Assembly (NCBI RefSeq): GCF_001650195.1
Contig: NZ_LXYR01000022.1
Coordinates: forward strand, 1 to 64,000
Source: Phormidesmis priestleyi BC1401
GTDB lineage: Bacteria > Cyanobacteriota > Cyanobacteriia > Leptolyngbyales > Leptolyngbyaceae
DNA: 64,000 nucleotides
Direction: 5' to 3'
Shown here one piece after another: positions 1-64,000 of the stretch. Numbering within the stretch: position 1 is the stretch's first letter; every line of letters starts with the position of its first letter. Below the pieces are notes generated by a model. It worked only from the letters and a program-made list of their open reading frames with translations, did not search any database and was not told the DNA's origin. The position numbers and the translations under genes were made by a program.

Positions 1-97
1 GGTCTTGACCTCAACGCGTTGGGATCAATTCTGGAACAAACTGAATCAATACGGCTTTTCCGTTGCCCTCTAATAGTATCAAATAGAGGTCGCACCC
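1..97 (+). mobile_element. Right end of an insertion sequence (partial, runs off window start)
   Basis: The last ~28 bases (about 70-97) end in GAGGTCGCACCCC. The same end sequence occurs twice more, as an inverted pair bounding a small element at 13164-13349. Directly after base 97 the sequence resumes in frame as the middle of a histidine kinase HisKA domain (L-R-T-R-T-Y-D), so this block interrupts that gene. A short open frame (2-73) that could be a transposase tail stops 24 bases before the end, as is usual in IS elements. IS family is not identified. Confidence 0.6.
2..73 (+). CDS. C-terminal tail of a possible transposase (partial)
   Basis: An open frame enters from the window start and stops at TAA 71-73. 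The 23 visible residues are rich in aromatic and polar residues and end in Q-Y-G-F-S-V-A-L. They are too few to assign to a family. The call rests on position: the frame ends just inside the inverted-repeat end of the element that splits the downstream kinase gene. Confidence 0.3.
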   Translation, partial: VLTSTRWDQFWNKLNQYGFSVAL

Positions 98-1138
98 CTT
101 CGCACTCGCACTTATGATGCTGCGACGATTGATCGGGCATTAGAAACGATCGAGCGCAATGCTCAAACCCAAACCCAACTGATCGAAGATCTTCTAGACG
201 TTTCGCGCATGATTCGCGGCAATTTGCGGCTTGATCTTGCCCCGATGAGTCTCGCTCCCGTGATCGACATGACGATCGCCAATGTGCGGTTAGCGGCTGA
301 GGCAAAATCAATTCAACTGCACAGTCAAACTGATGGCTCGATCGGATATGTTTTAGGCGACCCGAACCGACTCCAGCAAATTGTTACCAATCTATTGACT
401 AATGCGGTTAAGTTTACGCCTCAACATGGGTGCGTCCACGTTTCCCTAAAGCAGATTGGCGGTCAGGCTCAGATTCAGGTTGCCGACACGGGCAAAGGCA
501 TTCAGCCCGACTTTTTGCCCTATGTGTTTGAGCGATTTCGTCAAGCAGACGGAGGCACCACTGGCTCAAAAGATGGGCTAGGGTTAGGGCTGGCGATCGT
601 GCGTCATCTCGTCGAACTGCACAGCGGCACCATCACTGCAGATAGCCCTGGAGAAGGGCAAGGTGCGACGTTTACAGTGAAAATACCTGTGTTAGATGAC
701 GAAAGCAAACGCATCAAAAATGATGACAAAAGGGAGAATAAATTTGACTTAAATTCATCTCTCTTGTCTAACGTTAGCGTCTTGGTTGTCGATGATGAAC
801 CCGATACACGAGAGTTTTTGACGGTTGCTCTGGAAGGATCTGGAGCCAGGGTGACAACTGCCGAATCTGTACGATCTGCGTTTGAGATGTTTCAGCAGAC
901 TCAGCCTGATCTCATAGTTAGCGATACTGGGATGCCAGAAGAAGACGGATACACATTGCTGTCTCGAATTCGACAACTAGCGAGTGAACTGCGTAATACC
1001 CCAGCGATCGCGTTAACCGCTCATGCCAAACCTGAAGATCGCGATCGAGCGTTAGATGCTGGCTTTCAAGATCATTTAACAAAACCCGTTGAGCCAGATA
1101 ATCTGATTCGGGCGATCGTCCATTTACTTCGACCTTAA
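98..1138 (+). pseudogene. Hybrid sensor histidine kinase / response regulator, 5' part lost to IS insertion
   Basis: The frame opens at the IS junction with the second half of a HisKA domain (L-R-T-R-T-Y-D through Q-L-I-E-D-L-L-D-V-S-R). It continues through a HATPase_c domain: N box G-D-P-N-R-L-Q-Q-I with N-A-V-K-F, G1 D-T-G-K-G-I, an F box F-E-R-F-R-Q and G2 G-L-G-L-G-L. A C-terminal receiver domain follows, with acidic D-D-E, phospho-acceptor Asp in V-S-D-T-G-M-P and Lys in L-T-K-P. The H box with the autophosphorylated His and all sensor domains are missing. ATG 209 gives an internal 309-residue frame with no H box. If expressed, it could at most make an ATPase-receiver fragment. The H box should lie beyond the inserted element, outside the window. 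Confidence 0.8.
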
Positions 1139-1153
1139 AACTTTTGCTCTATT

Positions 1154-1933
1154 TCACTCAGTCATACCGCGCTGCTGATGAAGTCCAGGCAGCCCCCACC
1201 ACGGAACGTTGGGTTGTTCGTGATGCTCTTCGTGATAGCCAAAATGATAGCAGGTGATAAATGACCAAAAGACTGACCAGTTGCTGCTTTGAGCGCGAGT
1301 TTCGCTAACATATCCCCCCTCTGGTTCACGGTGGGGCAGATAGGTTCCAAAGAAAAAGAGCTGTAGAGAACTGGCGATCGAGGGCACTACCCAAAACCAG
1401 TTTAAATTCGTTTCTGGAACGTGAAGCCCAATGCTAACGATATTGTAAATCGCCATTAAGCCAAACAATCGGGTCCAACTCCAATAGCGAAACATGAAGT
1501 AGCCATACCACGCAAAAAAGTTTTTAACCTTACCGTTGTGAAAGTCTGGATCAGTCTCACTTGCAGGATGCTGGTGATGAAGCCAGTGCGTTCTCACCAT
1601 CTTTTTATAGTCAAACAGAGCATACACAATCAATACAAATGAGCCAACCCACTGATTGAGTTTTGGATTACCAGGCGCAATTGCTCCGTGCATGGCATCG
1701 TGGGCAGTGATAAACAGCCCCGTGTATAGAAATGTTTGCCAAATAGTGAAAGCAATTCTCCACCCGATCGAAAGCTGAGAGATGTCGCTCGAGAGTAAAC
1801 TAATTAGACTGACTGCCCAAATGCCGATAATGCTAAAAGCAACTAAAACTCCACGGTTGCGAGATAGCATTTCTTTTGGAACACCGTTAGAGAGTTGCGC
1901 TAGTGGCGCAAAGATTTGACTGGATTGAGTCAC
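1154..1933 (-). CDS. crtW: Beta-carotene ketolase CrtW-type (fatty acid hydroxylase superfamily)
   Basis: Membrane di-iron ketolase that adds 4-keto groups to beta-ionone rings, giving echinenone or canthaxanthin. All His clusters of the family are present: H-D-A-M-H-G, H-W-L-H-H-Q-H-P and H-E-E-H-H, with the CrtW signatures T-Y-L-P-H-R and N-V-P-W-W. Several hydrophobic segments fit an integral membrane enzyme. The longer frame begins at TTG 1957. GTG 1933 is preferred because GGAG lies 7 bases upstream of it, giving 259 residues, normal for CrtW. Transcribed divergently from the downstream SDR gene. Function is confident at family level; the exact product range cannot be read from sequence. 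Confidence 0.9.
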   Translation of the reverse strand: MTQSSQIFAPLAQLSNGVPKEMLSRNRGVLVAFSIIGIWAVSLISLLSSDISQLSIGWRIAFTIWQTFLYTGLFITAHDAMHGAIAPGNPKLNQWVGSFVLIVYALFDYKKMVRTHWLHHQHPASETDPDFHNGKVKNFFAWYGYFMFRYWSWTRLFGLMAIYNIVSIGLHVPETNLNWFWVVPSIASSLQLFFFGTYLPHREPEGGYVSETRAQSSNWSVFWSFITCYHFGYHEEHHEQPNVPWWGLPGLHQQRGMTE

Positions 1934-1957
1934 GCAGTTACTCCACAAAAATGGCAA

Positions 1958-2363
1958 ATGGACAGGACGAAGGCTTTTTCTTTTAAGAGTAGGCTAACGA
2001 ACTTGGCGTTGGAACCTTTACAAATTTTAACAACCCTTCAGTTAATATACACCCCTCTAGCGACCGACCGCGATCGCTTCCCTAATCTCTAAGGTGCTCG
2101 ATTATGGCTCTCTGCTTTTTGTTTACAGCCTTTATCCTATGGAGTTCGGTGCTCCCCGCTATCCATCTCTAGAACGAATCTCTCTGCGGTTCTAAAGGCT
2201 GATATTTTGGTGAATTTGAACAAGCAATCTCTCTGAGAACACCTCTCAAGTAAGAGCTAACGCCTTTGACAACTGTGAATATATGCGTGAATATCCCGCA
2301 AAAGTCGGACGACTTTCAACCTCGATCGAGCACACTAAAAGACAGTCCCTCTCACGTTAAACT
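1958..2363. other. Divergent intergenic region between crtW and the SDR gene
   Basis: Roughly 400 bp without a credible gene. It must hold the promoters for both divergent genes. The only structure I noted is a short perfect inverted repeat, AAAGTCG-GA-CGACTTT at 2301-2316, about 50 bases before the SDR start, which could be an operator. No T-run terminator or riboswitch was seen. Confidence 0.4.
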
Positions 2364-3194
2364 ATGGCTCCCACCGTTTTGATCACAGGGGCTTCTCAAG
2401 GAATCGGCAGAGCAACCGCACTTTTGTTTGCTCGCAGTGGCTACAATCTTGTTTTAGCCGCTCGTCATCCCGATCGCCTAGAAGCCTTCGCCCAAGAGCT
2501 TAAAAGCCTCAGCTACTCAGCATTAGCGGTTCCGACCGATGTCAGAGATCCTCAGCAGGTCAAGAATTTAGTGCAGCAAGGACTCGCAGAATATGGCTCG
2601 ATCGACGTGCTGATCAATAACGCCGGAATCTATGCGTCTGGCTCGGTCGATAGCTTCTCACTAGAAGATTGGCACACCACGATCGACACCAATCTCTGGG
2701 GCTATATTCACACCATTCATGAATTATTGCCGCATTTTATTGAACGCAAGAGCGGCACAATCGTCAACCTCAGTTCGATCGGCGGCAAGGTTCCTGTTCC
2801 TTATTTAGTCCCTTACAACACCAGCAAATTTGCGGTTACAGGGTTGACGCAATCGCTGCAATCAGAGCTTGCGCCCAAGGGAATCACCGTATGCGGCATC
2901 TACCCCAATCTGATTAGAAGTAGCCTGATGGAACGGGCAATTTTTAGAGGCAAAACTGTTGACGATGCAGCGGCGCGTCGTCAACAGCTTGAGCAGGTTC
3001 TCAGCGTTCCAGTGATTGAGAAGCCTGATGATGTCGCCAAAGCAATTTGGGATGCCGTGCAGCACAAGCGTACTGAAGTAGTGGTCGGCTCTGCCAACCT
3101 ATCGATCGCCTCAAATCGCCTGTTTCCTGATCTAATGCAGTGGGTGTTTAGACGCACCTTCAAGAACAAAGATCAGGATTACGGCACCCCTTGA
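2364..3194 (+). CDS. SDR family NAD(P)-dependent oxidoreductase
   Basis: Classical short-chain dehydrogenase, 276 residues. The N-terminal nucleotide-binding motif is T-G-A-S-Q-G-I-G (residues 8-15). The structural N-N-A-G is at 85-88, the catalytic Ser is in N-L-S-S (135-138), and the Tyr-x-x-x-Lys pair is Y151/K155. Arg/His residues after the second strand (A-A-R-H-P) fit NADP preference. The C-terminal ~40 residues extend past the core and contain hydrophobic and basic stretches, as in SDRs that sit on membranes. Substrate unknown. It faces crtW but nothing shows a shared pathway. Confidence 0.85.
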   Translation: MAPTVLITGASQGIGRATALLFARSGYNLVLAARHPDRLEAFAQELKSLSYSALAVPTDVRDPQQVKNLVQQGLAEYGSIDVLINNAGIYASGSVDSFSLEDWHTTIDTNLWGYIHTIHELLPHFIERKSGTIVNLSSIGGKVPVPYLVPYNTSKFAVTGLTQSLQSELAPKGITVCGIYPNLIRSSLMERAIFRGKTVDDAAARRQQLEQVLSVPVIEKPDDVAKAIWDAVQHKRTEVVVGSANLSIASNRLFPDLMQWVFRRTFKNKDQDYGTP

Positions 3195-3206
3195 ACATGC
3201 TGCCAA

Positions 3207-3443
3207 CTACGGATTCTCTTGAGTGACGACTGGTGGTTTTACTGGCTTCAACAACAGCCAGCCCAAAAAGAAAAAAGACGCAGTAAACAATTGCACGATA
3301 TCGAGTGCAGAAAGATAGCCATCTGAGAGAGTCGCGATCGAGCGATCGGTGATTCCAAACAGCCAGGAGGAGACACCCAACACCCAAATCCCATTTTTGA
3401 GATTTATTAAGAACGGCATGAAATCAGAATGCGAACGGGTCAT
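3207..3443 (-). CDS. Small hypothetical membrane protein
   Basis: A 78-residue frame convergent with the SDR gene, 12 bases apart. Two hydrophobic stretches (about residues 18-32 and 50-64, the latter with L-F-T-A-S-F-F-F-L-G-W-L-L) suggest two membrane passes and a Pro-rich C-terminal tail. I do not recognise a named family. The overlapping plus- and minus-strand frames have poorer composition, so this is the best coding call here. The start may be internal, for example the Met at residue 9. Confidence 0.5.
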   Translation of the reverse strand: MTRSHSDFMPFLINLKNGIWVLGVSSWLFGITDRSIATLSDGYLSALDIVQLFTASFFFLGWLLLKPVKPPVVTQENP

Positions 3444-3661
3444 ATCAGTCCCCTTGCGGCAGCGCCATGTGGGTACAGTGGACTAATCGAGTCATCCACC
3501 GCTTTGTCATATACATATATTAAGAAATATTTTGATTTCTTGCCATATTTCCCAAGATATAGGTGCTGGTTTTCTGACCTTGAGAAAATGTTTGTCAGCA
3601 ACGCTTTTGGTACGATTTAACGAGAGGCACCTCTCCGTTCCGCTATTAATTTTACGAACCG

Positions 3662-5263
3662 ATGACCTATGCCATTGATTTTGGAACCAGCAACACCGTC
3701 GTCACTCGCTGGAACCCGGCAACGCAGCAGCCAGAGACCCTTTCTCTCCCTGGCATTTCGTTTCGCACAGGACAAAATCCACCTCTGATTCCCAGTCTGC
3801 TCTATGTCGAAAATGCCCAACAGGGGAAAGTGGTCGTTGGGCAGCAGGTGCGCGATCGTGCCCTCGATTTAGCTACCGATTCTCGATTTTTTCGCAACTT
3901 TAAGCGGGGCATTGGCTCCAACGTGCAGGGGTTTTTGCCTAAATTAGAGGGGCAGACCATCACGTTTGAGCAAGTAGGCGAATGGTTTTTGACTCGGATC
4001 ATTACCCAACTCAAAGCTACCGATCCCGATATTGTGCGATCGATCGTCTTTACCGTCCCGGTTGACAGCTTTGAGGCATATCGGCTGTGGCTCGGTCGAG
4101 TCTGTCAATCGCTCAACATTGACCAGGTGCGGATGTTAGACGAGCCAACGGCAGCAGCGTTGGGATATGGGTTAAGCGATCGCCAAACGCTCTTGGTTCT
4201 CGATTTTGGTGGCGGCACGCTAGATTTGTCTCTCGTGCAGTTAGATATCAATGAACAAACTCAGGCAAAACCGCTTGGGTTCATTCTGCAATGGGGACAA
4301 AAATCATTTGCCAAACAGTCGGGACAGAAGCCCAAAATCGCCAGAGTTCTGGCAAAGGCAGGGCAAAATTTAGGCGGTTCGGATATTGATCATTGGTTGG
4401 TCGACTACTTCGCGCAAACTCAAGGAATCGCCGCGACTCCGTTAATCTCGCGTCTAGCAGAACGGCTCAAAATTCAACTCTCGCTGCAACTTCAGGCACA
4501 AGAAGTCTACTTCAATGATGAAACGTTTGAGAGCTATGACCTGTCTCTAACTCGCAGCCAGTTTGAGCAGATTCTCACCGAGCATCAGTTTTTTGACAAC
4601 TTAGATGAGGCGATGGGTCAAGTCCTTCAGCAAGCGCGACGGCAGGGACTGAATGTAAAAGACATTGATGCCGTGCTGCTTGTTGGCGGAACGGTGCAGA
4701 TTCCGGCGGTGCAGAAATGGGTGCGGCAATATTTTGATGCGTCAAAGATTCGGTGCGAAAAGCCGTTTGAAGCGATCGCGCAAGGAGCATTGCAGCTCAG
4801 TCAAGGCATTCAGATCAAAGATTTTCTCTATCACGGCTATGGCATTCGCTATTGGGATCGGCGAAATAACTGCCACCGTTGGCATCCGCTGATCAAAGCT
4901 GGACAGCCTTACCCGATGCAAAACCCGGTTGAGTTGGTGCTCGGTGCGTCGCTCGACAATCAGCCCAGCATTGAGTTAATCATCGGCGAACTCGGAGTCG
5001 AAACCGCTCAAACAGAAGTTTATTTTGACGGCGATCGGCTCGTCACTCGCAGTCTGACCAGCAGCCAAACTCAGGTGCAGCCGCTCAACGATCGAGCCGG
5101 GGCGCGCAGCATTGCCCAACTCGATCCCCACGGGTCACCAGGGAGCGATCGCATCAGAGTCAACTTTCAGGTAGACGACCAGCGCTTTCTTCGCATCACT
5201 GTTGAAGACTTGCTAACCGCCCGAACTCTCTTGGACGATCAGCCCGTGGTGCAACTGAGTTGA
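3662..5263 (+). CDS. Hsp70 family (DnaK-like) chaperone protein
   Basis: Actin/Hsp70-fold ATPase, 533 residues. Phosphate-1 motif D-F-G-T-S-N-T is at the N-terminus, phosphate-2 D-F-G-G-G-T-L-D about residue 181, D-E-P-T-A-A-A between them, and the adenosine motif L-V-G-G-T-V about residue 340. The C-terminal ~150 residues are a shortened beta-rich substrate-like region. The helical lid and the EEVD-type tail of canonical DnaK are absent, so this is a divergent Hsp70 of the kind common in cyanobacteria, not the housekeeping dnaK. It stands alone, and the purine operon converges on it from the other side. Confidence 0.85.
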   Translation: MTYAIDFGTSNTVVTRWNPATQQPETLSLPGISFRTGQNPPLIPSLLYVENAQQGKVVVGQQVRDRALDLATDSRFFRNFKRGIGSNVQGFLPKLEGQTITFEQVGEWFLTRIITQLKATDPDIVRSIVFTVPVDSFEAYRLWLGRVCQSLNIDQVRMLDEPTAAALGYGLSDRQTLLVLDFGGGTLDLSLVQLDINEQTQAKPLGFILQWGQKSFAKQSGQKPKIARVLAKAGQNLGGSDIDHWLVDYFAQTQGIAATPLISRLAERLKIQLSLQLQAQEVYFNDETFESYDLSLTRSQFEQILTEHQFFDNLDEAMGQVLQQARRQGLNVKDIDAVLLVGGTVQIPAVQKWVRQYFDASKIRCEKPFEAIAQGALQLSQGIQIKDFLYHGYGIRYWDRRNNCHRWHPLIKAGQPYPMQNPVELVLGASLDNQPSIELIIGELGVETAQTEVYFDGDRLVTRSLTSSQTQVQPLNDRAGARSIAQLDPHGSPGSDRIRVNFQVDDQRFLRITVEDLLTARTLLDDQPVVQLS

Positions 5264-5268
5264 GACAA

Positions 5269-5319
5269 CAAAAAACGCCCATTATTCTAATTCTTCAATA
5301 AAAGCTTTTAGGGGCGTTG
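5269..5319 (-). terminator. Intrinsic terminator for the purS-purQ transcript
   Basis: On the minus strand an AACGCCC arm, a ~35-base loop and a GGGCGTT arm are followed by a TTTTTT run (seen on the plus strand as CAAAAAACGCCC). It lies beyond purQ and also overlaps one end of the GC-rich repeat at 5313-5465, so the repeat end may supply one arm. Confidence 0.5.
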
Positions 5320-5465
5320 CTGATGCCCTTCTCACGAAGTGGGGCAAGCCCTCGACAGCCCTTCTCCCCAAGGAGAAGAGATCTGAAGATCTTGTCCCCT
5401 CTCCTCTTGGGAGAGGGCTAGGGTGAGGGTCAATCTAGAAATTCATCCATCAATTCAGCAACGCC
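5313..5465. repeat. GC-rich dispersed hairpin repeat, family A, copy 1 (full length)
   Basis: Bounded by inverted ends GGCGTTGCTGA and TTCAGCAACGCC. The interior holds two opposed blocks of the CCCTCACCCTAGCCCTCTCC type, so the unit folds on itself. Further copies lie at 13071, 36551, 47825, 53631 and 61338. No coding potential. It looks like a non-autonomous, MITE-like repeat. Confidence 0.75.
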
Positions 5466-5474
5466 ATTTTAGGG

Positions 5475-6173
5475 TTAGCTAATAGTCGCGATCGCGCTCA
5501 ACATTCCTTCAAATAATCGCAGTCCATCAGTGCCACCTAGACTCGGATCAGAGGCTCGTTCTGGGTGAGGCATCATTCCCAACACGTTGCCTTGGTGATT
5601 ACAAATGCCCGCAATCTGATTTAGCGATCCGTTGGGGTTGCTCAACGGATCAGATTTACCCTCAGCACTGCAATAGCGGAATAAGACTTGATGATTGTCT
5701 TCTAGTGACTTCAGCGTGTCAGCATCGGCGTAATAGCTGCCTTCACCGTGGGCGATCGGCAGCGTAATCACCTCGCCAGTCCGGTAATGGTTTGTCCAGG
5801 GCAAATCGGTTCGCTCGACGCTGAGAGGCACTCGATCACAGACAAAATGCAAATCCCGATTTCTTACCAACGCACCCGGCAGCAAACCCGCCTCGGTTAA
5901 GACTTGAAACCCATTACAAATGCCTAAAACAAACTTTCCTTGTTCGGCGTGTTTAATCGTGGCTTGCATCACGGGAGAAAATCGAGCGATCGCGCCGCAC
6001 CGCAAATAATCGCCATAGCTAAAACCACCGGGCACAATTACTACATCAATATCAGACAAATCGCTGTCTTCGTGCCAAATCATGCGAGTTGGCTGATTGA
6101 GTAATCCTTGCGTCACCCAAACCACATCGCGATCGCAATTCGATCCCGGAAAAACCACTACTCCAACGTTCAT
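5475..6173 (-). CDS. purQ: Phosphoribosylformylglycinamidine synthase, glutaminase subunit PurQ
   Basis: Class I glutamine amidotransferase subunit of FGAM synthase in de novo purine synthesis; it supplies ammonia to PurL. It starts [13 protein letters not shown] and has the nucleophile Cys86 in G-I-C-N-G-F-Q and the His-Glu of P-H-P-E-R near residue 205. At 232 residues it has family length. Lies 14 bases downstream of purS on the same strand, so the two are co-transcribed. AAGG precedes the ATG. PurL is not in the window. Confidence 0.96.
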
Positions 6174-6187
6174 CCCTTATCCTTTAT

Positions 6188-6469
6188 TTATGAACCGACG
6201 TTCAGAGGTGTAGACACTTGCTGCAAGTCAAACCGATAATTTTCAATCACTGGGTTTGCAAGTAGCTGGTCGCAGATTTGGTCTAACTGTTGACGAGCCG
6301 CGTCTTCGGTGTCGGCGGCGATCGTCAGCTCAACATATTTGCCGATCCGAATTTGCTCAACGTTGTGATGTCCCATATGAGACAGTCCCGATTTCACCGC
6401 CGTTCCCGCCGGATCTAAGACCGAAGGACGAAGAGTAACATAGATTTGAGCTTGATAGTTTTGAGTCAC
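6188..6469 (-). CDS. purS: Phosphoribosylformylglycinamidine synthase subunit PurS
   Basis: Small structural subunit that bridges PurL and PurQ. The 93-residue frame has the PurS signatures: Y-V-T-L-R-P-S-V-L-D-P-A-G near the start and G-K-Y-V-E-L-T in the middle. It begins with GTG at 6469, preceded by AGGA at suitable spacing. First gene of a purS-purQ unit, divergent from the Fur-family gene. Confidence 0.93.
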   Translation of the reverse strand: MTQNYQAQIYVTLRPSVLDPAGTAVKSGLSHMGHHNVEQIRIGKYVELTIAADTEDAARQQLDQICDQLLANPVIENYRFDLQQVSTPLNVGS

Positions 6470-6613
6470 AGCCGTGTCCTGATTGCTAGAAAGACCGTCC
6501 TGAATGCGACAGCTTTTCCATTCTAAGACCGCAGCCAGATGAAAACAGACGAACTTCTACAATTAGGGTAGACAGATTTTTAGATTCACTTTGGACGATC
6601 GTCCCCACTTCTC

Positions 6614-7027
6614 ATGAGAACCCGCACCCGCAGCCAAGAACGCCTTCTTACGACATTAAAAATCCTGAACCGAGCCATCTCAGCGCAGGATCTTTATATC
6701 GAACTTCGCAGCCGTGAACAAAGCATGGGGCTGGCAACGGTCTATCGTTCTTTAGAGGCACTCAAATTAGAGGGCATGGTGCAGGTGAGAACGTTGCCCA
6801 ATGGGGAAGCGCTGTATAGCTTGGTTCAAGAAGACAGACACCATTTAACCTGCGTGCAGTGCGGCAGCTCGATTGCGATCGACGAATGCCCAGTTCACAA
6901 CTTAGAAGAACAGCTACATAAGTCTTACGAGTTCAAAATCTACTATCATATGCTGGAGTTTTTTGGTCTGTGTACTCGTTGCCAAACTGAGAACAACCCA
7001 CGATCGGAGTCGGGACAAGGTTCTTAA
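6614..7027 (+). CDS. Fur-family transcriptional regulator, probably the Zur/FurB type
   Basis: Winged-helix metalloregulator, 137 residues. The DNA-binding helix region reads [14 protein letters not shown] (37-50). Two CxxC pairs, C80/C83 and C120/C123, form the structural zinc site. The H-H before C80 and the F-K-I-Y-Y-H segment supply further metal ligands. The overall pattern reminds me of the cyanobacterial FurB/Zur group rather than FurA, but paralogue assignment is inference. Its stop codon overlaps the stop of the convergent SPFH gene (7024-7027). Confidence 0.85.
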
Positions 7028-7971
7028 GCCTTGCCGTTGCCTTCATCGACGATCGACAACATCCCTTGCAGCGCGGCGGGAATGCCACGCGGGTCCATGA
7101 ACATGACTTTGCTGCTGTCGCTCTTGCCGACGATCGTGCCCATCTCTAAATAGCTCAGAGCAAGCAAGACTTTTCCAGCTTCGGCAGCACGGGGATCGCT
7201 CTTCAACGCCTGAGTGACAATCTGAATCGCTTCGGCAGTGGCTTGAGCGCGAAGTACTTGCTGCTGTCGCTCGGCTTGGGCTTTGAGCACAATTCCTTTC
7301 TGTTCGGCTTCGGCAGCGAGAACCACCGATTTTTGACGGGCTTCGGCATCGAGAACTTGGGCTTCGGCTTTGCCTTTCGCAGAGTTGACGGCTGACTCTC
7401 GTTCTCCTTCAGAGGTCAAAATCGAGGCACGTTTGCGTCGCTCGGCTGACATCTGCAATTCCATCGACTCTTGCACGGCTTGCGAAGGAATGATGTCGCG
7501 TAGCTCAACACGAGTCACTTTCACACCCCAGGGATCGGTGGCAACATCAAGATCTCGCAGCAAGATTTCATTGATCTGCGATCGTGCCGTAAAGGTCTCG
7601 TCTAATTCAATCTGACCCATCTCAGCCCGAATCTGGGTGAGAACCAAATTCACCACGGCAGCGTTGAGATTTTGCACCTTGTAGTATGCTCTCTCCATGT
7701 CTACGATTTTCCAGTAGACGACTGCATCGACTGTGATCGAGACGTTATCGCGAGTAATGCAGGGCTGGGGCGGAATATCGAGCACTTTTTCTCGAACGGT
7801 TTCTTGAAACGCGACGCGATCGAGTCCGGGGATCACAAAGCTGAGTCCGTGACCGAGTTTACGATCGTAGCTACCCAATCGCTCGACCAGTGCCTCGTTG
7901 CCCTGCTGAATAATTTTGACGCTAGAGAGCGCTCCGCCTCCAATCACTGCTGCAACAAATAAACCCCACAT
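7024..7971 (-). CDS. SPFH/stomatin-like (paraslipin) membrane protein
   Basis: 315 residues. An N-terminal hydrophobic anchor precedes an SPFH/band-7 domain with [17 protein letters not shown] and the R-A-x-x-G block. A long Ala/Glu-rich coiled coil follows (about 175-250: repeated A-E-A-R-Q-K, A-E-A-E-Q-K). Family members form ring oligomers in membranes and typically pair with an NfeD partner, which is exactly the gene upstream here (8007-8435). AGGAG precedes the ATG. Confidence 0.9.
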
Positions 7972-8006
7972 AGCCTTAATCTCCTAATGATTGAACGGGT
8001 GAATGA

Positions 8007-8435
8007 TCAGGATTCTTGTGCCAATCCTTCGGGCACCACGATTAGCGTCGTCCCTTTGCGTCCGACGATATAGACTTTTTGGTGAGGCGCGATCGCCCCA
8101 TCAAAGGTTTCACAGCGAGCGCTCCACGAATTGCCCTCATAGAGTACCCGTCCTGGCTTCCCTGGCAGAATCTCGGTCAACGTTTCTGCTTCGGTTGCAT
8201 CCAGTTTGAGCGCCGCTTTGCGATTGATGAAACGACGAGACCCCAGCACCATCACCGCAGAAAGCGCCATCCAGAGGATAATCTGCGCGTTGAGGGGCAG
8301 AACGGCTGAGACGGCGGCAACGATCAGCGCACTGAGTCCCATCACGAAGGCGACGAACGCAGTGGGCAGCACAAACTCGATCAGGCAAAGGACAACCCCT
8401 GCCAAAAGCCAAATCATAGCGGGAGTCAGAGACAT
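8007..8435 (-). CDS. NfeD family membrane protein
   Basis: 142 residues. Three hydrophobic segments lie in the first ~75 residues, then a C-terminal OB-fold-like beta domain with G-K-P-G-R-V-L-Y-E-G-N-S-W-S-A-R and V-G-R-K-G-T-T-L-I-V. This is the short (truncated) NfeD1b type without the N-terminal serine protease. It lies 35 bases upstream of the SPFH gene on the same strand, matching the conserved NfeD-stomatin operon pair. Confidence 0.9.
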   Translation of the reverse strand: MSLTPAMIWLLAGVVLCLIEFVLPTAFVAFVMGLSALIVAAVSAVLPLNAQIILWMALSAVMVLGSRRFINRKAALKLDATEAETLTEILPGKPGRVLYEGNSWSARCETFDGAIAPHQKVYIVGRKGTTLIVVPEGLAQES

Positions 8436-8656
8436 ATCTGTTTTTGAGCAAAGGAACGATCGCTAGATAGAGTGTCAACCCTCTTGAGAGTTTTGTGAAG
8501 CGACTTGAGACGAATCGTTTAAAATCGGCTATCCTAATCGACCGAGCTAAGCCACTTACGTCATTCTTCAAAGAGTGCCCGCTTTATTCCGCAATCCTTC
8601 AGATTTTTGATGCTTGGTTTTGTCACAAACGCCCTACAATAAACGTTTTTAAGCGC

Positions 8657-10462
8657 ATGAGCAGTTCGCAATCACAGGGGTATCCGTATCTTTGGGCAGT
8701 GGGAGAGGTCGCTGCTCAAAAGCCACCGGACACGATCGTGAGAGATCGTTATCAAGTGGTCGCGCCTCACATTTGGGCAGATACTAAGCCTCAAATAGAG
8801 CCTCATGTGCCTGCGCTGCTGCCCGATGAAGCGCTGCCCTATTTGCACCTCTATGCTCAACGATTGCATGTGCCCCAAGTTTACGGGTTTTATCGAGACG
8901 AAGACACGAATCGAGAGATTCTCTTATTAGAAAACGCCCCTTTGGACGGCACCGGAACCCTGCAACCTGCCATTTTTGAAGCCTGGACAAAAGCCTCGGC
9001 GGTGCGTCAAATCTACTGGCTGTGGCAGATGTTGCAGTTATGGACTCCTTTCCTAGATTTAAATGTTGCGTCGAGTCTGCTGTCACCCGATAACCTGCGG
9101 GTCGAAGGGTGGCGAGTTCGGCTGAAAGAATTGATTAAAGACTCAGAAGATCCCGTTCATGCCAGAGCCTCGTTTGCAAATCCTTCTCTCTCAAATCTGG
9201 CGCAGTGCTGGCTTGTGTGGATGCCAGAGTCAAAGGCGACGATCGTAGACGAACTCACCGCTATCTGTGGCGAGATGCAGCAGGGAGCCAGTTTTGAAAA
9301 AGTCTCAGCCCTGTTAAACCAGCAGTTGATTGCCCAGTCAGCCCAACTGCCGCTGCGTCTGCAAGTGGTGGGAGCCACCGATGTGGGCGTGCAGCGATCG
9401 CACAACGAAGACACCTGCTATCCGGTGACGGCTCATGCCCAATCTTATGATGACCTGAGTCCGCGATTGACGATCGTTTGTGATGGCATCGGCGGACATG
9501 AAGGCGGCGAAGTCGCCAGTCAATTGGCGGTGCAGTCGCTTCAGCTTCAAGTCAGAGCGCTGCTGACCGAGATTGCTCAACAGTCTGAGCCGATGCCGCC
9601 CGATTTGTTGGCAGAACAACTGGCAGCGATCGTGCGGGTCGTCAACAATATGATTTCTGCCCAAAATGACGAACAAGAGCGAGAATCTCGGCGACGAATG
9701 GGCACCACCCTTGTGATGGCGCTTCAGATTCCGCAGCGAGTCACGTTGTCGAATGGAGCGATCGCCAACAACGCGCACGAGCTTTATCTCGTCAATGTGG
9801 GAGACAGTCGCGCTTATTGGATCACGCAGCACTATTGTCATCAACTTACGGTGGATGATGATGTGATCACGCGAGAGATTAAACAGGGACGATCGCTCTA
9901 TCGAGATGTGCTCAAGCGCGCCGATGCTGGAGCACTCACTCAAGCACTAGGAACGCGAGACAGCCAGTTTCTCAACCCCAGCGTGCAGCGGTTTATCTTA
10001 GAAGAAGATGGCTTGCTGCTGCTGTGCTCAGATGGGCTGAGTGACAACAGTTTAGTCGAGCAGTCTTGGTCAGAGTATGCCGATCGGGTTCTAAAAGAAA
10101 AAGTCTCTTTAGAATCTGTCGTGCAGTCTTGGATCGACTTAGCAAATCAGAAAAACGGACATGACAACACCTCGATCGTGCTCACTTATTGTCACGTTTC
10201 TTCTTCACTATCCGAGATCCGATTCCCCGACGCAAAGGTAAGTGATCCATTAAATGCACTGAGTTTGCCAGAGGTTGAAATTCCTGTCTCACAAGAGATA
10301 TCTCCTAAACGAAAAAAGTCGAACCGAGTTGGGTTGACGGTGAAACTGGTTGTGATGCTGATTTTGAGTGGAGTTTTGGGTGCAGGAATCTGGCACTCAG
10401 TTGACCCAACTGGATTTCAACAACTGCGTGACCGATTTCCCAAGAGTTTTCTCAAACCGTGA
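8657..10462 (+). CDS. PP2C-type protein Ser/Thr phosphatase with N-terminal extension and C-terminal TM
   Basis: A longer frame opens at 8495, but its first 54 residues look non-coding and span promoter-like sequence. ATG 8657 (601 residues) is preferred. Residues ~1-220 resemble a degenerate protein-kinase-like region (short L-L-L-E-N-A and V-R-L-K-E segments) without catalytic motifs. The PP2C core follows (~235-525): D-V-G-x-x-R-S-H-N-E-D, C-D-G-I-G-G-H-E-G-G, G-T-T-L-V-M-A, N-V-G-D-S-R-A, C-S-D-G-L-S-D and G-H-D-N-T. These carry all metal-binding Asp residues. A basic stretch and one hydrophobic helix near 565-585 anchor the C-terminus, suggesting a membrane-tethered cytosolic phosphatase. 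Substrates unknown. Confidence 0.88.
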   Translation: MSSSQSQGYPYLWAVGEVAAQKPPDTIVRDRYQVVAPHIWADTKPQIEPHVPALLPDEALPYLHLYAQRLHVPQVYGFYRDEDTNREILLLENAPLDGTGTLQPAIFEAWTKASAVRQIYWLWQMLQLWTPFLDLNVASSLLSPDNLRVEGWRVRLKELIKDSEDPVHARASFANPSLSNLAQCWLVWMPESKATIVDELTAICGEMQQGASFEKVSALLNQQLIAQSAQLPLRLQVVGATDVGVQRSHNEDTCYPVTAHAQSYDDLSPRLTIVCDGIGGHEGGEVASQLAVQSLQLQVRALLTEIAQQSEPMPPDLLAEQLAAIVRVVNNMISAQNDEQERESRRRMGTTLVMALQIPQRVTLSNGAIANNAHELYLVNVGDSRAYWITQHYCHQLTVDDDVITREIKQGRSLYRDVLKRADAGALTQALGTRDSQFLNPSVQRFILEEDGLLLLCSDGLSDNSLVEQSWSEYADRVLKEKVSLESVVQSWIDLANQKNGHDNTSIVLTYCHVSSSLSEIRFPDAKVSDPLNALSLPEVEIPVSQEISPKRKKSNRVGLTVKLVVMLILSGVLGAGIWHSVDPTGFQQLRDRFPKSFLKP

Positions 10463-10562
10463 GAAGGGGACGCTCTTATGCAAAGATAAAAAAGCTGTTG
10501 ATATGCCCAGTTGGGTTTGACCGATCGTCGTGAATGCTCTTGATAACGAAGCGATAAGAATT

Positions 10563-10784
10563 ATGGAAGTTGGTGCGCGTGTTCGTATTATTGAATCTGT
10601 CGTTATTTATCATCACCCAGAGCATCGAAACCAGCCGCTCGACATTAAGGGGCAAGAAGGCGAAGTGTTGGCGATCGTCACTGAGTGGCGCGGCAGACCT
10701 ATTAGCGCTAATTTCCCAATTCTAGTCAAGCTTGGTCCTAAGCTAAGAGTGCATCTTCAAGAGTTTGAGATTGAGGTCATATAG
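10563..10784 (+). CDS. ftrV: Ferredoxin-thioredoxin reductase variable chain
   Basis: Small SH3-like beta-barrel subunit that supports the catalytic FtrC chain in light-driven thioredoxin reduction. The family signatures V-G-A-R-V-R-I, Y-H-H-P-E-H-R-N-Q-P, D-I-K-G-Q-E-G-E-V and P-I-S-A-N-F-P-I are present. The open frame extends back to GTG 10530. I chose ATG 10563 because FtrV proteins begin M-x-V-G. That gives 73 residues, the usual size. Convergent with the next small gene, 2 bases apart. Confidence 0.93.
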   Translation: MEVGARVRIIESVVIYHHPEHRNQPLDIKGQEGEVLAIVTEWRGRPISANFPILVKLGPKLRVHLQEFEIEVI

Positions 10785-10786
10785 CG

Positions 10787-11011
10787 CTATTTTTGGCGGC
10801 AAAACCAGCTAAATACATTGATGTCGCCCCGCATTTTTTCAAGCTCACGACGGTTTTGGGCAGCAATCGTGTGATACCACTCACAGGCGCGATCGAGATC
10901 TTCCCGATAGTGTGCCTCTTGATAAAATTGATGAGTGGCGTGATAAATTTCGAGGATTTCAGCGCTGGGTGGAGATGAGGGGTTCATCCATCGGTGGTCA
11001 TGGTAGCTCAT
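10787..11011 (-). CDS. Conserved-looking hypothetical protein, 74 aa
   Basis: Small soluble protein rich in Tyr, His and Trp (E-I-Y-H-A-T-H-Q-F-Y, C-E-W-Y-H-T-I-A), predicted mostly helical. No motif I can name. Ends 2 bases from ftrV, convergent. Composition favours this strand over the overlapping plus-strand frame. The start could also be the Met at residue 9. Confidence 0.55.
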   Translation of the reverse strand: MSYHDHRWMNPSSPPSAEILEIYHATHQFYQEAHYREDLDRACEWYHTIAAQNRRELEKMRGDINVFSWFCRQK

Positions 11012-11696
11012 AAGTAGATAGTCGCAATTAAAGTCAACTTGTTTTTTGTGTGGGTTTCGGCTTCGCTCAACCTGCTAGGAGGTCTGGCGTTGAGCGGAGC
11101 CGGAACGCGTCTTACCGTTCGTTTCCTCTACCTGCTTAGCTGATGGTGAAGAAGATTGACATTCGCCGCTCTAGTCAATCTAGCGTATTGAGTTTAGGCA
11201 GTGTTTTAAAACTCTAGTCTGCGTTGTTATCCCGCCCTAAACTTCAGGGACGAGGCAGAATCGCAGCGAGAGAGGCTCAAAACACACCCTAGAATTGCGA
11301 AATCAGTAGAGATAAAGCCCTTTAAACATTCTCGTGAGATTAGTCTAGCAAGTGTCATATGCTGAACTTTGAACGGTGATCACAGACTGATAAATTTGCT
11401 GAAGAGCACAGTTTCTAAGCCTTTTGGCTGCTCATCTCAACCCTTGAGAGGATTGCAAAAACCTCTTAATCTGTAATTGTGAACGCAGGGAGACTAGAAA
11501 ATGTTCGCCAACTCGAAATAGACTTATTTCGCTGCCGAACTCACATTTTACGTTCCCTATATTTTAGAGAGTCGAGCTTCATTCAATTCTCTAGAAAGAC
11601 TTTAGGCAGGCTTGAAAATACTTTTTATTCAAAACTATTAAAGCTGAGCATCATTTTTCCCGCCAGCAGACAACTTGATAATAAGCATAGGATGAC
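11012..11696. other. Long intergenic region with two hairpin repeats
   Basis: No convincing gene. Around 11056-11103 there is a stem of CGGCTTCGCTCAAC against GTTGAGCGGAGCCG with one mismatch. 11197-11292 is a MITE-like repeat (separate entry). The remaining AT-richer ~400 bases before the PAS kinase presumably hold its promoter. An 89-codon frame at 11479-11748 overlaps the kinase start and has atypical composition, so I do not call it. Confidence 0.5.
11197..11292 (+). repeat. MITE-like hairpin repeat, family C, copy 1
   Basis: The ends are mutually inverted: TAGGCAGTGTTTTAAAACTCT at the left, and the complement of AGGCTCAAAACACACCCTA at the right. The interior contains CCCGCCCTAAACTTCAGGGACGAGG. 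The same ordered blocks recur in opposite orientation at 52277-52502. Left-end sequence of the TTAGGGYGTGTTTTGA type resembles inverted repeats of IS5-like elements; that link is inference. Confidence 0.6.
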
Positions 11697-13058
11697 ATGG
11701 ATGAAGCAAGACTTAGCAGCGATCGTAGCAAGATTGTTAAACATTTAGAAACCATTGATCAACGAGCCGCTGAACTCTATAAAAATATAGGTAATGCCCC
11801 GACCGAGCAACCACGGCTTGCGTTGAGCTACATAGAGGCACTCGCAAATGCTCTAGAAGAACTGCGGGTTGTAGAAGAAGAAGTCTGTGAACACAATGAA
11901 GAGTTGCATCAGGCTCGCCAACAGCTAGAAGATGAGCGTCGCCGATATCAGGACTTGTTTGATTTTGCGCCTGATGGCTATTTGGTCACTGATATTCACG
12001 GAAAAATTCATGAGGCAAATCGAGCCGCCGCAGAGCTACTAAATGTATCTCAAAAACATCTTGCAGGCAAAATTCTAACCAATTTTGTGCCCGAAGAACA
12101 GCGCCGAGTGTTTCGATCGCTGCTGCTGCAACTGCGAGTCATCGATCGTATTCAAGAATGGGAGATTTGTCTAATCGCCCGCAATAAACCTCGGTTTGAA
12201 GCGGCAATCACCGTTGCGGCTGTGAGAGATGCTGAAGGCAAAGCGATCGGACTGCGTTGGCTGATTCGAGATATCGGCGCTCGTAAGCAAATTGAAGCGC
12301 AGCTACAGCAGATGCAGCTTCAAAACTTAGAGTTGCTCGAAGCCGATCGACTCAAAGCCCAATTCATCGCCACCATGTCTCACGAGTTGAGAACTCCCCT
12401 AAACGCGATTTTGGGATTTTCTAGCGTGTTGTTGCGCCACTTTCAGCAGAGATTCGAGCCACAGCAATTTAACATGATTGAGCGAATCTTTGAGAACGGA
12501 CGGCATTTGTTGAGTCTAATTGAGGATGTTTTAGACTTCTCAAAACTGCGCTCAAACCAGTTAGAGCTTCGGCTAGAAGCCTTTGATTTACCCGATCTGG
12601 TCAACGAAACGGTTGCAGAACTTCGACCGTTGGCGACCCACAAAAACCTATGTCTACAGGTGCATCTGGCTCAAGATCATTTTTCAGTGACGAACGATCG
12701 GGTTCGCCTGCGTCAAATCGTGGTGAATTTGGTATCGAATGCGATCAAATTCACCGATGAAGGGCAGATTTCAATCCAAGTCGATCTCCTTCCGGGTGAA
12801 CGGATCGCGATCGCGGTTCGAGACACCGGAATTGGGATTGCAGAAGCCGACTTAAGCTTCATCTTTCAAGAGTTTCGTCAAGCCAATCAGACGATGACTC
12901 GCACCCACGGCGGAACAGGATTAGGGTTAGCCATCGCCCAAGCGCTCACCGATTTAATGGGTGGAAACATCGTAGTCGAAAGCGCGTTAGGGCAAGGCTC
13001 AACCTTTATTGCTGATCTACCGCGTCAAGTGCGATCGAGCACTCATAAACTGCTGTAA
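11697..13058 (+). CDS. PAS-domain sensor histidine kinase
   Basis: 453 residues, no membrane segment, so a cytosolic kinase. Coiled coil about 45-85, then PAS (84-200; Y-Q-D-L-F-D-F-A-P-D-G-Y). HisKA has the autophosphorylated His229 in M-S-H-E-L-R-T-P. HATPase_c has N348 (N-L-V-S-N-A-I-K-F), D-T-G-I-G-I (376-381), an F-Q-E-F-R-Q box and G-G-T-G-L-G. No receiver domain. No cognate regulator is adjacent, so it is probably an orphan kinase. What the PAS domain senses cannot be told. Confidence 0.92.
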   Translation: MDEARLSSDRSKIVKHLETIDQRAAELYKNIGNAPTEQPRLALSYIEALANALEELRVVEEEVCEHNEELHQARQQLEDERRRYQDLFDFAPDGYLVTDIHGKIHEANRAAAELLNVSQKHLAGKILTNFVPEEQRRVFRSLLLQLRVIDRIQEWEICLIARNKPRFEAAITVAAVRDAEGKAIGLRWLIRDIGARKQIEAQLQQMQLQNLELLEADRLKAQFIATMSHELRTPLNAILGFSSVLLRHFQQRFEPQQFNMIERIFENGRHLLSLIEDVLDFSKLRSNQLELRLEAFDLPDLVNETVAELRPLATHKNLCLQVHLAQDHFSVTNDRVRLRQIVVNLVSNAIKFTDEGQISIQVDLLPGERIAIAVRDTGIGIAEADLSFIFQEFRQANQTMTRTHGGTGLGLAIAQALTDLMGGNIVVESALGQGSTFIADLPRQVRSSTHKLL

Positions 13059-13070
13059 GGACGCTTATTC

Positions 13071-13160
13071 GGCGTTGCTGAATCGATCTATGAAGCACAG
13101 ATCCTACCCTCACCCTAGCCCTCTCCCAAGAGGAGAGGGGATAAGAGTTCTGTCTCCCGT
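13071..13160. repeat. GC-rich dispersed hairpin repeat, family A, copy 2 (partial)
   Basis: Begins GGCGTTGCTGAAT like copies 1 and 4 and contains CCCTCACCCTAGCCCTCTCCC followed by AGAGGAGAGGGG. The right inverted end is missing. The MITE-like element of family B starts directly after it. Confidence 0.65.
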
Positions 13161-13163
13161 GTA

Positions 13164-13349
13164 CACGCAAGTTGCGGGTGCGACCTCTACCTGATACTAA
13201 AGCGACCAAAGCTCTCTACTGGCAAAGCTTCTAAACGATTTTATAGCAGTTCTTTTGATGATTCATTGACCAGTTTTACAGGCACCCAAAACCCTGATGG
13301 AGCAAAAGGTAGTTGGTTTTTCTAATGTATCGGATGGAGGTCGCACCCC
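13164..13349. mobile_element. MITE-like element with inverted ends, family B
   Basis: Left end GGGTGCGACCTCTACCTGATAC is the inverted counterpart of right end GTATCGGATGGAGGTCGCACCC. About 140 AT-rich bases without a gene lie between them. The ends match the IS end that interrupts the kinase at the window start, so this is probably a non-autonomous derivative of that IS. I saw no clear target-site duplication. Together with copy 2 of family A it fills most of the gap between the PAS kinase and the ABC ATPase gene. Confidence 0.6.
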
Positions 13350-13399
13350 AAAGAAGCGATCGCGCTCCCTTCCGCAGTTTTGGCAGAGAACAGATCGCG

Positions 13400-14662
13400 C
13401 TATTGGGGACGAATGACTAACCCAGTTTCAAAGTTGAAGAGATGAATTTTTTCGGGAGCGATCGCTAACCACAACTCTTCGCCTAATCGCATGGGTCGAT
13501 CGGGTTCCACTCTCGCTTGCAGCATTTCACCCGCCAAACTCACCGCTAAAAACGTCTCATTTCCCAGCGCTTCGACTAGCTCGACCTGCACAGGCAGATG
13601 ACCAGGAGCCGCGTCGCTGATCCTGAGATGCTCAGGGCGAATGCCTAACAAAACCGTATCACCATCATAAGAGTGCAGAGTCGATGCCCACTCATCTGGC
13701 AGGGTGAGACGAAACTGAGGATGGCTCAGACCCAGCGGACTTTTCACCTGCACGGGCAAAAAATTCATCGGCGGCGACCCAATAAACTCTGCAACAAAGC
13801 GATTTGCCGGATAGTGATAGAGTTCGAGCGGGGTGGCGAGTTGTTGAATTTGTCCCGCATTCATCACGGCAATGCGATCGCCCATCGTCATCGCTTCGGT
13901 TTGATCGTGGGTGACATAAATTGTCGTCGTCTTCAACTGACGCTGAAGTTTAACAATTTGGGCGCGAGTTTCTGCCCGCAGTTTGGCATCTAGATTCGAG
14001 AGTGGTTCATCCATCAAAAACACTTGCGGGTTACGCGCCATCGCTCGTCCTAATGCAACTCGCTGCTTCTGCCCGCCCGAAAGTTGTTTGGGCAATCGCT
14101 CTAACAAAAGGTCTATTTGCAGCATTTGAGCCACTGTGCGAACTCGCTGATCAACCGATCGCTCTCGATCGGACTGATAGCGCAACGTCTTTGGCAGTTT
14201 ACGAGTCGCTCCTACCAAAAGATTTTGACCCCAACTAGGGAGCGACGTTTCAGACTCTTCTCGATTCGCAAACGTCGTTCGTCTCAAACCAAAGGCGAGA
14301 TTGTCATACACCGTCATGTGCGGATACAGCGCATAGTTTTGAAACACCATCGCAATATCGCGTTCTTTGGGTGGCAGATCGTTGACCACGCGATCGCCCA
14401 CGCGAATCGTTCCCGCTGTCAGTTCCTCTAATCCCGCAATCAGGCGCAGCAGTGTGCTTTTGCCGCAGCCAGACGGACCTACCAACACCATAAATTCGCC
14501 ATCTTGCACCGTCAAATTAATCGATCGCAAAACAGCAGCAGAACTTTGAGACTTGAGGCTTGAGGCTTGAGTTAACTCAGCGCTCAATACCAAAGATTTA
14601 GAATCCTGCCCCGTTCCCTTTTGGAAACTTTTATAAATGTTTTCGAGATCAACCTGAGCCAC
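13400..14662 (-). CDS. ABC transporter ATP-binding protein, MalK/UgpC type
   Basis: CUT1-type sugar importer ATPase. From GTG 14662 (protein A-Q-V-D-L-E-N-I-Y) it has 420 residues; the frame is open to 14713. Walker A G-P-S-G-C-G-K-S-T is ~62-70, Q-loop V-F-Q-N-Y-A, signature L-S-G-G-Q 195-199, Walker B F-L-M-D-E-P, H-loop V-T-H-D-Q-T-E-A-M. A C-terminal MOI/TOBE beta domain ends in the usual H-L-F-N-F-E-T-G. Two inserts make it longer than the usual ~370: ~20 Ser/Gln-rich residues after the first strand and ~40 basic residues (130-170) before the signature helix. No permease is adjacent, as is common for shared MsiK/UgpC-like ATPases. Confidence 0.9.
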   Translation of the reverse strand: MAQVDLENIYKSFQKGTGQDSKSLVLSAELTQASSLKSQSSAAVLRSINLTVQDGEFMVLVGPSGCGKSTLLRLIAGLEELTAGTIRVGDRVVNDLPPKERDIAMVFQNYALYPHMTVYDNLAFGLRRTTFANREESETSLPSWGQNLLVGATRKLPKTLRYQSDRERSVDQRVRTVAQMLQIDLLLERLPKQLSGGQKQRVALGRAMARNPQVFLMDEPLSNLDAKLRAETRAQIVKLQRQLKTTTIYVTHDQTEAMTMGDRIAVMNAGQIQQLATPLELYHYPANRFVAEFIGSPPMNFLPVQVKSPLGLSHPQFRLTLPDEWASTLHSYDGDTVLLGIRPEHLRISDAAPGHLPVQVELVEALGNETFLAVSLAGEMLQARVEPDRPMRLGEELWLAIAPEKIHLFNFETGLVIRPQ

Positions 14663-14825
14663 GATTCTAAAGCAATCCAAAAATGAATATTGCAATGGTA
14701 ACGCAGATAGCAAGGCGAACTCTACAGCCGTTGTAACGAATTCATGCGACTGAACATTGTGAGGGTTGGTGCCCGATCGCGAGTGCGTTGTCCTATCATT
14801 TAATAACTAGATCAGGAGAGAGAAA

Positions 14826-15506
14826 ATGGTGATTGCTGCACCAGAACCGAAAGTCGAATTGCAGCCTGTCGGAGAGCAGCGAGTCGTGTTGCGAGGCTTA
14901 TCTTGGGAGGCGTATCTGCAAATTCTAAATGCGCTGCCTCAAGCTCGTGGCTCTCGGTTGACCTATGACGATGGACTATTAGAGATTACGGTGCCTTTGG
15001 AAGATCACGAGTTTTCTGGTCGTTTGATTGAACGCTTTATTTCGACGCTGATTGAAGTGATGGGAATGCGAATGAAAACGATGGGTTCAACGACCATGAA
15101 CTATCCGCATCTCAAGAAAGGCGCAGAACCAGATAACGCCTATTACATTCAAAACCAATCCCTAGTCAAAGGTCGAAACGTAGACTTTAACCAAGACCCA
15201 CCCCCCGATTTGGTCGTCGAGGTAGATATTACTCATACAGATATTGCCAAAAATCAATTTTATGCCAATATCGGAGTGCCAGAGTTCTGGCGCTTTAATG
15301 GCAAAGTATTGCGGATTTATCAGCTTCAAGAAGGGGTTTATGTAGAAGTTGAGGTCAGCCCCACATTTCCCCAAGTGCCCAAAGAGCGACTGTATGTGTT
15401 TCTAGACCAGGCGAAAGAGGATGAAATTGAGGCGACGCGATCGCTCAGAGCTTGGTGGGAGGGGCAGCGTTATAATGAATTATCGGGTTCTGATGACTGC
15501 CCATGA
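14826..15506 (+). CDS. Uma2 family endonuclease (DUF820)
   Basis: 226 residues of the PD-(D/E)xK-like Uma2 fold that is expanded in cyanobacteria. It has L-T-Y-D-D-G-L-L-E-I near residue 45, P-D-L-V-V-E-V-D-I-T with the acidic catalytic pair near 125-133, and G-V-P-E-F-W-R about 150. AGGAGAGA gives a strong ribosome site. Its last four bases overlap the start of a second Uma2 gene (ATGA), so the two are translationally coupled. Biological role of the family is unknown. Confidence 0.88.
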   Translation: MVIAAPEPKVELQPVGEQRVVLRGLSWEAYLQILNALPQARGSRLTYDDGLLEITVPLEDHEFSGRLIERFISTLIEVMGMRMKTMGSTTMNYPHLKKGAEPDNAYYIQNQSLVKGRNVDFNQDPPPDLVVEVDITHTDIAKNQFYANIGVPEFWRFNGKVLRIYQLQEGVYVEVEVSPTFPQVPKERLYVFLDQAKEDEIEATRSLRAWWEGQRYNELSGSDDCP

Positions 15507-16270
15507 CGCAACAACTTCTAGACACAGAAGACTACTCAGAAGAAATCGTCACCGAGCTTGACATCAGCCATCTCGTCATTGAGGACGATACCCCCGTGGA
15601 CAATTTTCAATCAGAAGTGCAGCAACGGTTATTGGTGGAACCTCTTTGCAGTTCAAAGGCATTACCGTTACCATTTCTGGCTGCTGCCAACGTGGGGCTA
15701 TTCTACAAACTGAAAGGAGAACCCATTGTCCCTGATGTGCTGCTGAGTCTAGATGTGCAGCGTGCCGAAGATTTATCTCAGCGACGCAACCGCGCTTACT
15801 TTGTCTGGGAGTTTGGCAAAGTCCCTGATGTTTGCATTGAAATTGTTTCCAATCAAGAAGGCGACGAGTTGATCGTGAGCCAAAGATCTCAACGGAAGGG
15901 TAAAGCACTTTGCAAAAAGGACATTTACGCTCAAATTGGCGTGCCCTATTATGTGGTGTTCGATCCACTGCGACAGATTCAGGGGGAGACCGAGATGAAT
16001 GGAGCGCTACTGCGAGTCTGGACGATCGCATCGGGACGGTATGTGGAACTCACGCCTGCCGAGGGAATTGTGGAAGTGGGACAGTCTGTTTGGCTAGAAA
16101 CGGTGGGTTTGGGTCTCAATCTATGGGAAGGGCAGTTTGAGGAAGCTGTGACTCGGCTGTGGTTACGCTGGTGTGATTTGCAGGGGCAAGTGATTGCGAC
16201 TGGGGCAGAACGAGCCGATCGCCTAGCCGAAAAGTTGCGGAAACTAGGCATCAACCCTGACGAAGTTTAA
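15503..16270 (+). CDS. Uma2 family endonuclease (DUF820), second of a tandem pair
   Basis: 255 residues. The acidic N-terminus is followed by the Uma2 core: P-D-V-L-L-S-L-D-V, P-D-V-C-I-E-I-V-S-N and Y-A-Q-I-G-V-P-Y-Y-V-V-F-D-P. It is clearly diverged from the gene it overlaps, so this is not a recent duplication. The C-terminus has a short Glu/Arg helix (G-A-E-R-A-D-R-L-A-E-K-L). Ends 25 bases from the convergent gyrA. Confidence 0.85.
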   Translation: MTQQLLDTEDYSEEIVTELDISHLVIEDDTPVDNFQSEVQQRLLVEPLCSSKALPLPFLAAANVGLFYKLKGEPIVPDVLLSLDVQRAEDLSQRRNRAYFVWEFGKVPDVCIEIVSNQEGDELIVSQRSQRKGKALCKKDIYAQIGVPYYVVFDPLRQIQGETEMNGALLRVWTIASGRYVELTPAEGIVEVGQSVWLETVGLGLNLWEGQFEEAVTRLWLRWCDLQGQVIATGAERADRLAEKLRKLGINPDEV

Positions 16271-16295
16271 GCGCTACCTGTGAACGTCACGCTTC

Positions 16296-18881
16296 TCACT
16301 CCTCATCTTCGGCGCGATCGCTCAACAAAATTGGCAAACTCACGCTGATGATCTGCTCAGATTTGCCGAGATTAACCATGTGATTGCCTTTCCCATCTTT
16401 CGCGCCTACTTTGATCGAGTCCACTGCAATCCGTGCTAGATGATTCTCATTGGTCAATAGAAACACGAGCGCTTCTGGCAGCACCGCAACCATTCCGATC
16501 AAAGCATCTGTTTTGGTCGTAAATTGAAATGCCTGAACTCCCAATTCTCCCGTATTGGCGCGACGCAGCGATTTAATCGGCAGTTGTTTGGCATAACCTT
16601 GCTCTGACACCATTAAGAATGTGTCGTCTGCGGTCGCGATCGCCCAGCCGACAATTTTTTCTTTCTTGCTAATTCGCATTCCTGCATTGCCTTGAGACGT
16701 GCGACTGGCGATCGGAACCTGGTCATCGTTGACTTCAAATCGCAGCACTCGACCGCTTGATGTCGCTAAGACAACCTGTTCACCCACCTGAGCCACAGTC
16801 GCAAACAGGACTCGATCGTCTTCTTTGAGTTTGAGAGCCGTTAACCCTCGACCTGTGAGATCAGAAAACTCTGAGAGCGGCAATCGCTTCAGTCGTCCCT
16901 GCTCGGTGAGTAAGAGGACATACTGATCGTCGGTGTCTTCGGGCAAGATGAAGCTACCCGCGATCGAGTCGGGCATTCCCTGAGCGGCGGCAGGCAGTAA
17001 CGTTACCAGCGGCGTGCCGCGAGATTTACCTGACACTTGAGGCAGATCAGACACTTTAATCGCGTAAGCTTTGCCACTGCGAGTCATCACCACGAGCGTT
17101 TGTACCGTTGTTGTAAATTGTGTTTGCACTCCAAAGTCATCCGCGTCTTCTAGAGCAGTCGTCGAAGTGTCATCGGTGCGACTGCGGCTGATGCGATCGT
17201 AGACTTTGGGAGCCATTCGTCGCACATATCCTCGTTGCGTTAACTCAACGACGGTTTCCTGAGCTTCTTCCTCATAGTCCAACGTGAGGGAAAAGTCAGA
17301 TTGCGGTTTAGATTTTGAGGTTTGACTGCTGTCTAAAAGGGTTTGTTTTTGGGTGCCCTTTTCGTCTTCTTTGGGTGGCTCTACTCCGATGATGCGAGTG
17401 CGGCGATCGTCTGCATATTTCTTTCTCAACGATCGCAGATCTTTTTTCAACGCTTTGAGCAGTTCGCGTCGATCGCCCAATACTTTCCGCAGATCTTGCA
17501 TTTGAGTCGTGAGTTCCTCAAATTCGGTTTGCAGACTTTGACGCTCCATCCCAGTCAGGCGACGTAATGGCATTGAGAGAATCGCATCGGCTTGGCGATC
17601 GCTGAGATCCAATCGCTCTTGTAGCTGCACTTTCGCGGTTGTGCCATCAGGCGCATTTCGCAAAATATCAATCACGATATCCAGATTTGCCAGCGCCGTT
17701 AGGCGACCTTCCACCACATGAATTTGAGTCTCTGCCTTCTCTAACGCATGGTTATAGCGACGAGTCAGCGTCGTCTCCCGAAAGCTGAGAAATTCTTGCA
17801 GCATTTCTCGCAGCGTCATCTGTTTGGGCTGATTGCCCGTTAACGCCAGCATGATCGCGCCGAAATTATTTTGCAGCGCTGTCTGCCGATAGAGCGCATT
17901 GAGAACCTTTTGCGGATTGACATCTCGACGTAGCTCAACCACAACGCGGATGCCGTCTCGATCGCTTTCATCTCGCAGATCGCCAATGCCGTCAATTTTG
18001 CCATTATTTACCAGTTCAGCGATTTTCTCAATCATCGCCGCCTTATTCACCTGAAACGGCAGCTCAGTGATGATAATCGCCGTTCGCCGATGTTTGCCTC
18101 GACCGACGACGAGTTCTTCAACCTTGGCAACCCCTCGAACCGGAATGCTGCCTCGACCTGTTGTGTAGGCTTCTCGAATGCCCTCCGTTCCCAGAATCTC
18201 GCCCCCCGTCGGAAAATCAGGACCCGGAATCAACTCAAACAGTCGCGCATCCGACAGATCGGGGTTATCGATCAGCGCCACCAGTCCATCGACCACTTCA
18301 CCCAAATTGTGAGGCGGAATATTTGTCGCCATGCCGACCGCAATCCCCGAACTGCCATTTAGCAGCAAAATCGGTAACTGAGCCGGAAGAACCGTCGGCT
18401 CCTGCTGCGAGTTGTCAAAGTTGCCGACAAAATCGACGGTCGATTCTCCAATCTCAGTTAATAGAGACTCATTGCCGATCGCTGCCAGTCGCGTCTCGGT
18501 ATACCGCATTGCCGCAGGCGGGTCGTTATCCACTGAGCCAAAGTTGCCGTGACCCCCCAGCAGCGGATATCGACTCGAAAACTCTTGCACCAGCCGCACC
18601 AGCGCGTCGTAAACTGACTGATCCCCGTGGGGGTGATATTTACCCAACACGTCGCCCACGACCCGCGCACATTTGCGATAGGGGCGATCGGGGGTCAACC
18701 CCAATTCGTGCATCGCGTATAAGATTCTACGGTGGACGGGTTTAAGCCCATCTCGCACGTCAGGCAGCGCCCGCCCGACGATCACGCTCATGGCGTATTC
18801 TAGATACGACTGTTGCATCTCTGTATGCAGGGCAGTCGTGATAACCTGTCCTGTTGGGAGGATGTTTAACTGATTCGCCAT
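16296..18881 (-). CDS. gyrA: DNA gyrase/topoisomerase IV subunit A
   Basis: Breakage-reunion subunit of a type IIA topoisomerase, 861 residues from ATG 18881 (AAGGGACAAGG upstream; the frame is open to 18965). The winged-helix/tower core holds [14 protein letters not shown] and the DNA-linking Tyr127 in A-M-R-Y-T-E-T-R. Six beta-pinwheel repeats follow at the C-terminus. A ~45-residue acidic, low-complexity linker sits between the two parts. I do not see a canonical Q-R-R-G-G-K-G GyrA box, so ParC-like activity cannot be excluded. GyrB is not nearby. Naming follows the usual cyanobacterial annotation. Confidence 0.9.
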
Positions 18882-19039
18882 GAGCCTTGTCCCTTCGTTC
18901 CGAACGTTACAAAAATTCGTTTTAATTTCAGTGTAATCAGTCTTACCACGGTTGCGCTGCCCCAAGCGGGATAGACAGGGCGTGTGACCGTGATCCTTTG
19001 ATTAGACCTGTTGTGGCTCGCGCAGAGCGGATAGCGCCT

Positions 19040-19435
19040 ATGAAGACCGTTTTAATTGTGGAGGATGATTTGATCAACGCTCGCGTTTTCTCCAAGATTT
19101 TGACCAATCGCGGCGGATTAGCTGTAAAACATACGGAGAATGTTGAGGAAGTCCTTCGAGTTGCCCAGGCAGGAGAAGCCGACATCATCTTGATGGATGT
19201 GTCGCTGGCTAGAAGCGTCTACCAGGGCAAGCCTATGAATGGGATTCAACTGACACAACTTCTAAAGGCAGATCCTCAAACGACAGCCCTTCCGATCGTA
19301 CTGGTCACCGCTCACGCAATGGAAGGCGATCGAGAACGATTTCTAACCCAAAGCGGAGCAGATGGCTACATCTCAAAACCTGTCACCGACCATCAGTTGT
19401 TCGTCGATCAAGTGCTAGCACTCCTATCATCGTGA
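19040..19435 (+). CDS. Single-domain response regulator (CheY-like)
   Basis: 131 residues from ATG 19040; the frame is open to 18998 but family members begin at the first beta strand. Receiver features: E-D-D acidic cluster, phospho-acceptor in L-M-D-V-S-L, Thr in V-T-A-H, Lys in I-S-K-P. No output domain. A close paralogue lies 115 bases downstream, same strand. A basic R-S-V-Y-Q-G-K insertion after the acceptor loop is shared by both. Confidence 0.9.
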   Translation: MKTVLIVEDDLINARVFSKILTNRGGLAVKHTENVEEVLRVAQAGEADIILMDVSLARSVYQGKPMNGIQLTQLLKADPQTTALPIVLVTAHAMEGDRERFLTQSGADGYISKPVTDHQLFVDQVLALLSS

Positions 19436-19550
19436 CCAATCATCAGATATTACTCTCCAATCATAAAAACATTAGTACTACCTTAAGTTAGTTTTAGCAA
19501 GTCGTGAAGATTATTTCCTTAGCTGATCCCCGCACTGTGAGGAATTTCGA

Positions 19551-19946
19551 GTGATCACTATTTTAATTGTGGAGGATGACCCTACCAACGTTCGGGTGTT
19601 CTCAAAAGTGTTGACAAAGCGCGGAGGTTTGGCAGTTAGGCACACTGAAGATGTGGCAGAAGTGATCACAATTGCCAGATCGGGAGAGGTCGCCCTAATT
19701 TTGATGGATGTGTCGCTCACCCGCAGCGTCTACGAAGGCAAAATGATGGACGGCATCAAGATCACGCAACTGCTCAAAGCAGATCCGCTCGCGATGAACG
19801 TGCCTGTGATCTTGTTAACTGCTTATGCGATGGAGGGCGATCGAGAAAAGTTTCTCAACCAAAGCGGTGCAGACGACTATATTTCAAAACCTGTGCTCGA
19901 TCATCAAGCTTTTGTGGATCAAATTAAGGCTCTTCTGCCAGATTGA
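19551..19946 (+). CDS. Single-domain response regulator, tandem paralogue
   Basis: 131 residues starting with GTG (GAGG upstream). It is highly similar to the preceding gene: the N-termini share L-I-V-E-D-D and V-F-S-K-V-L-T-x-R-G-G-L-A-V, both acceptor loops read L-M-D-V-S-L-x-R-S-V-Y, and both end I-S-K-P-V-x-D-H-Q. A local duplication is the simplest origin. No kinase is adjacent; together they may serve one hybrid or orphan kinase. Confidence 0.9.
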   Translation: MITILIVEDDPTNVRVFSKVLTKRGGLAVRHTEDVAEVITIARSGEVALILMDVSLTRSVYEGKMMDGIKITQLLKADPLAMNVPVILLTAYAMEGDREKFLNQSGADDYISKPVLDHQAFVDQIKALLPD

Positions 19947-19993
19947 AGCGATCGAAAAGTTGTTAGATTGTTGCAACTGCCAGACAAGAAACC

Positions 19994-20457
19994 GTGGGAG
20001 GGTCAGTGTTTTTAGTTCAAGATTCAAGCGTGTCTCGTGAAGAGCGCATCAAGCAATTTCTGGATGAAGATCCTTCACTGTCAGCCCTTCTTTCGGTGAT
20101 TCACTTCGAGTGGACAGTTCGCCGTGCCATTATTGCACTCGGCAAATCTCCAAATGTCGTGATACGAGTCAAACTAAGAGGCTGTCAAGGACTCGATGGA
20201 TACAAGGAGACGAGGTTTTTCTGAACGATCAGCGAAATATTACGCGACTTTCTGAAGTAGTAAAAAATTGGCAAGGTCTTGGGCGAGCATTCCGGTTACG
20301 CCATCGATTAGTTCACGGTGCTACTTCTTGTGGAACAGAGTATGCCAAAGAGCGAGTGAACTGGGCAATAGATGCCACAAATAATGTTAGGCATATCTGT
20401 AAGGTCGAAGGCATTAATTTAGATTTACGCCTACCTGTGCGTAGGTCAAAGGCATAG
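19994..20457 (+). pseudogene. HEPN-like protein gene with a frameshift
   Basis: Two overlapping frames look like halves of one protein. The first (GTG 19994 to about 20214) is helical, ending C-Q-G-L-D-G-Y-K-E. The second continues D-E-V-F-L-N-D-Q-R and contains R-L-R-H-R-L-V-H-G, which fits the R-x4-6-H motif of HEPN domains, many of which are RNases or toxin parts. The switch lies in AAGGAGACGAGG near 20206-20218. Either a real frameshift mutation or a sequencing error would explain it. About 150 residues if repaired. Confidence 0.5.
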
Positions 20458-20504
20458 AACTATTTGATTACTATCTAGAGTCTCAATGAACAAGAAATGC
20501 AGAG

Positions 20505-20597
20505 ATGACCATTCGCTTAGACTTGCCATCTGAGTTAGAGAATGAACTACCAAACCTGCTTTTTAGAAAAAAGCCTCTTCACCAACAATTAATCTAA
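20505..20597 (+). pseudogene. Remnant of a small antitoxin-like or hypothetical gene
   Basis: A 30-codon frame starts M-T-I-R-L-D-L-P-S-E-L-E-N-E-L, which resembles the N-terminus of small cyanobacterial antitoxin-like proteins. It then runs into unrelated basic sequence and stops. It lies directly after the broken HEPN-like gene. Could be coincidence; low confidence. Confidence 0.25.
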
Positions 20598-20608
20598 ATG
20601 GATAGATA

Positions 20609-20638
20609 TTGTAAATTTTTGTAAAAGTACGCTAGATT
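20609..20638 (+). promoter_or_regulatory. Candidate promoter of the fasciclin gene
   Basis: TTGTAA (20609-20614) and TAGATT (20633-20638) with an 18-base spacer, about 35 bases before the chosen start. A weak match to the sigma-70 consensus, supported only by position. Confidence 0.3.
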
Positions 20639-20672
20639 GTATCTGCATACACAAAACAAATTAGGTGAATTC

Positions 20673-21074
20673 ATGGCTGACATCGTTGATACCGCCGTTA
20701 ATGCTGGTTCTTTCACCACCTTAGTTGCTGCCGTTAAAGCCGCTGGGCTAGTAGAGACCCTCAAAGGCGCAGGTCCTTTCACCGTCTTTGCACCTACTGA
20801 TGAAGCATTTGCTAAACTTCCCGCAGGCACTGTTGAAGGTCTACTCAAGGATCTTCCTAAACTTAAGAAAATTCTGACCTATCACGTTGTCTCAGGCAAA
20901 GTGATGGCGGCTGATGTCGTCAAGCTGAAATCAGCAAAAACGGTTGAAGGCTCAGAAGTAAAAATTGATGCCTCCAATGGGGTCAAGGTGAATGATGCTA
21001 AAGTCATCACTCCTGATGTTGCTGCTGACAACGGCGTGATTCACATCATCGATACCGTGTTGCTTCCTGCGTAA
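20673..21074 (+). CDS. Fasciclin (FAS1) domain protein
   Basis: 133 residues from ATG 20673, which has AGGTGA upstream; the frame is open to 20637. A single FAS1 domain fills the protein, with the H1 box [18 protein letters not shown], and the H2 box [13 protein letters not shown]. No signal peptide, as in many cyanobacterial single-domain FAS1 proteins, so export is unproven. Role probably adhesion-like; not determinable. Confidence 0.9.
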
Positions 21075-21112
21075 ACTAGCGCTTGGATGGCACTAAAGTT
21101 TAATAAGTGAGT

Positions 21113-21153
21113 GAGAGGCAGTAGCGACCGAACGTTACTGTCTCTTTCTGTTT
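21113..21153 (+). terminator. Intrinsic terminator after the fasciclin gene
   Basis: A GAGAGGCAGTAGCG arm, a 6-base loop and a CGTTACTGTCTCT arm (two G-U type mismatches) are followed by TTCTGTTT. Confidence 0.7.
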
Positions 21154-21186
21154 AAATGGGTTTATGTCTACAGTTTTGGTCAAACG

Positions 21187-22254
21187 ATGAAGTCTACAGG
21201 CGAGATTTTGGTGATTGGGGGCGGTGTGATCAGCTTGGCGATCGCTCTAGAGCTAAAACGACAAGGTGCCTCGGTGACGATCGTCACTCGCGATTTCACC
21301 GAAGCCGCCACTCATGCCGCCGCCGGAATGCTTGCCCCTCAAGCCGAACAAATTCTCCCTAGCCCGATGCTCGATCTGTGTCTTCGCAGTCGCGACCTCT
21401 ATCCCGACTGGACTCAAAAATTAGAAGAACTCACCGGGCTGAATCTAGGCTATTGGGCGTGTGGAATTTTGGCACCCGCTTATCAAAAAGATGCCATCAA
21501 TATTCAATCTTCAGAATCGGTTTGGCTCGATCGAGCCACCATTCATCAACGTCAACCGGGGCTAGGCTCAGATGTAATAGGCGGCTGGTGGTTTCCTCAA
21601 GACGCGCAGGTAGACAATCGATCGCTGGCAAAAGCGCTGTGGGTTGCCGTTCAAGAATTGGGCGTTGAGATTAAAACTGGAGTGACCGTTGAGAAAATTG
21701 TCCAGAGCGGCGATCGGGTTTCTCATCTGCAAACCTCTGTCGGAAACTGGCAAGCCGACCATTACATTCTGGCAACTGGAGCCTGGTCACAAACGCTTCT
21801 GCCGATTCCTGTGACTCCCAAAAAGGGACAGATGCTATCGGTGCAGATGCCCGACTCGATGTCTCTAAAAACCGTGCTGTATGGGTCAGACAGCTATCTC
21901 GTGCCTCGACAAGATGGACGAATTATTATCGGCGCAACTAGCGAGGATGTTGGATTTACTCCCGGCAACACGCCTTTCGGAGTTCAGAACCTTTTATCGG
22001 CTGCAATTCGGCTCTGTCCAACGTTGCAACAGTATCCAATTCGAGAATGCTGGTGGGGATTTAGACCTGCGACACCCGACGAGTTGCCGATTTTAGGGAC
22101 GAGTCCCTATCGCAATCTCACTTTAGCAACAGGACATTATCGCAACGGAATTTTGCTGGCACCGATCACAGGTTTATTGATTGCGGAGTTTGTGCTTCAT
22201 CAAAAATCGGATGCGTTGTTAGAGCATTTCCATTGGTCACGATTCAAGGTATAA
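21187..22254 (+). CDS. thiO: Glycine oxidase ThiO (FAD-dependent)
   Basis: Oxidises glycine to the imine that ThiG uses to build the thiazole ring of thiamine. 355 residues. Rossmann motif is V-I-G-G-G-V-I-S-L at the N-terminus; then H-A-A-A-G-M-L-A-P, G-Q-M-L-S-V, I-I-G-A-T-S-E-D-V and the C-terminal W-W-G-F-R-P-x-T-P-D and A-T-G-H-Y-R-N-G-I-L-L-A-P. In many cyanobacteria ThiO is fused to ThiG. Here thiG is separate and 1.2 kb downstream, with two unrelated genes between. The 3' end overlaps the convergent acetyltransferase gene by 55 bases. Confidence 0.92.
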   Translation: MKSTGEILVIGGGVISLAIALELKRQGASVTIVTRDFTEAATHAAAGMLAPQAEQILPSPMLDLCLRSRDLYPDWTQKLEELTGLNLGYWACGILAPAYQKDAINIQSSESVWLDRATIHQRQPGLGSDVIGGWWFPQDAQVDNRSLAKALWVAVQELGVEIKTGVTVEKIVQSGDRVSHLQTSVGNWQADHYILATGAWSQTLLPIPVTPKKGQMLSVQMPDSMSLKTVLYGSDSYLVPRQDGRIIIGATSEDVGFTPGNTPFGVQNLLSAAIRLCPTLQQYPIRECWWGFRPATPDELPILGTSPYRNLTLATGHYRNGILLAPITGLLIAEFVLHQKSDALLEHFHWSRFKV

Positions 22255-22736
22255 AGCACCCAACTCATCCCGTTGTATTCAACATCCTTTTCATACTGCA
22301 TCTCCAGTTTTTCCATGACTCGACGAGAAGCCAGATTTTCAGGCTTGGCAAGCGCGACGAGAGAGTCACACCTTAGTTCCTCAAATCCATATCGCACCGC
22401 TTCTCTCGCAGCTTCGGTGGCTAACCCTTTTCCCCAATAGGCACGATCGAGCAGATAGTTCACCTCAACGTTAGACGTTCCGGCTAAAACTTCCAATCCA
22501 CAGTGCCCGATGAATTGTTGATTGAGCTTACAAATGACTGCCCAACGCCCAAAACTGTATTGCTGCCAGTGACTCAAGATCGTCTTCAACATCTCCTGAG
22601 TTTGCTCTCTAGTGGCAGGTTCTGGATGCAGTCGATACCGCATGACTTCGGGATCTTGGTAAATTTGGGCTAAATCATCCAAGTCTTGCCCCGTCAGCTT
22701 GCGAAGTTGCAGTCGGTTCGTCTCGATTTCAGCCAT
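22200..22736 (-). CDS. GNAT family N-acetyltransferase (RimJ/RimL type)
   Basis: 178 residues from ATG 22736 (five codons inside the longest frame). Opens with E-T-N-R-L-Q-L-R-K-L as in RimJ/RimL-like enzymes and has the acetyl-CoA loop region W-G-K-G-L-A-T-E-A-A and N-x-A-S-R-R-V-M-E-K-L. Its C-terminal 18 codons overlap the thiO end in the opposite direction. Its position between thiO and thiG suggests it was inserted there. Substrate unknown. Confidence 0.85.
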   Translation of the reverse strand: MAEIETNRLQLRKLTGQDLDDLAQIYQDPEVMRYRLHPEPATREQTQEMLKTILSHWQQYSFGRWAVICKLNQQFIGHCGLEVLAGTSNVEVNYLLDRAYWGKGLATEAAREAVRYGFEELRCDSLVALAKPENLASRRVMEKLEMQYEKDVEYNGMSWVLYTLNRDQWKCSNNASDF

Positions 22737-22791
22737 AATTGAAACTCTCACTCTTGCTTCAATCTGAAAGCAAAAGGCAGGAAAAAAGCCA

Positions 22792-23496
22792 ATGGTCGCT
22801 ATCCCTACGTCGATCGTTTATCCCGATTCTGACGGGTTGCCGATGTCAGATAACACCCGCCAGTTTGAGTATATTGTCTACGTCAAGAAAGGCGTGGATT
22901 GGTTATTTAGTGACGATCCACAAATTTTTGTCGGAGGAGATTTGCTTTGGTATCCTGTTGAAGGCAACCCCAAGCTTCGCCAAGCGCCCGATGTGATGGT
23001 GGTATTTGGACGACCCAAGGGCGATAGAGGCAGCTACCAACAGTGGAAAGAAGACAATATTCCTCCGCAAGTCGTCTTCGAGATTATCTCTCCAGGCAAC
23101 ACGATTCCTGAAATGACTCGAAAGTTTCAGTTTTATGAGCGTTACGGCGTGGAAGAGTACTACATTTATGATCCCGATCGCTTGAGTCTAGGAGGATTTC
23201 TTCGACAAAACGATAGGCTAGAAGCGATTGAGGTGATAGAAGGATGGGTGAGTCCTCGCTTAAACGTGCGCTTCACCCTCAACCAAGACGGGGGGTTAGA
23301 ACTCTACCGACCCGATGGGCGACTATTTGAGCGTTATGAGGAAATTGCCGCACGAGCCGAACGAGAACATCAACGAGCCGAACGAGCCGAACAACGGGTG
23401 AGTCAGGCAGAAGCTGAGGTCGATCGCTTAAAAGCGCAACTTAAAGCAATGGGTCACAGCCCAGACGATTTGATTGGAACCGAAGGAAGGGAATGA
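22792..23496 (+). CDS. Uma2 family endonuclease (DUF820) with coiled-coil tail
   Basis: 234 residues. The core shows [19 protein letters not shown] and [11 protein letters not shown], the standard Uma2 pattern. The C-terminal ~45 residues are a charged Ala/Glu/Arg coiled coil ([14 protein letters not shown]). Its stop is 1 base before the thiG start, so thiG is now probably co-transcribed with it. Confidence 0.87.
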
Positions 23497-23497
23497 T

Positions 23498-24325
23498 ATG
23501 CAGACACTCAATAGACCTACAGAACATCCTTCAGAAGATGGTTTAGTGATTGCCGGACGAACATTTCGATCGCGACTCATGACCGGAACCGGAAAATATC
23601 GCACCTTTGAGGAAATGCGCCACAGCATTGCAGCTAGCGGTAGCGAAATCGTCACCGTCGCCGTTCGTCGAGTGCAGACCAAAGCGCCAGGGCACGAAGG
23701 ACTCGCCGAAGCCCTAGATTGGACAAAAATCTGGATGCTGCCCAACACCGCAGGCTGTCAAACGGCTGAAGAAGCGGTGCGAGTTGCGCGTCTCGGTCGA
23801 GAAATGGCAAAACTCCTCGGTCAAGAAGACAACAATTTTGTCAAGCTCGAAGTGATTCCCGATGCAAAATATTTGCTGCCTGACCCGATCGGCACTCTCC
23901 AAGCCGCCGAGCAACTCGTTAAAGAAGGCTTTGCTGTGCTGCCATACATCAACGCCGATCCGCTGTTGGCAAAGCGATTAGAAGAGGTCGGTTGCGTGAC
24001 AGTGATGCCGTTGGGTTCTCCGATCGGGTCAGGGCAAGGCATCAAAAACGCCGCCAATATCCAGATCATTATTGAGAATGCCAGAGTTCCGGTCGTCGTC
24101 GATGCCGGAATTGGCGCACCGAGCGAAGCTGCTCAAGCGATGGAAATGGGAGCCGATGCGCTGCTGGTCAACACCGCGATCGCTCAGGCAGTCAACTCGA
24201 TCGCGATGGCAAGAGCAATGAATCTCGCGACTGAAGCAGGTCGTCTTGCCTATCAAGCTGGGCGAATTCCGATCAAGGTTTATGCGAGTGCGAGTTCGCC
24301 GCTGACAGGCACGATTAATAGCTAG
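23498..24325 (+). CDS. thiG: Thiazole synthase ThiG
   Basis: TIM-barrel enzyme that joins deoxyxylulose phosphate, dehydroglycine and ThiS-thiocarboxylate into the thiazole phosphate. Signatures: [33 protein letters not shown] (Schiff-base Lys), G-S-P-I-G-S-G-Q-G and [11 protein letters not shown] 23498 is chosen over the in-frame 23474 because AAGGAAGGG sits just upstream. About 20 extra N-terminal residues before the barrel could be what is left of a ThiO-ThiG linker. A strong terminator follows. Confidence 0.95.
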
Positions 24326-24331
24326 GTTTTA

Positions 24332-24370
24332 GGTAGGCAGGTGATTGTTTGCCTACCTTTCTTTTTCTCT
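24332..24370 (+). terminator. Intrinsic terminator after thiG
   Basis: Perfect 8-bp stem GGTAGGCA / TGCCTACC with a 10-base loop, followed by TTTCTTTTTCT. Confidence 0.85.
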
Positions 24371-24472
24371 ATTTATGACAAAAAGCTATAAGCATTAAAA
24401 TTTCTTACCTTGGAATGAGAGCGATGACCAAAAGTTTGCTAAACTTAACAGAACAACTTCAGGAGAAACCCT

Positions 24473-24643
24473 ATGCGCTACACCGTTGAAGAAGGCGGAC
24501 GTTTGAATAACTATGCGATCGAACCCAAAGTCTATGAAGCGACTCCTCCCACGGTTGCACAAAAGCGTAACTATCTGATCCTGGGTACGGTTGGCACTCT
24601 GCTTGTCGGCGGACTTCTCTACGTCGCAGTTGCCGTCTCGTAA
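24473..24643 (+). CDS. psb34: Photosystem II assembly protein Psb34 (ssl1498 family)
   Basis: 56 residues. A conserved N-terminal arm (M-R-Y-T-V-E-E-G-G-R-L-N-N-Y-A-I-E-P) is followed by Q-K-R-N-Y and one C-terminal membrane helix (about 35-55, L-I-L-G-T-V-G-T-L-L-V-G-G). This matches the one-helix ssl1498 family, known to bind CP47-containing PSII assembly intermediates. AGGAG lies 7 bases before the ATG. Stands alone between two terminators. Confidence 0.88.
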   Translation: MRYTVEEGGRLNNYAIEPKVYEATPPTVAQKRNYLILGTVGTLLVGGLLYVAVAVS

Positions 24644-24707
24644 AATCTTTGATATTAAAAGCAAGACGGTTCCATTGCTCAGTAGAATTCAAAATTTAAT
24701 AGCTTTG

Positions 24708-24747
24708 AGCCAGGTCACTTGCTGATGTAAGTCCCTGGCTTTTGTTT
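24708..24747 (+). terminator. Intrinsic terminator after psb34
   Basis: AGCCAGG / CCTGGCT stem followed by TTTTGTTTG. The loop is about 19 bases. Confidence 0.7.
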
Positions 24748-25039
24748 GTCGCGTCATCAAGAACAGCAACTACGATCCCGTAGTCGTATTCTATTGAGCG
24801 ATCGAACTCCTCTGGTTATGACAGAACATCTACTATAATTAGCAGCTAGACTAGACCCCTTGCAAAAGTCCATTTCTTGAACGAATTCCTAACAGTTTCA
24901 GCCTCACATTCTGCTACTTATGCAAGAAGTCTACTGTCATCCAGTCTTTGAAGTGTCTCTTTCATCCTGACATTGCTAAACCGGGTCGAAAAGAGTGACA
25001 TCTCCATACCGTCATTCTGCGTGACTCGGATTACCGCTG
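24748..25039 (+). promoter_or_regulatory. Upstream region of the TPR gene with a candidate -10 box
   Basis: About 290 bases without a gene. A consensus TATAAT occurs at 24834-24839; no good -35 was recognised. Its ~200-base leader before the TPR start shows no structure I can name. Confidence 0.3.
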
Positions 25040-27127
25040 ATGCCACTCGTTGACCATCAACCTGTCTCTAGCAATTCTGTGACCGAGCTTGCTTCTGATC
25101 ATCGCTCAAGCTTGAACCAACCCATTTACCTCCGTCTAAGATTGGCGCTCAGTCTCAACCTGCGTCGTCAAGTTTTTATTGCCATTTGTGACGATGTGCG
25201 ACTGCGCGATCGCTTTGCGGCAAAACTTCAAGCAGATTTAGAAACGTCGCCCCTTAACTTTGGCGTTGAAGAGTTAAAACCAAAGCACACAACGAACGGC
25301 AAGGCAGACGTTCCAAAACTGGTGACGCTCAATCTTAGTCTGTCAAACCCAAATCTTTTAGAGCAAATTCATCACTGGCGATCGACAAATTCTCGACGCA
25401 TCAAATCGGCATTTGACCCGATCACCAGCTTTCAAATCATCGGCATTGAGCAGCTCACCCGCCAGCCCGTCCACCTTCAGCGCGACTTTCTCAACTCGCT
25501 GCAAACCTTAGCTCACCAGTTCGCCACCGTAGACTTTAACCTGGTGCTGTGGGTATCGCGTCCTTGGTGTCGATCGATCTTGCAATCTGTGCCTGAATTT
25601 TGGCAGTGCCACACCGGAGTCTTTGAATTTGAAGGAGACCCGACCCCAGTTGGAGAGGTAAAACAAACCCCGCAGATCATTCATCCGTCCACCGTCCGCC
25701 GTGCATCGTCTGCCGTCACTCAACCGCCCGTTGTTAGTTTTCAGCCGTTACTCACTCCAACAAAATCGCAAGCAGACCTCGACCTCACCCATTTGGTTCT
25801 AGCCGCGGTAGAACAAAAGATTTCTGCGACAGAAGCCAGTTCCCCACGCGAGGTAGAGCACTCTAGCGAACCGCTTCGCATTTTGCAGCACCTAGAGGCG
25901 TTGCATCTTGAGCAAGCCCCTGCTGCCGCGCTCTCTGCTGCTTATCAACAGCTAGGAGACTGCTATCGAGAACGCCTTGAGCAAGACAATTCATCGGCTG
26001 AATCGCTGACGATCGCCATCCGCGCCTATGAGCAAGTGCTGCGTCTTTTAGAGCCAGACTCGTCTGAGCTACCAGATTTGCTCAACGACATTGGCAACCT
26101 TTATTGGATGCTGTCTCGTCAGGTAGATCAACTGCCAAATCTAGAAAAAGCGATCAAAGCGTATCAGTTCGCTTTAAGCAAGATCGATCCAGAAACGCGA
26201 TCGCAGACTTACGCCATGATTCAAAACAATCTGGGTTCTGTGTATAGCGATCGAGCCTACCGTGAAGATCCGGTAGAAAATTTGCAACGGGCGATCGAGG
26301 CATATCAAAACGCTTTGATGGTTCGATCGGCAGCCGATGATTCGTCTCGATATGCTGCTACTCAAAATAATCTCGGCACCGCTTTCTGGAATTTGGCACA
26401 GCACAAAACACCGATTCTGAATTTGCAGAGCGCGATCGGGGCTTACATTGAAGCGCTTCATCACTACGACTCAGAGCAGGAGCCATTTCACTATGCGATG
26501 ATTCAAAACAACTTAGGCACCGCTTATTGGAACCTGTCCCAGTGTCCGCGCAGCCATGACCCATCTGAGCAACTCAACGCCACTCCAGAAGACTTTTTGA
26601 TGTTAGCGATCGGAGCCTATCGCATCGCCCTCATTTACCGCACGTTAGAATCGGCTCCTGCTGCCAATGCCGCCACTCAAAACAATCTCGGCACGGCTTA
26701 CTGGCATCTCGCTAACTTATCCTCGACTCACTACGACGACCGATCGGGCTATTTACGCTCCGCGATCGCGGCATATCAAGCAGCCCTCGCTGCCGCTCAC
26801 TCTCTTGCAGAGGTCGGCGCACCCCCTTTGACGTTTGATGTGTGGGCAGCCCATAACAATTTGGGATCGGCGTATCATCAATTAGCCACCGACGATCGAG
26901 CCAGTCTGGAGGCAAAAACCCGATCGCACTATTTAGAAGCTTCGCTCTCTCACCACGTTCAAGCCGTGCAGGGTTGGCAAGAGAAACCTGATTTTTGTCA
27001 GAGCGCAATGGCTCATCTTGTCCAGACTGTGAGAACGTTGCGCGATCGTCAGGGCATTCAAGGGCAAACCCTGGCGTTCTCCAAGATTCCGGCTCCGTTG
27101 ATCCCAACGGTGATGAAGCAGCTTTAA
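25040..27127 (+). CDS. Tetratricopeptide repeat protein
   Basis: 695 residues. The N-terminal ~210 residues resemble a nucleotide-binding or AAA-like fold without a clear Walker A (V-F-I-A-I-C-D-D, F-Q-I-I-G-I-E-Q-L, F-N-L-V-L-W-V-S). A ~90-residue Pro/Ser-rich linker follows, then at least seven TPR-like units from about residue 310. Their hallmark is the repeated Q-N-N-L-G-(S/T)-A-(Y/F)-W and A-I-x-A-Y-x-x-A-L pairs. A scaffold for protein interaction, cytosolic by sequence. Partner and pathway unknown. Confidence 0.85.
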   Translation: MPLVDHQPVSSNSVTELASDHRSSLNQPIYLRLRLALSLNLRRQVFIAICDDVRLRDRFAAKLQADLETSPLNFGVEELKPKHTTNGKADVPKLVTLNLSLSNPNLLEQIHHWRSTNSRRIKSAFDPITSFQIIGIEQLTRQPVHLQRDFLNSLQTLAHQFATVDFNLVLWVSRPWCRSILQSVPEFWQCHTGVFEFEGDPTPVGEVKQTPQIIHPSTVRRASSAVTQPPVVSFQPLLTPTKSQADLDLTHLVLAAVEQKISATEASSPREVEHSSEPLRILQHLEALHLEQAPAAALSAAYQQLGDCYRERLEQDNSSAESLTIAIRAYEQVLRLLEPDSSELPDLLNDIGNLYWMLSRQVDQLPNLEKAIKAYQFALSKIDPETRSQTYAMIQNNLGSVYSDRAYREDPVENLQRAIEAYQNALMVRSAADDSSRYAATQNNLGTAFWNLAQHKTPILNLQSAIGAYIEALHHYDSEQEPFHYAMIQNNLGTAYWNLSQCPRSHDPSEQLNATPEDFLMLAIGAYRIALIYRTLESAPAANAATQNNLGTAYWHLANLSSTHYDDRSGYLRSAIAAYQAALAAAHSLAEVGAPPLTFDVWAAHNNLGSAYHQLATDDRASLEAKTRSHYLEASLSHHVQAVQGWQEKPDFCQSAMAHLVQTVRTLRDRQGIQGQTLAFSKIPAPLIPTVMKQL

Positions 27128-27137
27128 TGACGCGGCA

Positions 27138-28511
27138 CTAGACTTCTCGCGATCGCCGTTCATACCACCGCAGCAGCACCCGCGCCAACCGCTCCGAATC
27201 GTGGCGCACTAACCCTGTTTCTTCGTCTTCGTGCATCACGTCGGCACGAATAATCCGTCGTCCGAGCTTCATCACAGCATCTCGATCGACCCCCACCGGA
27301 TGCGAGTGTTCTTCGGCATAGCGAATTAATGCTTTGGCAGAAGGCGGCTGCTTTTGCACCAACACCGCATCAAATAACGGCTTTCCGCACGCGAGGTCGA
27401 TCGCTCGAATGTGATCAGCCACGCTATATCCATCGGTTTCTCCCGGCTGCGTCATAATATTGCACACATACACACACGGGACTTGTCGTTCAGCGATCGC
27501 GTTTGCAATGGCAGGCGCTAACAGGTTAGGAATCACGCTGGTGTAGAGACTTCCTGGACCAATCACAATGTAATCAGCTTTATAAAGCGCCTCTAACGCT
27601 CTCGGCAAAGCAGGCGGGTTGGGAGGCGTGCAGCCAATTCTCACGATCTTGCCGTTTGCCCCAGTGATATTCGATTCACCCTCAATGCGGCGACCGTCTT
27701 CGAGTTCTGCCCAGAGACGCACATCGCTGAGTGTCGCAGGCAAAACCTGTCCCCGCACAGCGAGAACTTTAGAACTTGCAGTGATAGCTTGTTCAAAATC
27801 TCCGGTGATGTCGCTCAAAACCGTGAGAAATAAATTGCCAAAGCTGTGCCCCACTAATCCATCTCCGGCTTTAAATCGATATTGAAACAGTTCTGTGAGC
27901 AATTTCTCTTCATCGGCTAATGCAGCGATGCAGTTGCGAATGTCTCCGGGAGGCAACCCGCCAATCTCCCGCCGCAGTCGCCCTGAAGAGCCGCCATCAT
28001 CTGCCACCGTGACGATCGCCGTGATGTTGGCGCTCGATCGCTTTAACCCTCTCAGCAACGTAGACAGCCCTGTGCCGCCCCCGATCGTCACAATTCTAGG
28101 ACCGCGATTTAAACGGCGCGCCGTCAGCAGCACATCGACTAATTCTTCATCGCGATCGGTCATCAACACGTTTGTCAGTGAGCCAAAGGTGCGAGTTTGT
28201 CCCCACAAAATCAGCAGCACTCCCACCACTAAGACCAGCGGACCGCTCACATAGCTCGGCAGCAGACGGCTTAACGTTTCTAAAAAATCGGCGGCAAACT
28301 GCAACAGATAAAAGATCGGAGTCAGCTTTACCCAAATCGCCAGCCCCAAACTGACTAGCAGCACCCCCCCTGCACTGATTAACATCCAGCGCTTGACAAA
28401 CAAACCTGGAGCCAGCCACTTAAACCACTGCCCCAGCCAGATTGGAGCCAACTGGCGAGATTCTTGCCGGATCGTCCGCATTGCCTGCTTGAGTAAACGA
28501 TTTGTTGTCAT
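27138..28511 (-). CDS. YvcK-type gluconeogenesis factor (CofD-like, UPF0052), membrane-anchored
   Basis: 457 residues. Two N-terminal hydrophobic segments (about 42-62 and 92-105) precede the CofD-like Rossmann domain. That domain has [40 protein letters not shown] and [13 protein letters not shown]. The family binds UDP-sugars and, in Firmicutes, affects cell shape and carbon use. The N-terminal membrane part is commonly seen in cyanobacterial members. Convergent with the TPR gene. Confidence 0.92.
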
Positions 28512-28807
28512 TGGTGCTTTATGCCCAGAACGGAAGAAAGGCTGACCAGAATTTTAGAGAAATTACTTGCCTTTGACAGCAGGATAACTCAAGTTTCTCA
28601 TTCCTAATTGACAATAGGGAAGGAGGAAATCGAGAACAGAGAGCATCTGACTTCACTTTGAGAAAAGGAAGAAGAAGGATTCTGATAGAGTCATAGGAGA
28701 ATGATAGAGATCATGACCTCAATCCAGTAATTTCTATTCTTAAGACCTAAATCACCCGATCGTCTGTTCCCAATTCTCCTCAACCCTGTGGTCTAATTCT
28801 CAAACGA

Positions 28808-29587
28808 ATGAGCGAACCGTTGATCGAACTGAGAGGAGTTTGTAAGACTTTTGGACAAAACGTTGTCCTAGATCACGCTGACCTGGCTATCTATCGAGGA
28901 GAAGCCCTCGCCATTATCGGACCCTCTGGCACAGGCAAATCGACTGTGCTGAGAATTATTGCTGGACTATTGGCTCCTGACGCAGGAGAGGTCTATATTG
29001 GGGGGCAACTGCGGCAGGGGCTGATCGAAGATGCCGCCGACCCGATTAATATCAGCATGGTGTTTCAGCAAGCAGCTCTCTTTGACTCGCTGACGGTTGG
29101 AGAAAACGTCGGATTTTCGCTCTATCAGCGATCGCGCCTTCCCCGCCGTCGCATCCGCGAACTTGTCACACAGCGATTAGAAATGGTGGGCTTGTCGGGC
29201 ATCAGCGATCGCTACCCTTCAGAACTCTCTGGCGGGATGCGAAAACGAGTCAGCTTTGCGCGCGCCATTATGTCAAATCCAGACAACCCAAAGGATATAC
29301 CTGATATGCTACTCTACGATGAACCGACGGCAGGGCTTGACCCGATCGCCTCCACCGTGATCGAAGATTTGGTTAGGCATCTCACGGGGCAGGGAGGCTG
29401 TCAGAGCTATGTGATGGTGACTCATCAGCAGAGCACGATTCGTCGAACCGCCGATCGAGTCCTTTTTCTTCATCAGGGCAAGGTGCAGTGGCAGGGCAAA
29501 GTTCACGAGATTGACAGCACAGACAATCCACTCATCCGGCAGTTTTTTAGCGGTAGTGTGGAAGGACCCATACAGGTGATTGGATAA
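28808..29587 (+). CDS. MlaF-like ABC ATPase of an MCE lipid transporter
   Basis: 259 residues. Walker A G-P-S-G-T-G-K-S-T (38-46), Q-loop V-F-Q-Q-A-A-L-F-D-S-L-T-V, signature L-S-G-G-M-R-K-R-V, Walker B L-L-Y-D-E-P-T-A-G-L-D-P and H-loop V-T-H-Q. The Q-Q-x-x-L-F-D-S-L pattern is typical for MlaF/TGD3 ATPases. The MCE-domain gene starts 4 bases after its stop. The MlaE-type permease is not in the window, as is usual for the scattered cyanobacterial system. Confidence 0.9.
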   Translation: MSEPLIELRGVCKTFGQNVVLDHADLAIYRGEALAIIGPSGTGKSTVLRIIAGLLAPDAGEVYIGGQLRQGLIEDAADPINISMVFQQAALFDSLTVGENVGFSLYQRSRLPRRRIRELVTQRLEMVGLSGISDRYPSELSGGMRKRVSFARAIMSNPDNPKDIPDMLLYDEPTAGLDPIASTVIEDLVRHLTGQGGCQSYVMVTHQQSTIRRTADRVLFLHQGKVQWQGKVHEIDSTDNPLIRQFFSGSVEGPIQVIG

Positions 29588-29591
29588 GCCT

Positions 29592-30812
29592 ATGCGATCG
29601 CGAATGGTTCGAGAAGGCTCGGTAGGGCTATTGATTTTAGCAGGTGTGGGGCTGTTTGGAGGCTTGATTCTCTGGCTGCGGGGCTTTAACCCAAGCAATC
29701 GCAGTTTCTCGGTCACAGTAGAGTTTGCGACGACGGGCGGCGTTCAGCCAGGGTCGCCTGTGCGCTATCGTGGGGTGACGGTTGGCAGAATTAGCCGCAT
29801 CTCACCCAACCCCAATGGCGTGGCAATTCAGATCGATATTGCTCCTGCTGATCTGATTATTCCGCGTGACTCAGAGGTGACGGTCAATCAGTCGGGTTTG
29901 CTCGGCGAAACGGTTCTAGATATCATTCCTCGTAAGCCGCTGCCCGATGGAGTGATGGCGGCAAAACCCCTCGATCGAGACTGCAATAAAGAAATTATTC
30001 TCTGTGAAGGCTCTCGCATCAACGGGACGTTAGGCATCAGCACCGATGAGCTAGTGCGAGCCAGCATCAAGTTTGCCACGGTTTACAGCGATCCGCAGTT
30101 TACGGGCAATATCAACTCCTTAACCAAAAACAGCAGTGATGCCGCCGCTCAGATCGTGATTTTGAGTAAGGAAGTCACAGCCTTGGTGAAATCAGCCAGA
30201 CAAGAAGTCGGCACGTTTTCTGGCACTGCAAAATCGATTAGCAACGCGGCAACTCAGTTTGGGCTGACGATCGGGCAGGTCAACAGTTTAATCACTGCCA
30301 ATCGAGCCACCCTGGTTTCAACGTTAGACAATCTCAATCAGACGAGTGGACAGTTGCGATTAACCGTGACTCGGCTGAGTCCGACGCTCGATCGCATTCA
30401 GCAAGGGCAACTGATTCAAAATCTAGAAACGCTGTCTGCAAATGCGGCTCAGGCATCTATAAATCTGCGAGATGTGTCAGTCAGGCTCAACAATCCCTCA
30501 AATCTCACGGTCTTACAGCAGACGCTCGATTCTGCCAGAGCTACGTTTCAAAATGCTCAAAAAATTACGGCAGACTTAGACGAGTTGACGGGCGACCCTC
30601 AACTGCGAAACGATCTGCGGAATTTGATTAAAGGGTTGAGTGGGTTAACGTCTTCGACCCAGCAGTTGCAGCAACAGGCGCAGGTTGCCCAAGTTCTTGC
30701 ACCCTATGCGGAGACTTCGCCGCAGTCTACGACAACTTTAGAAGCGACTGAACCCTCGTTTGGGATCACGCGATCGCCCTCAAGTCTTGTTCCTGCACAG
30801 ACTGCACCCTAA
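29592..30812 (+). CDS. MlaD-family (MCE domain) lipid transport protein
   Basis: 406 residues from ATG 29592 (a TTG at 29580 would overlap the ATPase). One N-terminal membrane helix (about 13-32), then an MCE domain: V-E-F-A-T-T-G-G-V-Q-P-G-S-P-V-R-Y-R-G-V-x-V-G and S-G-L-L-G-E-T-V-L-D-I. A long helical C-terminal region, rich in Gln/Asn/Thr with repeated L-x-x-A/T-x-x-x-L, suits a periplasmic needle-like stalk. Counterpart of chloroplast TGD2. Works with the ATPase before it, probably in lipid movement between the membranes. Confidence 0.9.
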   Translation: MRSRMVREGSVGLLILAGVGLFGGLILWLRGFNPSNRSFSVTVEFATTGGVQPGSPVRYRGVTVGRISRISPNPNGVAIQIDIAPADLIIPRDSEVTVNQSGLLGETVLDIIPRKPLPDGVMAAKPLDRDCNKEIILCEGSRINGTLGISTDELVRASIKFATVYSDPQFTGNINSLTKNSSDAAAQIVILSKEVTALVKSARQEVGTFSGTAKSISNAATQFGLTIGQVNSLITANRATLVSTLDNLNQTSGQLRLTVTRLSPTLDRIQQGQLIQNLETLSANAAQASINLRDVSVRLNNPSNLTVLQQTLDSARATFQNAQKITADLDELTGDPQLRNDLRNLIKGLSGLTSSTQQLQQQAQVAQVLAPYAETSPQSTTTLEATEPSFGITRSPSSLVPAQTAP

Positions 30813-30865
30813 GACAATTCTCTGACTCGTAGGGACATTACAAGGAACGCCCCTACAGACGATCG

Positions 30866-31822
<957 letters not shown>

Positions 31823-31831
31823 TTAATTCCT

Positions 31832-32119
31832 CTAACTCCAGTCGTCGCGCTTTGCCCCACGACCTTTATATACGTGAGCCACGGCATGAATCTCACGAGT
31901 CTTTTCGTATAAAGTCTCTTCGGTGAGATGCCACTGACTCAAGATCTTCTCTAAGTCTGACTGAATGTCTCTCGCCCCCGGAAAGCCCTTATAGCGAATC
32001 TTGAGCCGCGCTAACTCAGCCAGATTATAGTCAGTCGGTTCGCCCGTCAAAAGAGCATCGGTGACTCGCCGATCGCTACTCCACTGCGGATGTCTCTGCT
32101 CTTTGTTTTCTTCTGCCAT
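31832..32119 (-). CDS. DUF3288 family protein
   Basis: 95 residues from ATG 32119; the open frame extends to 32173 but the extra 18 residues look non-coding. Pattern: H-P-Q-W-S-S-D-R-R-V-T-D-A-L-L-x-G-E-P-T-D-Y-N-L-A-E-L-A-R-L-K-I-R-Y, typical of the cyanobacteria-specific DUF3288. Soluble, helical. Ends 12 bases before the por start, so it is probably in one transcript with por. Function unknown. Confidence 0.85.
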   Translation of the reverse strand: MAEENKEQRHPQWSSDRRVTDALLTGEPTDYNLAELARLKIRYKGFPGARDIQSDLEKILSQWHLTEETLYEKTREIHAVAHVYKGRGAKRDDWS

Positions 32120-32198
32120 GACTGCTCGATCGTGCACAAACACCGTGACAGTATACTGCGTAAAGGCAATCACTTGAGGAAAGTTTGTTCAAAAAACT

Positions 32199-33674
32199 CT
32201 AAAATTGCCTCGTCCAATCTTGCCAGCGCTCGATCACCACTTTGGTTTGGGTGAAGAACTCGATCGCCTGATGTCCTTGCCCGTGCAGGTCGCCAAAAAA
32301 GCTCTCTTTCCATCCGCTAAACGGAAAGAACGCCATTGGCGCAGCGACACCGATGTTGATGCCAATATTTCCGGCTTCGGCTTCATAGCGAAACTTTCGA
32401 GCCGCCGCCCCGCTAGACGTAAAAAGACACGCCATATTACCGTATTGACCACTATTGATTAAGGTGATTGCCTGGTCGATCGTCTCGAAGTGCATCAAAC
32501 TCAACACCGGACCAAAAATCTCGGTTCGCGCAATTTCTCCCGCCGGATTCACGTCTTGCAAAATCGTCGGGCGCACAAAATAGCCGTTCTCGTAACCTGA
32601 TATCTCAGGCTGCCGACCATCGACCAATACCGTTGCGCCTTCTGCTTCACCTTGCTGAATTAAACGCTCGATTCTGGCTTTGCTTTGAGCGGTGATCACC
32701 GGTCCCATTTGAGTGCCAGACTCTAATCCATATCCGACTTTGCGCGATCGAGCCGCTTCTGCAATCGAGTCCGTAAATGGTTTTTGGGCATCTCCGATCG
32801 TAATCGCGATCGAAGCCGCTAAACATCGCTGCCCTGCACAGCCAAAAGCGCTGTCTGCCATAATTCGGGTGGTCATCTCAATATCCGCGTCGGGCAAGAC
32901 AATCACCGGATTTTTTGCGCCGCCCTGACACTGTGCCCGTTTGCCATTTGCAGCGGCTTGCGTGTAGACATATTTTGCGATTGGAGTTGAGCCGACAAAA
33001 CTCACCGATCGAATGGCGGGATGTTCTAAAATCGCATCGACAACGGCTTTGGCACCGTTAACTAGATTGACCACGCCGTTGGGTAAACCCGTTTGCTCCA
33101 GTAGATGAAACACTTTTTGCATCGTTAGCGGCACTCGCTCAGACGGTTTGATAATGCAGGTGTTGCCGCAGGCGATCGCGTAGGGCATAAACCAAAACGG
33201 AATCATTCCTGGAAAGTTAAAGGGGGTAATCATCGCTGTGACTCCGAGCGGTTGACGAATCATCATTTCATCGATGCCTTTGGCGATGTCTTCAGAGTTG
33301 TAGCCCTGCATCAAAATCGGAATGCCACACGCGACTTCGACATTCTCGATCGCGCGTCTCATTTCACCTCTTGCCTCGGCTAACGTCTTGCCGCACTCTT
33401 GCGTAATCGTTTGGGAGATCTCCTCAAAGTTCTCGTCTAACAAGACTTTAAGCTTAAATAAATATTGCACTCGATCGGTCGCCGGAACCCGTCGCCACGT
33501 TTTAAACGCTTTTGCCGCAGCCTGAGCCGCGCGATCGACTTCACTGGCTGGAGAAAGCGGCACTTTGCCCAAAATGTCTGCCGTGGCGGGGTTAGAAATA
33601 GTCAGAAACTCTGTGGCGTTTGGGTCGCACCACTCGCCGTTGATGTAGTTTGATAACGTCTGATTCGGAGTCAT
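32199..33674 (-). CDS. mmsA: CoA-acylating methylmalonate/malonate-semialdehyde dehydrogenase
   Basis: ALDH-superfamily enzyme, 491 residues. It oxidises (methyl)malonate semialdehyde to propionyl- or acetyl-CoA. [10 protein letters not shown] (150-159), F-V-G-S-T-P-I-A (227-234), G-G-A-K-N (251-255) in place of the ELGGK of hydrolytic ALDHs (so no general-base Glu, as expected for the CoA-dependent branch), and Cys284 in G-Q-R-C-L-A. It lies 67 bases downstream of a class II aldolase on the same strand. That pairing resembles the IolJ-IolA steps of inositol breakdown. Confidence 0.9.
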
Positions 33675-33741
33675 AGCTACATAGTAAGAAACCTTCTCGC
33701 TTAGTGAAGTTCACTATAAACGGCGGATTGGTCAAAATTAA

Positions 33742-34632
33742 TCATGTCCGTTTTGCCAGCATCTCCGCGTAGGGCGATTGATGCAGGTGTGCCTTGCCAG
33801 ATGATCCAAACAGTTGCAGCTTTTCGACAATGACGGATTGCATGGACTCGATCGTCGCGCCCATTGAGTCTAATAAGTCTTTGAGAGATGACGAACAAAG
33901 CCCCTCTTTGAGGGTTTGCAGGTAAGCCTGCCTCACTTCAGTATTGACGTTGAACTTGCAGACACCCAGCTCGATCGAGCGGCTGATCATAAATTCTGGT
34001 AGCCCCGATGCGCCGTGCAGCACCAGAGGCACTTTGACCAAATGACGGATTTTTTCGAGCCGGACAAAATCTAATCGAGGTTCGCTTTTGTATTCTCCGT
34101 GAACATTTCCGATCGTCACCGCTAAAGAATCGACATTCGTAGCTTTGATAAACTCCACTGCCTGATCGGGGTCGGTCATCTTAGCCTCTTTTTCGGCAAT
34201 GCTTAGACCATCTTCAGTGCCACTAATTCTGCCGATTTCTGCTTCTACGATCGCCCCTTTTTCGTGCGCCCACTCCGTCATCTTTCTCGTAAACGTCATA
34301 TTCTGCTCGTAGGGCAAGTGAGACCCATCTGCCATAATTGACGTAATGCCTGCATCTAGCGCCATACGAATATCGTCAGCAGAGGTGCTGTGATCGAGAT
34401 GAACTGAGATTGGCATGATTGACGATCGCGCCGCCTCCAAGCAAAGCGCCACGAGGGGAACGCCTCCATAAACCAGCGCACTCGGATGCAATTGCAGCAT
34501 CGCCGGACTCTGTTCTGCTTCTGCCGCACCGATCACTGCCTTCACCCCTTCGAGGTTATAGACATTAAAGGCTCCGATCGCATAAATATTTCGCTGCGCC
34601 GTCTCTAACAGTTCTCTCGTTGAACTCAGCAT
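33742..34632 (-). CDS. Class II (zinc) aldolase, fructose-bisphosphate / IolJ-like
   Basis: 296 residues from ATG 34632 (frame open to 34671). Zn-dependent TIM barrel: H-L-D-H (78-81) with catalytic Asp and zinc His, Glu132 in E-A-E-I-G, His178 in N-V-H-G-E-Y, His206 in L-H-G-A-S-G-L-P, and phosphate-binding F-N-V-N-T-E. Length (~290) and motifs fit the FBA/TBP/IolJ subgroup rather than the long FBA type used in the Calvin cycle. Upstream of mmsA in an apparent two-gene unit, which favours a deoxy-ketogluconate-phosphate-type substrate; this is inference from context. Confidence 0.85.
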   Translation of the reverse strand: MLSSTRELLETAQRNIYAIGAFNVYNLEGVKAVIGAAEAEQSPAMLQLHPSALVYGGVPLVALCLEAARSSIMPISVHLDHSTSADDIRMALDAGITSIMADGSHLPYEQNMTFTRKMTEWAHEKGAIVEAEIGRISGTEDGLSIAEKEAKMTDPDQAVEFIKATNVDSLAVTIGNVHGEYKSEPRLDFVRLEKIRHLVKVPLVLHGASGLPEFMISRSIELGVCKFNVNTEVRQAYLQTLKEGLCSSSLKDLLDSMGATIESMQSVIVEKLQLFGSSGKAHLHQSPYAEMLAKRT

Positions 34633-34744
34633 AAGGATAGGGGTGTAGTAGTGTAGGAAGAAGCAGGTCACTCTCCTATTTAATCGTTTTTTGTCGAGAG
34701 AAATCTGCTTTATTGTCTTAGTTCGTAACGTCTGACTTTTTGCA

Positions 34745-35470
34745 ATGGCTCAACTTCCTCAAACTCTCGATGACGCGATCGCTCAAGCCCAAACTGCCAC
34801 CCAAGCTGCGATCGCCGCAGGCTACACTCGACTGCAAGTCGATCTGCTGTTTCCCGAACTCAAACCGTTGCCCGTGGCGGAAAAATTTGTCCCCGCGTTT
34901 GCAGAATTGGGTGCAGGTCTCAAAGTTTTTTTTACCGATGCCGGAACCGCTGCCCTGGCAAAACGAGACTGGGGTGACGTGCCCTTTCAGATTCGCAGCT
35001 TAGACGTGGCAGGGTCGCGACAAACCACCTCGGTTGAAGAACACATCGACCCAGATGACCAACTCTATTTATTTATTGCGCCCAGTGCCGTAGAAGTTGC
35101 GCCCGTTGAGCAGATTTGTAACGCGGTGGGAGATCGCCCAATCGTTCTACTCAATCCCCGATTAGAAGATGTCGCGACGATCGGCATCGGCTATGCAGGG
35201 CGGAAACTGCGCGATCGCTTTCTCAGCACCGTTGAGCCGTGCTATTACCTGCGTCCTCTAGACGACCAAACTGCTCTGACGCGCATCTATCCATCACCGT
35301 GGCAGGTTTGGCTCCAGACTGGCGGGGTTTATCAGGCGATCGCCGAAGAGCGCGAAAAACCCGACTCTGAGAAGCTGGATGAAATTTTTGCGAAAGCCCT
35401 AGGAGGGCAAGCACCAAAACAAAGTCTCTTGTCAAATTTGCAACAGTTTTTGAGAGCTTTAGGAAGATGA
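34745..35470 (+). CDS. DUF1995 family protein
   Basis: 241 residues. Opens L-P-Q-T-L-D-D-A-I-A-Q-A and has V-D-L-L-F-P-E-L, I-V-L-L-N-P-R-L-E-D and a C-terminal Y-Y-L-R-P-L-D-D / I-Y-P-S-P-W. These fit DUF1995, which includes plant LPA3, a PSII assembly factor. No signal peptide or membrane segment, so cytosolic or thylakoid-peripheral. Role in PSII assembly here is inferred from the plant relative. Confidence 0.85.
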   Translation: MAQLPQTLDDAIAQAQTATQAAIAAGYTRLQVDLLFPELKPLPVAEKFVPAFAELGAGLKVFFTDAGTAALAKRDWGDVPFQIRSLDVAGSRQTTSVEEHIDPDDQLYLFIAPSAVEVAPVEQICNAVGDRPIVLLNPRLEDVATIGIGYAGRKLRDRFLSTVEPCYYLRPLDDQTALTRIYPSPWQVWLQTGGVYQAIAEEREKPDSEKLDEIFAKALGGQAPKQSLLSNLQQFLRALGR

Positions 35471-35696
35471 AGCTTTCAAAGATTTCCTGTGTTTTTTGAC
35501 ACTTAGACCGTGAGGATCTGAAACTATCAGGGCATAATCGACTCAGATAACAAAGTTCATAACTGATTAGCGCTTCAGCAGTAGATTTGACCAACGATGT
35601 CTATAAACGGCTCCCCGAAAGGTGGAGAAATCGACTTCCAGACTTCAGGTGTTGCTCCTCCTAAACGTTCCCTCTTTTTCAAGTAAAGGCGATCGC

Positions 35697-36455
35697 ATGA
35701 CCCCCACTCCTCTTCGTCGCATTGTCATTGGTGATATTCATGGTCACTACAATGGGTTGATGGCTCTGCTAGACGCGATCGCGCTCGGCTCTGATGATCA
35801 AGTCTATTTTCTGGGCGACCTGATCGATCGAGGTCCTCAAAGTGCTCAAGTCGTCGAATTTGTCAAAGAAAGCTCGTATCAATGCATACTGGGCAACCAC
35901 GAGCAGCTATTGATCGAATCGTTTCCCGATGGGCAAATTTTCTCCCCTGCGCTACAGGCTTGGCTACAAAGTGGAGGACGAGCAACGGTCGCTAGCTATG
36001 GTGATGCTGGCATTTTGCTGGAACACCTCGAATGGATGCGATCGCTGCCGATCTATCTTGACTTGGGCGATCTGTGGCTAGTTCATGCAGGCGTTCATCC
36101 CGGTTTGCCCATTGATCAGCAAACCTCCCATGAATTTTGCTGGATTCGAGAAGAGTTTCACAACAGCCCTCAGCCTTATTTTGCGAACAAGCTGATTATC
36201 ACAGGGCACACGATTACGTTTACGTTTCCGGGGGTGACTCCGGGTGCGATCGCCAAGGGGCAAGGCTGGCTGGGCATCGACACAGGCGCTTATCACCCTA
36301 AGAGCGGTTGGCTAACGGGGTTAGATGTTGATAATGGTAGAGTCTATCAGGTAAATGTCTATACGCATTTGGTGCGGACTTTGATGCTAGAAGAAGCGAC
36401 CATCCAAATCGAGCCGAGCCAGGTGATGCCGCGCAAACACGCGTTGCATCGGTAA
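35697..36455 (+). CDS. Metallophosphoesterase (PPP-type Ser/Thr phosphatase)
   Basis: 252 residues from ATG 35697 (AAAGG upstream); the frame opens at 35622 without a ribosome site. Two-metal phosphoesterase motifs in order: G-D-I-H-G-H, G-D-L-I-D-R-G-P-Q-S, G-N-H-E-Q, H-A-G-V-H-P-G and G-H-T. This resembles the PrpA/ApaH-like bacterial PPP group. The last ~35 residues, after Y-Q-V-N-V, are not part of the core. Substrate (phosphoprotein or dinucleotide) is not decidable. Confidence 0.88.
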   Translation: MTPTPLRRIVIGDIHGHYNGLMALLDAIALGSDDQVYFLGDLIDRGPQSAQVVEFVKESSYQCILGNHEQLLIESFPDGQIFSPALQAWLQSGGRATVASYGDAGILLEHLEWMRSLPIYLDLGDLWLVHAGVHPGLPIDQQTSHEFCWIREEFHNSPQPYFANKLIITGHTITFTFPGVTPGAIAKGQGWLGIDTGAYHPKSGWLTGLDVDNGRVYQVNVYTHLVRTLMLEEATIQIEPSQVMPRKHALHR

Positions 36456-36550
36456 AGTAGCTCGTTTTGTGAAGTGTTGAGAGATGAGGACTATAGAACT
36501 GCCACGCCCCTCGATACTAAGGATCGTGGATTTATTTAAGGTGCAACTTC

Positions 36551-36620
36551 TCACCCTCACCCTAGCCCTCTCCCCAAGGAGAGGGAACAAGACTCTACTC
36601 CCTTCTCCTTGGGGAGGGCA
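36551..36620. repeat. GC-rich dispersed hairpin repeat, family A, copy 3 (core only)
   Basis: CACCCTCACCCTAGCCCTCTCC then CCTTCTCCTTGGGGAGGGC. The two CTCTCCCCAAGGAGAG-type blocks pair. It lacks the GGCGTTGCTGA ends. Lies between the phosphatase and the convergent protease gene and may serve as a terminator. Confidence 0.65.
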
Positions 36621-36677
36621 GAAGACGCTCACAAGTCTTACAGGTTATTTAATCCACGTTCATAAACGTTGTAAGTA

Positions 36678-37514
36678 TCAGACTCCCTGAACTCTGGTGC
36701 GATAGTCTCCACTACTTAACCCGTCGGTGCCAGGGGTAGGATTTTGTTGAGCAAGCTGACGTAATCGAACCACGCGATCGGCGGCTGCGGGGTGATTGCT
36801 CAAGAAAACAGGGGCTGACGCTTTACCCGTCACCAGTTTTTGCATAAAAGCAGCCATCTGCGACTGAGCATATCCCGCTCGACCTAAGGTGATTAATCCT
36901 CGTTGGTCGGCTTCATATTCATCTTTGCGGCTGTTGGGGAGATCTAACGCGAGCTGAACGCCAATGTTGACGGCGGTGCTGCGATCGAGTCCGGCGACAC
37001 CCAATAACCCTTGAGCGACTGACTTTTCTCGCATTTGTTTGATGGCGTGGCGAGCAGCGATGTGACCAATTTCATGACCGATGACGCTGGCGAGTTGCGC
37101 CTCGTTGTCGGCGGCTTTTAATAAACCACTGTGGACGTAGACATAGCCGCCCATCGTTGCAAAGGCGTTGATGCTGTTATCATCCACAACTTGAAAAGTG
37201 TAGCGAAGATTAGGACGATCGCTCTTAGCGGCGAGACGTTGACCGACTTGATTTACGTAGTCTGTGACTCTAGAGTTGCGAAGAATTCTGACTTGACTCC
37301 CAGTAATTTCGTCATTGATTTGCTGACCGAGCGCGATTTCTTGGCGATCGTTCAGGCTAGACAACTGCACGACTTGAATGCCTCGCAGCAGCAAGTCTGC
37401 CCAAGAAAAGGCTTGAGAGGCGAGGGGTTGACCGACCCAAATGCTGACGGCAACCACGAGAGAAATTAGGGGATAAAGCCAGCGACGATACGATCGTTGA
37501 AGTTGATTCACCAT
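36678..37514 (-). CDS. M48 family zinc metalloprotease, secreted or membrane-anchored
   Basis: 278 residues from ATG 37514; the frame runs further but the upstream 76 codons look non-coding. An N-terminal R-R-W stretch plus a hydrophobic helix (13-35) acts as a signal or anchor. The HExxH motif is H147-E-I-G-H151 with the third ligand in E-Y-E-A-D (199-203), and N-A-F-A-T-M-G-G-Y-V-Y-V lies before it. Resembles periplasmic BepA/LoiP-like proteases without the TPR part. Likely quality control of envelope proteins. Confidence 0.88.
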   Translation of the reverse strand: MVNQLQRSYRRWLYPLISLVVAVSIWVGQPLASQAFSWADLLLRGIQVVQLSSLNDRQEIALGQQINDEITGSQVRILRNSRVTDYVNQVGQRLAAKSDRPNLRYTFQVVDDNSINAFATMGGYVYVHSGLLKAADNEAQLASVIGHEIGHIAARHAIKQMREKSVAQGLLGVAGLDRSTAVNIGVQLALDLPNSRKDEYEADQRGLITLGRAGYAQSQMAAFMQKLVTGKASAPVFLSNHPAAADRVVRLRQLAQQNPTPGTDGLSSGDYRTRVQGV

Positions 37515-37855
37515 AAGACTATTGAGTTCAGATAAGAGGAGTGTAATGCGTTCAGACCAACCCAAGGGCAACCCGTCTAGACATGAGACGCTCGTTGACG
37601 AAAATTGGTTGCAGTCTGCTCTAAAGATTCCCTGATGCAACATTTTTGAGAGTAAACAAGGAGAATTAGTTCCAATCCTCCTACGATCGTCATGGTAATC
37701 TTGGGAGTCAAACGGCAGCAGGATTCCTTTAACAAACGCCAAAATTTATGAATTTCCGCAGTCAGTAGCGTGCTATAACTCGCTACCGTATCGGCGAAAT
37801 TCAGCACCTTTTTTACGACTGGCTTCCTTTCACAACGCAACTGGGATTGGTATTT

Positions 37856-38374
37856 ATGGCTCTTCTAGACTCTCAAGGTCGGTTATTTGGCAAGATTAGC
37901 CTTCTCGATGTCGGGGCAGGACTTGTCATTTTGATGGTGATTTTTGGTATCTTCTTCTTCCCAGGAAGCTCTGGCTCGGTTGCTCAACTTTCTGCTCCTA
38001 AGCCGATCGAGGTTGATGTGGTCGTTCGAGGGCTGAGTGCCACCGACCCGAAGAGTTTGATCAAAGAAGGTGACAAAACCAACATCATCGTCCGCAAGCA
38101 GCCGTCTGGAGAAGCCACTCTCAAGGCAGTCAAGTTTTTGCCTCGGAATACGCTAGTGCCGCAGCCAGATGGCTCTGTAAAGTCGATAGCAGACCCCAGA
38201 ATTGAGGTGGCATTTGTCAATGATATGGTTTTGACACTGGTTAGCAAAGCACAGATGACCAAAGATGGTCCGGTGTTGGGGGGCGAGAAAGTTAAGGTCG
38301 GCACCTCGATCGAGTTAGATGGACCTGCCTATAATTTTACGAGTAGCGTGATTGCAGTTCGAGTTGGCAAGTAG
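37856..38374 (+). CDS. DUF4330 family membrane-anchored protein
   Basis: 172 residues from ATG 37856 (a TTG at 37847 is in frame). N-terminal L-F-G-K-I-S-L-L-D-V-G-A followed by a membrane helix (about 18-35) and a beta-rich domain with repeated V-D-V-V-V-R-G and I-V-R-K-Q-P-S-G. This is the DUF4330 arrangement common in cyanobacteria. Periplasmic domain by topology. Function unknown. Confidence 0.82.
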   Translation: MALLDSQGRLFGKISLLDVGAGLVILMVIFGIFFFPGSSGSVAQLSAPKPIEVDVVVRGLSATDPKSLIKEGDKTNIIVRKQPSGEATLKAVKFLPRNTLVPQPDGSVKSIADPRIEVAFVNDMVLTLVSKAQMTKDGPVLGGEKVKVGTSIELDGPAYNFTSSVIAVRVGK

Positions 38375-38381
38375 TGATCGA

Positions 38382-38413
38382 CAAAAACAGGGGCAGATTT
38401 TATATCTGTCCCT
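38382..38413 (-). terminator. Intrinsic terminator of the secreted 131-aa protein gene
   Basis: Read on the minus strand: an AGGGACAGAT arm, a short loop and an ATCTGCCCCT arm, then GTTTTTG. It also ends the convergent DUF4330 transcript region. Confidence 0.65.
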
Positions 38414-38451
38414 AACCTTGGAAAAGCTAATCCTGCTTAACTTAAAGCCGA

Positions 38452-38847
38452 TTAGCGCATAGAGTCTCTTGCAGACTCGACTGAATCGCCTACTTTGCCC
38501 TCAGCTTTCTCAAGAGATTTCTTCAACGTTTCCTCGATCGAACCCATGCCTTGAGAATTAGAAGGACGATTCATGTTTTCAATGCCAGCGGTGCCTTGAA
38601 TCGAGTTGAGTCCGCCGTCTTGTGACCGCTTCTCAATCGCTTTGATGCCTTGAGGACCGCCCTGGTCGATCGCATCTTTAGCCGTGCGCTCATATTTCTT
38701 AGCCGTGTTGCTAGCTTCACCTTTTATGGGTTGATCCTTCATTGGCAAAGCAGAAGCCATCTGAGTTGGCATTGCTAACGAAAACATTAACACTGCACAG
38801 AGACAAGCCGCGAAGACAACACGAACAGTAGATAAAAGAGACTTCAT
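38452..38847 (-). CDS. Hypothetical secreted protein, 131 aa
   Basis: ATG 38847 has GGAGGAAA just upstream and gives a clean signal peptide: M-K-S-L-L-S-T-V-R, a hydrophobic core F-A-A-C-L-C-A-V-L-M-F-S-L-A, and a likely cut after A-S-A. The mature ~97 residues are hydrophilic, rich in Lys, Gly, Gln and Asn, with helical C-terminal K-K-S-L-E-K-A-E. It resembles small low-temperature or stress-induced cyanobacterial secreted proteins in layout only; no family named. Confidence 0.7.
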   Translation of the reverse strand: MKSLLSTVRVVFAACLCAVLMFSLAMPTQMASALPMKDQPIKGEASNTAKKYERTAKDAIDQGGPQGIKAIEKRSQDGGLNSIQGTAGIENMNRPSNSQGMGSIEETLKKSLEKAEGKVGDSVESARDSMR

Positions 38848-39008
38848 ACAAATTTCCTCCAAATGGAAACTAGATTTTTGCGATAGATTCAAATTTAGTC
38901 TGCGTCTATCTACTCACAAGTTCTAACTTCGTCGCGTCTGTATCTGGAGTGACGTTTGCATAGTTCTCTTTGACTGTTTTGTCTATCAAATGATAGATGC
39001 GATCGCGG

Positions 39009-39317
39009 CTATTGCCCTTTAGACATAAACTCCACCCGTGGCAAAAGCGGGTCTTCTACGACTCCAAAGCCTTTAAAGCCCCAGCGATCGAGCACACTCG
39101 TGAGCTGCGTTCCAGGAATCGTTTCTACTGAGAAGCGATCGCTGACCCCTGCTGCATGTTTGTTTAGATAGCTCAATGCATCAAAATGTTCACGAAATAA
39201 GAGAACATAGCCGTTTTGGGGCGATCGAGCTTTGTCGCGATCGTCCTGGTTTGGATACGCGGCAAGATAGCTACCATCCATTCTGGAGCGGATCAGGTAA
39301 TAGGTTTCAGACAGCAT
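39009..39317 (-). CDS. Hypothetical protein, 102 aa
   Basis: Soluble protein: Y-Y-L-I-R-S-R-M-D-G-S-Y-L-A-A-Y near the start, F-R-E-H-F-D-A-L-S-Y-L-N-K-H in the middle. No motif recognised. Starts 6 bases after the permease stop, same strand, so it is co-transcribed with the permease gene. The composition matches real genes of this genome. Confidence 0.65.
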   Translation of the reverse strand: MLSETYYLIRSRMDGSYLAAYPNQDDRDKARSPQNGYVLLFREHFDALSYLNKHAAGVSDRFSVETIPGTQLTSVLDRWGFKGFGVVEDPLLPRVEFMSKGQ

Positions 39318-39323
39318 AAAGAG

Positions 39324-40373
39324 TTAATTAATATCCGCCAAGTTGATTCTGGGATCAACCGCTTTCAGCAGCAGATCAGCGATTAGGTTGCCTAAAATCA
39401 GCATGACTGCGCCCATCATCAGACTTGCCATCACCAAATATAAATCTTGAACCTGGACAGCTTGCAAAATTAATCGTCCTAGCCCAGGCCAGTTGAAGAA
39501 AAACTCAGCGATAAAGGCTCCGCTTAACAGACTGGCAAACTCAAAGCCGAGCAGAGTGACGATCGGGTTAATCGCATTTCTCAACGCGTGAACGTAGATG
39601 ACTCGATTTTCAGGCAGTCCTTTCGCTCGTGCGGTTTGGATGTAGTCTTGGCGCAGAACGTCGAGGAGTTGCCCTCGCATAATGCGCTGTAATCCAGCAA
39701 AGCTAGTGACACTGAGCGCGATCGTCGGCAAAATCATGTGCCAGCCGACATCCAATATTTTACCTAAGAGTGACAGATCGGCGTGATCGATGCTGGTCAT
39801 ATCTCCTACCGGGAAAAGCGGCGACGTATTTTGGGCAAAAATCAGCAGCAGCAGAGCCGTAATCAAACTGGGAAATCCCTGTCCCGTATAGCTGAAGACT
39901 TGCAGCACCCGATCGACCCAGCGCTGTTGATAAATCGCGGCAGCGATGCCCATTGGAATGGCGATCGCCCACGTTACCACCAGCGACGAAATCGCAATCA
40001 GCAGCGTTGCCGGAACCCGCTCGATCAGCAGCGATACCACCGATCGATTGTAGGCAAAACTCGTGCCAAAATCGCCCTGGGTAACGATTCGCCACAGCCA
40101 TAGAAAATATTGCTCGATCCAAGATTTATCTAAGCCAAACTGCTGCCTGAGTTGCTCAATGCGCTCAGGTGAAATCTTGGGATTTTCTCTCAGCGTGTCG
40201 AGATAATCACCGGGCGAAAGTTGAATGATCAAGAAACTCAGAGCCGATGCCAACAGCAACGTCAGCAAAGCTTGCAGCAGCCGCTTTGCCACGAATACAG
40301 ACGTTTCGCTGGTGATTGCATCGGTGAAGCGATCCCAACTCGATCGCAGTCGTCCACGAGCAGATAGAGTCAT
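39324..40373 (-). CDS. ABC transporter permease, DppB/OppB type
   Basis: 349 residues with about six membrane helices. Typical opening: first helix then L-S-P-G-D-Y and E-x-L-R-Q-Q-F-G-L-D-K. G-D-F-G-T-S-F-A-Y follows, then the permease EAA loop with Y-I-Q-T-A-R-A-K-G-L-P-E-N-R-V and H-A-L-R-N-A-I-N-P. Belongs to the peptide/opine/nickel branch. No partner DppC, ATPase or binding protein is adjacent. In cyanobacteria these parts are often dispersed, so the substrate cannot be given. Confidence 0.9.
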   Translation of the reverse strand: MTLSARGRLRSSWDRFTDAITSETSVFVAKRLLQALLTLLLASALSFLIIQLSPGDYLDTLRENPKISPERIEQLRQQFGLDKSWIEQYFLWLWRIVTQGDFGTSFAYNRSVVSLLIERVPATLLIAISSLVVTWAIAIPMGIAAAIYQQRWVDRVLQVFSYTGQGFPSLITALLLLIFAQNTSPLFPVGDMTSIDHADLSLLGKILDVGWHMILPTIALSVTSFAGLQRIMRGQLLDVLRQDYIQTARAKGLPENRVIYVHALRNAINPIVTLLGFEFASLLSGAFIAEFFFNWPGLGRLILQAVQVQDLYLVMASLMMGAVMLILGNLIADLLLKAVDPRINLADIN

Positions 40374-40408
40374 GTTTGGGTCACGGGTCAGACAGATCTC
40401 CTAACATC

Positions 40409-40921
40409 CTAATACTCAACTAGCGTAATGATAGGAACATCGGGAAGTTGCTGCCGCCCGTTGAGGTCTTTTAGCTCGATCACAAAGGCGCACCCGACTA
40501 ACTCGCACCCAGTTTGCTGAATCAATCGTGCCGTGGCTCCGGCGGTTCCTCCAGTAGCGATCAGGTCATCCACAATCAAAATTCGTGAGCTAGAATGCAG
40601 CGCGTCTTGATGGATTTCTAAACAATCGGTGCCATATTCCAGTTGATATTCGACTGAGTAAATGGCGGCAGGAAGTTTGCCAGGTTTGCGGACGGGGATG
40701 AAGCCGACTCCCATTTTGTACGCCAATGGTGCGCCAAAAATAAAGCCGCGCGACTCCATGCCAACAATGTAATCAGGAGCCAGATCTGCACACTTTTCAG
40801 CAAACGTGTCGATCGTATACTTCAACCCTTGGGGATTGCCCAACAGCGTTGTAATGTCTTTAAACAAGATGCCGGGTTTAGGAAAATCTGGAATTTCACG
40901 AATCAGCGCTTTGAGATCCAT
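40409..40921 (-). CDS. apt: Adenine phosphoribosyltransferase
   Basis: Purine salvage: adenine plus PRPP to AMP. 170 residues from ATG 40921 (frame open to 41005; [14 protein letters not shown] matches family starts). PRPP-binding motif [22 protein letters not shown], and [11 protein letters not shown] all visible. Confidence 0.95.
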
Positions 40922-41115
40922 AGAGGTTTGAAGGCAAAAGGGTATGAGTTGGGTTATCTCACACCTTGGGTCAATTGTCATCTCGATCGGGTCAGCAAAC
41001 CCCAAAAATGTTCGCTAAAATCATCTCTAGAGCGTTGCAATCGGAGTGGTATATCCTAAAAGTAGCGATCGGTGAACAAAGCCAACGAACGACAACAATT
41101 TTAACTGGAACTTGG

Positions 41116-41475
41116 ATGACTCTTGAGGAGCAAATCAATCAGCAGCGAGTCAAACACATCGTCAGCAGCTATCAGTTAGCCGGAGACGATATCGAAGCGT
41201 TTGCTGGCTATTTAGATGAGTTGTTGCAAACTTACGCAATGTCGTTAATTGAGTTAGCGTTGGCAGAAACCCTACTAGACAATTGGGTCAATGTGCCGAT
41301 GAAAACAGGCATTTTATTCTTGCAGCAAACGCACGATCGCCTAAAAAATTGGGAGACTCATTCTATTTCCAGCAGCCTCACGCCTGAAGACTTTCAGCAA
41401 ATTACAGGGCTAGATCCCAGTCCGATTTTTGGAGCATCTGAGTTTCCACCGACCTCGATCGCGCGTTCCTGCTAA
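41116..41475 (+). CDS. Conserved hypothetical protein, 119 aa
   Basis: The frame opens at 40966 but the segment before the Met at 41116 (M-T-L-E-E-Q-I-N-Q-Q-R-V) overlaps the apt promoter area and looks non-coding. The protein is acidic and helical, ending I-T-G-L-D-P-S-P-I-F-G. The pattern feels like a cyanobacteria-wide hypothetical protein, but I cannot name a family. Its stop overlaps the stop of the convergent comF by 4 bases. Confidence 0.7.
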   Translation: MTLEEQINQQRVKHIVSSYQLAGDDIEAFAGYLDELLQTYAMSLIELALAETLLDNWVNVPMKTGILFLQQTHDRLKNWETHSISSSLTPEDFQQITGLDPSPIFGASEFPPTSIARSC

Positions 41476-42152
41476 GAGTTCGCTTCGTCTTTCCACGGTC
41501 TCGCCTTGGCTAAGATCGCGACACCCCGCACTCGAATTCCTTGTTGATGCAGAACCTGAGTCGTCGCCTTGATCGTCGCACCCGTTGTATAAATGTCATC
41601 AAGCAACAACACTGGATGGTGAGGTTTATTTTTTTGAAAGGCTTTCCCAATCTTGAACGCCTGAAGGAGATTGTGTTCTCGTTGAGCGGCAGAAAGACCG
41701 AACTGCGCCTCGGTAGATCGGACTCGCTCTAAGCCATTCACCTGCATTGAGTGACCCGTAAAATGACAAAAGCTTTGGGCAATCAATGCTGCCTGGTTAT
41801 AGCCTCGCTGCTTTTGCTTCTCACCGTGCATCGGAATCGGCACCACAATCATCGGGGAGCGATCGAGGCTAGCATCTAACCAAGACTGCGCCAACCACTG
41901 CCCTAAAGGACGAGCAATCTGGGGCTGATGGTCATATTTAAGCTGCCTGATCGCCTGCCTGACATTTCCGCCATACCATCCCCAAGCAAACACAGCGGGT
42001 TGCTCTTGCCAAAATTGGGCAGGATTCGGGAGTTTATTTTGCTGAAGCTGGCGCGTGCAGTTGGCGCAAAACTCAGTCGGGGTGGCACGTTGACAAAGCG
42101 GACAAGCCGATTGGAGAAAGAGATTGAGAAACGATCGCACAGGAGCCAACAT
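41472..42152 (-). CDS. comF: ComF family protein (phosphoribosyltransferase-like)
   Basis: 226 residues from ATG 42152 (a GTG at 42158 is also possible). N-terminal zinc ribbon C-P-L-C ... C-A-N-C, then the PRTase fold: G-W-Y-G-G, V-P-I-P-M-H-x-x-K-x-x-x-R-G-Y-N-Q-A, and PRPP loop L-L-L-D-D-I-Y-T-T-G-A-T. ComF homologues act in DNA uptake in naturally competent bacteria, including cyanobacteria. Role here is by family. Confidence 0.9.
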   Translation of the reverse strand: MLAPVRSFLNLFLQSACPLCQRATPTEFCANCTRQLQQNKLPNPAQFWQEQPAVFAWGWYGGNVRQAIRQLKYDHQPQIARPLGQWLAQSWLDASLDRSPMIVVPIPMHGEKQKQRGYNQAALIAQSFCHFTGHSMQVNGLERVRSTEAQFGLSAAQREHNLLQAFKIGKAFQKNKPHHPVLLLDDIYTTGATIKATTQVLHQQGIRVRGVAILAKARPWKDEANS

Positions 42153-42270
42153 CGACACTTAACGACTAAAGACCTGGTTAACGTGCCCCCAAATCTTTCT
42201 GAATTATTCATTCAATCGTGAGCAATCTTAGAGAAGGGGAATCGAGTCCAAAAGTAATTTACTTTCAGGA

Positions 42271-42981
42271 TTAGAAGCGCAGAGAGTTTGCAGATCTTAG
42301 ACGTTTGGAGCTTGTTTTTTGGTAGGCTGCGATCGCCAGATTCACCTGCTTTAACGGCACATACAGCGCACTTATCAGAAGAAACGTCACCCCGATCGTC
42401 AATAGAGGACGCTTTGCCAACACATCCTCTAAAATTGTCATCGCTAAGGCATCAAGATGCGTCACAATATCCCAACTGTTAAAGCGCAAAAATCGCCCCA
42501 AATAAACGCCGACCGCGCTCATAGCATGAATCGCCAACTCAGCTTTGAGAATATAGCGACCCAATCCTCGCTGTTTTAGGTAGTAGCCTAAATTGATCAG
42601 CGACACAACATATGCCTCAAACCCCGCAAAGATAAAAAACACATAGAGAGGAATCAACACTAAAGTGACAATCCAAACCGAGTGAGCATATTGACGCACC
42701 TCATCAATAAAGTGGATCACGTCGGTCAAAATGTAGGGCGCGTTTGGCAAGAAGGCAATAAAGGTCAAAACGCCCACCCACCAAAGCCACGATCGATGCC
42801 TGAGATGAAGCGGCAAGGGAGGCACAATCAGAGTTGATGTCCCCAGTTGAGTGCGACGAAACAGCAGCACGCTGAGGATGAGCGGCACGATCGCCAAAAA
42901 TAAATTCCAACTCATCCAGCGAGCGTTGTCATAGAGAATGACAACCGCATTGAGAAGCACGTATTGAATAGAATATTCCAT
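42271..42981 (-). CDS. DUF1361 family integral membrane protein
   Basis: 236 residues from ATG 42981 (frame open to 43053). About six hydrophobic helices. W-W-V-G-V-L-T-F-I-A-F-L-P-N-A-P-Y-I-L-T-D-V-I-H-F is the family hallmark (F-x-P-N-x-x-Y-x-x-T-D). Function unknown. Confidence 0.85.
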   Translation of the reverse strand: MEYSIQYVLLNAVVILYDNARWMSWNLFLAIVPLILSVLLFRRTQLGTSTLIVPPLPLHLRHRSWLWWVGVLTFIAFLPNAPYILTDVIHFIDEVRQYAHSVWIVTLVLIPLYVFFIFAGFEAYVVSLINLGYYLKQRGLGRYILKAELAIHAMSAVGVYLGRFLRFNSWDIVTHLDALAMTILEDVLAKRPLLTIGVTFLLISALYVPLKQVNLAIAAYQKTSSKRLRSANSLRF

Positions 42982-43200
42982 AAGTCTAGAGGCACAGTGA
43001 TTTAGGTTATGAATGCCTAGCTCACACTCGTTGACTGAGGTTGAGCATCTCAAGCCGTAGTTTAAGGGCGAACCTTGTCATCGGTATGACAACCAAACCA
43101 CCATTTGAGCAAAAAAATAGGATAAGCAGCGTTCGCCCCTTATCCCAATCGCTCTAAATCTCTTAAAACAAAACCCTTGAGTCGAAATTTCCACCACGTT

Positions 43201-43314
43201 TTACATATTCAGTCGATTGTCACGACGATATTGAGTATAGGCAGCGACAAACAGCCCCGCCAAAGTAATGGGGACTAAACCCAACACAATGCCTATCAAA
43301 ATTGGCTCAATCAT
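43201..43314 (-). CDS. petG: Cytochrome b6f complex subunit PetG
   Basis: 37 residues: [26 protein letters not shown], then a basic end Q-Y-R-R-D. A single membrane helix, matching PetG (V-E-P-L-L-x-G-I-V-L-G-x-x-x-V-T-L-x-G-L-F). TAGGAGAG precedes the ATG. Divergent from the cytochrome cM gene 180 bases away, so two electron-transport genes share one control region. Confidence 0.95.
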
Positions 43315-43493
43315 GGTTGCTCTCCTAAGATTTTAAGGATTTGACCCATTCGATCGGGGTGTCCTTCTTTCTTATCTTAGTCGCATCAGTCCCTCAAGTG
43401 AAGTCAGCACCTGTCTTAAGCGCCATCTTCCGGTTCAGGAGTGACGAAATTTGTTAAGATCTGCTTAGTAATTGTCTCGTTTAGTTAAGAGTT

Positions 43494-43868
43494 TTGAACG
43501 ATCAAACCGTTAAAACCGAAAGCCCTGGGCAGAGAATCGTGTTGATCGCTCTGGTCGTGATGCTAGCGATCACGCTAGCGGTTTTTGGCATTCGACAGTT
43601 GTACAAGTCAGATCCATATATCAAAGAAGTGTTGTCGCGATCGGGCGATGCCGTTCAAGGACACGCCATTTTTCAAATGAACTGCGCGGGCTGTCATGGC
43701 TTGATGGCAGATGGCAAAGTAGGACCTAGCTTGAAAGGGGTCTCGACTCGCAAGTCTCGCACTCGGTTAATCGATCAAGTGATTAGCGGCAAAACTCCTC
43801 CCATGCCTCAATTTCAGCCGAGTCCGCAAGAGATGGCAGATGTGTTGAGCTACTTGAAGAGTCTTTAG
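43494..43868 (+). CDS. cytM: Cytochrome cM (class I c-type cytochrome)
   Basis: 124 residues. An N-terminal membrane helix (about 15-33) acts as uncleaved anchor. The heme site is C64-A-G-C67-H68, with K-V-G-P-S-L-K-G-V and an axial Met in K-T-P-P-M-P. The C-terminus Q-E-M-A-D-V-L-S-Y-L-K-S-L is typical of CytM. The only in-frame start that keeps the whole helix is TTG 43494, which has a weak ribosome site (TAAGAG). CytM is linked to heterotrophic and stress respiration in cyanobacteria. Confidence 0.88.
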   Translation: MNDQTVKTESPGQRIVLIALVVMLAITLAVFGIRQLYKSDPYIKEVLSRSGDAVQGHAIFQMNCAGCHGLMADGKVGPSLKGVSTRKSRTRLIDQVISGKTPPMPQFQPSPQEMADVLSYLKSL

Positions 43869-43883
43869 AGAAGCTTAATCGTT

Positions 43884-44675
43884 TTACTCTTTGATCCTGA
43901 GCAAATAGCCAGAACTCGTCGTCACCACTAAGCCGTTCTCAGTGACCGCAATCCCCGAAGGAATGCCAAACCGAGACTTTAGAAGATTTGCGATCGCAAC
44001 TCCCTTCCCCAATCGATTAACCTTGATCACAAACCCCAGATTTGTCGTCACAAACGCATTCTCATTCTGCACTGCCACCCCAAACGGAACCCCAAATCCT
44101 GCTTTTTGCAAGTCGATAAGCACTGATGTCTTCCCCGCAGGAGTGACGCGCAGCAGTTGCCCCTTAGACTGCGCCACTGCAAAATCGTCGCCCATCGTTG
44201 CCACACCGAACGGGTTGCCATCTGTCAGATCGGCGATTTTGGTGATCACTCCCGCCGCACTGACTCGCAGCAGCAGCCCCGTAGCCTCAACTACGTCGGT
44301 TGACAGAGTGACAACAGAGTCATCGCCACTCACTGCCACACCAAACGGGGCACCTGCATCGCCGCTTAACGCAGAGAGATCGGCGATCGTCGTCACCGTT
44401 CCGTCAGGCTTGACGCGCACTAAATAGTGGTTGGGGAAATAGTCTGAGGTCGTGACAACCCAGTCAGTTTTGTGAGTTGCAATCCCAAACGGGATGCCTC
44501 GGTCAGCTTTTCGCAAATCAACGAGCGTGACGATCGCCCCCTGCAAACTAACGTGCAGCAGCGTTCCATCTAGCGTCGGCACTACAAATCCTGTTGGGCT
44601 GACGGCTACGCCTTGCAGCGTGTAGAGATTTAAGTTTTGAGCGATTGCTGAAATGGCTGCCTCTTTTTGAGTCAT
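43884..44675 (-). CDS. Beta-propeller-like repeat protein, hypothetical
   Basis: 263 residues from the Met at 44675 (the frame extends to 44810 with doubtful residues). Made of about six ~40-residue repeats, each with a P-F-G-(V/I)-A-(V/T) turn and L-L-R-V-x-x-x-G-x-x-x-x-I-A-D-L strands, as in SMP-30/virginiamycin-lyase-like or NHL propellers. No signal peptide. Catalytic residues not recognisable. Ends 15 bases from cytM, convergent. Confidence 0.7.
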   Translation of the reverse strand: MTQKEAAISAIAQNLNLYTLQGVAVSPTGFVVPTLDGTLLHVSLQGAIVTLVDLRKADRGIPFGIATHKTDWVVTTSDYFPNHYLVRVKPDGTVTTIADLSALSGDAGAPFGVAVSGDDSVVTLSTDVVEATGLLLRVSAAGVITKIADLTDGNPFGVATMGDDFAVAQSKGQLLRVTPAGKTSVLIDLQKAGFGVPFGVAVQNENAFVTTNLGFVIKVNRLGKGVAIANLLKSRFGIPSGIAVTENGLVVTTSSGYLLRIKE

Positions 44676-45085
44676 TGATAGCACTGGCTTCTGGATCTCT
44701 ATTCTGATCTTTGCTTCCTCAAGGAACGTTCGATCGCAGCCCTCAGTCTTATACAAAGCTGCGTGAGAAGTGACTTCTGATAAGTTATTCGTGCATTTGA
44801 ATCGCTGCAAGTCAATTCATGTAGAATATCCGAGTTTCCTCAGATAGTTCACACAGATCTAGATGACTTCATACGATCGCACACCTGAGCGTGATTTTTT
44901 AAGAGATTTGTGGAACTCTAGACGGGCAGCAATTTCTCTGAATTAGAGGGTTTGTAGAGCTTGACGCCAGATGACTGCCACAATAGGACTCGGATCACCC
45001 ATCCACCCCATTCAGGCAAACGCCCCCGCAACCATTTCTGATCTAGTCTGAAGTTAACCCAACCCTTACACGTGTCTTTAGTCGG
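44676..45085. other. Intergenic region between the propeller gene and the HpsJ-like gene
   Basis: About 270-400 bases, depending on the propeller start. It must contain both promoters. I found no repeat, hairpin with T-run, or RNA gene. The stretch 44830-44950 is AT-rich and could hold promoters. Confidence 0.35.
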
Positions 45086-45895
45086 ATGAAAGCAACCAAT
45101 TCAGCCCCCCTTATTCTCAAGCTAGTAGGATTTATCTTAATCCTGTCGTCGCTCATCGATTTTATTACTCTGCTCATCCCGATTAAGTCGCAAGACAATG
45201 CCTGGGTCGCGAGCACCTTCACACAACTGGTCGATCGTGGCATTATTCCGATGATCGGGCTTGCCTTCCTGTTTCTCAGTTATTTCCTAGAATCAGGAAC
45301 GATCGCCTCTGAGCGGAGCAAACCGTTTCTCAGCATTAGATTTTGGGCACTGATTTTATCGAGTCTGCTGGGCTTGACGTTTCTGTTCATTGCGCCCCTC
45401 CACATGAACAACACGCGAATTCTTGCCGAGCAGTCAAACAAGCAAATCGACGATCGAGCCGCAAACCTAACGGCTGATCTCAACAACAAAGTTCAGCAGC
45501 GTCAAGATCAGTTAACGGCTGCCCTCAAAGATGAAAAGCAGCGTCAACTTCTCGACCAACAACTAGCGCAGATCAGTCAAGCGATCGCCAGTGGGCAACT
45601 CAAGGGCGACCAGTTAACTCAAGCTACCCAAGCGCAAAAAGAATTGCAGGATCTAAAAACTAATCCGTCTGCGATCGAGTCTAAAGCCAAAGATTTTAGA
45701 AATCAGGGGCTGATTAAGATTGCTGATGAGCAAAAGCAACTCAAAGCCCAAGCCGAAACTGACTTCCGCAAAACCAGTATTAGAGTCGGGTTGAGCAGTC
45801 TGCTGTTAGCGTTGGGCTATAGCATCATCGGCTGGACAGGGCTGCGAGAACTGGGAGTTTTTAGAGGCTCTCGGCTCAAGGCTCCGACCCGCTAG
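45086..45895 (+). CDS. HpsJ-like membrane protein
   Basis: 269 residues. Three N-terminal membrane helices (about 9-28, 52-68, 86-105), a long charged coiled coil (115-225, Gln/Lys/Glu-rich), then a last helix (232-252) with a short basic tail. The layout and the L-K-L-V-G-F-I-L start match the HpsJ family linked to hormogonium polysaccharide and gliding motility. A glycosyltransferase gene follows 69 bases downstream. Confidence 0.75.
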   Translation: MKATNSAPLILKLVGFILILSSLIDFITLLIPIKSQDNAWVASTFTQLVDRGIIPMIGLAFLFLSYFLESGTIASERSKPFLSIRFWALILSSLLGLTFLFIAPLHMNNTRILAEQSNKQIDDRAANLTADLNNKVQQRQDQLTAALKDEKQRQLLDQQLAQISQAIASGQLKGDQLTQATQAQKELQDLKTNPSAIESKAKDFRNQGLIKIADEQKQLKAQAETDFRKTSIRVGLSSLLLALGYSIIGWTGLRELGVFRGSRLKAPTR

Positions 45896-45964
45896 AGAAG
45901 CCTATTCTCAAATTGAGCGGTTGACCGTTGACGGAGTTTCTGTCGATCGTCAACCGCTTGTTGT

Positions 45965-46852
45965 ATGTCCCTGGTTTATCCAGCGTCTAAACACCCCAGT
46001 ATGGTTTCAATCTTTATTCTCACCCACAACGAAGAAATCGATATTGCGGCTTGCATTGAGTCTGCATTGCTCTCAGATGACGTGATTGTCGTCGATTCTT
46101 TGAGTCACGATCGCACCGTTGAAATTGCCAGCCGCTATCCGGTGCGGGTGATTCAACACGCGTTTGAGAGCCACGGCAAACAGCGCACTTGGATGCTGCG
46201 ATCGATTCCGGTGAAGCATGAGTGGGTCTATATTCTCGAAGCCGATGAGCGGATGACTCCAACCCTATTTCAGGAGTGTTTGATCACAATTCAGCAGCCC
46301 CAACACGTTGGATATTATGTCGCCGAGCGGGTAATGTTTATGGGAACCTGGATTCGTCGCAGCACTCAATATCCTCGCTATCAACTGCGTTTGTTTGACA
46401 AACATAAAGTCTGGTTTAGCGACTATGGGCATACCGAGCGCGAAGTCGTCGAAGGCTCGACCGGATTTCTCAAAGAAACCTACCCTCACTACACCTCTAG
46501 TAAGGGCATGAGTCGCTGGATTGACAAACACAATATCTATTCAACGAACGAAGCGATCGAGACGATTCGGCAGCTTGAAAAAGGCACGATCAAATGGAGT
46601 GAGCTATGGTTTGGCAAATCAGAAGTCGATCGCCGACGTGCCCTCAAAAACCTCTCGTTGCGACTGCCATTTCGCCCGATTGTGCGCTTTGTCTATATGT
46701 ATTTTTTGCTGGGTGGCATTCTCGACGGTCGCGCCGGGTTTACCTGGTGCACCTTGCAGGCGTTTTATGAATATCTAATTTTGCTCAAGGTTTGGGAAAT
46801 GAAGCATCAGCTCATCTTGAACTCCACTCCTCAATCTCCTTCAGAGTCATAA
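45965..46852 (+). CDS. Glycosyltransferase family 2 protein
   Basis: 295 residues. The GT-A core begins S-I-F-I-L-T-H-N-E-E, with D-V-I-V-V-D-S-L-S-H-D-R-T, K-Q-R-T-W-M-L and the metal-binding E-A-D-E-R-M in place of DxD. This is the WaaE/KdtX-like subgroup. The second half holds Y-Q-L-R-L-F-D-K and H-Y-T and a C-terminal hydrophobic stretch. The start might be internal (M-V-S-I at residue 13). Neighbouring HpsJ-like gene suggests a surface polysaccharide role. Confidence 0.88.
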   Translation: MSLVYPASKHPSMVSIFILTHNEEIDIAACIESALLSDDVIVVDSLSHDRTVEIASRYPVRVIQHAFESHGKQRTWMLRSIPVKHEWVYILEADERMTPTLFQECLITIQQPQHVGYYVAERVMFMGTWIRRSTQYPRYQLRLFDKHKVWFSDYGHTEREVVEGSTGFLKETYPHYTSSKGMSRWIDKHNIYSTNEAIETIRQLEKGTIKWSELWFGKSEVDRRRALKNLSLRLPFRPIVRFVYMYFLLGGILDGRAGFTWCTLQAFYEYLILLKVWEMKHQLILNSTPQSPSES

Positions 46853-47097
46853 TGTTAAATAAGATACCATCATGTTCGGATATTCCCGATCGGGGATCAA
46901 TGGTTAAATAGAAAAACCCGGATTGAAAGCCTTTAGACCTTGCAACATTTCTTTACAAGCCTTACAAATAGGGTAGATGGGTTCATAACAGCTTCTGTGA
47001 GGCTGAGAGTCGTTTCACCTAGAGGTGTGATTGCCTCAATTTAAGTCAAGATTTCAATTTTGTGATAGTTGCAGCCAGTTGAAAGAGAGGGCTACCT

Positions 47098-47820
47098 GTG
47101 ATCCAACGTCTGAAGCAAGACTTAAAAAATGACCTGATTGCGGGTTTGTTAGTGGTGATTCCATTAGCCACTACTATTTGGCTGACGATTACGATCGCAA
47201 ACTGGGTGATTAACTTTCTGACTCGCATTCCTAAGCAGATCAACCCGTTTGATGATCTCAATCCGTTTTTGGTAAACCTGCTAAACCTGACGGTTGGCTT
47301 GACTGTGCCCCTGCTGTGCATCCTGTTAATCGGGCTGATGGCACGAAACATTGCCGGACGTTGGCTTCTAGATTTTGGCGAACGAATTCTAGCAGCCATT
47401 CCTCTCGCAGGAGCTATCTATAAAACCCTCAAGCAACTGTTAGAAACAATCTTTAAAGACTCTAACGGTCGGTTTCGGCGCGTTGTGCTGGTAGAATATC
47501 CTCGCCCTGGGGTCTGGTCGATCGGGTTTGTCACCGGGGCGATCGGGGCTGAAGTTCAGTCTCATTTTCCTAGTGAGATGTTGAGTGTTTTCATTCCAAC
47601 AACTCCAAACCCAACGACGGGTTGGTATGCGATCGTGCCTGAGTCGGGTGTGATTAATTTGGCGCTTCCGATCGAAGATGCGTTTAAGGTGATTATTTCG
47701 GGCGGCATTGTCAGCCCTGATGCAGTTTCGTTGACTCCTTTAGCACCAACCACTTCGAGCAAACGAGTTCTGGAGTCTCTGGTCGATCCAACCACTCGGC
47801 AAGCACTGGCTGAAGAGTAG
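47098..47820 (+). CDS. DUF502 family membrane protein
   Basis: 240 residues starting with GTG (AGAGAGGG upstream). Two membrane helices (about 14-35 and 60-82) with the conserved G-L-L-V-V-I-P-L-A-T-T-I-W and R-x-L-L-D-F-G-E-R-I-L-x-x-I-P-L. Then a cytosolic domain: R-R-V-V-L-V-E-Y-P-R-P-G-x-W, F-I-P-T-T-P-N-P-T-T-G-W. Plant homologues are the LCV/COV membrane proteins. Function unknown in bacteria. Confidence 0.88.
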   Translation: MIQRLKQDLKNDLIAGLLVVIPLATTIWLTITIANWVINFLTRIPKQINPFDDLNPFLVNLLNLTVGLTVPLLCILLIGLMARNIAGRWLLDFGERILAAIPLAGAIYKTLKQLLETIFKDSNGRFRRVVLVEYPRPGVWSIGFVTGAIGAEVQSHFPSEMLSVFIPTTPNPTTGWYAIVPESGVINLALPIEDAFKVIISGGIVSPDAVSLTPLAPTTSSKRVLESLVDPTTRQALAEE

Positions 47821-47824
47821 AGGT

Positions 47825-47941
47825 GGCGTTGCTGAATCCAAGTATGAATTGCCCTCACCCCAACCCCTCTCCTGCGGGAGAGGTGAGCTAGTCTTGTTCC
47901 CTCTCCTGCGGGAGAGGGCTAGGGTGAGGGCTAATTCATCG
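47825..47941. repeat. GC-rich dispersed hairpin repeat, family A, copy 4
   Basis: Starts GGCGTTGCTGAAT five bases after the DUF502 stop. Interior: GCCCTCACCCCAACCCCTCTCC, then GGGAGAGGGCTAGGGTGAGGGC, which pair. Here the loops are CTGCGGGAG types, so this copy has diverged. The rest of the gap up to 48175 shows nothing further. Confidence 0.7.
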
Positions 47942-48175
47942 GCTCATAAAGACCGGACTTGAACAATCACATTCAGTCAGTCTGGAACTTTCCACTACAC
48001 CGAACAACTGTCGAAAGTTGTCCCTGTACAAAATCAGCAGAGTTCTTCTACCCTTCTCTAGATAGCACTACTTAGAACTCGTGCAGAAGCATCGAACATT
48101 CGATCGACAAATTCGCAATTAAAACACCGAGATCGACGCGGTACACTACTGAAGAACCCCCTTGAGGAAACGTTG

Positions 48176-48598
48176 ATGGCACGATCGAACAGTGGTAAAC
48201 CTGAACTGTCTGCACTAGAATCGTCTGTGATTTCAGATCCTGAAGAACCAAACCCTCAAGATACAGAAGTGCCTGAAGAGGTGGCTGAATCGGTAGAAGA
48301 CGCTCAAGACGTTGACAGCATCTTAAACTCTCTCAAGACGCTACTTAGCACAGTAGAAAAACTCCAAAAAGTTCGTCAAGAAGTCGGCGACATCAAACCT
48401 CTGCTCGTGCGAATGCTCGACGGTGAACTGGTAGCGGGCGAAGATCTTGAGCAACTTAAAACTGGAGTAGGAGGTCTTTTTCGCCTGGTGCGTGCTCACA
48501 GCGATCATCAGGCAGCCTTGGCAAAAGCCCAGCCAGCCAGAAGCCTGCTAGATGAAGTGTTAAAAGTGTCTAGCACCCGCTCAGAAGTCACCTCTTAA
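48176..48598 (+). CDS. Hypothetical acidic protein, 140 aa
   Basis: Starts at ATG 48176 (GAGGAAA upstream). The N-terminal 45 residues are disordered and very acidic (E-E-P-N-P-Q-D-T-E-V-P-E-E). The rest is helical: I-L-N-S-L-K-T-L-L-S-T-V-E-K-L-Q-K, L-L-V-R-M-L-D-G-E. No family recognised. The stop is followed by a strong hairpin, GACTCGCC against GGCGAGTC (48625-48662). Confidence 0.65.
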   Translation: MARSNSGKPELSALESSVISDPEEPNPQDTEVPEEVAESVEDAQDVDSILNSLKTLLSTVEKLQKVRQEVGDIKPLLVRMLDGELVAGEDLEQLKTGVGGLFRLVRAHSDHQAALAKAQPARSLLDEVLKVSSTRSEVTS

Positions 48599-48683
48599 AA
48601 GCGAACATAAAGCAGCCTAGACTCGCCGCGATCGACAACAATGCTTGTTGGGGCGAGTCATCGAGCCTGATGATTTACTAGAA

Positions 48684-49727
48684 TCAGGCAGACACAGGTT
48701 CTTTCTCCTGAGCGAGTATCGATTCTTCACCCGATGCTTTGAACTTGAATAGAGCTGGATTGCTTTGGGTTTTTTCCAAAAATCCTCGCTGTACCCCACG
48801 AGTAAGGGTGCCTGCCACACTTTTGATGGCTCTCGGCATCTCGGCTTCCTCAAACTCGCCGTACACCTCGCGAATGATGTCAGCGGTTGAGAACGATTGC
48901 TCTGGATTAGTTGCAGTCACGTTGACCATTGCCTGAAGCGGTTCCATTCCTCGAAACGATCGCTTAGGATTTTTGGCGTTGAAGGATTGAGATTTGGGTT
49001 GTTTCCCCTTTTCCTTGGCTCTGGCTCTGGGTTGAGCTTTAACTTTTGAAGCTTTTCTAGGTGACTTTTCAGATGAATCAGACGGCTCATCGTCATCGGG
49101 TTCTGCTGAAATAGCCTCAGTAGCCTCATCCGATTGGTCACTGGTTGGCGCATCTGCTAGTGACTTTGCGCCCGTCAGCGCTCTAAAGAGGGGTGGATTC
49201 TCCTGCACTCTTTCTAACCATCCCTTCTTCGCTCCCCCCACTAATGTGATTTTCACGCTTCGCTTTGCAGTGGGTAAGTCGGCTGGGTCAAACTCGTCAT
49301 AGACGGTACGAATGACTTCTTCAGCGTCAAACGTCTGCTCTGGAGAGTGGTTGACCACCTGCACCATTGCCTCGATCGGAGTCAGCCCTGCAAACTCAGC
49401 TTTGAGCACTTTGCCATTAAAATGATTGGCGGTTGGTTGCTGACCTTTTCCTTTAGACTTGGTTGACGATTGACCTTTCGGGGTTGAGGTCTTCGATTGA
49501 GCCTTTGATAAATCTGGCTGAGTTTCTAGATCTAACAGGTAATTGCCGGAACCATTGTTCTCTGATTCATCTCCTAACAGCAAATCTAGCTGTTGCAGTG
49601 CGCGATCGATTGCGGCGGTTGCTTGCTCAACTGCCGATTGAATAATGGCATCTCGATCGCTTTTGAGTCGAGATCGCTCTTGTTCTAACTGTTGCTTTAC
49701 TTCGCTACTCAAAATGGAGTATGACAT
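48684..49727 (-). CDS. Hypothetical DNA-binding-like protein with two repeated domains
   Basis: 347 residues from ATG 49727. A helical N-terminus (1-50) is followed by two copies of a ~75-residue unit (about 105-185 and 260-335). Each reads F-x-G-x-x-P-x-x-A-M-V-x-V and P-E-Q-x-F-x-x-x-x-(V/I)-I-R-x-V-Y-x-E-F, then L-x-x-G-x-x-x-G-x-L-E and N-P-x-L-F. The units look like winged helices of the HARE-HTH sort (inference). The linkers are long and Lys/Arg/Ser-rich (K-G-K-G-Q-Q, R-A-R-A-K-E-K-G-K). Plausibly nucleoid-associated; not a named family to me. Confidence 0.75.
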   Translation of the reverse strand: MSYSILSSEVKQQLEQERSRLKSDRDAIIQSAVEQATAAIDRALQQLDLLLGDESENNGSGNYLLDLETQPDLSKAQSKTSTPKGQSSTKSKGKGQQPTANHFNGKVLKAEFAGLTPIEAMVQVVNHSPEQTFDAEEVIRTVYDEFDPADLPTAKRSVKITLVGGAKKGWLERVQENPPLFRALTGAKSLADAPTSDQSDEATEAISAEPDDDEPSDSSEKSPRKASKVKAQPRARAKEKGKQPKSQSFNAKNPKRSFRGMEPLQAMVNVTATNPEQSFSTADIIREVYGEFEEAEMPRAIKSVAGTLTRGVQRGFLEKTQSNPALFKFKASGEESILAQEKEPVSA

Positions 49728-50043
49728 TGCTTCTCTTTGCCTCATCACAGATGGTTGTACCTCGATTGTAGATTGGATAATTGAATTGGAAATTTAAAGT
49801 TCAAGAGATTGCGTCTAATAGTTGGTTCCTATGACAAAGTGAGCCTCTCTGCTCACATCAGTTGATAGCGTACACTGAAGCCCAGCCCTGTAGCAGATGA
49901 GCATTACACTACTCTTACTAAGCATCACTGCTCTAACTCAAAATCTCACGCCTCTAGCACGATTCGATTAGCCCAACTTTCAGTTTGGTGCGAGGCAGAA
50001 CCGCAGCAGAGGAAAGCTTTGTACTTCTCAAACTGTCTCTAAA
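49728..50043. other. Intergenic region before the creatininase remnant
   Basis: Contains the divergent promoters. 49985-50025 (GCGAGGCAGAACCGCAGCAG) resembles the inner part of the family C repeat at 11250-11275, so a decayed third copy is possible. Confidence 0.35.
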
Positions 50044-50817
50044 GTGCTGAACAAATCCTCTAACTCAACGCGACTTGTGCCCTCTAAACCGGTCCTCTGG
50101 GAAGAACTAACGTGGGAGCAGATTACGCAACTGCGCGATCGAGGCGTTGATTTAATGATTTTGCCGATTGGGGCGACAGAACAACACGCCCTGCATATCT
50201 GTAGGGGTCGATACGTTTTCGGCAACAGCCGTTGCTCGTTGGCTCAATCAAAGAAGTGGGCAGGCACTATTTCTCTCAGATCTCAAACGTTGGCTGCAAT
50301 TATTGTAGAAATCGCAGAATGGGTAGCGAGTGCCGGATTTTCTCGATTGCTGCTCAATGGGCACGCTACCAACTGGGCACCCTTGCGCTGTGGTTTAGAA
50401 AACGTTCGTCATCGCTATCCTGAGTTGCGAACTGCGCTGCGGTTCCTTCGGAGTTGCGCAGAGCGCTAACCGCTGTGGGAAATCTCGCCCAAGATTCACG
50501 AGTTTTATCATCACGATGCCGTCAACTTTCACGCTAATTGTGCAGAAACTTCAGTAATGTTGGCACTGCGACCCGATCTAGTACAAATGAATCGAGCCGT
50601 AGATGAACCAGATCGATCGGCACATTGTTTCTTTGCTTACAGAGTGGATAAAGAAAGCGTTCATAGCGGTGTTGGAACTCCCAGTCAGGCAGATGAAGCA
50701 TTTGGACAAGCGACTTTAGCAGCTTGTATTACAGAATTGAGTGCCCAACTTCAACAGGCAATGATTGAGAAAACACCGTTAGAAGAATTACCACCAGCGT
50801 TACCAGATATGTTTTAA
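50044..50817 (+). pseudogene. Creatininase family protein, multiply disrupted
   Basis: Recognisable creatininase pieces lie in order: L-W-E-E-L-T-W-E-Q-I and I-L-P-I-G-A-T-E-Q-H, then in another frame V-D-T-F-S-A-T-A-V-A-R-W. Back in frame come G-T-I-S-L-R-S-Q-T-L, L-L-L-N-G-H-A-T-N-W-A-P and, after a stop, F-Y-H-H-D-A-V-N-F-H-A-N-C-A-E-T-S-V-M. So there is a frameshift near 50200, a deletion after A-R-W, and a 31-bp repeat (50439-50469) that brings in TAA 50467-50469. Downstream of the stop the original frame continues. Metal ligands are partly lost. Precedes the glutamine synthetase-like gene by 29 bases and was probably co-transcribed with it. Confidence 0.85.
50439..50469 (+). repeat. 31-bp dispersed element, family D, copy 1 (inside creatininase gene)
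   Basis: GCGGTTCCTTCGGAGTTGCG with C-A-G-A-G-C-G-C-T-A-A after it. Inverse copy at 58243-58273. The two match at all but the central three bases, which read AGA here and TCT there, i.e. the GCGC-NNN-GCGC core is inverted. Its insertion keeps the frame but adds a stop. Confidence 0.75.
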
Positions 50818-50846
50818 TTACCATTAACAAATCTATTCACAAAACA

Positions 50847-52205
50847 ATGAGCCACGAATCTACTTCAGAATTGCAGCAGCTAAAAGCAGCGCTGGAAAAA
50901 CAGGGTGTGAAATACGCGATCGCCAGCTTTGTCGATGTTCATGGGATGTGCAAAGCAAAGATGGTGCCACTGACGCATTTTGACCAAATGATGCAGGGGT
51001 CAGAATTATTCACAGGAGCCGCGTTAGACGGGGTTCCTCAAGCCGTGAATGATGATGAGGTCGCGGCAATGCCCGATCCAGCAAGCGCCACAATTCTGCC
51101 CTGGAATTCAGAAATGGCTTGGTTTGCCAGCGATCTGTATTTGCAGGGCAAACCATTTGAAGCGTGCTGTCGCAGCATTCTCAAGTCGGTTTTGCAGCAA
51201 GCGGCAGAGATGGGCTTTCAGTTCAACCTGGGGATTGAAACAGAGTTTTTTATTCTCAAAGATCAGCCTGGGCAGGCAGTTCCTGTTAGCGATCGTGACA
51301 CGCTAGACAAACCTTGTTATGACCTGCAAGGGCTGCTGGATAACTACACCTGGGTAGATGAAATTGTGCAGGCGATGAATCACCTCGGCTGGGATGTATA
51401 CTCATTTGACCATGAAGATGGCAATGGTCAGTTTGAAACAGATTTTGCCTATGCAGACGCGTTAACGATGTCCGATCGCCTCACGTTTTTTCGCTTAATG
51501 GTGAAAGAAATTGCTCGCAAACATGGTTATTTTGCCACCTTTATGCCAAAGCCGTTTGCCAACCGAACTGGAAGCGGTGCTCACTATAATATGTCGCTGG
51601 CAGATCTGAGGACGGGAGAAAACTTGTTTGTCGATCTTCAAGACGCGCGTCACTGTGGGTTGTCAAAATTAGGCTATCAGTTCATCGCAGGCGTGTTGCG
51701 TCATGCCCCCGCAATTTGTGCGGTGATTGCGCCGACGGTAAATAGCTACAAACGGTTAGTGGCACGGGGCAGCATGTCAGGATTCACTTGGGCACCTGTT
51801 TACATCTGCTACGGCAACAACAACCGAACAAATATGTTACGCATTCCACTGGGGGGCGGACGGGTAGAGTGCCGCGCTGCCGATATTTCAAGCAATCCCT
51901 ACCTGGGTGCTGCAATGATTTTGGCGGCTGGGTTAGAAGGTATTCGCGAAGATCTAGATCCCGGTGAGCCACACACTGAAAATATGTATACGTCCACTTC
52001 GACAGAGCTGACTGAAATGGGAATCAAAACGCTGCCGCGAACCTTGGGGGAAGCGATCGAAGCCTTTGCATTTGATCCATTAAGCAAATCAGTGATGGGA
52101 TCGTTGATGTACAAAACTTATATTGACTTCAAAACACAGGAATGGTTTGAGTATCACAATCATGTATCTGATTGGGAAATCCAGCGCTATCTAAAGTTTT
52201 TCTAA
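50847..52205 (+). CDS. glnT: Type III (GlnT-like) glutamine synthetase family enzyme
   Basis: 452 residues, ATP-dependent gamma-glutamyl ligase fold. Y-A-I-A-S-F-V-D-V-H-G-M-C-K-A-K at the N-terminus, G-I-E-T-E-F-F metal site, D-H-E-D-G-N-G-Q-F-E, F-M-P-K-P-F-A-N-R-T-G-S-G-A-H-Y-N (ATP and His metal ligands), V-N-S-Y-K-R-L and N-N-R-T-N-M-L-R-I-P. Not the housekeeping GlnA, whose adenylylation Tyr region is absent. Relatives are annotated type III glutamate-ammonia ligase or act on amines. Next to an amidase-type remnant and a riboswitch-controlled ABC transporter, so a role in assimilating nitrogen from an imported compound is inferred. Confidence 0.88.
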   Translation: MSHESTSELQQLKAALEKQGVKYAIASFVDVHGMCKAKMVPLTHFDQMMQGSELFTGAALDGVPQAVNDDEVAAMPDPASATILPWNSEMAWFASDLYLQGKPFEACCRSILKSVLQQAAEMGFQFNLGIETEFFILKDQPGQAVPVSDRDTLDKPCYDLQGLLDNYTWVDEIVQAMNHLGWDVYSFDHEDGNGQFETDFAYADALTMSDRLTFFRLMVKEIARKHGYFATFMPKPFANRTGSGAHYNMSLADLRTGENLFVDLQDARHCGLSKLGYQFIAGVLRHAPAICAVIAPTVNSYKRLVARGSMSGFTWAPVYICYGNNNRTNMLRIPLGGGRVECRAADISSNPYLGAAMILAAGLEGIREDLDPGEPHTENMYTSTSTELTEMGIKTLPRTLGEAIEAFAFDPLSKSVMGSLMYKTYIDFKTQEWFEYHNHVSDWEIQRYLKFF

Positions 52206-52276
52206 GAGAGATTCGATAAATTGCCCGCAGTATAACCAACTGGATTAGGACATTGCTGTAAGAATGCCCACCGCTT

Positions 52277-52502
52277 AGACAAGGGCTTAGGGCGTGTTTT
52301 GAACCTCTTTCGCGTCGATTCTGCCTCGCCCTGAACTGAAGTTCAAGCTATCTGGGGAAGGTCCGTTGAAACGAACTCAGGATCTGACTTGACTCGCGTT
52401 CAGTCCGTTTGAACAGACTTCCCACTATCAGCCCGAACTTGAGTTCAGGGCGGGATGGCAACGAAGACCAGAGCTTCAAACTACTGCTTAAGCCCCTTGT
52501 CC
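52277..52502 (-). repeat. MITE-like hairpin repeat, family C, copy 2
   Basis: Outer inverted ends: GACAAGGGCTTAGGGCGTGT and its mirror CTTAAGCCCCTTGTC. Inside, GCCTCGCCCTGAACTGAAGTTC and GAACTTGAGTTCAGGGCGGG pair. It matches the 11197-11292 copy in reverse, with ~110 extra central bases. No gene. Confidence 0.65.
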
Positions 52503-52537
52503 TACCTTGATTAACGATCGCCCATTTTGCTGTGCTA

Positions 52538-52571
52538 GATCCCCGGCTTCTCTAAGAATCGGGGATTTTAA
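52538..52571 (+). terminator. Intrinsic terminator downstream of glnT
   Basis: ATCCCCG / CGGGGAT stem, 14-base loop, then TTTTAAC. It lies after the repeat, about 340 bases past glnT, and just before the convergent permease end. Confidence 0.6.
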
Positions 52572-52587
52572 CAAGAGAACCCAATCT

Positions 52588-53442
52588 TTAATGACGAGTT
52601 TGATCTGCCCAAGGCGTAAGAACTGCCGAAAGCCACTTTAAGCCATAGTCGATCGCCAGCCCGATCACCCCAATCAGCAAAATGCAGAACAATACTTTCT
52701 CAGTTTGTAAGTAACGCTGTGCCTGAATGATTCTGAATCCCAAACCTGATTGAGCAGCCACGAGTTCGGCAATCACTAGATAGTTCCACGCGCCAGAAAT
52801 ATTTACTCGCAGCGTATCCAACACACTGGGGAAAGTTGCCGGAACAATCACCTTAAACAAAACATCTCGCCGAGTTGCCCCTAGCGTATATGCTACATTG
52901 ATCATCTCGCTGGGAATAAATTTAACCGCATCGGCAACCATAATTGCGTTGTACAACACAACACCCAACGTAATGATCAAAACCTTAGATTCTTCGCCCA
53001 ACCCCAGCCAGATCACAATCAACGGCACGAACGCAGTCACAGGCATATATCGCACCGTTCCCACAAATGGCGCGAACAAACTGTTCATGCTGTAAAACGT
53101 GCCCATCGCAATGCCGATCGGCACTCCGATGATCGCTGCGGCTAAGAAACCCGCTAACACTCGACCGCAACTGATAATTACATCGGTCAGCAAATCGTTA
53201 TTGGCAAACATCTCAATTCCAGCTTGCACAACCGCAGTTGGAGTAGGAAGAAACAAGGGCGGCACCATCTTGCCATAGCTGACGATCGCCCACAGCAACA
53301 GCGGAACCGCCAGGGAAACGATGACGATCAACGCTGCCAATCGCCGCGAGAAGCCTTGACGAATGCTCCAGAAGACCGAAGGCTTTAGATAGTGATAGTG
53401 ACGATCGGAAGAGGGAGATGAATCGAGACTCGCATTAGCCAC
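52588..53442 (-). CDS. ABC transporter permease, NitT/TauT (SsuC/TauC/NrtB) type
   Basis: 284 residues with six membrane helices, starting with GTG (AAGGAC upstream). P-L-F-L-P-T-P-T-A-V near the first periplasmic loop, V-P-I-G-I-A-M-G, P-V-T-A-F-V-P-L-I-V-I-W-L-G-L-G-E and the EAA loop Y-T-L-G-A-T-R-R-D-V-L-F-K-V-I-V-P-A are typical. Divergent from its ATPase, 511 bases away. Belongs functionally with the ATPase and the riboswitch-controlled binding protein. Confidence 0.92.
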   Translation of the reverse strand: MANASLDSSPSSDRHYHYLKPSVFWSIRQGFSRRLAALIVIVSLAVPLLLWAIVSYGKMVPPLFLPTPTAVVQAGIEMFANNDLLTDVIISCGRVLAGFLAAAIIGVPIGIAMGTFYSMNSLFAPFVGTVRYMPVTAFVPLIVIWLGLGEESKVLIITLGVVLYNAIMVADAVKFIPSEMINVAYTLGATRRDVLFKVIVPATFPSVLDTLRVNISGAWNYLVIAELVAAQSGLGFRIIQAQRYLQTEKVLFCILLIGVIGLAIDYGLKWLSAVLTPWADQTRH

Positions 53443-53630
53443 TGAGATAGTCCTTTATCAAGTAATACACCGACCTGCCTCAAACCGATTGAGCGGCACC
53501 TCAAAAAGGTAACGTCAACCTTCACTGACATTCCTCAGTTTAGACAGACACTCACGCTTTTTTGTATTGAAGGCTACTCGATCGTCATTTTCAGGCTGAG
53601 TAAAATTAACCTCTTGCGTAAATCTGGACA

Positions 53631-53740
53631 GCCCTCCTCACGAAGTGGGGCAAAGCCCTCGCCAACCCTTCTTCCCAGGGAGAAGGGAGCTAGAATCTCT
53701 GGTTCCTTCTCTTTAGGGAGAGAGGGGCTAGGGTGAGGGC
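53631..53740. repeat. GC-rich dispersed hairpin repeat, family A, copy 5
   Basis: GCCCTCCTCACGAAGTGGGGCAAAGCCCTCG at the left is shared with copy 1, followed by the CTTCTTCCCAGGGAGAAGGG hairpin and GGGGCTAGGGTGAGGGC. The GGCGTTGCTGA ends are absent. Confidence 0.7.
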
Positions 53741-53793
53741 GAAGGATTCGTGCAGGAGGTCTAATCGTAAAATCGTAAATTCTGAAGCTCCAC

Positions 53794-53840
53794 ATCCAGC
53801 AAATTTGTAGCCTCAGACTTTCTCCGTAAATTTGCTGGAT
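53794..53840. promoter_or_regulatory. 13-bp perfect inverted repeat upstream of the ATPase gene
   Basis: ATCCAGCAAATTT (53794-53806) and AAATTTGCTGGAT (53828-53840), 21 bases apart. No T-run follows, so it is not an obvious terminator. It could be a regulator site or a transposon footprint. It sits between two divergent transporter genes. Confidence 0.45.
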
Positions 53841-53953
53841 TTAGGTTGAGCGAAGGACTGTTTCTGTATCCAAATTAACATTTTGAAACGACGCTATCTA
53901 GTTAGCTAGTAGAGAAACTTCGATTTTTGCTGCCTAATCCTGGACGTTCAACT

Positions 53954-54778
53954 ATGCTCGACACTCGATCTCAAGATTTACGGGGGCAACCTGAGAGGGC
54001 GATCGAAGCCAGGCTCGTGCCCATTCCTCCCAAGCTTGAGGTTCGTGGCTTGTCTAAATCGTTTGCAACGCAAGACGGCTCAATGGCGGTGCTAGACGAT
54101 ATCAATATTCAGCTTTTTCCACGAGAATTTGTCTGTCTGGTGGGTTCGTCGGGATGTGGTAAATCTACATTGCTTAACATTGTGGCGGGGTTGGCAAATC
54201 CTTCGTCCGGCAGCGTGTTGGTCGATGGGCGAGCAGTCACAGGTCCCGGCTCCGATCGCGGCATGGTGTTTCAAAACTACACCCTCTATCCGTGGCTGAC
54301 GGTTTCCCAGAACATTGCGTTTGGGTTACAGCTCCGCAAAATGCCCAAATCAGAGCAGCGAGAACGGATTGATTACTACCTAAATGTCGTGGGGTTGACC
54401 CAGTTTGCAAAGTCCTATCCAAAACAACTGTCGGGAGGCATGAAGCAGCGAGTTGCGATCGCTCGTGCTCTAGCCAACGAGCCAGCCGTTTTGTTGATGG
54501 ATGAGCCGTTTGGCGCGTTAGATGCTCAAACCAAAGAGCAAATGCAGCAATTTTTATTAGAACTCTGGGAGCAAACCCACGTAACGGTTTTGATGATCAC
54601 TCACGATGTAGAAGAAGCGATTTATCTGTCGCAGCGAGTCTATGTAATGGGTACGCGTCCAGGGCGAATGAAGTTAGAAGTTCCGGTCGGTCTGCCAGAA
54701 CACCGCAACTTAGACATGAAGCTGTCGCCTGAGTTTGTTGACGTTAAACGGCAGGTTTTGCATTCACTGCGCGAGTAA
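53954..54778 (+). CDS. ABC transporter ATP-binding protein, NitT/TauT (SsuB/NrtD) type
   Basis: 274 residues from ATG 53954 (TTG 53927 is in frame). Walker A G-S-S-G-C-G-K-S-T, Q-loop V-F-Q-N-Y-T-L-Y-P-W-L-T-V, signature L-S-G-G-M-K-Q-R-V, Walker B L-L-M-D-E-P-F-G-A-L-D, H-loop I-T-H-D-V-E-E-A. The Y-P-W-L-T-V loop is typical of the nitrate/sulfonate/taurine branch. About 30 N-terminal residues before the first strand are not conserved. The binding protein gene follows 477 bases later, behind the riboswitch. Confidence 0.92.
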   Translation: MLDTRSQDLRGQPERAIEARLVPIPPKLEVRGLSKSFATQDGSMAVLDDINIQLFPREFVCLVGSSGCGKSTLLNIVAGLANPSSGSVLVDGRAVTGPGSDRGMVFQNYTLYPWLTVSQNIAFGLQLRKMPKSEQRERIDYYLNVVGLTQFAKSYPKQLSGGMKQRVAIARALANEPAVLLMDEPFGALDAQTKEQMQQFLLELWEQTHVTVLMITHDVEEAIYLSQRVYVMGTRPGRMKLEVPVGLPEHRNLDMKLSPEFVDVKRQVLHSLRE

Positions 54779-54965
54779 GACAATCAGGCGTACAGCAGCA
54801 TCACCGATCCTGCAACGTTAGCCCCTAATCGAAAAAGGCAGCTATCAAGAAAGGTTGATTCCTGATGCGGGTGCCCGTTGAAAGCACAATGCCGCCTTGA
54901 ACTGAGTAGGATGTCGCACAAATGTGATTTGCGATACTTCTTTCCTGCGGTCGCGTGTTAAAAAT

Positions 54966-54981
54966 AGTGACATTGATCACA
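54966..54981 (+). promoter_or_regulatory. CRP-like palindrome upstream of the guanidine-I riboswitch
   Basis: AGTGACATTGATCACA: GTGA-N6-TCAC, one base off the CRP/SyCRP1 consensus TGTGA-N6-TCACA. It lies ~70 bases before the riboswitch aptamer, where an activator site for the binding-protein promoter could be. Prediction only. Confidence 0.35.
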
Positions 54982-55029
54982 GCCGCCAGGAGTAGCAAAC
55001 TGCCCCGTTGAAGATCTTGTGCCAGAAAA

Positions 55030-55160
55030 ATTTATCGCTTCTAGGGTTCCGATCGAGCCTCAATCAGAAATGGATGGCTTGATGACTGGTCCGAGAGAAG
55101 CAGGCTGTTTGGCGCAATGCAGACAGTTACACGGCGGGACAAAAGCCCGGGAGAGACGAT
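55030..55160 (+). ncRNA. Guanidine-I (ykkC) riboswitch aptamer
   Basis: All three conserved blocks of the ykkC/guanidine-I class occur in order and spacing: CTAGGGTTCCG (55041-55051), ACTGGTCCGAGAGA (55085-55098) and ACACGGCGGGACAAAAGCCC ending GGGAGA (55130-55154). Between them are variable stems (GCCTC...; GCAGGCTGTTTGGCGC...). The class binds free guanidinium and turns on genes for its export, breakdown or uptake. Here it sits in the 5' leader of a NitT/TauT-type binding protein gene starting at 55256. Confidence 0.93.
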
Positions 55161-55200
55161 TAACAGCGATAAGTCTGTTGCGGCTCTTTCGGGTTTTTTG
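55142..55200 (+). terminator. Riboswitch-controlled intrinsic terminator
   Basis: AAAGCCCGGGAGAG (55142-55155), which is part of the aptamer, can pair over 14 positions (with G-U pairs) with CTCTTTCGGGTTTT (55184-55197), followed by a T-run. A smaller AACAG/CTGTT stem closes the loop. The shared strand means aptamer and terminator exclude each other, which predicts an ON switch. Confidence 0.85.
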
Positions 55201-55255
55201 ATTTCTAAAACCGTATCTTCTGCGATTTGTTTCACGTTCTCAAAGGAATTCTTAG

Positions 55256-56263
55256 ATGTTTAGTTTTCGCTCAATCAAACTGATCGCTCTCGCATTAGTC
55301 GCTCTATTTTGGACGGTTGCCTGTTCTCCTCAATCTGCAAACAATAATGGGACAAATAATTCTGCCCCGTCTCAAGCGCTCAGTGTTGGCACGAACCCTT
55401 GGTCGGGTTATTCGGGTCATCACGTCGCCGTGAAAAAAGGCTTTTACGATCAAGCTGGACTCAAGATTCAAGACACATTGTTTCAGTCCAATACCGAGGA
55501 GATTACAGCATTTCTGTCGGGTAAGCTCGACTTGGCTTGGCTGACAGCAGGAGATGTGATTCAAATGGCAGGAAAAGATCCTAACCTCAAGATCATCTTT
55601 CTGTGCGATTACTCAAACGGCTCAGATGGCATTATCGGACGCGGCATCAAAACAGCAGCCGACCTGAGGGGCAAAACGCTGGCTCGTGAAGATGTGCTGT
55701 TTGAAAAAGTCTTGCTGCGGGCATACCTCGAACAAGGGGGACTGACCGAAAAGGATCTCGCGATCAAAGATCTGCCCGCTCCCGATGCGGCGACGGCATT
55801 TAGCGCTAAACGAGTTGATGCAGCCGTGACTTATGAGCCGTTTCTCACCAAGGCAGCAAAAGAAGGCGGTGGAGAAGTCATTTTTAGCTCGAAAGGAACA
55901 AATTTGATTGCGGATGTTCTGGTGACGCGCCCTAACCTGATCGCCACTCGCAGGGCTGATTTGCTGTCGTTTATCAAAGCAGCCAATCAAGGGATTAAAT
56001 TGCTGAAAGCAGGAGATGCGGATGCGATCGCGGCTGCATCTGGAAAGCTAGGAATTAAACCCGAAGAGCTTCGCGAACAACTCACTGGAATTACGCTTTT
56101 TGATATCGAAGGAAACAAGACGATCGGGTTCAATCCTGAGAATCCTAACAACGCTATGAAGAGTTTTGAATTGGTTGCAAAAGCTGCCTATGATTTCAAA
56201 ACGGTTCAACAGCCGATCGATGCCAAAACGCTATATGATGATTCTCTCGTAAAATCGCTCTAG
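55256..56263 (+). CDS. ABC transporter substrate-binding lipoprotein, NitT/TauT (SsuA-like) type
   Basis: 335 residues. Lipoprotein signal: K-L-I-A-L-A-L-V-A-L-F-W then lipobox T-V-A-C with the lipidated Cys at 23, and an Asn-rich linker. The mature part is a type II periplasmic binding fold: G-T-N-P-W-S-G-Y, H-V-A-V-K-K-G-F-Y-D, L-D-L-A-W-L-T-A-G-D, G-x-T-L-A-R-E-D-V and V-D-A-A-V-T-Y-E-P-F. AAAGGA precedes the ATG. The guanidine-I riboswitch in its leader predicts control by guanidinium; the ligand may be guanidine or a related compound, which sequence cannot settle. Confidence 0.92.
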   Translation: MFSFRSIKLIALALVALFWTVACSPQSANNNGTNNSAPSQALSVGTNPWSGYSGHHVAVKKGFYDQAGLKIQDTLFQSNTEEITAFLSGKLDLAWLTAGDVIQMAGKDPNLKIIFLCDYSNGSDGIIGRGIKTAADLRGKTLAREDVLFEKVLLRAYLEQGGLTEKDLAIKDLPAPDAATAFSAKRVDAAVTYEPFLTKAAKEGGGEVIFSSKGTNLIADVLVTRPNLIATRRADLLSFIKAANQGIKLLKAGDADAIAAASGKLGIKPEELREQLTGITLFDIEGNKTIGFNPENPNNAMKSFELVAKAAYDFKTVQQPIDAKTLYDDSLVKSL

Positions 56264-56270
56264 CACTCGC

Positions 56271-56310
56271 GTTATTTGAGGGTGGAGATCAAATTCTTCA
56301 CTCTCGAATA
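56271..56310. terminator. Hairpin terminator after the binding protein gene
   Basis: TTATTTGAGGGTG and CACTCTCGAATAA form a 13-position stem with two mismatches and a 13-base loop. AT-rich flanks suggest it can act in both directions. It overlaps the end of the MBL-fold remnant. Confidence 0.5.
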
Positions 56311-56710
56311 ATTGAATCAGGAAGCATGAATGGTAATGTCTCAACTCTGCGGATGGATTGCGGAAAAACCACTTTTAACGCAGCTTCATCTGAAGGACAA
56401 CCTGGTTTTCTTCTCGCCTCTAGATATTCGATGATAAGTTGCTGACAGTGGTCTTTACCAAAGGTTTGATAATGCCCCGGATACACCGTTTGAATGAGAA
56501 GATTTTGCAAGTGTTCACAACTGGCAACGTAAGCGGAAATATGACTGCGATCAAGCTCACCTAACAAATCGCTATCATAAATCACGTCGCCAAAAAACAA
56601 TTCATCACACTACAGATCATACAATCCAATACATCCAAGCAATGCCCTGGTAAATGCAAAACTGCAACCGCCCGATCGCCCAAATCTAACACACCGCAGT
56701 TGGTTCACTA
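56298..56710 (-). pseudogene. MBL-fold metallohydrolase remnant
   Basis: Only the second half of a metallo-beta-lactamase-fold enzyme is present, in two frames. First V-A-V-L-H-L-P-G-H-C (metal His), then after a shift F-F-G-D-V-I-Y-D (metal Asp) and V-Y-P-G-H-Y. The open part is 56298-56600 (100 codons). The 5' half, with the HxHxDH motif, is missing: upstream is a fragment of the methyltransferase tail. Confidence 0.65.
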
Positions 56711-56748
56711 AGCTTAGTGTGTGGGTGCTCAAAAACCCACGATCAGTT
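56700..56748 (-). pseudogene. Tiny fourth copy of the methyltransferase 3' end
   Basis: On the minus strand ATCGTGGGT...GAGCACCCACACACTAAGCTTAGTGAACCAAC parallels the last codons and 3' flank of the methyltransferase at 58196-58245 (GTGGGACCTTGGGCACCCACACAATAAAC...TTAGTGAACCAACTG). Frame is broken. Confidence 0.55.
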
Positions 56749-56787
56749 CATCCTATTGCTTGGCGGGTTGCAGGTAGAGCCAGTGAT

Positions 56788-56940
56788 TTATGGTGTCCAG
56801 GGACCGACGATCGCTTCTCCTCGCGTTTCTTTTTTGGCTAATTCTACGTTTAATATCAAAATTTTTTCGAGTAAATCATCTGGATTGAAGCGGTGGGCTT
56901 GCAGGACGATCGCGTAGAGTTTAATGTGTTGGCTGGTCAT
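56788..56940 (-). pseudogene. Diverged copy of the methyltransferase C-terminus
   Basis: A 50-codon frame whose residues (I-V-L-Q-A-H-R-F-N-P-D-D-L-L-E-K-I-L-I-L-N-V-E-L and A-I-V-G-P-W) align with the last ~50 residues of the full-length methyltransferase. It lacks the upstream Y-F-H-E-P-T-S part. Follows hicA directly. Confidence 0.7.
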
Positions 56941-56964
56941 CTGGCAAAAAATTTATCCACTCGC

Positions 56965-57204
56965 TTAAAAGAGTTGACTCAGTAATGCGTCGCGGCTCAT
57001 ACCACTATGGTCTGCAACATCTTTCAAGATTGCGTTTAGGGTGCCGACTTTGAGAGGGCTGTGACTTGGAATGGTGATATAGTATTTTCCTTGCTGTTGG
57101 GTTGTTAGACGAATATGACTACCCGTTTGGCGGATGATCTCGTAGCCAAATTTGCTGAGGGCTTGGGCAAGTTGGTTGCCATCAAGATCCCGTGGGAGTT
57201 TCAT
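56965..57204 (-). CDS. hicA: HicA family toxin (mRNA interferase)
   Basis: 79 residues of the double-stranded-RNA-binding-like HicA fold. L-A-Q-A-L-S-K-F-G-Y-E-I-I-R-Q-T-G-S-H-I-R-L with the catalytic His, then the I-P-S-H strand and a K-V-G-T-L-N-A-I-L-K-D helix. Its ATG overlaps the antitoxin stop by 4 bases (ATGA). HicA cleaves mRNAs unless bound by HicB. Confidence 0.9.
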   Translation of the reverse strand: MKLPRDLDGNQLAQALSKFGYEIIRQTGSHIRLTTQQQGKYYITIPSHSPLKVGTLNAILKDVADHSGMSRDALLSQLF

Positions 57205-57407
57205 GAGGCGATAACCTCATCTCTGACAAAGTGGAGGCGAATCAATTTTGGGCGATCGCTTTCTTCAAAATGGCATTTGACGGCATCGCGGATAACGTCG
57301 CGAAGAGATTCGATCGTATCAGCTTGAGTAAAAATTGATTCGCCGATCGCGCGAGCCACGTATCCACTTTCGGGATCTTCTTCAATCAGAAAAATAATTT
57401 CGTTCAT
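57201..57407 (-). CDS. hicB: HicB-like antitoxin
   Basis: 68 residues from ATG 57407: I-I-F-L-I-E-E-D-P-E-S-G-Y-V-A-R-A-I-G-E-S-I-F-T-Q-A-D-T-I-E-S-L, the HicB partial-RNaseH fold. It lacks a separate DNA-binding tail, as many short HicB proteins do. Located upstream of hicA in one operon; antitoxin-first order here is the less common arrangement for classic hicAB. Confidence 0.85.
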   Translation of the reverse strand: MNEIIFLIEEDPESGYVARAIGESIFTQADTIESLRDVIRDAVKCHFEESDRPKLIRLHFVRDEVIAS

Positions 57408-57442
57408 GGTCAGTAATTGTTTTAAAGAATGAAGTTGATACT

Positions 57443-57664
57443 TTATTGTGGTGCCCAAGGACCCACGATCGCCCCTACGCGCGTTTCTTTTTCTGCTAAC
57501 TCTAAGTTTAACGTCAGCAGTTTTTCGAGTAAATCATCGTCTGGTTTGAAGCCGTAAGCTTGCAGGACGATCGCATCGAGTTTGGCGTGGAGTTTGTAGA
57601 GTTGGCTGGTCGGCTCGTGGAAGTATTCGTTGTAGAGTTTGGGGATGCTGCTCTGCTTTGTCAT
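57443..57664 (-). pseudogene. Duplicated methyltransferase C-terminal fragment, nearly intact
   Basis: 73 codons almost identical to the end of the 918-residue methyltransferase: K-L-Y-N-E-Y-F-H-E-P-T-S-Q-L-Y-K-L-H, A-I-V-L-Q-A-Y-G-F-K-P-D-D-D-L-L-E-K, ending G-P-W-A-P-Q. It lacks the 31-bp repeat that the full-length gene carries near its end. Lies between the RelE pair and HicBA. Confidence 0.8.
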
Positions 57665-57675
57665 CTCTGTCTGAA

Positions 57676-57957
57676 TTATTGGTTATAGATATTGCCTCTA
57701 TGGTTAACGTCGTAAATGAAAATCTCATTTGTTTCTCTACGAATTTGAAAAATAACGCGAATTTTGCCGACGCGAATTCTAGAAAATCCTGACAAATCGC
57801 CTTTCAGCTTTTTAATATCAAGCTCTTCGGGGGGATAGATTTTTTGAGTCTCTAGACAGGCTTTTAGAGTGCCGATTTTTGCGATGACGGCTTTTTGACC
57901 AGCACGATCGAGCTTTTGCAGAAACTTATCGGCTGCTTTACTGAGCTTGATTTTCAT
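57676..57957 (-). CDS. RelE/ParE family toxin
   Basis: 93 residues from ATG 57957 (ATG 57963 also possible). Pattern I-K-L-S-K-A-A-D-K-F-L-Q-K-L-D, L-K-G-D-L-S-G-F-S-R-I-R-V-G-K-I-R-V-I-F and I-F-I-Y-D-V-N-H-R-G-N-I-Y. This is the RelE fold with the basic and Tyr residues of ribosome-dependent mRNases. Overlaps its antitoxin by 20 bases. Confidence 0.9.
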   Translation of the reverse strand: MKIKLSKAADKFLQKLDRAGQKAVIAKIGTLKACLETQKIYPPEELDIKKLKGDLSGFSRIRVGKIRVIFQIRRETNEIFIYDVNHRGNIYNQ

Positions 57958-58165
57958 GGTCAAACCAGTTTGTGATGTCTACGAAGTCGGTATCTGGATA
58001 ATCAGCCGGGGAGAATGATGCTGCGATCGCGGCTTGCTCTTCGTTGTCTACGTAGGGAGTCAGCAGGTCGAAGAATTTGAACCACTCTTCGCGCATGACT
58101 TCACGAACGCTTTCTTTGATGAGGGCTTTGAGGGCTTGTACATCAAGCGAGATTGTGGGTTCCAT
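57938..58165 (-). CDS. Antitoxin of the RelE-type pair
   Basis: 75 residues, acidic. The N-terminal helix (L-D-V-Q-A-L-K-A-L-I-K-E-S-V-R-E-V-M-R-E-E-W) is followed by a disordered tail rich in Asp and Phe, fit for wrapping the toxin. No DNA-binding motif is clear. Assigned from overlap with the toxin gene. Confidence 0.75.
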   Translation of the reverse strand: MEPTISLDVQALKALIKESVREVMREEWFKFFDLLTPYVDNEEQAAIAASFSPADYPDTDFVDITNWFDHENQAQ

Positions 58166-58213
58166 AACAGTTACTCCAGGTGTACTTCTACGAAAACAGT
58201 TGGTTCACTAAGT

Positions 58214-60970
58214 TTATTGTGTGGGTGCCCAAGGTCCCACGATTAGCGCAGAGCGCAACTCCGAAGGAACCGCCTCTCCTCGCTTTTCTTTTTCTGCTAA
58301 CTCTAAGTTTAACGTCAGCAGTTTTTCGAGTAAATCATCGTCTGGTTTGAAGCCGTAAGCTTGAAGGACGATCGCGTCGAGTTTGGCGTGGAGTTTGTAG
58401 AGTTGGCTGGTCGGCTCGTGGAAGTATGCGTTGTAGAGTTTGGTGATGCCCCACTGTTTGCGTTCCATTTGGGTGGAGCGGTAGTCGTGGAGTTCTTGAG
58501 CGGTGGCGCGGATAGCGGCGATGAGGTTGGGGGCTGGGGTTTGGGGAAAGGGGAAGGTCTCAAAGCAGGTGTTGTGAGTGTAGCGAGTATCGCCTTTCAG
58601 CGTAGAACTTTGTGCTTTTACCCAGGTTCGATGAACGTTTGAGGTGAGAATGCCAAGAATGTAGAAGTCCTCTGAAGCAACAACGTTTGTTGAATTGTTT
58701 GCAAGCCAATCTTTTGAAGCTGGTAGAGGAATAAACCATTTAGAGTGAGAAGGCATATTGAAATACTGAGGTAGAGGAGCCAGTGCTTTTCTCATTGCTG
58801 CATTTGTACGCTTAAATCTCCACCATTTTTCACGCATGACCGCTTCACGGTTCTTTTCTCTTTCCGGCTTTACAGAGTCTCTAACGTGTCTAAAAGGAAG
58901 AACATAATCACTTACTTCCTCAATACTCATATCCTGAAAATCAATGATCCAACGACTAGGTTTCCCGTTAGGGTTATCTGTTAAATCTCTAGCAGAGGAG
59001 GATAATTTAAGAACATCTTGATTCTTTGGATCAGCTTTAAGCCATTCCTTTACTTGCTGTTCAGCTAAATAAAATCCCTTACCGACAGGAATCACACCCT
59101 GAAAGCATTGGTTGAGATTGGCTTTGAGGCGAACCGCTTGGGAAACATCAGTAATGGCTCGAAGTGAGGAACTAATCCGTGTAACTTCTACCTGATCGAG
59201 AAAGTATTGCTTCGGTTCTTCTCGGCTCCAATTGGCAATACTGACGTGAACCTTTGCTTCACCTGACCATACTTGAGTAGAAACAGCATCATGGATGTAG
59301 CCATTGTTTTGTGTGATGTAATCTAGTGCAGCAGTCCGGCTTTTTCCTTGACTAATTGAGTTCGTACCAACCAATCCCGCTCGACCTTTCTCACCAATTT
59401 GAGCGTGAGCTAACCGAAACCAGTAGGCACAGAAATCAACGGAATCTTTGACATCGGGAAAGCGCTTAAACACGCGATCGATGTAGTCATCACCAAGATC
59501 GATCCGCATATTTTTCCCACCCAAAAACGGTGGATTACCGATAATCGCATCTGCCTTTACCCACTCCGTAAACAGCGCATCCTTACAAACAATATTTTCA
59601 TCCAGCGTATCCAACGGCAAAGCAGGCTGATCATGAATATCGCAAAGGTCGATCGCCACCTTACGAGCAATCATCAGCGTCACTCGCGCCAACTCCACCG
59701 CAAACTCATTGGTGTCCATCCCATAAAACTGCTGCGGCGTGACAAAGCCAATGCTCATCTGTCCCTGTCCACTTTCCGACTTGCGACGGGCATCAATCTT
59801 GTCTTGCAGCACTCGCTCCAGCCGTTTTAGCTCTAGATACGCCATATACAAAAAATTCCCCGACCCACACGCCGGGTCAAGCACCTTATAGTTGCGCATC
59901 TCCGCCTGCAACGCATAAAGCTCCGCCAAAATAGTCGCGTTGGCGATCTTCTCTTCCCAATAGCGCGTGATCGTCGGGCGAACAATCTTGAGAATATCCT
60001 CCTCCGAGGTGAAATGAATGCCGTGGGCATGGCGTTCGGTGCTGTTGCTTTTGCCGATCGCCGACTCAAAGATGTTGCCAAAAATCGACGGACGCACCGC
60101 TTTCCAATCCTGCGAGGCGGCGGCTTCCAACAGTTCCAATTCTTTCTCAGTTAGCTCTAGCGGATGCACCTCTCGAAACAAGCCGCCGTTAAAATAGTCC
60201 ACGCCCTGATAGCGCCCTGCCGGAGCAATGCCCGATCGATTCATCTCCTGAAACAAGTTTCCTAAAATATCGTAGGTGTTCGAGGGTTTGCCCTGTCGCG
60301 ATCGTGCCTGACACTCGCGCACCAAGCTAATAAACAGATCCTCTGGCAACAATTTTCGATCTTCCGCAAACATCGCCAATACGCATTGCAGCACAAACCG
60401 CTGGGCAGTCTTCGGGTCAACCGCATCCCGCTTCCGTTGGATCAGCATCGTCAGCAATTCACCCATGCGTCCCGCCGCTTTCTCGGTCACCGACACCAGA
60501 TTGTTGTTAAAAACAGGCACACGATCCAACTCTGGATTCATAAACGTGAACGCCCCCACACGATCGGGCAGGCGCTCTAGAGAAACCTTCTCGATCGGCT
60601 CCTCAGACTGTTTCCGAAAGTCGTAGATCCAAAACTCATCAAAGTTGCACAGCATCACATAGCTAGGGCACTGCAACTGCATCCAATAGGTGACGGCTTG
60701 TGCGTAGTGCTTACTGAGGTCTTCGCCCCGCTTCTTCATCTCAATTAGCAAATGCGGCTTCCAGGCAAGATCGGCAAAGCCCGTATTGCCTTTTTTGCTG
60801 CCCTTTTTCACCCGTTGCTCTAGCGTTGCCCCGGCTTCTTGCACACCCTCATGTCCAAACGCCTGAAAAAAGCGATCGAGAAAGTTCTGCGACTCGCCTT
60901 TCTCATCTCCTTTGAGATGCTGCTGGCAATAGCGGACAAATTTCTGGAGACTTTCGGGTGTAGGGGACAT
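58214..60970 (-). CDS. Type IIG-like restriction-methyltransferase (N6-adenine, MmeI-like layout)
   Basis: 918 residues. The N-terminal nuclease-like region has F-A-D-L-A-W-K-P-H-L-L-I-E-M-K-K-R-G (about 66-83), a D...E-x-K site. A helical linker follows, then an adenine methyltransferase with motif I V-L-D-P-A-C-G-S-G-N-F (~365) and motif IV I-G-N-P-P-F (~482). The C-terminal third is probably target recognition. Cuts and methylates with one polypeptide in related enzymes. Near the C-terminus ~10 residues (A-V-P-S-E-L-R-S-A-L) come from the 31-bp repeat; tail copies downstream lack them. It is the anchor of the defence island. Confidence 0.9.
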   Translation of the reverse strand: MSPTPESLQKFVRYCQQHLKGDEKGESQNFLDRFFQAFGHEGVQEAGATLEQRVKKGSKKGNTGFADLAWKPHLLIEMKKRGEDLSKHYAQAVTYWMQLQCPSYVMLCNFDEFWIYDFRKQSEEPIEKVSLERLPDRVGAFTFMNPELDRVPVFNNNLVSVTEKAAGRMGELLTMLIQRKRDAVDPKTAQRFVLQCVLAMFAEDRKLLPEDLFISLVRECQARSRQGKPSNTYDILGNLFQEMNRSGIAPAGRYQGVDYFNGGLFREVHPLELTEKELELLEAAASQDWKAVRPSIFGNIFESAIGKSNSTERHAHGIHFTSEEDILKIVRPTITRYWEEKIANATILAELYALQAEMRNYKVLDPACGSGNFLYMAYLELKRLERVLQDKIDARRKSESGQGQMSIGFVTPQQFYGMDTNEFAVELARVTLMIARKVAIDLCDIHDQPALPLDTLDENIVCKDALFTEWVKADAIIGNPPFLGGKNMRIDLGDDYIDRVFKRFPDVKDSVDFCAYWFRLAHAQIGEKGRAGLVGTNSISQGKSRTAALDYITQNNGYIHDAVSTQVWSGEAKVHVSIANWSREEPKQYFLDQVEVTRISSSLRAITDVSQAVRLKANLNQCFQGVIPVGKGFYLAEQQVKEWLKADPKNQDVLKLSSSARDLTDNPNGKPSRWIIDFQDMSIEEVSDYVLPFRHVRDSVKPEREKNREAVMREKWWRFKRTNAAMRKALAPLPQYFNMPSHSKWFIPLPASKDWLANNSTNVVASEDFYILGILTSNVHRTWVKAQSSTLKGDTRYTHNTCFETFPFPQTPAPNLIAAIRATAQELHDYRSTQMERKQWGITKLYNAYFHEPTSQLYKLHAKLDAIVLQAYGFKPDDDLLEKLLTLNLELAEKEKRGEAVPSELRSALIVGPWAPTQ
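58243..58273 (-). repeat. 31-bp dispersed element, family D, copy 2 (inside methyltransferase gene)
   Basis: On the minus strand GCGGTTCCTTCGGAGTTGCG, then CTCTGCGCTAA. Read in frame as A-V-P-S-E-L-R-S-A-L. Same element as 50439-50469, with the central triplet inverted. Here it does not disrupt the frame. Confidence 0.75.
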
Positions 60971-61500
60971 AAGACGATAAGACAGTGATCACCGAGAGGG
61001 CAGAGGAACGAATTTTGGAGAACCAAGACTCAGTAGCCCGATCGATATCTACAACCTACAAGCCCCAACCCTCGACTGTCGAGGTTTTGACACGAAACTC
61101 CGTGCTCTAGACTCCAGCGATCGTCTTCCAACCCTCACCCGTCACTCTCTAAGCTCTACCGTCCGACCTTTTTGCTCGAAGCATCGCCCTCTGATCTCGA
61201 AACTCAGAACTTGGAAGTCGAAACGTCGAGCAATTTGCTCCATCCTTCGAGTTCTGAGCTTGAGCGATCGACCTCAGAGGTCAAATCGCCAGACTATTCT
61301 ACGCGACGCACGGCTTTCTTAAAACACCCGCAAGGACTGCCCTAACCCTAACCCTCTCCCCAGGGAGAGGGAACAAGATTTCTAGCTCCCCTCTCCTTGG
61401 GGAGAGAGGTTGGGGGTGAGGGCAAATTAGTTGCACATCGCGTAATGCATGAGCCATTCTTAACCCAAGACATTTAGACCCTTCTACCCCCAGATTTTTT
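60971..61500. other. Intergenic region with hairpins between the methyltransferase and the kinase
   Basis: No gene. CCTCGAC-T-GTCGAGG at 61070-61084 is a perfect palindrome. A long nested imperfect hairpin spans 61188-61280: outer arms CCTCTGATCTCGA against TCGACCTCAGAGG, inner arms CTCAGAACT against AGTTCTGAG. The family A repeat copy 6 follows. The final ~75 bases hold the kinase promoter. Confidence 0.45.
61338..61423. repeat. GC-rich dispersed hairpin repeat, family A, copy 6
   Basis: CTGCCCTAACCCTAACCCTC then CCCCAGGGAGAGGG, and in the second half CCCCTCTCCTTGGGGAGAGAGG with GGGGGTGAGGGC. Folds like the other copies; outer inverted ends absent. Confidence 0.65.
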
Positions 61501-62829
61501 ATGGAATTGCTGCACGATCGCTATCAAGTTGAGCAATCACTCGGCAAAAAAGCCGGACGACAAACCCTGCTGGCACGAGACTTGCAGACTCAAAAACTCG
61601 TCGTCGTCAAGCTGCTGACCTTCAATCACGAGTTTGAATGGGACGATCTAAAGCTGTTTGAACGAGAAGCCGAGACTTTAAAGTCGTTGAATCATCCCGC
61701 CATTCCTCGCTATCTCGACTACTTTGAGCTAGAGTCACCGACTTATAAAGGGGTGGCGTTGGTGCAAAGCTATATCGAGGCGAAATCGTTAGATCAGCAC
61801 CTCAAAGCGGGTCGATCGTTTAGTCAGGCAGATGTGCAGCAGTTGGGGCAATCTCTCTTAGAAATTCTGATTTATCTACACAGCCAGTCGCCACCTGTCG
61901 TTCATCGTGACATTAAGCCCAGCAATATTTTGTTAGGCGATCGCTCTGGCACCACCGTGGGACAGGTTTATCTCGTCGATTTTGGCTCAGTGCAAACGCT
62001 GGTCGCTCATGAAGGCAGCACCATTACGGTAGTCGGCACGTATGGCTATATGCCCCCCGAACAATATGGCGGACGGGCGACTCCTGCCTCTGACCTCTAT
62101 AGTCTGGGCGCAACGTTGATTTGTCTTGCAACGGGCAAACATCCCGCCGACTTACCGCAAGCAAATTTGCGGATTCAATTTAAGTCAAGTGCGACGCTTA
62201 ACGAAGCAATGACAGACTGGCTAGAATGGCTAACGGAGCCTGCTATCGATCGCCGATTGCAATCCGCTCAAGAAGCCCTGAGAGTTTTACGAGCTAAAAC
62301 GGCTCGATCGCTGTCCACCCCTAAAGAGCGCAAAATCGTCCCTCAAATCACCAAAGCCCATGTTCTTTGGAGTGCAACTTGGCGCAGTAGCCTCACAGGG
62401 GCAGCTTTTGCGATTTCTTCGGTCATAATCGCGTACATAATCAATTCCGGTCACGACGGGGAAACACCTATATCAATCTCAGTGATGTTGATACTCGCGG
62501 CAGGAGCAGTCGGTTCAACGTGGGGATATGGGAATGGGCTATTGATGGCATCGCTCACTAATCGCTTTTTCTCTCCTCTCAAGAATCACTGGATTTATCG
62601 ACTGGGCATCGGAATCATCCCAATGAGTGTCAGTCTGATAGCCATATTGATTGCCTGTACATTAACTTCAACTCGCTCTGGCATATTATTATTCCCAGTT
62701 TTGGCTGGTTTGGCTGTGGCAATGTCACCGATGCTCGCGAGTCAACTTTTTGCCAATTGGTATATCAAAGCAAGTCGAGCAGTCCGTCGTCTAGAGTCGG
62801 AGGCGATGCCCGATCGTAACGACCCCTGA
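61501..62829 (+). CDS. Membrane-anchored Ser/Thr protein kinase (Hanks type)
   Basis: 442 residues. The kinase domain spans ~7-270: catalytic Lys37 (V-V-V-K-L), H-R-D137-I-K-P-S-N, D160-F-G-S, then the activation loop V-G-T-Y-G-Y-M-P-P-E-Q and D-L-Y-S-L-G. The glycine-rich loop is weak (L-G-K-K-A-G-R-Q), unusual but seen in cyanobacterial members. Three to four hydrophobic helices at 300-425 anchor it, with a short basic tail. No extracellular sensor repeats. Substrate unknown. Confidence 0.88.
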   Translation: MELLHDRYQVEQSLGKKAGRQTLLARDLQTQKLVVVKLLTFNHEFEWDDLKLFEREAETLKSLNHPAIPRYLDYFELESPTYKGVALVQSYIEAKSLDQHLKAGRSFSQADVQQLGQSLLEILIYLHSQSPPVVHRDIKPSNILLGDRSGTTVGQVYLVDFGSVQTLVAHEGSTITVVGTYGYMPPEQYGGRATPASDLYSLGATLICLATGKHPADLPQANLRIQFKSSATLNEAMTDWLEWLTEPAIDRRLQSAQEALRVLRAKTARSLSTPKERKIVPQITKAHVLWSATWRSSLTGAAFAISSVIIAYIINSGHDGETPISISVMLILAAGAVGSTWGYGNGLLMASLTNRFFSPLKNHWIYRLGIGIIPMSVSLIAILIACTLTSTRSGILLFPVLAGLAVAMSPMLASQLFANWYIKASRAVRRLESEAMPDRNDP

Positions 62830-62874
62830 AAACACTCTAGAATAGGTAGTTGGCTGTTATCTCTAAAGACTCCC

Positions 62875-64000
62875 ATGCTCGACCCTTCTCGCCGCTATCA
62901 CATCACCACCTTCGGCTGTCAGATGAACAAAGCCGACTCCGAACGCATGGCTGGCATCCTAGAAGTCATGGGCTATGAGTGGACAGAAGACGCGTTCGAC
63001 GCAGATTTAATTCTCTACAATACCTGCTCGATTCGCGACAGTGCCGAGCAAAAAGTTTACTCCCACCTCGGCAGACAGGCAGCCCGCAAACAAGAAAATC
63101 CCAACCTGACGCTGATCCTTGCCGGGTGCGTCGCCCAACAAGAAGGAGAAGCTTTGCTGCGTCGCGTCCCCGAACTCGACCTCGTGATGGGACCACAACA
63201 CGCCAATCGCCTAGAAGACCTCCTCGAACAGGTGTTTAACGGCAACCAAGTTGTCGCCACCGAACCCATCCACATCGTCGAAGACATCACCAAACCTCGC
63301 CGCGATAGTCAGGTCAGCGCTTGGGTAAACGTGATCTACGGCTGCAACGAGCGCTGTACTTATTGCGTAGTTCCCGGTGTGCGGGGAGTCGAGCAATCGC
63401 GCACACCCGACGCGATTCGTGCCGAGATGGAAGAATTGGGACGACAAGGCTATAAAGAAATCACCCTGCTAGGACAAAACATTGATGCCTACGGTCGCGA
63501 TTTGCCCGGAGCCACCCCCGAAGGACGACACAAACACACGTTGACCGATTTGCTCCACTTCGTCCACGACACACCAGGCATCGATCGGATTCGGTTTGCC
63601 ACCAGTCATCCTCGCTATTTCACCGAGCGGCTGATCCGCGCCTGTGCCGAGCTTCCCAAAGTCTGCGAACACTTTCACATTCCCTTCCAATCAGGTGATA
63701 ACGACCTTCTCAAAGCAATGGCGCGAGGCTACACCCACGAAAAATATCGCCGCATTATCGAAACTATTCGCGGCTATATGCCCGATGCGTCAATTAGTGC
63801 CGACGCGATCGCGGGGTTCCCTGGCGAAACCGAAGCCCAATTTGAGAACACGCTGAAACTCATCGAAGACATCGGCTTCGACTTGGTAAACACCGCCGCC
63901 TATTCCCCTCGCCCCGGTACCCCCGCCGCCCTGTGGGACAATCAGCTTTCTGAAGAGGTTAAAAAAGACCGACTCCAGCGATTAAATCATTTGGTCAGCA
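62875..64000 (+). CDS. miaB: tRNA-2-methylthio-N6-dimethylallyladenosine synthase MiaB (3' end beyond window)
   Basis: Radical-SAM methylthiotransferase acting on position 37 of tRNAs. 375 residues visible. The UPF0004 domain begins [16 protein letters not shown] with cluster Cys residues, N-T-C-S-I-R and A-G-C-V-A-Q-Q. The radical-SAM motif is C-N-E-R-C-T-Y-C (three Cys, CxxxCxxC), followed by G-Q-N-I-D-A-Y-G and H-I-P-F-Q-S-G. No stop before the window end; the TRAM domain should follow. Confidence 0.95.

Follow-up and report, generated by a model that had tools for sequence, protein, structure and literature searches.

The window analysed here is a 64,000-nucleotide stretch of the genome of Phormidesmis priestleyi BC1401. 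The features that concern this work lie between positions 50044 and 56692, where the genes of an ABC importer adjoin a riboswitch leader.

50044-50817, + strand: creatininase-family gene, interrupted at the short repeat CCTTCGGAGTTGCGC (50445)
50847-52205, + strand: type III glutamine-synthetase-like (GS-III) ligase (TIGR03105, 596 bits vs 469.6)
52588-53442, - strand: importer ABC transporter permease (BPD_transp_1), divergent from the ATPase
53537-53577, - strand: NtcA-type promoter of the permease, GTATTGAAGGCTAC (53564-53577), 21 nt, TAAACT (53537-53542)
53927-54778, + strand: importer ABC transporter ATPase (ABC_tran), with a TTG start or an ATG at 53954
54924-54965, + strand: candidate promoter of the riboswitch and binding-protein transcript, degenerate NtcA-like GTGATTTGCGATAC, 21 nt, TAAAAAT
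55030-55155, + strand: guanidine-I (ykkC subtype 1) riboswitch aptamer (RF00442, 82 bits, E 4.6e-13)
55142-55199, + strand: intrinsic terminator/expression platform, its 5' arm being the aptamer 3' strand CCCGGGAGAG, with a T6 end
55256-56263, + strand: NitT/TauT (NMT1/SsuA-like) substrate-binding lipoprotein (SBP; Pfam NMT1_2/NMT1, NCBIfam SsuA_fam)
56298-56692, - strand: broken remnant of a metallo-beta-lactamase-fold gene, the next sequence downstream of the SBP

The original prediction had read a guanidine-I riboswitch at 55030-55200, with three conserved ykkC blocks in order, and had proposed an Infernal search with the Rfam ykkC model. When the whole window was scanned (cmscan), RF00442 was the sole RNA family above threshold, scoring 82.0 bits (gathering threshold 63) and aligning over its full length (model positions 1-107). 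All three blocks (CUAGGGUUCCG, CUGGUCCGAGAG and ACACGG...GGGACAAAAGCCCGGGAGA) are present and intact, and the prediction stands on both counts. A permissive Rfam search of 49700-55260 returned no family besides RF00442 at E 1, which argues against a competing ykkC-like class there; nor did the intergenic region between permease and ATPase yield a second guanidine switch at E 1. The aptamer precedes the orthologous SBP gene in all five close relatives. Judged by its sequence, the window element is a genuine guanidine-I switch, which would bind guanidinium.

The original prediction ended at the aptamer; behind it lies the terminator. In its stem, CCCGGGAGAG (55146-55155) is paired with CTCTTTCGGG (55184-55193), followed by six Ts. 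When 55036-55205 of the leader is folded, the lowest-energy structure is this terminator (z -2.71), and its stem and T-run are common to all five orthologous leaders. The sharing of the aptamer 3' strand is an ON-switch layout, found here and in the five relatives, and guanidine-I riboswitches with such terminator anatomy are known ON switches (PMC12186494). We infer both the ligand of the switch, guanidinium, and the direction of its regulation. Further upstream, a degenerate GT-N10-AC box with 21-base spacing to TANAANT recurs in 6/6 orthologous regions, and this pattern makes 54924-54965 a candidate promoter for the transcript that carries riboswitch and SBP. The window switch has no exact NtcA box immediately before it, just the degenerate one.

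A NitT/TauT-type binding lipoprotein had been predicted directly behind the switch, and the next same-strand gene (55256-56263) does match NMT1_2/NMT1. It is the sole full-length gene behind the switch, and its product begins with a signal peptide and a lipobox-like FWTVAC. The SsuA_fam subfamily model matches it below the curated cut-off, and TIGR03427 (putative urea/guanidine SBP) gives only 76 bits against a cut-off of 333.9. Identity to the SBPs of canonical guanidine operons is 24-29% among the matches listed. For the tree, the canonical clade was defined as the SBPs placed behind a switch and gdmH; Sll1080 by name is absent from it. The window SBP sits outside that clade in one of its own (support 100/100), and the nearest outside rows are switchless SBPs, although the wider join is weak (81/61). 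Phylogeny thus places the window SBP in a lineage separate from that of the canonical guanidine importer, a point that the original prediction missed. In the BC1401 genome it is the only match to either SBP lineage besides a 29% hit in another protein, and a search for a canonical guanidine SBP elsewhere in that genome found none. A structure prediction of the SBP (pLDDT 60, pTM 0.50) was too poor for use.

The permease and the ATPase adjoin the SBP gene, and the three together have the make-up of a NitT/TauT-type importer: an NMT1/SsuA-like SBP, a BPD_transp_1 permease and an NrtD/SsuB-type ATPase. The best NCBIfam relatives of the ATPase are of the SaoA/NtrCD/taurine type, all under cut-off. 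Neither gene lies behind the switch, the permease being on the minus strand and the ATPase upstream, so that the canonical arrangement of SBP, permease and ATPase behind one switch is absent from the window. This position outside switch control was not picked up in the original prediction. The ATPase gene ends 251 bases before the aptamer, so its transcript might extend into the leader. The permease promoter consists of an exact GTAN8TAC followed about 21 bases on by TAN3T, in 6/6 orthologous regions. From the placement of the two pump genes and this conserved promoter we infer split control, in which the membrane core is made according to nitrogen status and the specificity subunit in response to guanidine. 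A single cyanobacterium may, then, let the substrate gate one importer subunit and nitrogen status a different one.

A protein search located six loci with SBP relatives in named genomes. In five close relatives (SBP 81-88% identical) the layout is GS-III, permease (-), ATPase (+), switch and SBP; the divergent permease/ATPase arrangement is seen in L008-L012. At L009 (Leptolyngbya sp. Prado105) the row is switch-SBP-UAAP1-UAAP2-carboxylase, and in genome G027 ATPase, SBP and permease stand in a run behind a single switch. Beside the transporter of L013, the 56% relative, there is no switch, and a metallo-beta-lactamase-fold gene stands among the transporter genes. The carboxylase is encoded in each of the six genomes to which the SBP relatives led, and each holds one or two guanidine-I switches above cut-off; in the loci read, these switches precede UAAP1/UAAP2 or the SBP, and by coordinates the second match in G386 adjoins its carboxylase. 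An intact relative of the remnant at 56298-56692 is found between the ATPase and the permease of L013. A fatty-acid-desaturase-family gene recurs near transporter relatives with or without a switch (L013 4840-5817, L144 12284-13366, L116 and L148).

The degradation enzyme had been expected to lie outside the window or be missing, and it was found outside. A second RF00442 match (94.9 bits) lies at 1381-1487 of contig C36 in the BC1401 genome, which measures 5.55 Mb at 99.99% completeness. UAAP1 and UAAP2 follow it immediately, and after them comes a TIGR02712 carboxylase of 1210 residues. The DFTGD motif of this enzyme holds an Asp that aligns with an Asn of the yeast urea enzyme 3va7, and every full-length cyanobacterial carboxylase in the survey, six in number, shares that Asp. 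It is probably the published specificity residue, an identification based partly on the yeast residue numbering. Asp is characteristic of guanidine carboxylases and Asn of urea carboxylases (PMC12186494). Contig C36 thus holds the set of a guanidine carboxylase pathway, namely UAAP1, UAAP2 and a carboxylase with the active-site Asp. The genome-wide search for guanidine hydrolase that had also been proposed came back without a close GdmH homolog, the best match being a 31% partial ureohydrolase, and a search for an SMR/Gdx exporter found none. With neither a close GdmH nor an SMR exporter, the system likely serves to import guanidine and carboxylate it for nitrogen. A search of the same genome for a complete allophanate hydrolase found none; among the candidates, the best-scoring hit reads as GatA-like and a pair on contig C1 as AtzE and an AH_C-domain protein. 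On that contig, the stretch L019 8827-16444 clusters the AtzE-family amidase, the separate allophanate-hydrolase C-terminal domain protein, a BiuH biuret hydrolase and a carbon-nitrogen hydrolase.

Importers proved to be common targets of this switch class. Of 386 genomes from the phylum, 121 carry RF00442, and 60 switch loci (L051-L110), mostly from the same taxonomic class, were surveyed, with genes grouped by sequence and named from the group and the representative sequences read, not by per-gene family search. Most loci read gdmH-hypA-hypB-SBP-permease-ATPase; the remainder have UAAP1-UAAP2-carboxylase, SBP-permease-ATPase alone, or both. At L084, L061, L070 and L086 the switch precedes a gene group whose representative (L070) reads as sodium:solute-symporter-like. 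ABC uptake genes can therefore not be counted among the unusual targets, since most surveyed switches have SBP, permease and ATPase within the gene run they control and such targets are already described (PMC12186494, PMC8390497, PMC10119275). In canonical runs all three transporter genes lie behind the switch, whereas in the window the SBP does so alone. The pairing of switch and importer is well known; what is unusual here is the SBP lineage and an SBP switched apart from the other pump genes.

The survey also bears on nitrogen control. An exact GTAN8TAC occurs within 300 bases upstream of 38/60 switches, as against 3/120 upstream regions of other genes at the same loci and about 4/59 expected from shuffled upstream regions. 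The enrichment over control genes (Fisher p 6e-20) is overstated in strength, because the loci are related. A literature search found no paper joining NtcA with the guanidine-I switch (a 2025 PNAS paper on cyanobacterial guanidine assimilation lay outside this search). These data suggest that cyanobacteria in general place their use of guanidine under combined control by NtcA and guanidine.

The GS-III gene converges on the permease and encodes a full-length TIGR03105 member. TIGR03105 genes occur in 24/386 genomes, and the window protein belongs to a clade of 12 (support 100/99). In the sampled genomes this clade was found only beside guanidine-I switches: by coordinates, all seven sampled members (G000, G170, G175, G270, G304, G314 and G342) lie within about 3 kb of one. 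The other five were reached through the SBP and are therefore not independent evidence for the linkage. At L085, L093 and L103 the GS-III gene is inside the switch-gdmH run; G304, G314 and G175 were placed in such a run by coordinates and kinship only. The amine pocket of RhGmaS is lined by Gln175 and Asn188 (PMC7948447), which, mapped by motif, correspond to Ser186/Asp199 in 12/12 clade members and are Gln/Asn in 21/21 other GS-III sequences. The catalytic Asp177/Glu186 are kept as Asp188/Glu197, so the ligase has the catalytic pair of GmaS and a different pocket. The switch-only neighbourhood, the members in guanidinase runs, the extra carboxylate of Asp199 and the smaller Ser186 are the grounds for imagining a clade dedicated to guanidine metabolism that ligates glutamate to guanidine or a guanidine-derived amine, a speculation that we think doubtful. 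We know of no report of glutamate ligation to guanidine as a guanidine-assimilating reaction, and the clade stands out as one that may add a new enzyme to guanidine metabolism, and one simple to assay. The creatininase-family gene precedes GS-III in the window and at L011 with the same break in both, and a reverse-complement copy of CCTTCGGAGTTGCGC lies at 58253.

We consider it probable that the window SBP is the guanidine-gated subunit of an ABC importer that brings guanidine in as a nitrogen source. When guanidine is absent, the leader would fold into the terminator at 55142-55199 and transcription would halt before the SBP gene; with intracellular guanidinium, the aptamer would retain its own 3' strand, the terminator would be blocked and the lipoprotein would be made. 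Nitrogen status would provide the permease/ATPase core and guanidine the SBP. Imported guanidine would be carboxylated by the C36 carboxylase and then deiminated by UAAP1/UAAP2 (carboxyguanidine deiminase), in an operon with its own guanidine-I switch. This model draws on the RF00442 match and the overlapping terminator conserved in five relatives, on the switch before the same SBP in 5/5 close orthologs and before ATPase-SBP-permease in G027, and on the runs at L009 and C36 that join switch, UAAP1, UAAP2 and carboxylase, the former including the SBP. It draws further on the Asp of the C36 carboxylase and the carboxylase in all six SBP-relative genomes, on the lack of another SBP of either lineage, an SMR exporter or a close GdmH, and on the NtcA-type permease promoter in 6/6 regions. 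Against it stand the separate clade of the SBP, with its low identity to canonical proteins and 76 of 333.9 bits for TIGR03427, and the allophanate hydrolase not found in full. The original prediction that the transporter takes up guanidine or a guanidino compound is supported, guanidine being the best reading of a substrate that we deduce from context.

Other substrates were weighed on the same evidence. The importer might carry another guanidino compound, such as methylguanidine or a creatinine-like molecule, from which guanidine is set free within the cell, with the switch reporting the product. An SBP lineage unlike the canonical guanidine SBPs would suit this, as would the neighbouring GS-III, whose nearest PDB relative is the glutamate--methylamine ligase 9qur, the creatininase-family gene before it in the window and L011, and the use of methylguanidine under a guanidine switch in Vreelandella (PMC12508155). 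However, no demethylase was identified beside the importer, the creatininase gene is interrupted in both copies, and the L009 SBP gene runs straight into the plain guanidine pathway; we regard this substrate as rather unlikely. The switchless L013, with its metallo-beta-lactamase-fold gene, suggests that the older SBP lineage may carry another substrate. Transport of an unrelated anion (sulfonate, nitrate, taurine or bicarbonate), with guanidine merely signalling nitrogen or stress state, takes its appeal from the family likeness to SsuA/TauA/NrtA-type proteins and from the switchless transporter relatives, but fits poorly with the carboxylase pathway in the L009 operon, the carboxylase in the genomes of all six relatives and a BC1401 genome that has no other SBP of such kind for guanidine, and we judge it quite improbable.

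That the RNA itself is a degraded or re-specified ykkC-like element which has lost its guanidine response is hardly credible. One loop is longer than consensus (18 nt vs 3 nt in the printed alignment) and the window copy scores 82 bits, below the 94.9 bits of the C36 copy, but every conserved aptamer block matches, no rival Rfam family appears to E 1, and aptamer and terminator are retained in five relatives.

The GS-III ligase shares full-length TIGR03105 membership with GmaS and the type III glutamate ligases (PMC7948447; PDB 9qur, 7cql), and differs in the Ser186/Asp199 pocket of all 12 clade members and in the link of its clade to guanidine-I switches. In Raoultella/Klebsiella, guanidine-I precedes the importer and deiminase and guanidine-II the carboxylase (PMC12186494). 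Those carboxylase operons have ABC import, UAAP1/UAAP2 and carboxylase in common with BC1401, as well as switches split between transport and degradation; BC1401 differs in that both of its switches are guanidine-I, each on its own contig, that the search of its genome turned up no full allophanate hydrolase, and that its SBP is not of the TIGR03427 type. With the Synechocystis operon gdmH-hypA-hypB-sll1080-1081-1082 (PMC8390497, PMC12186494) the window shares the guanidine-I switch, NitT/TauT-type SBP, permease and ATPase, and the setting of cyanobacterial nitrogen use. In contrast to that operon, the window gene run contains no guanidinase, the permease is divergent, and the SBP, of another lineage, stands alone behind the switch, which suggests that a second, unrelated SBP lineage came under guanidine control.
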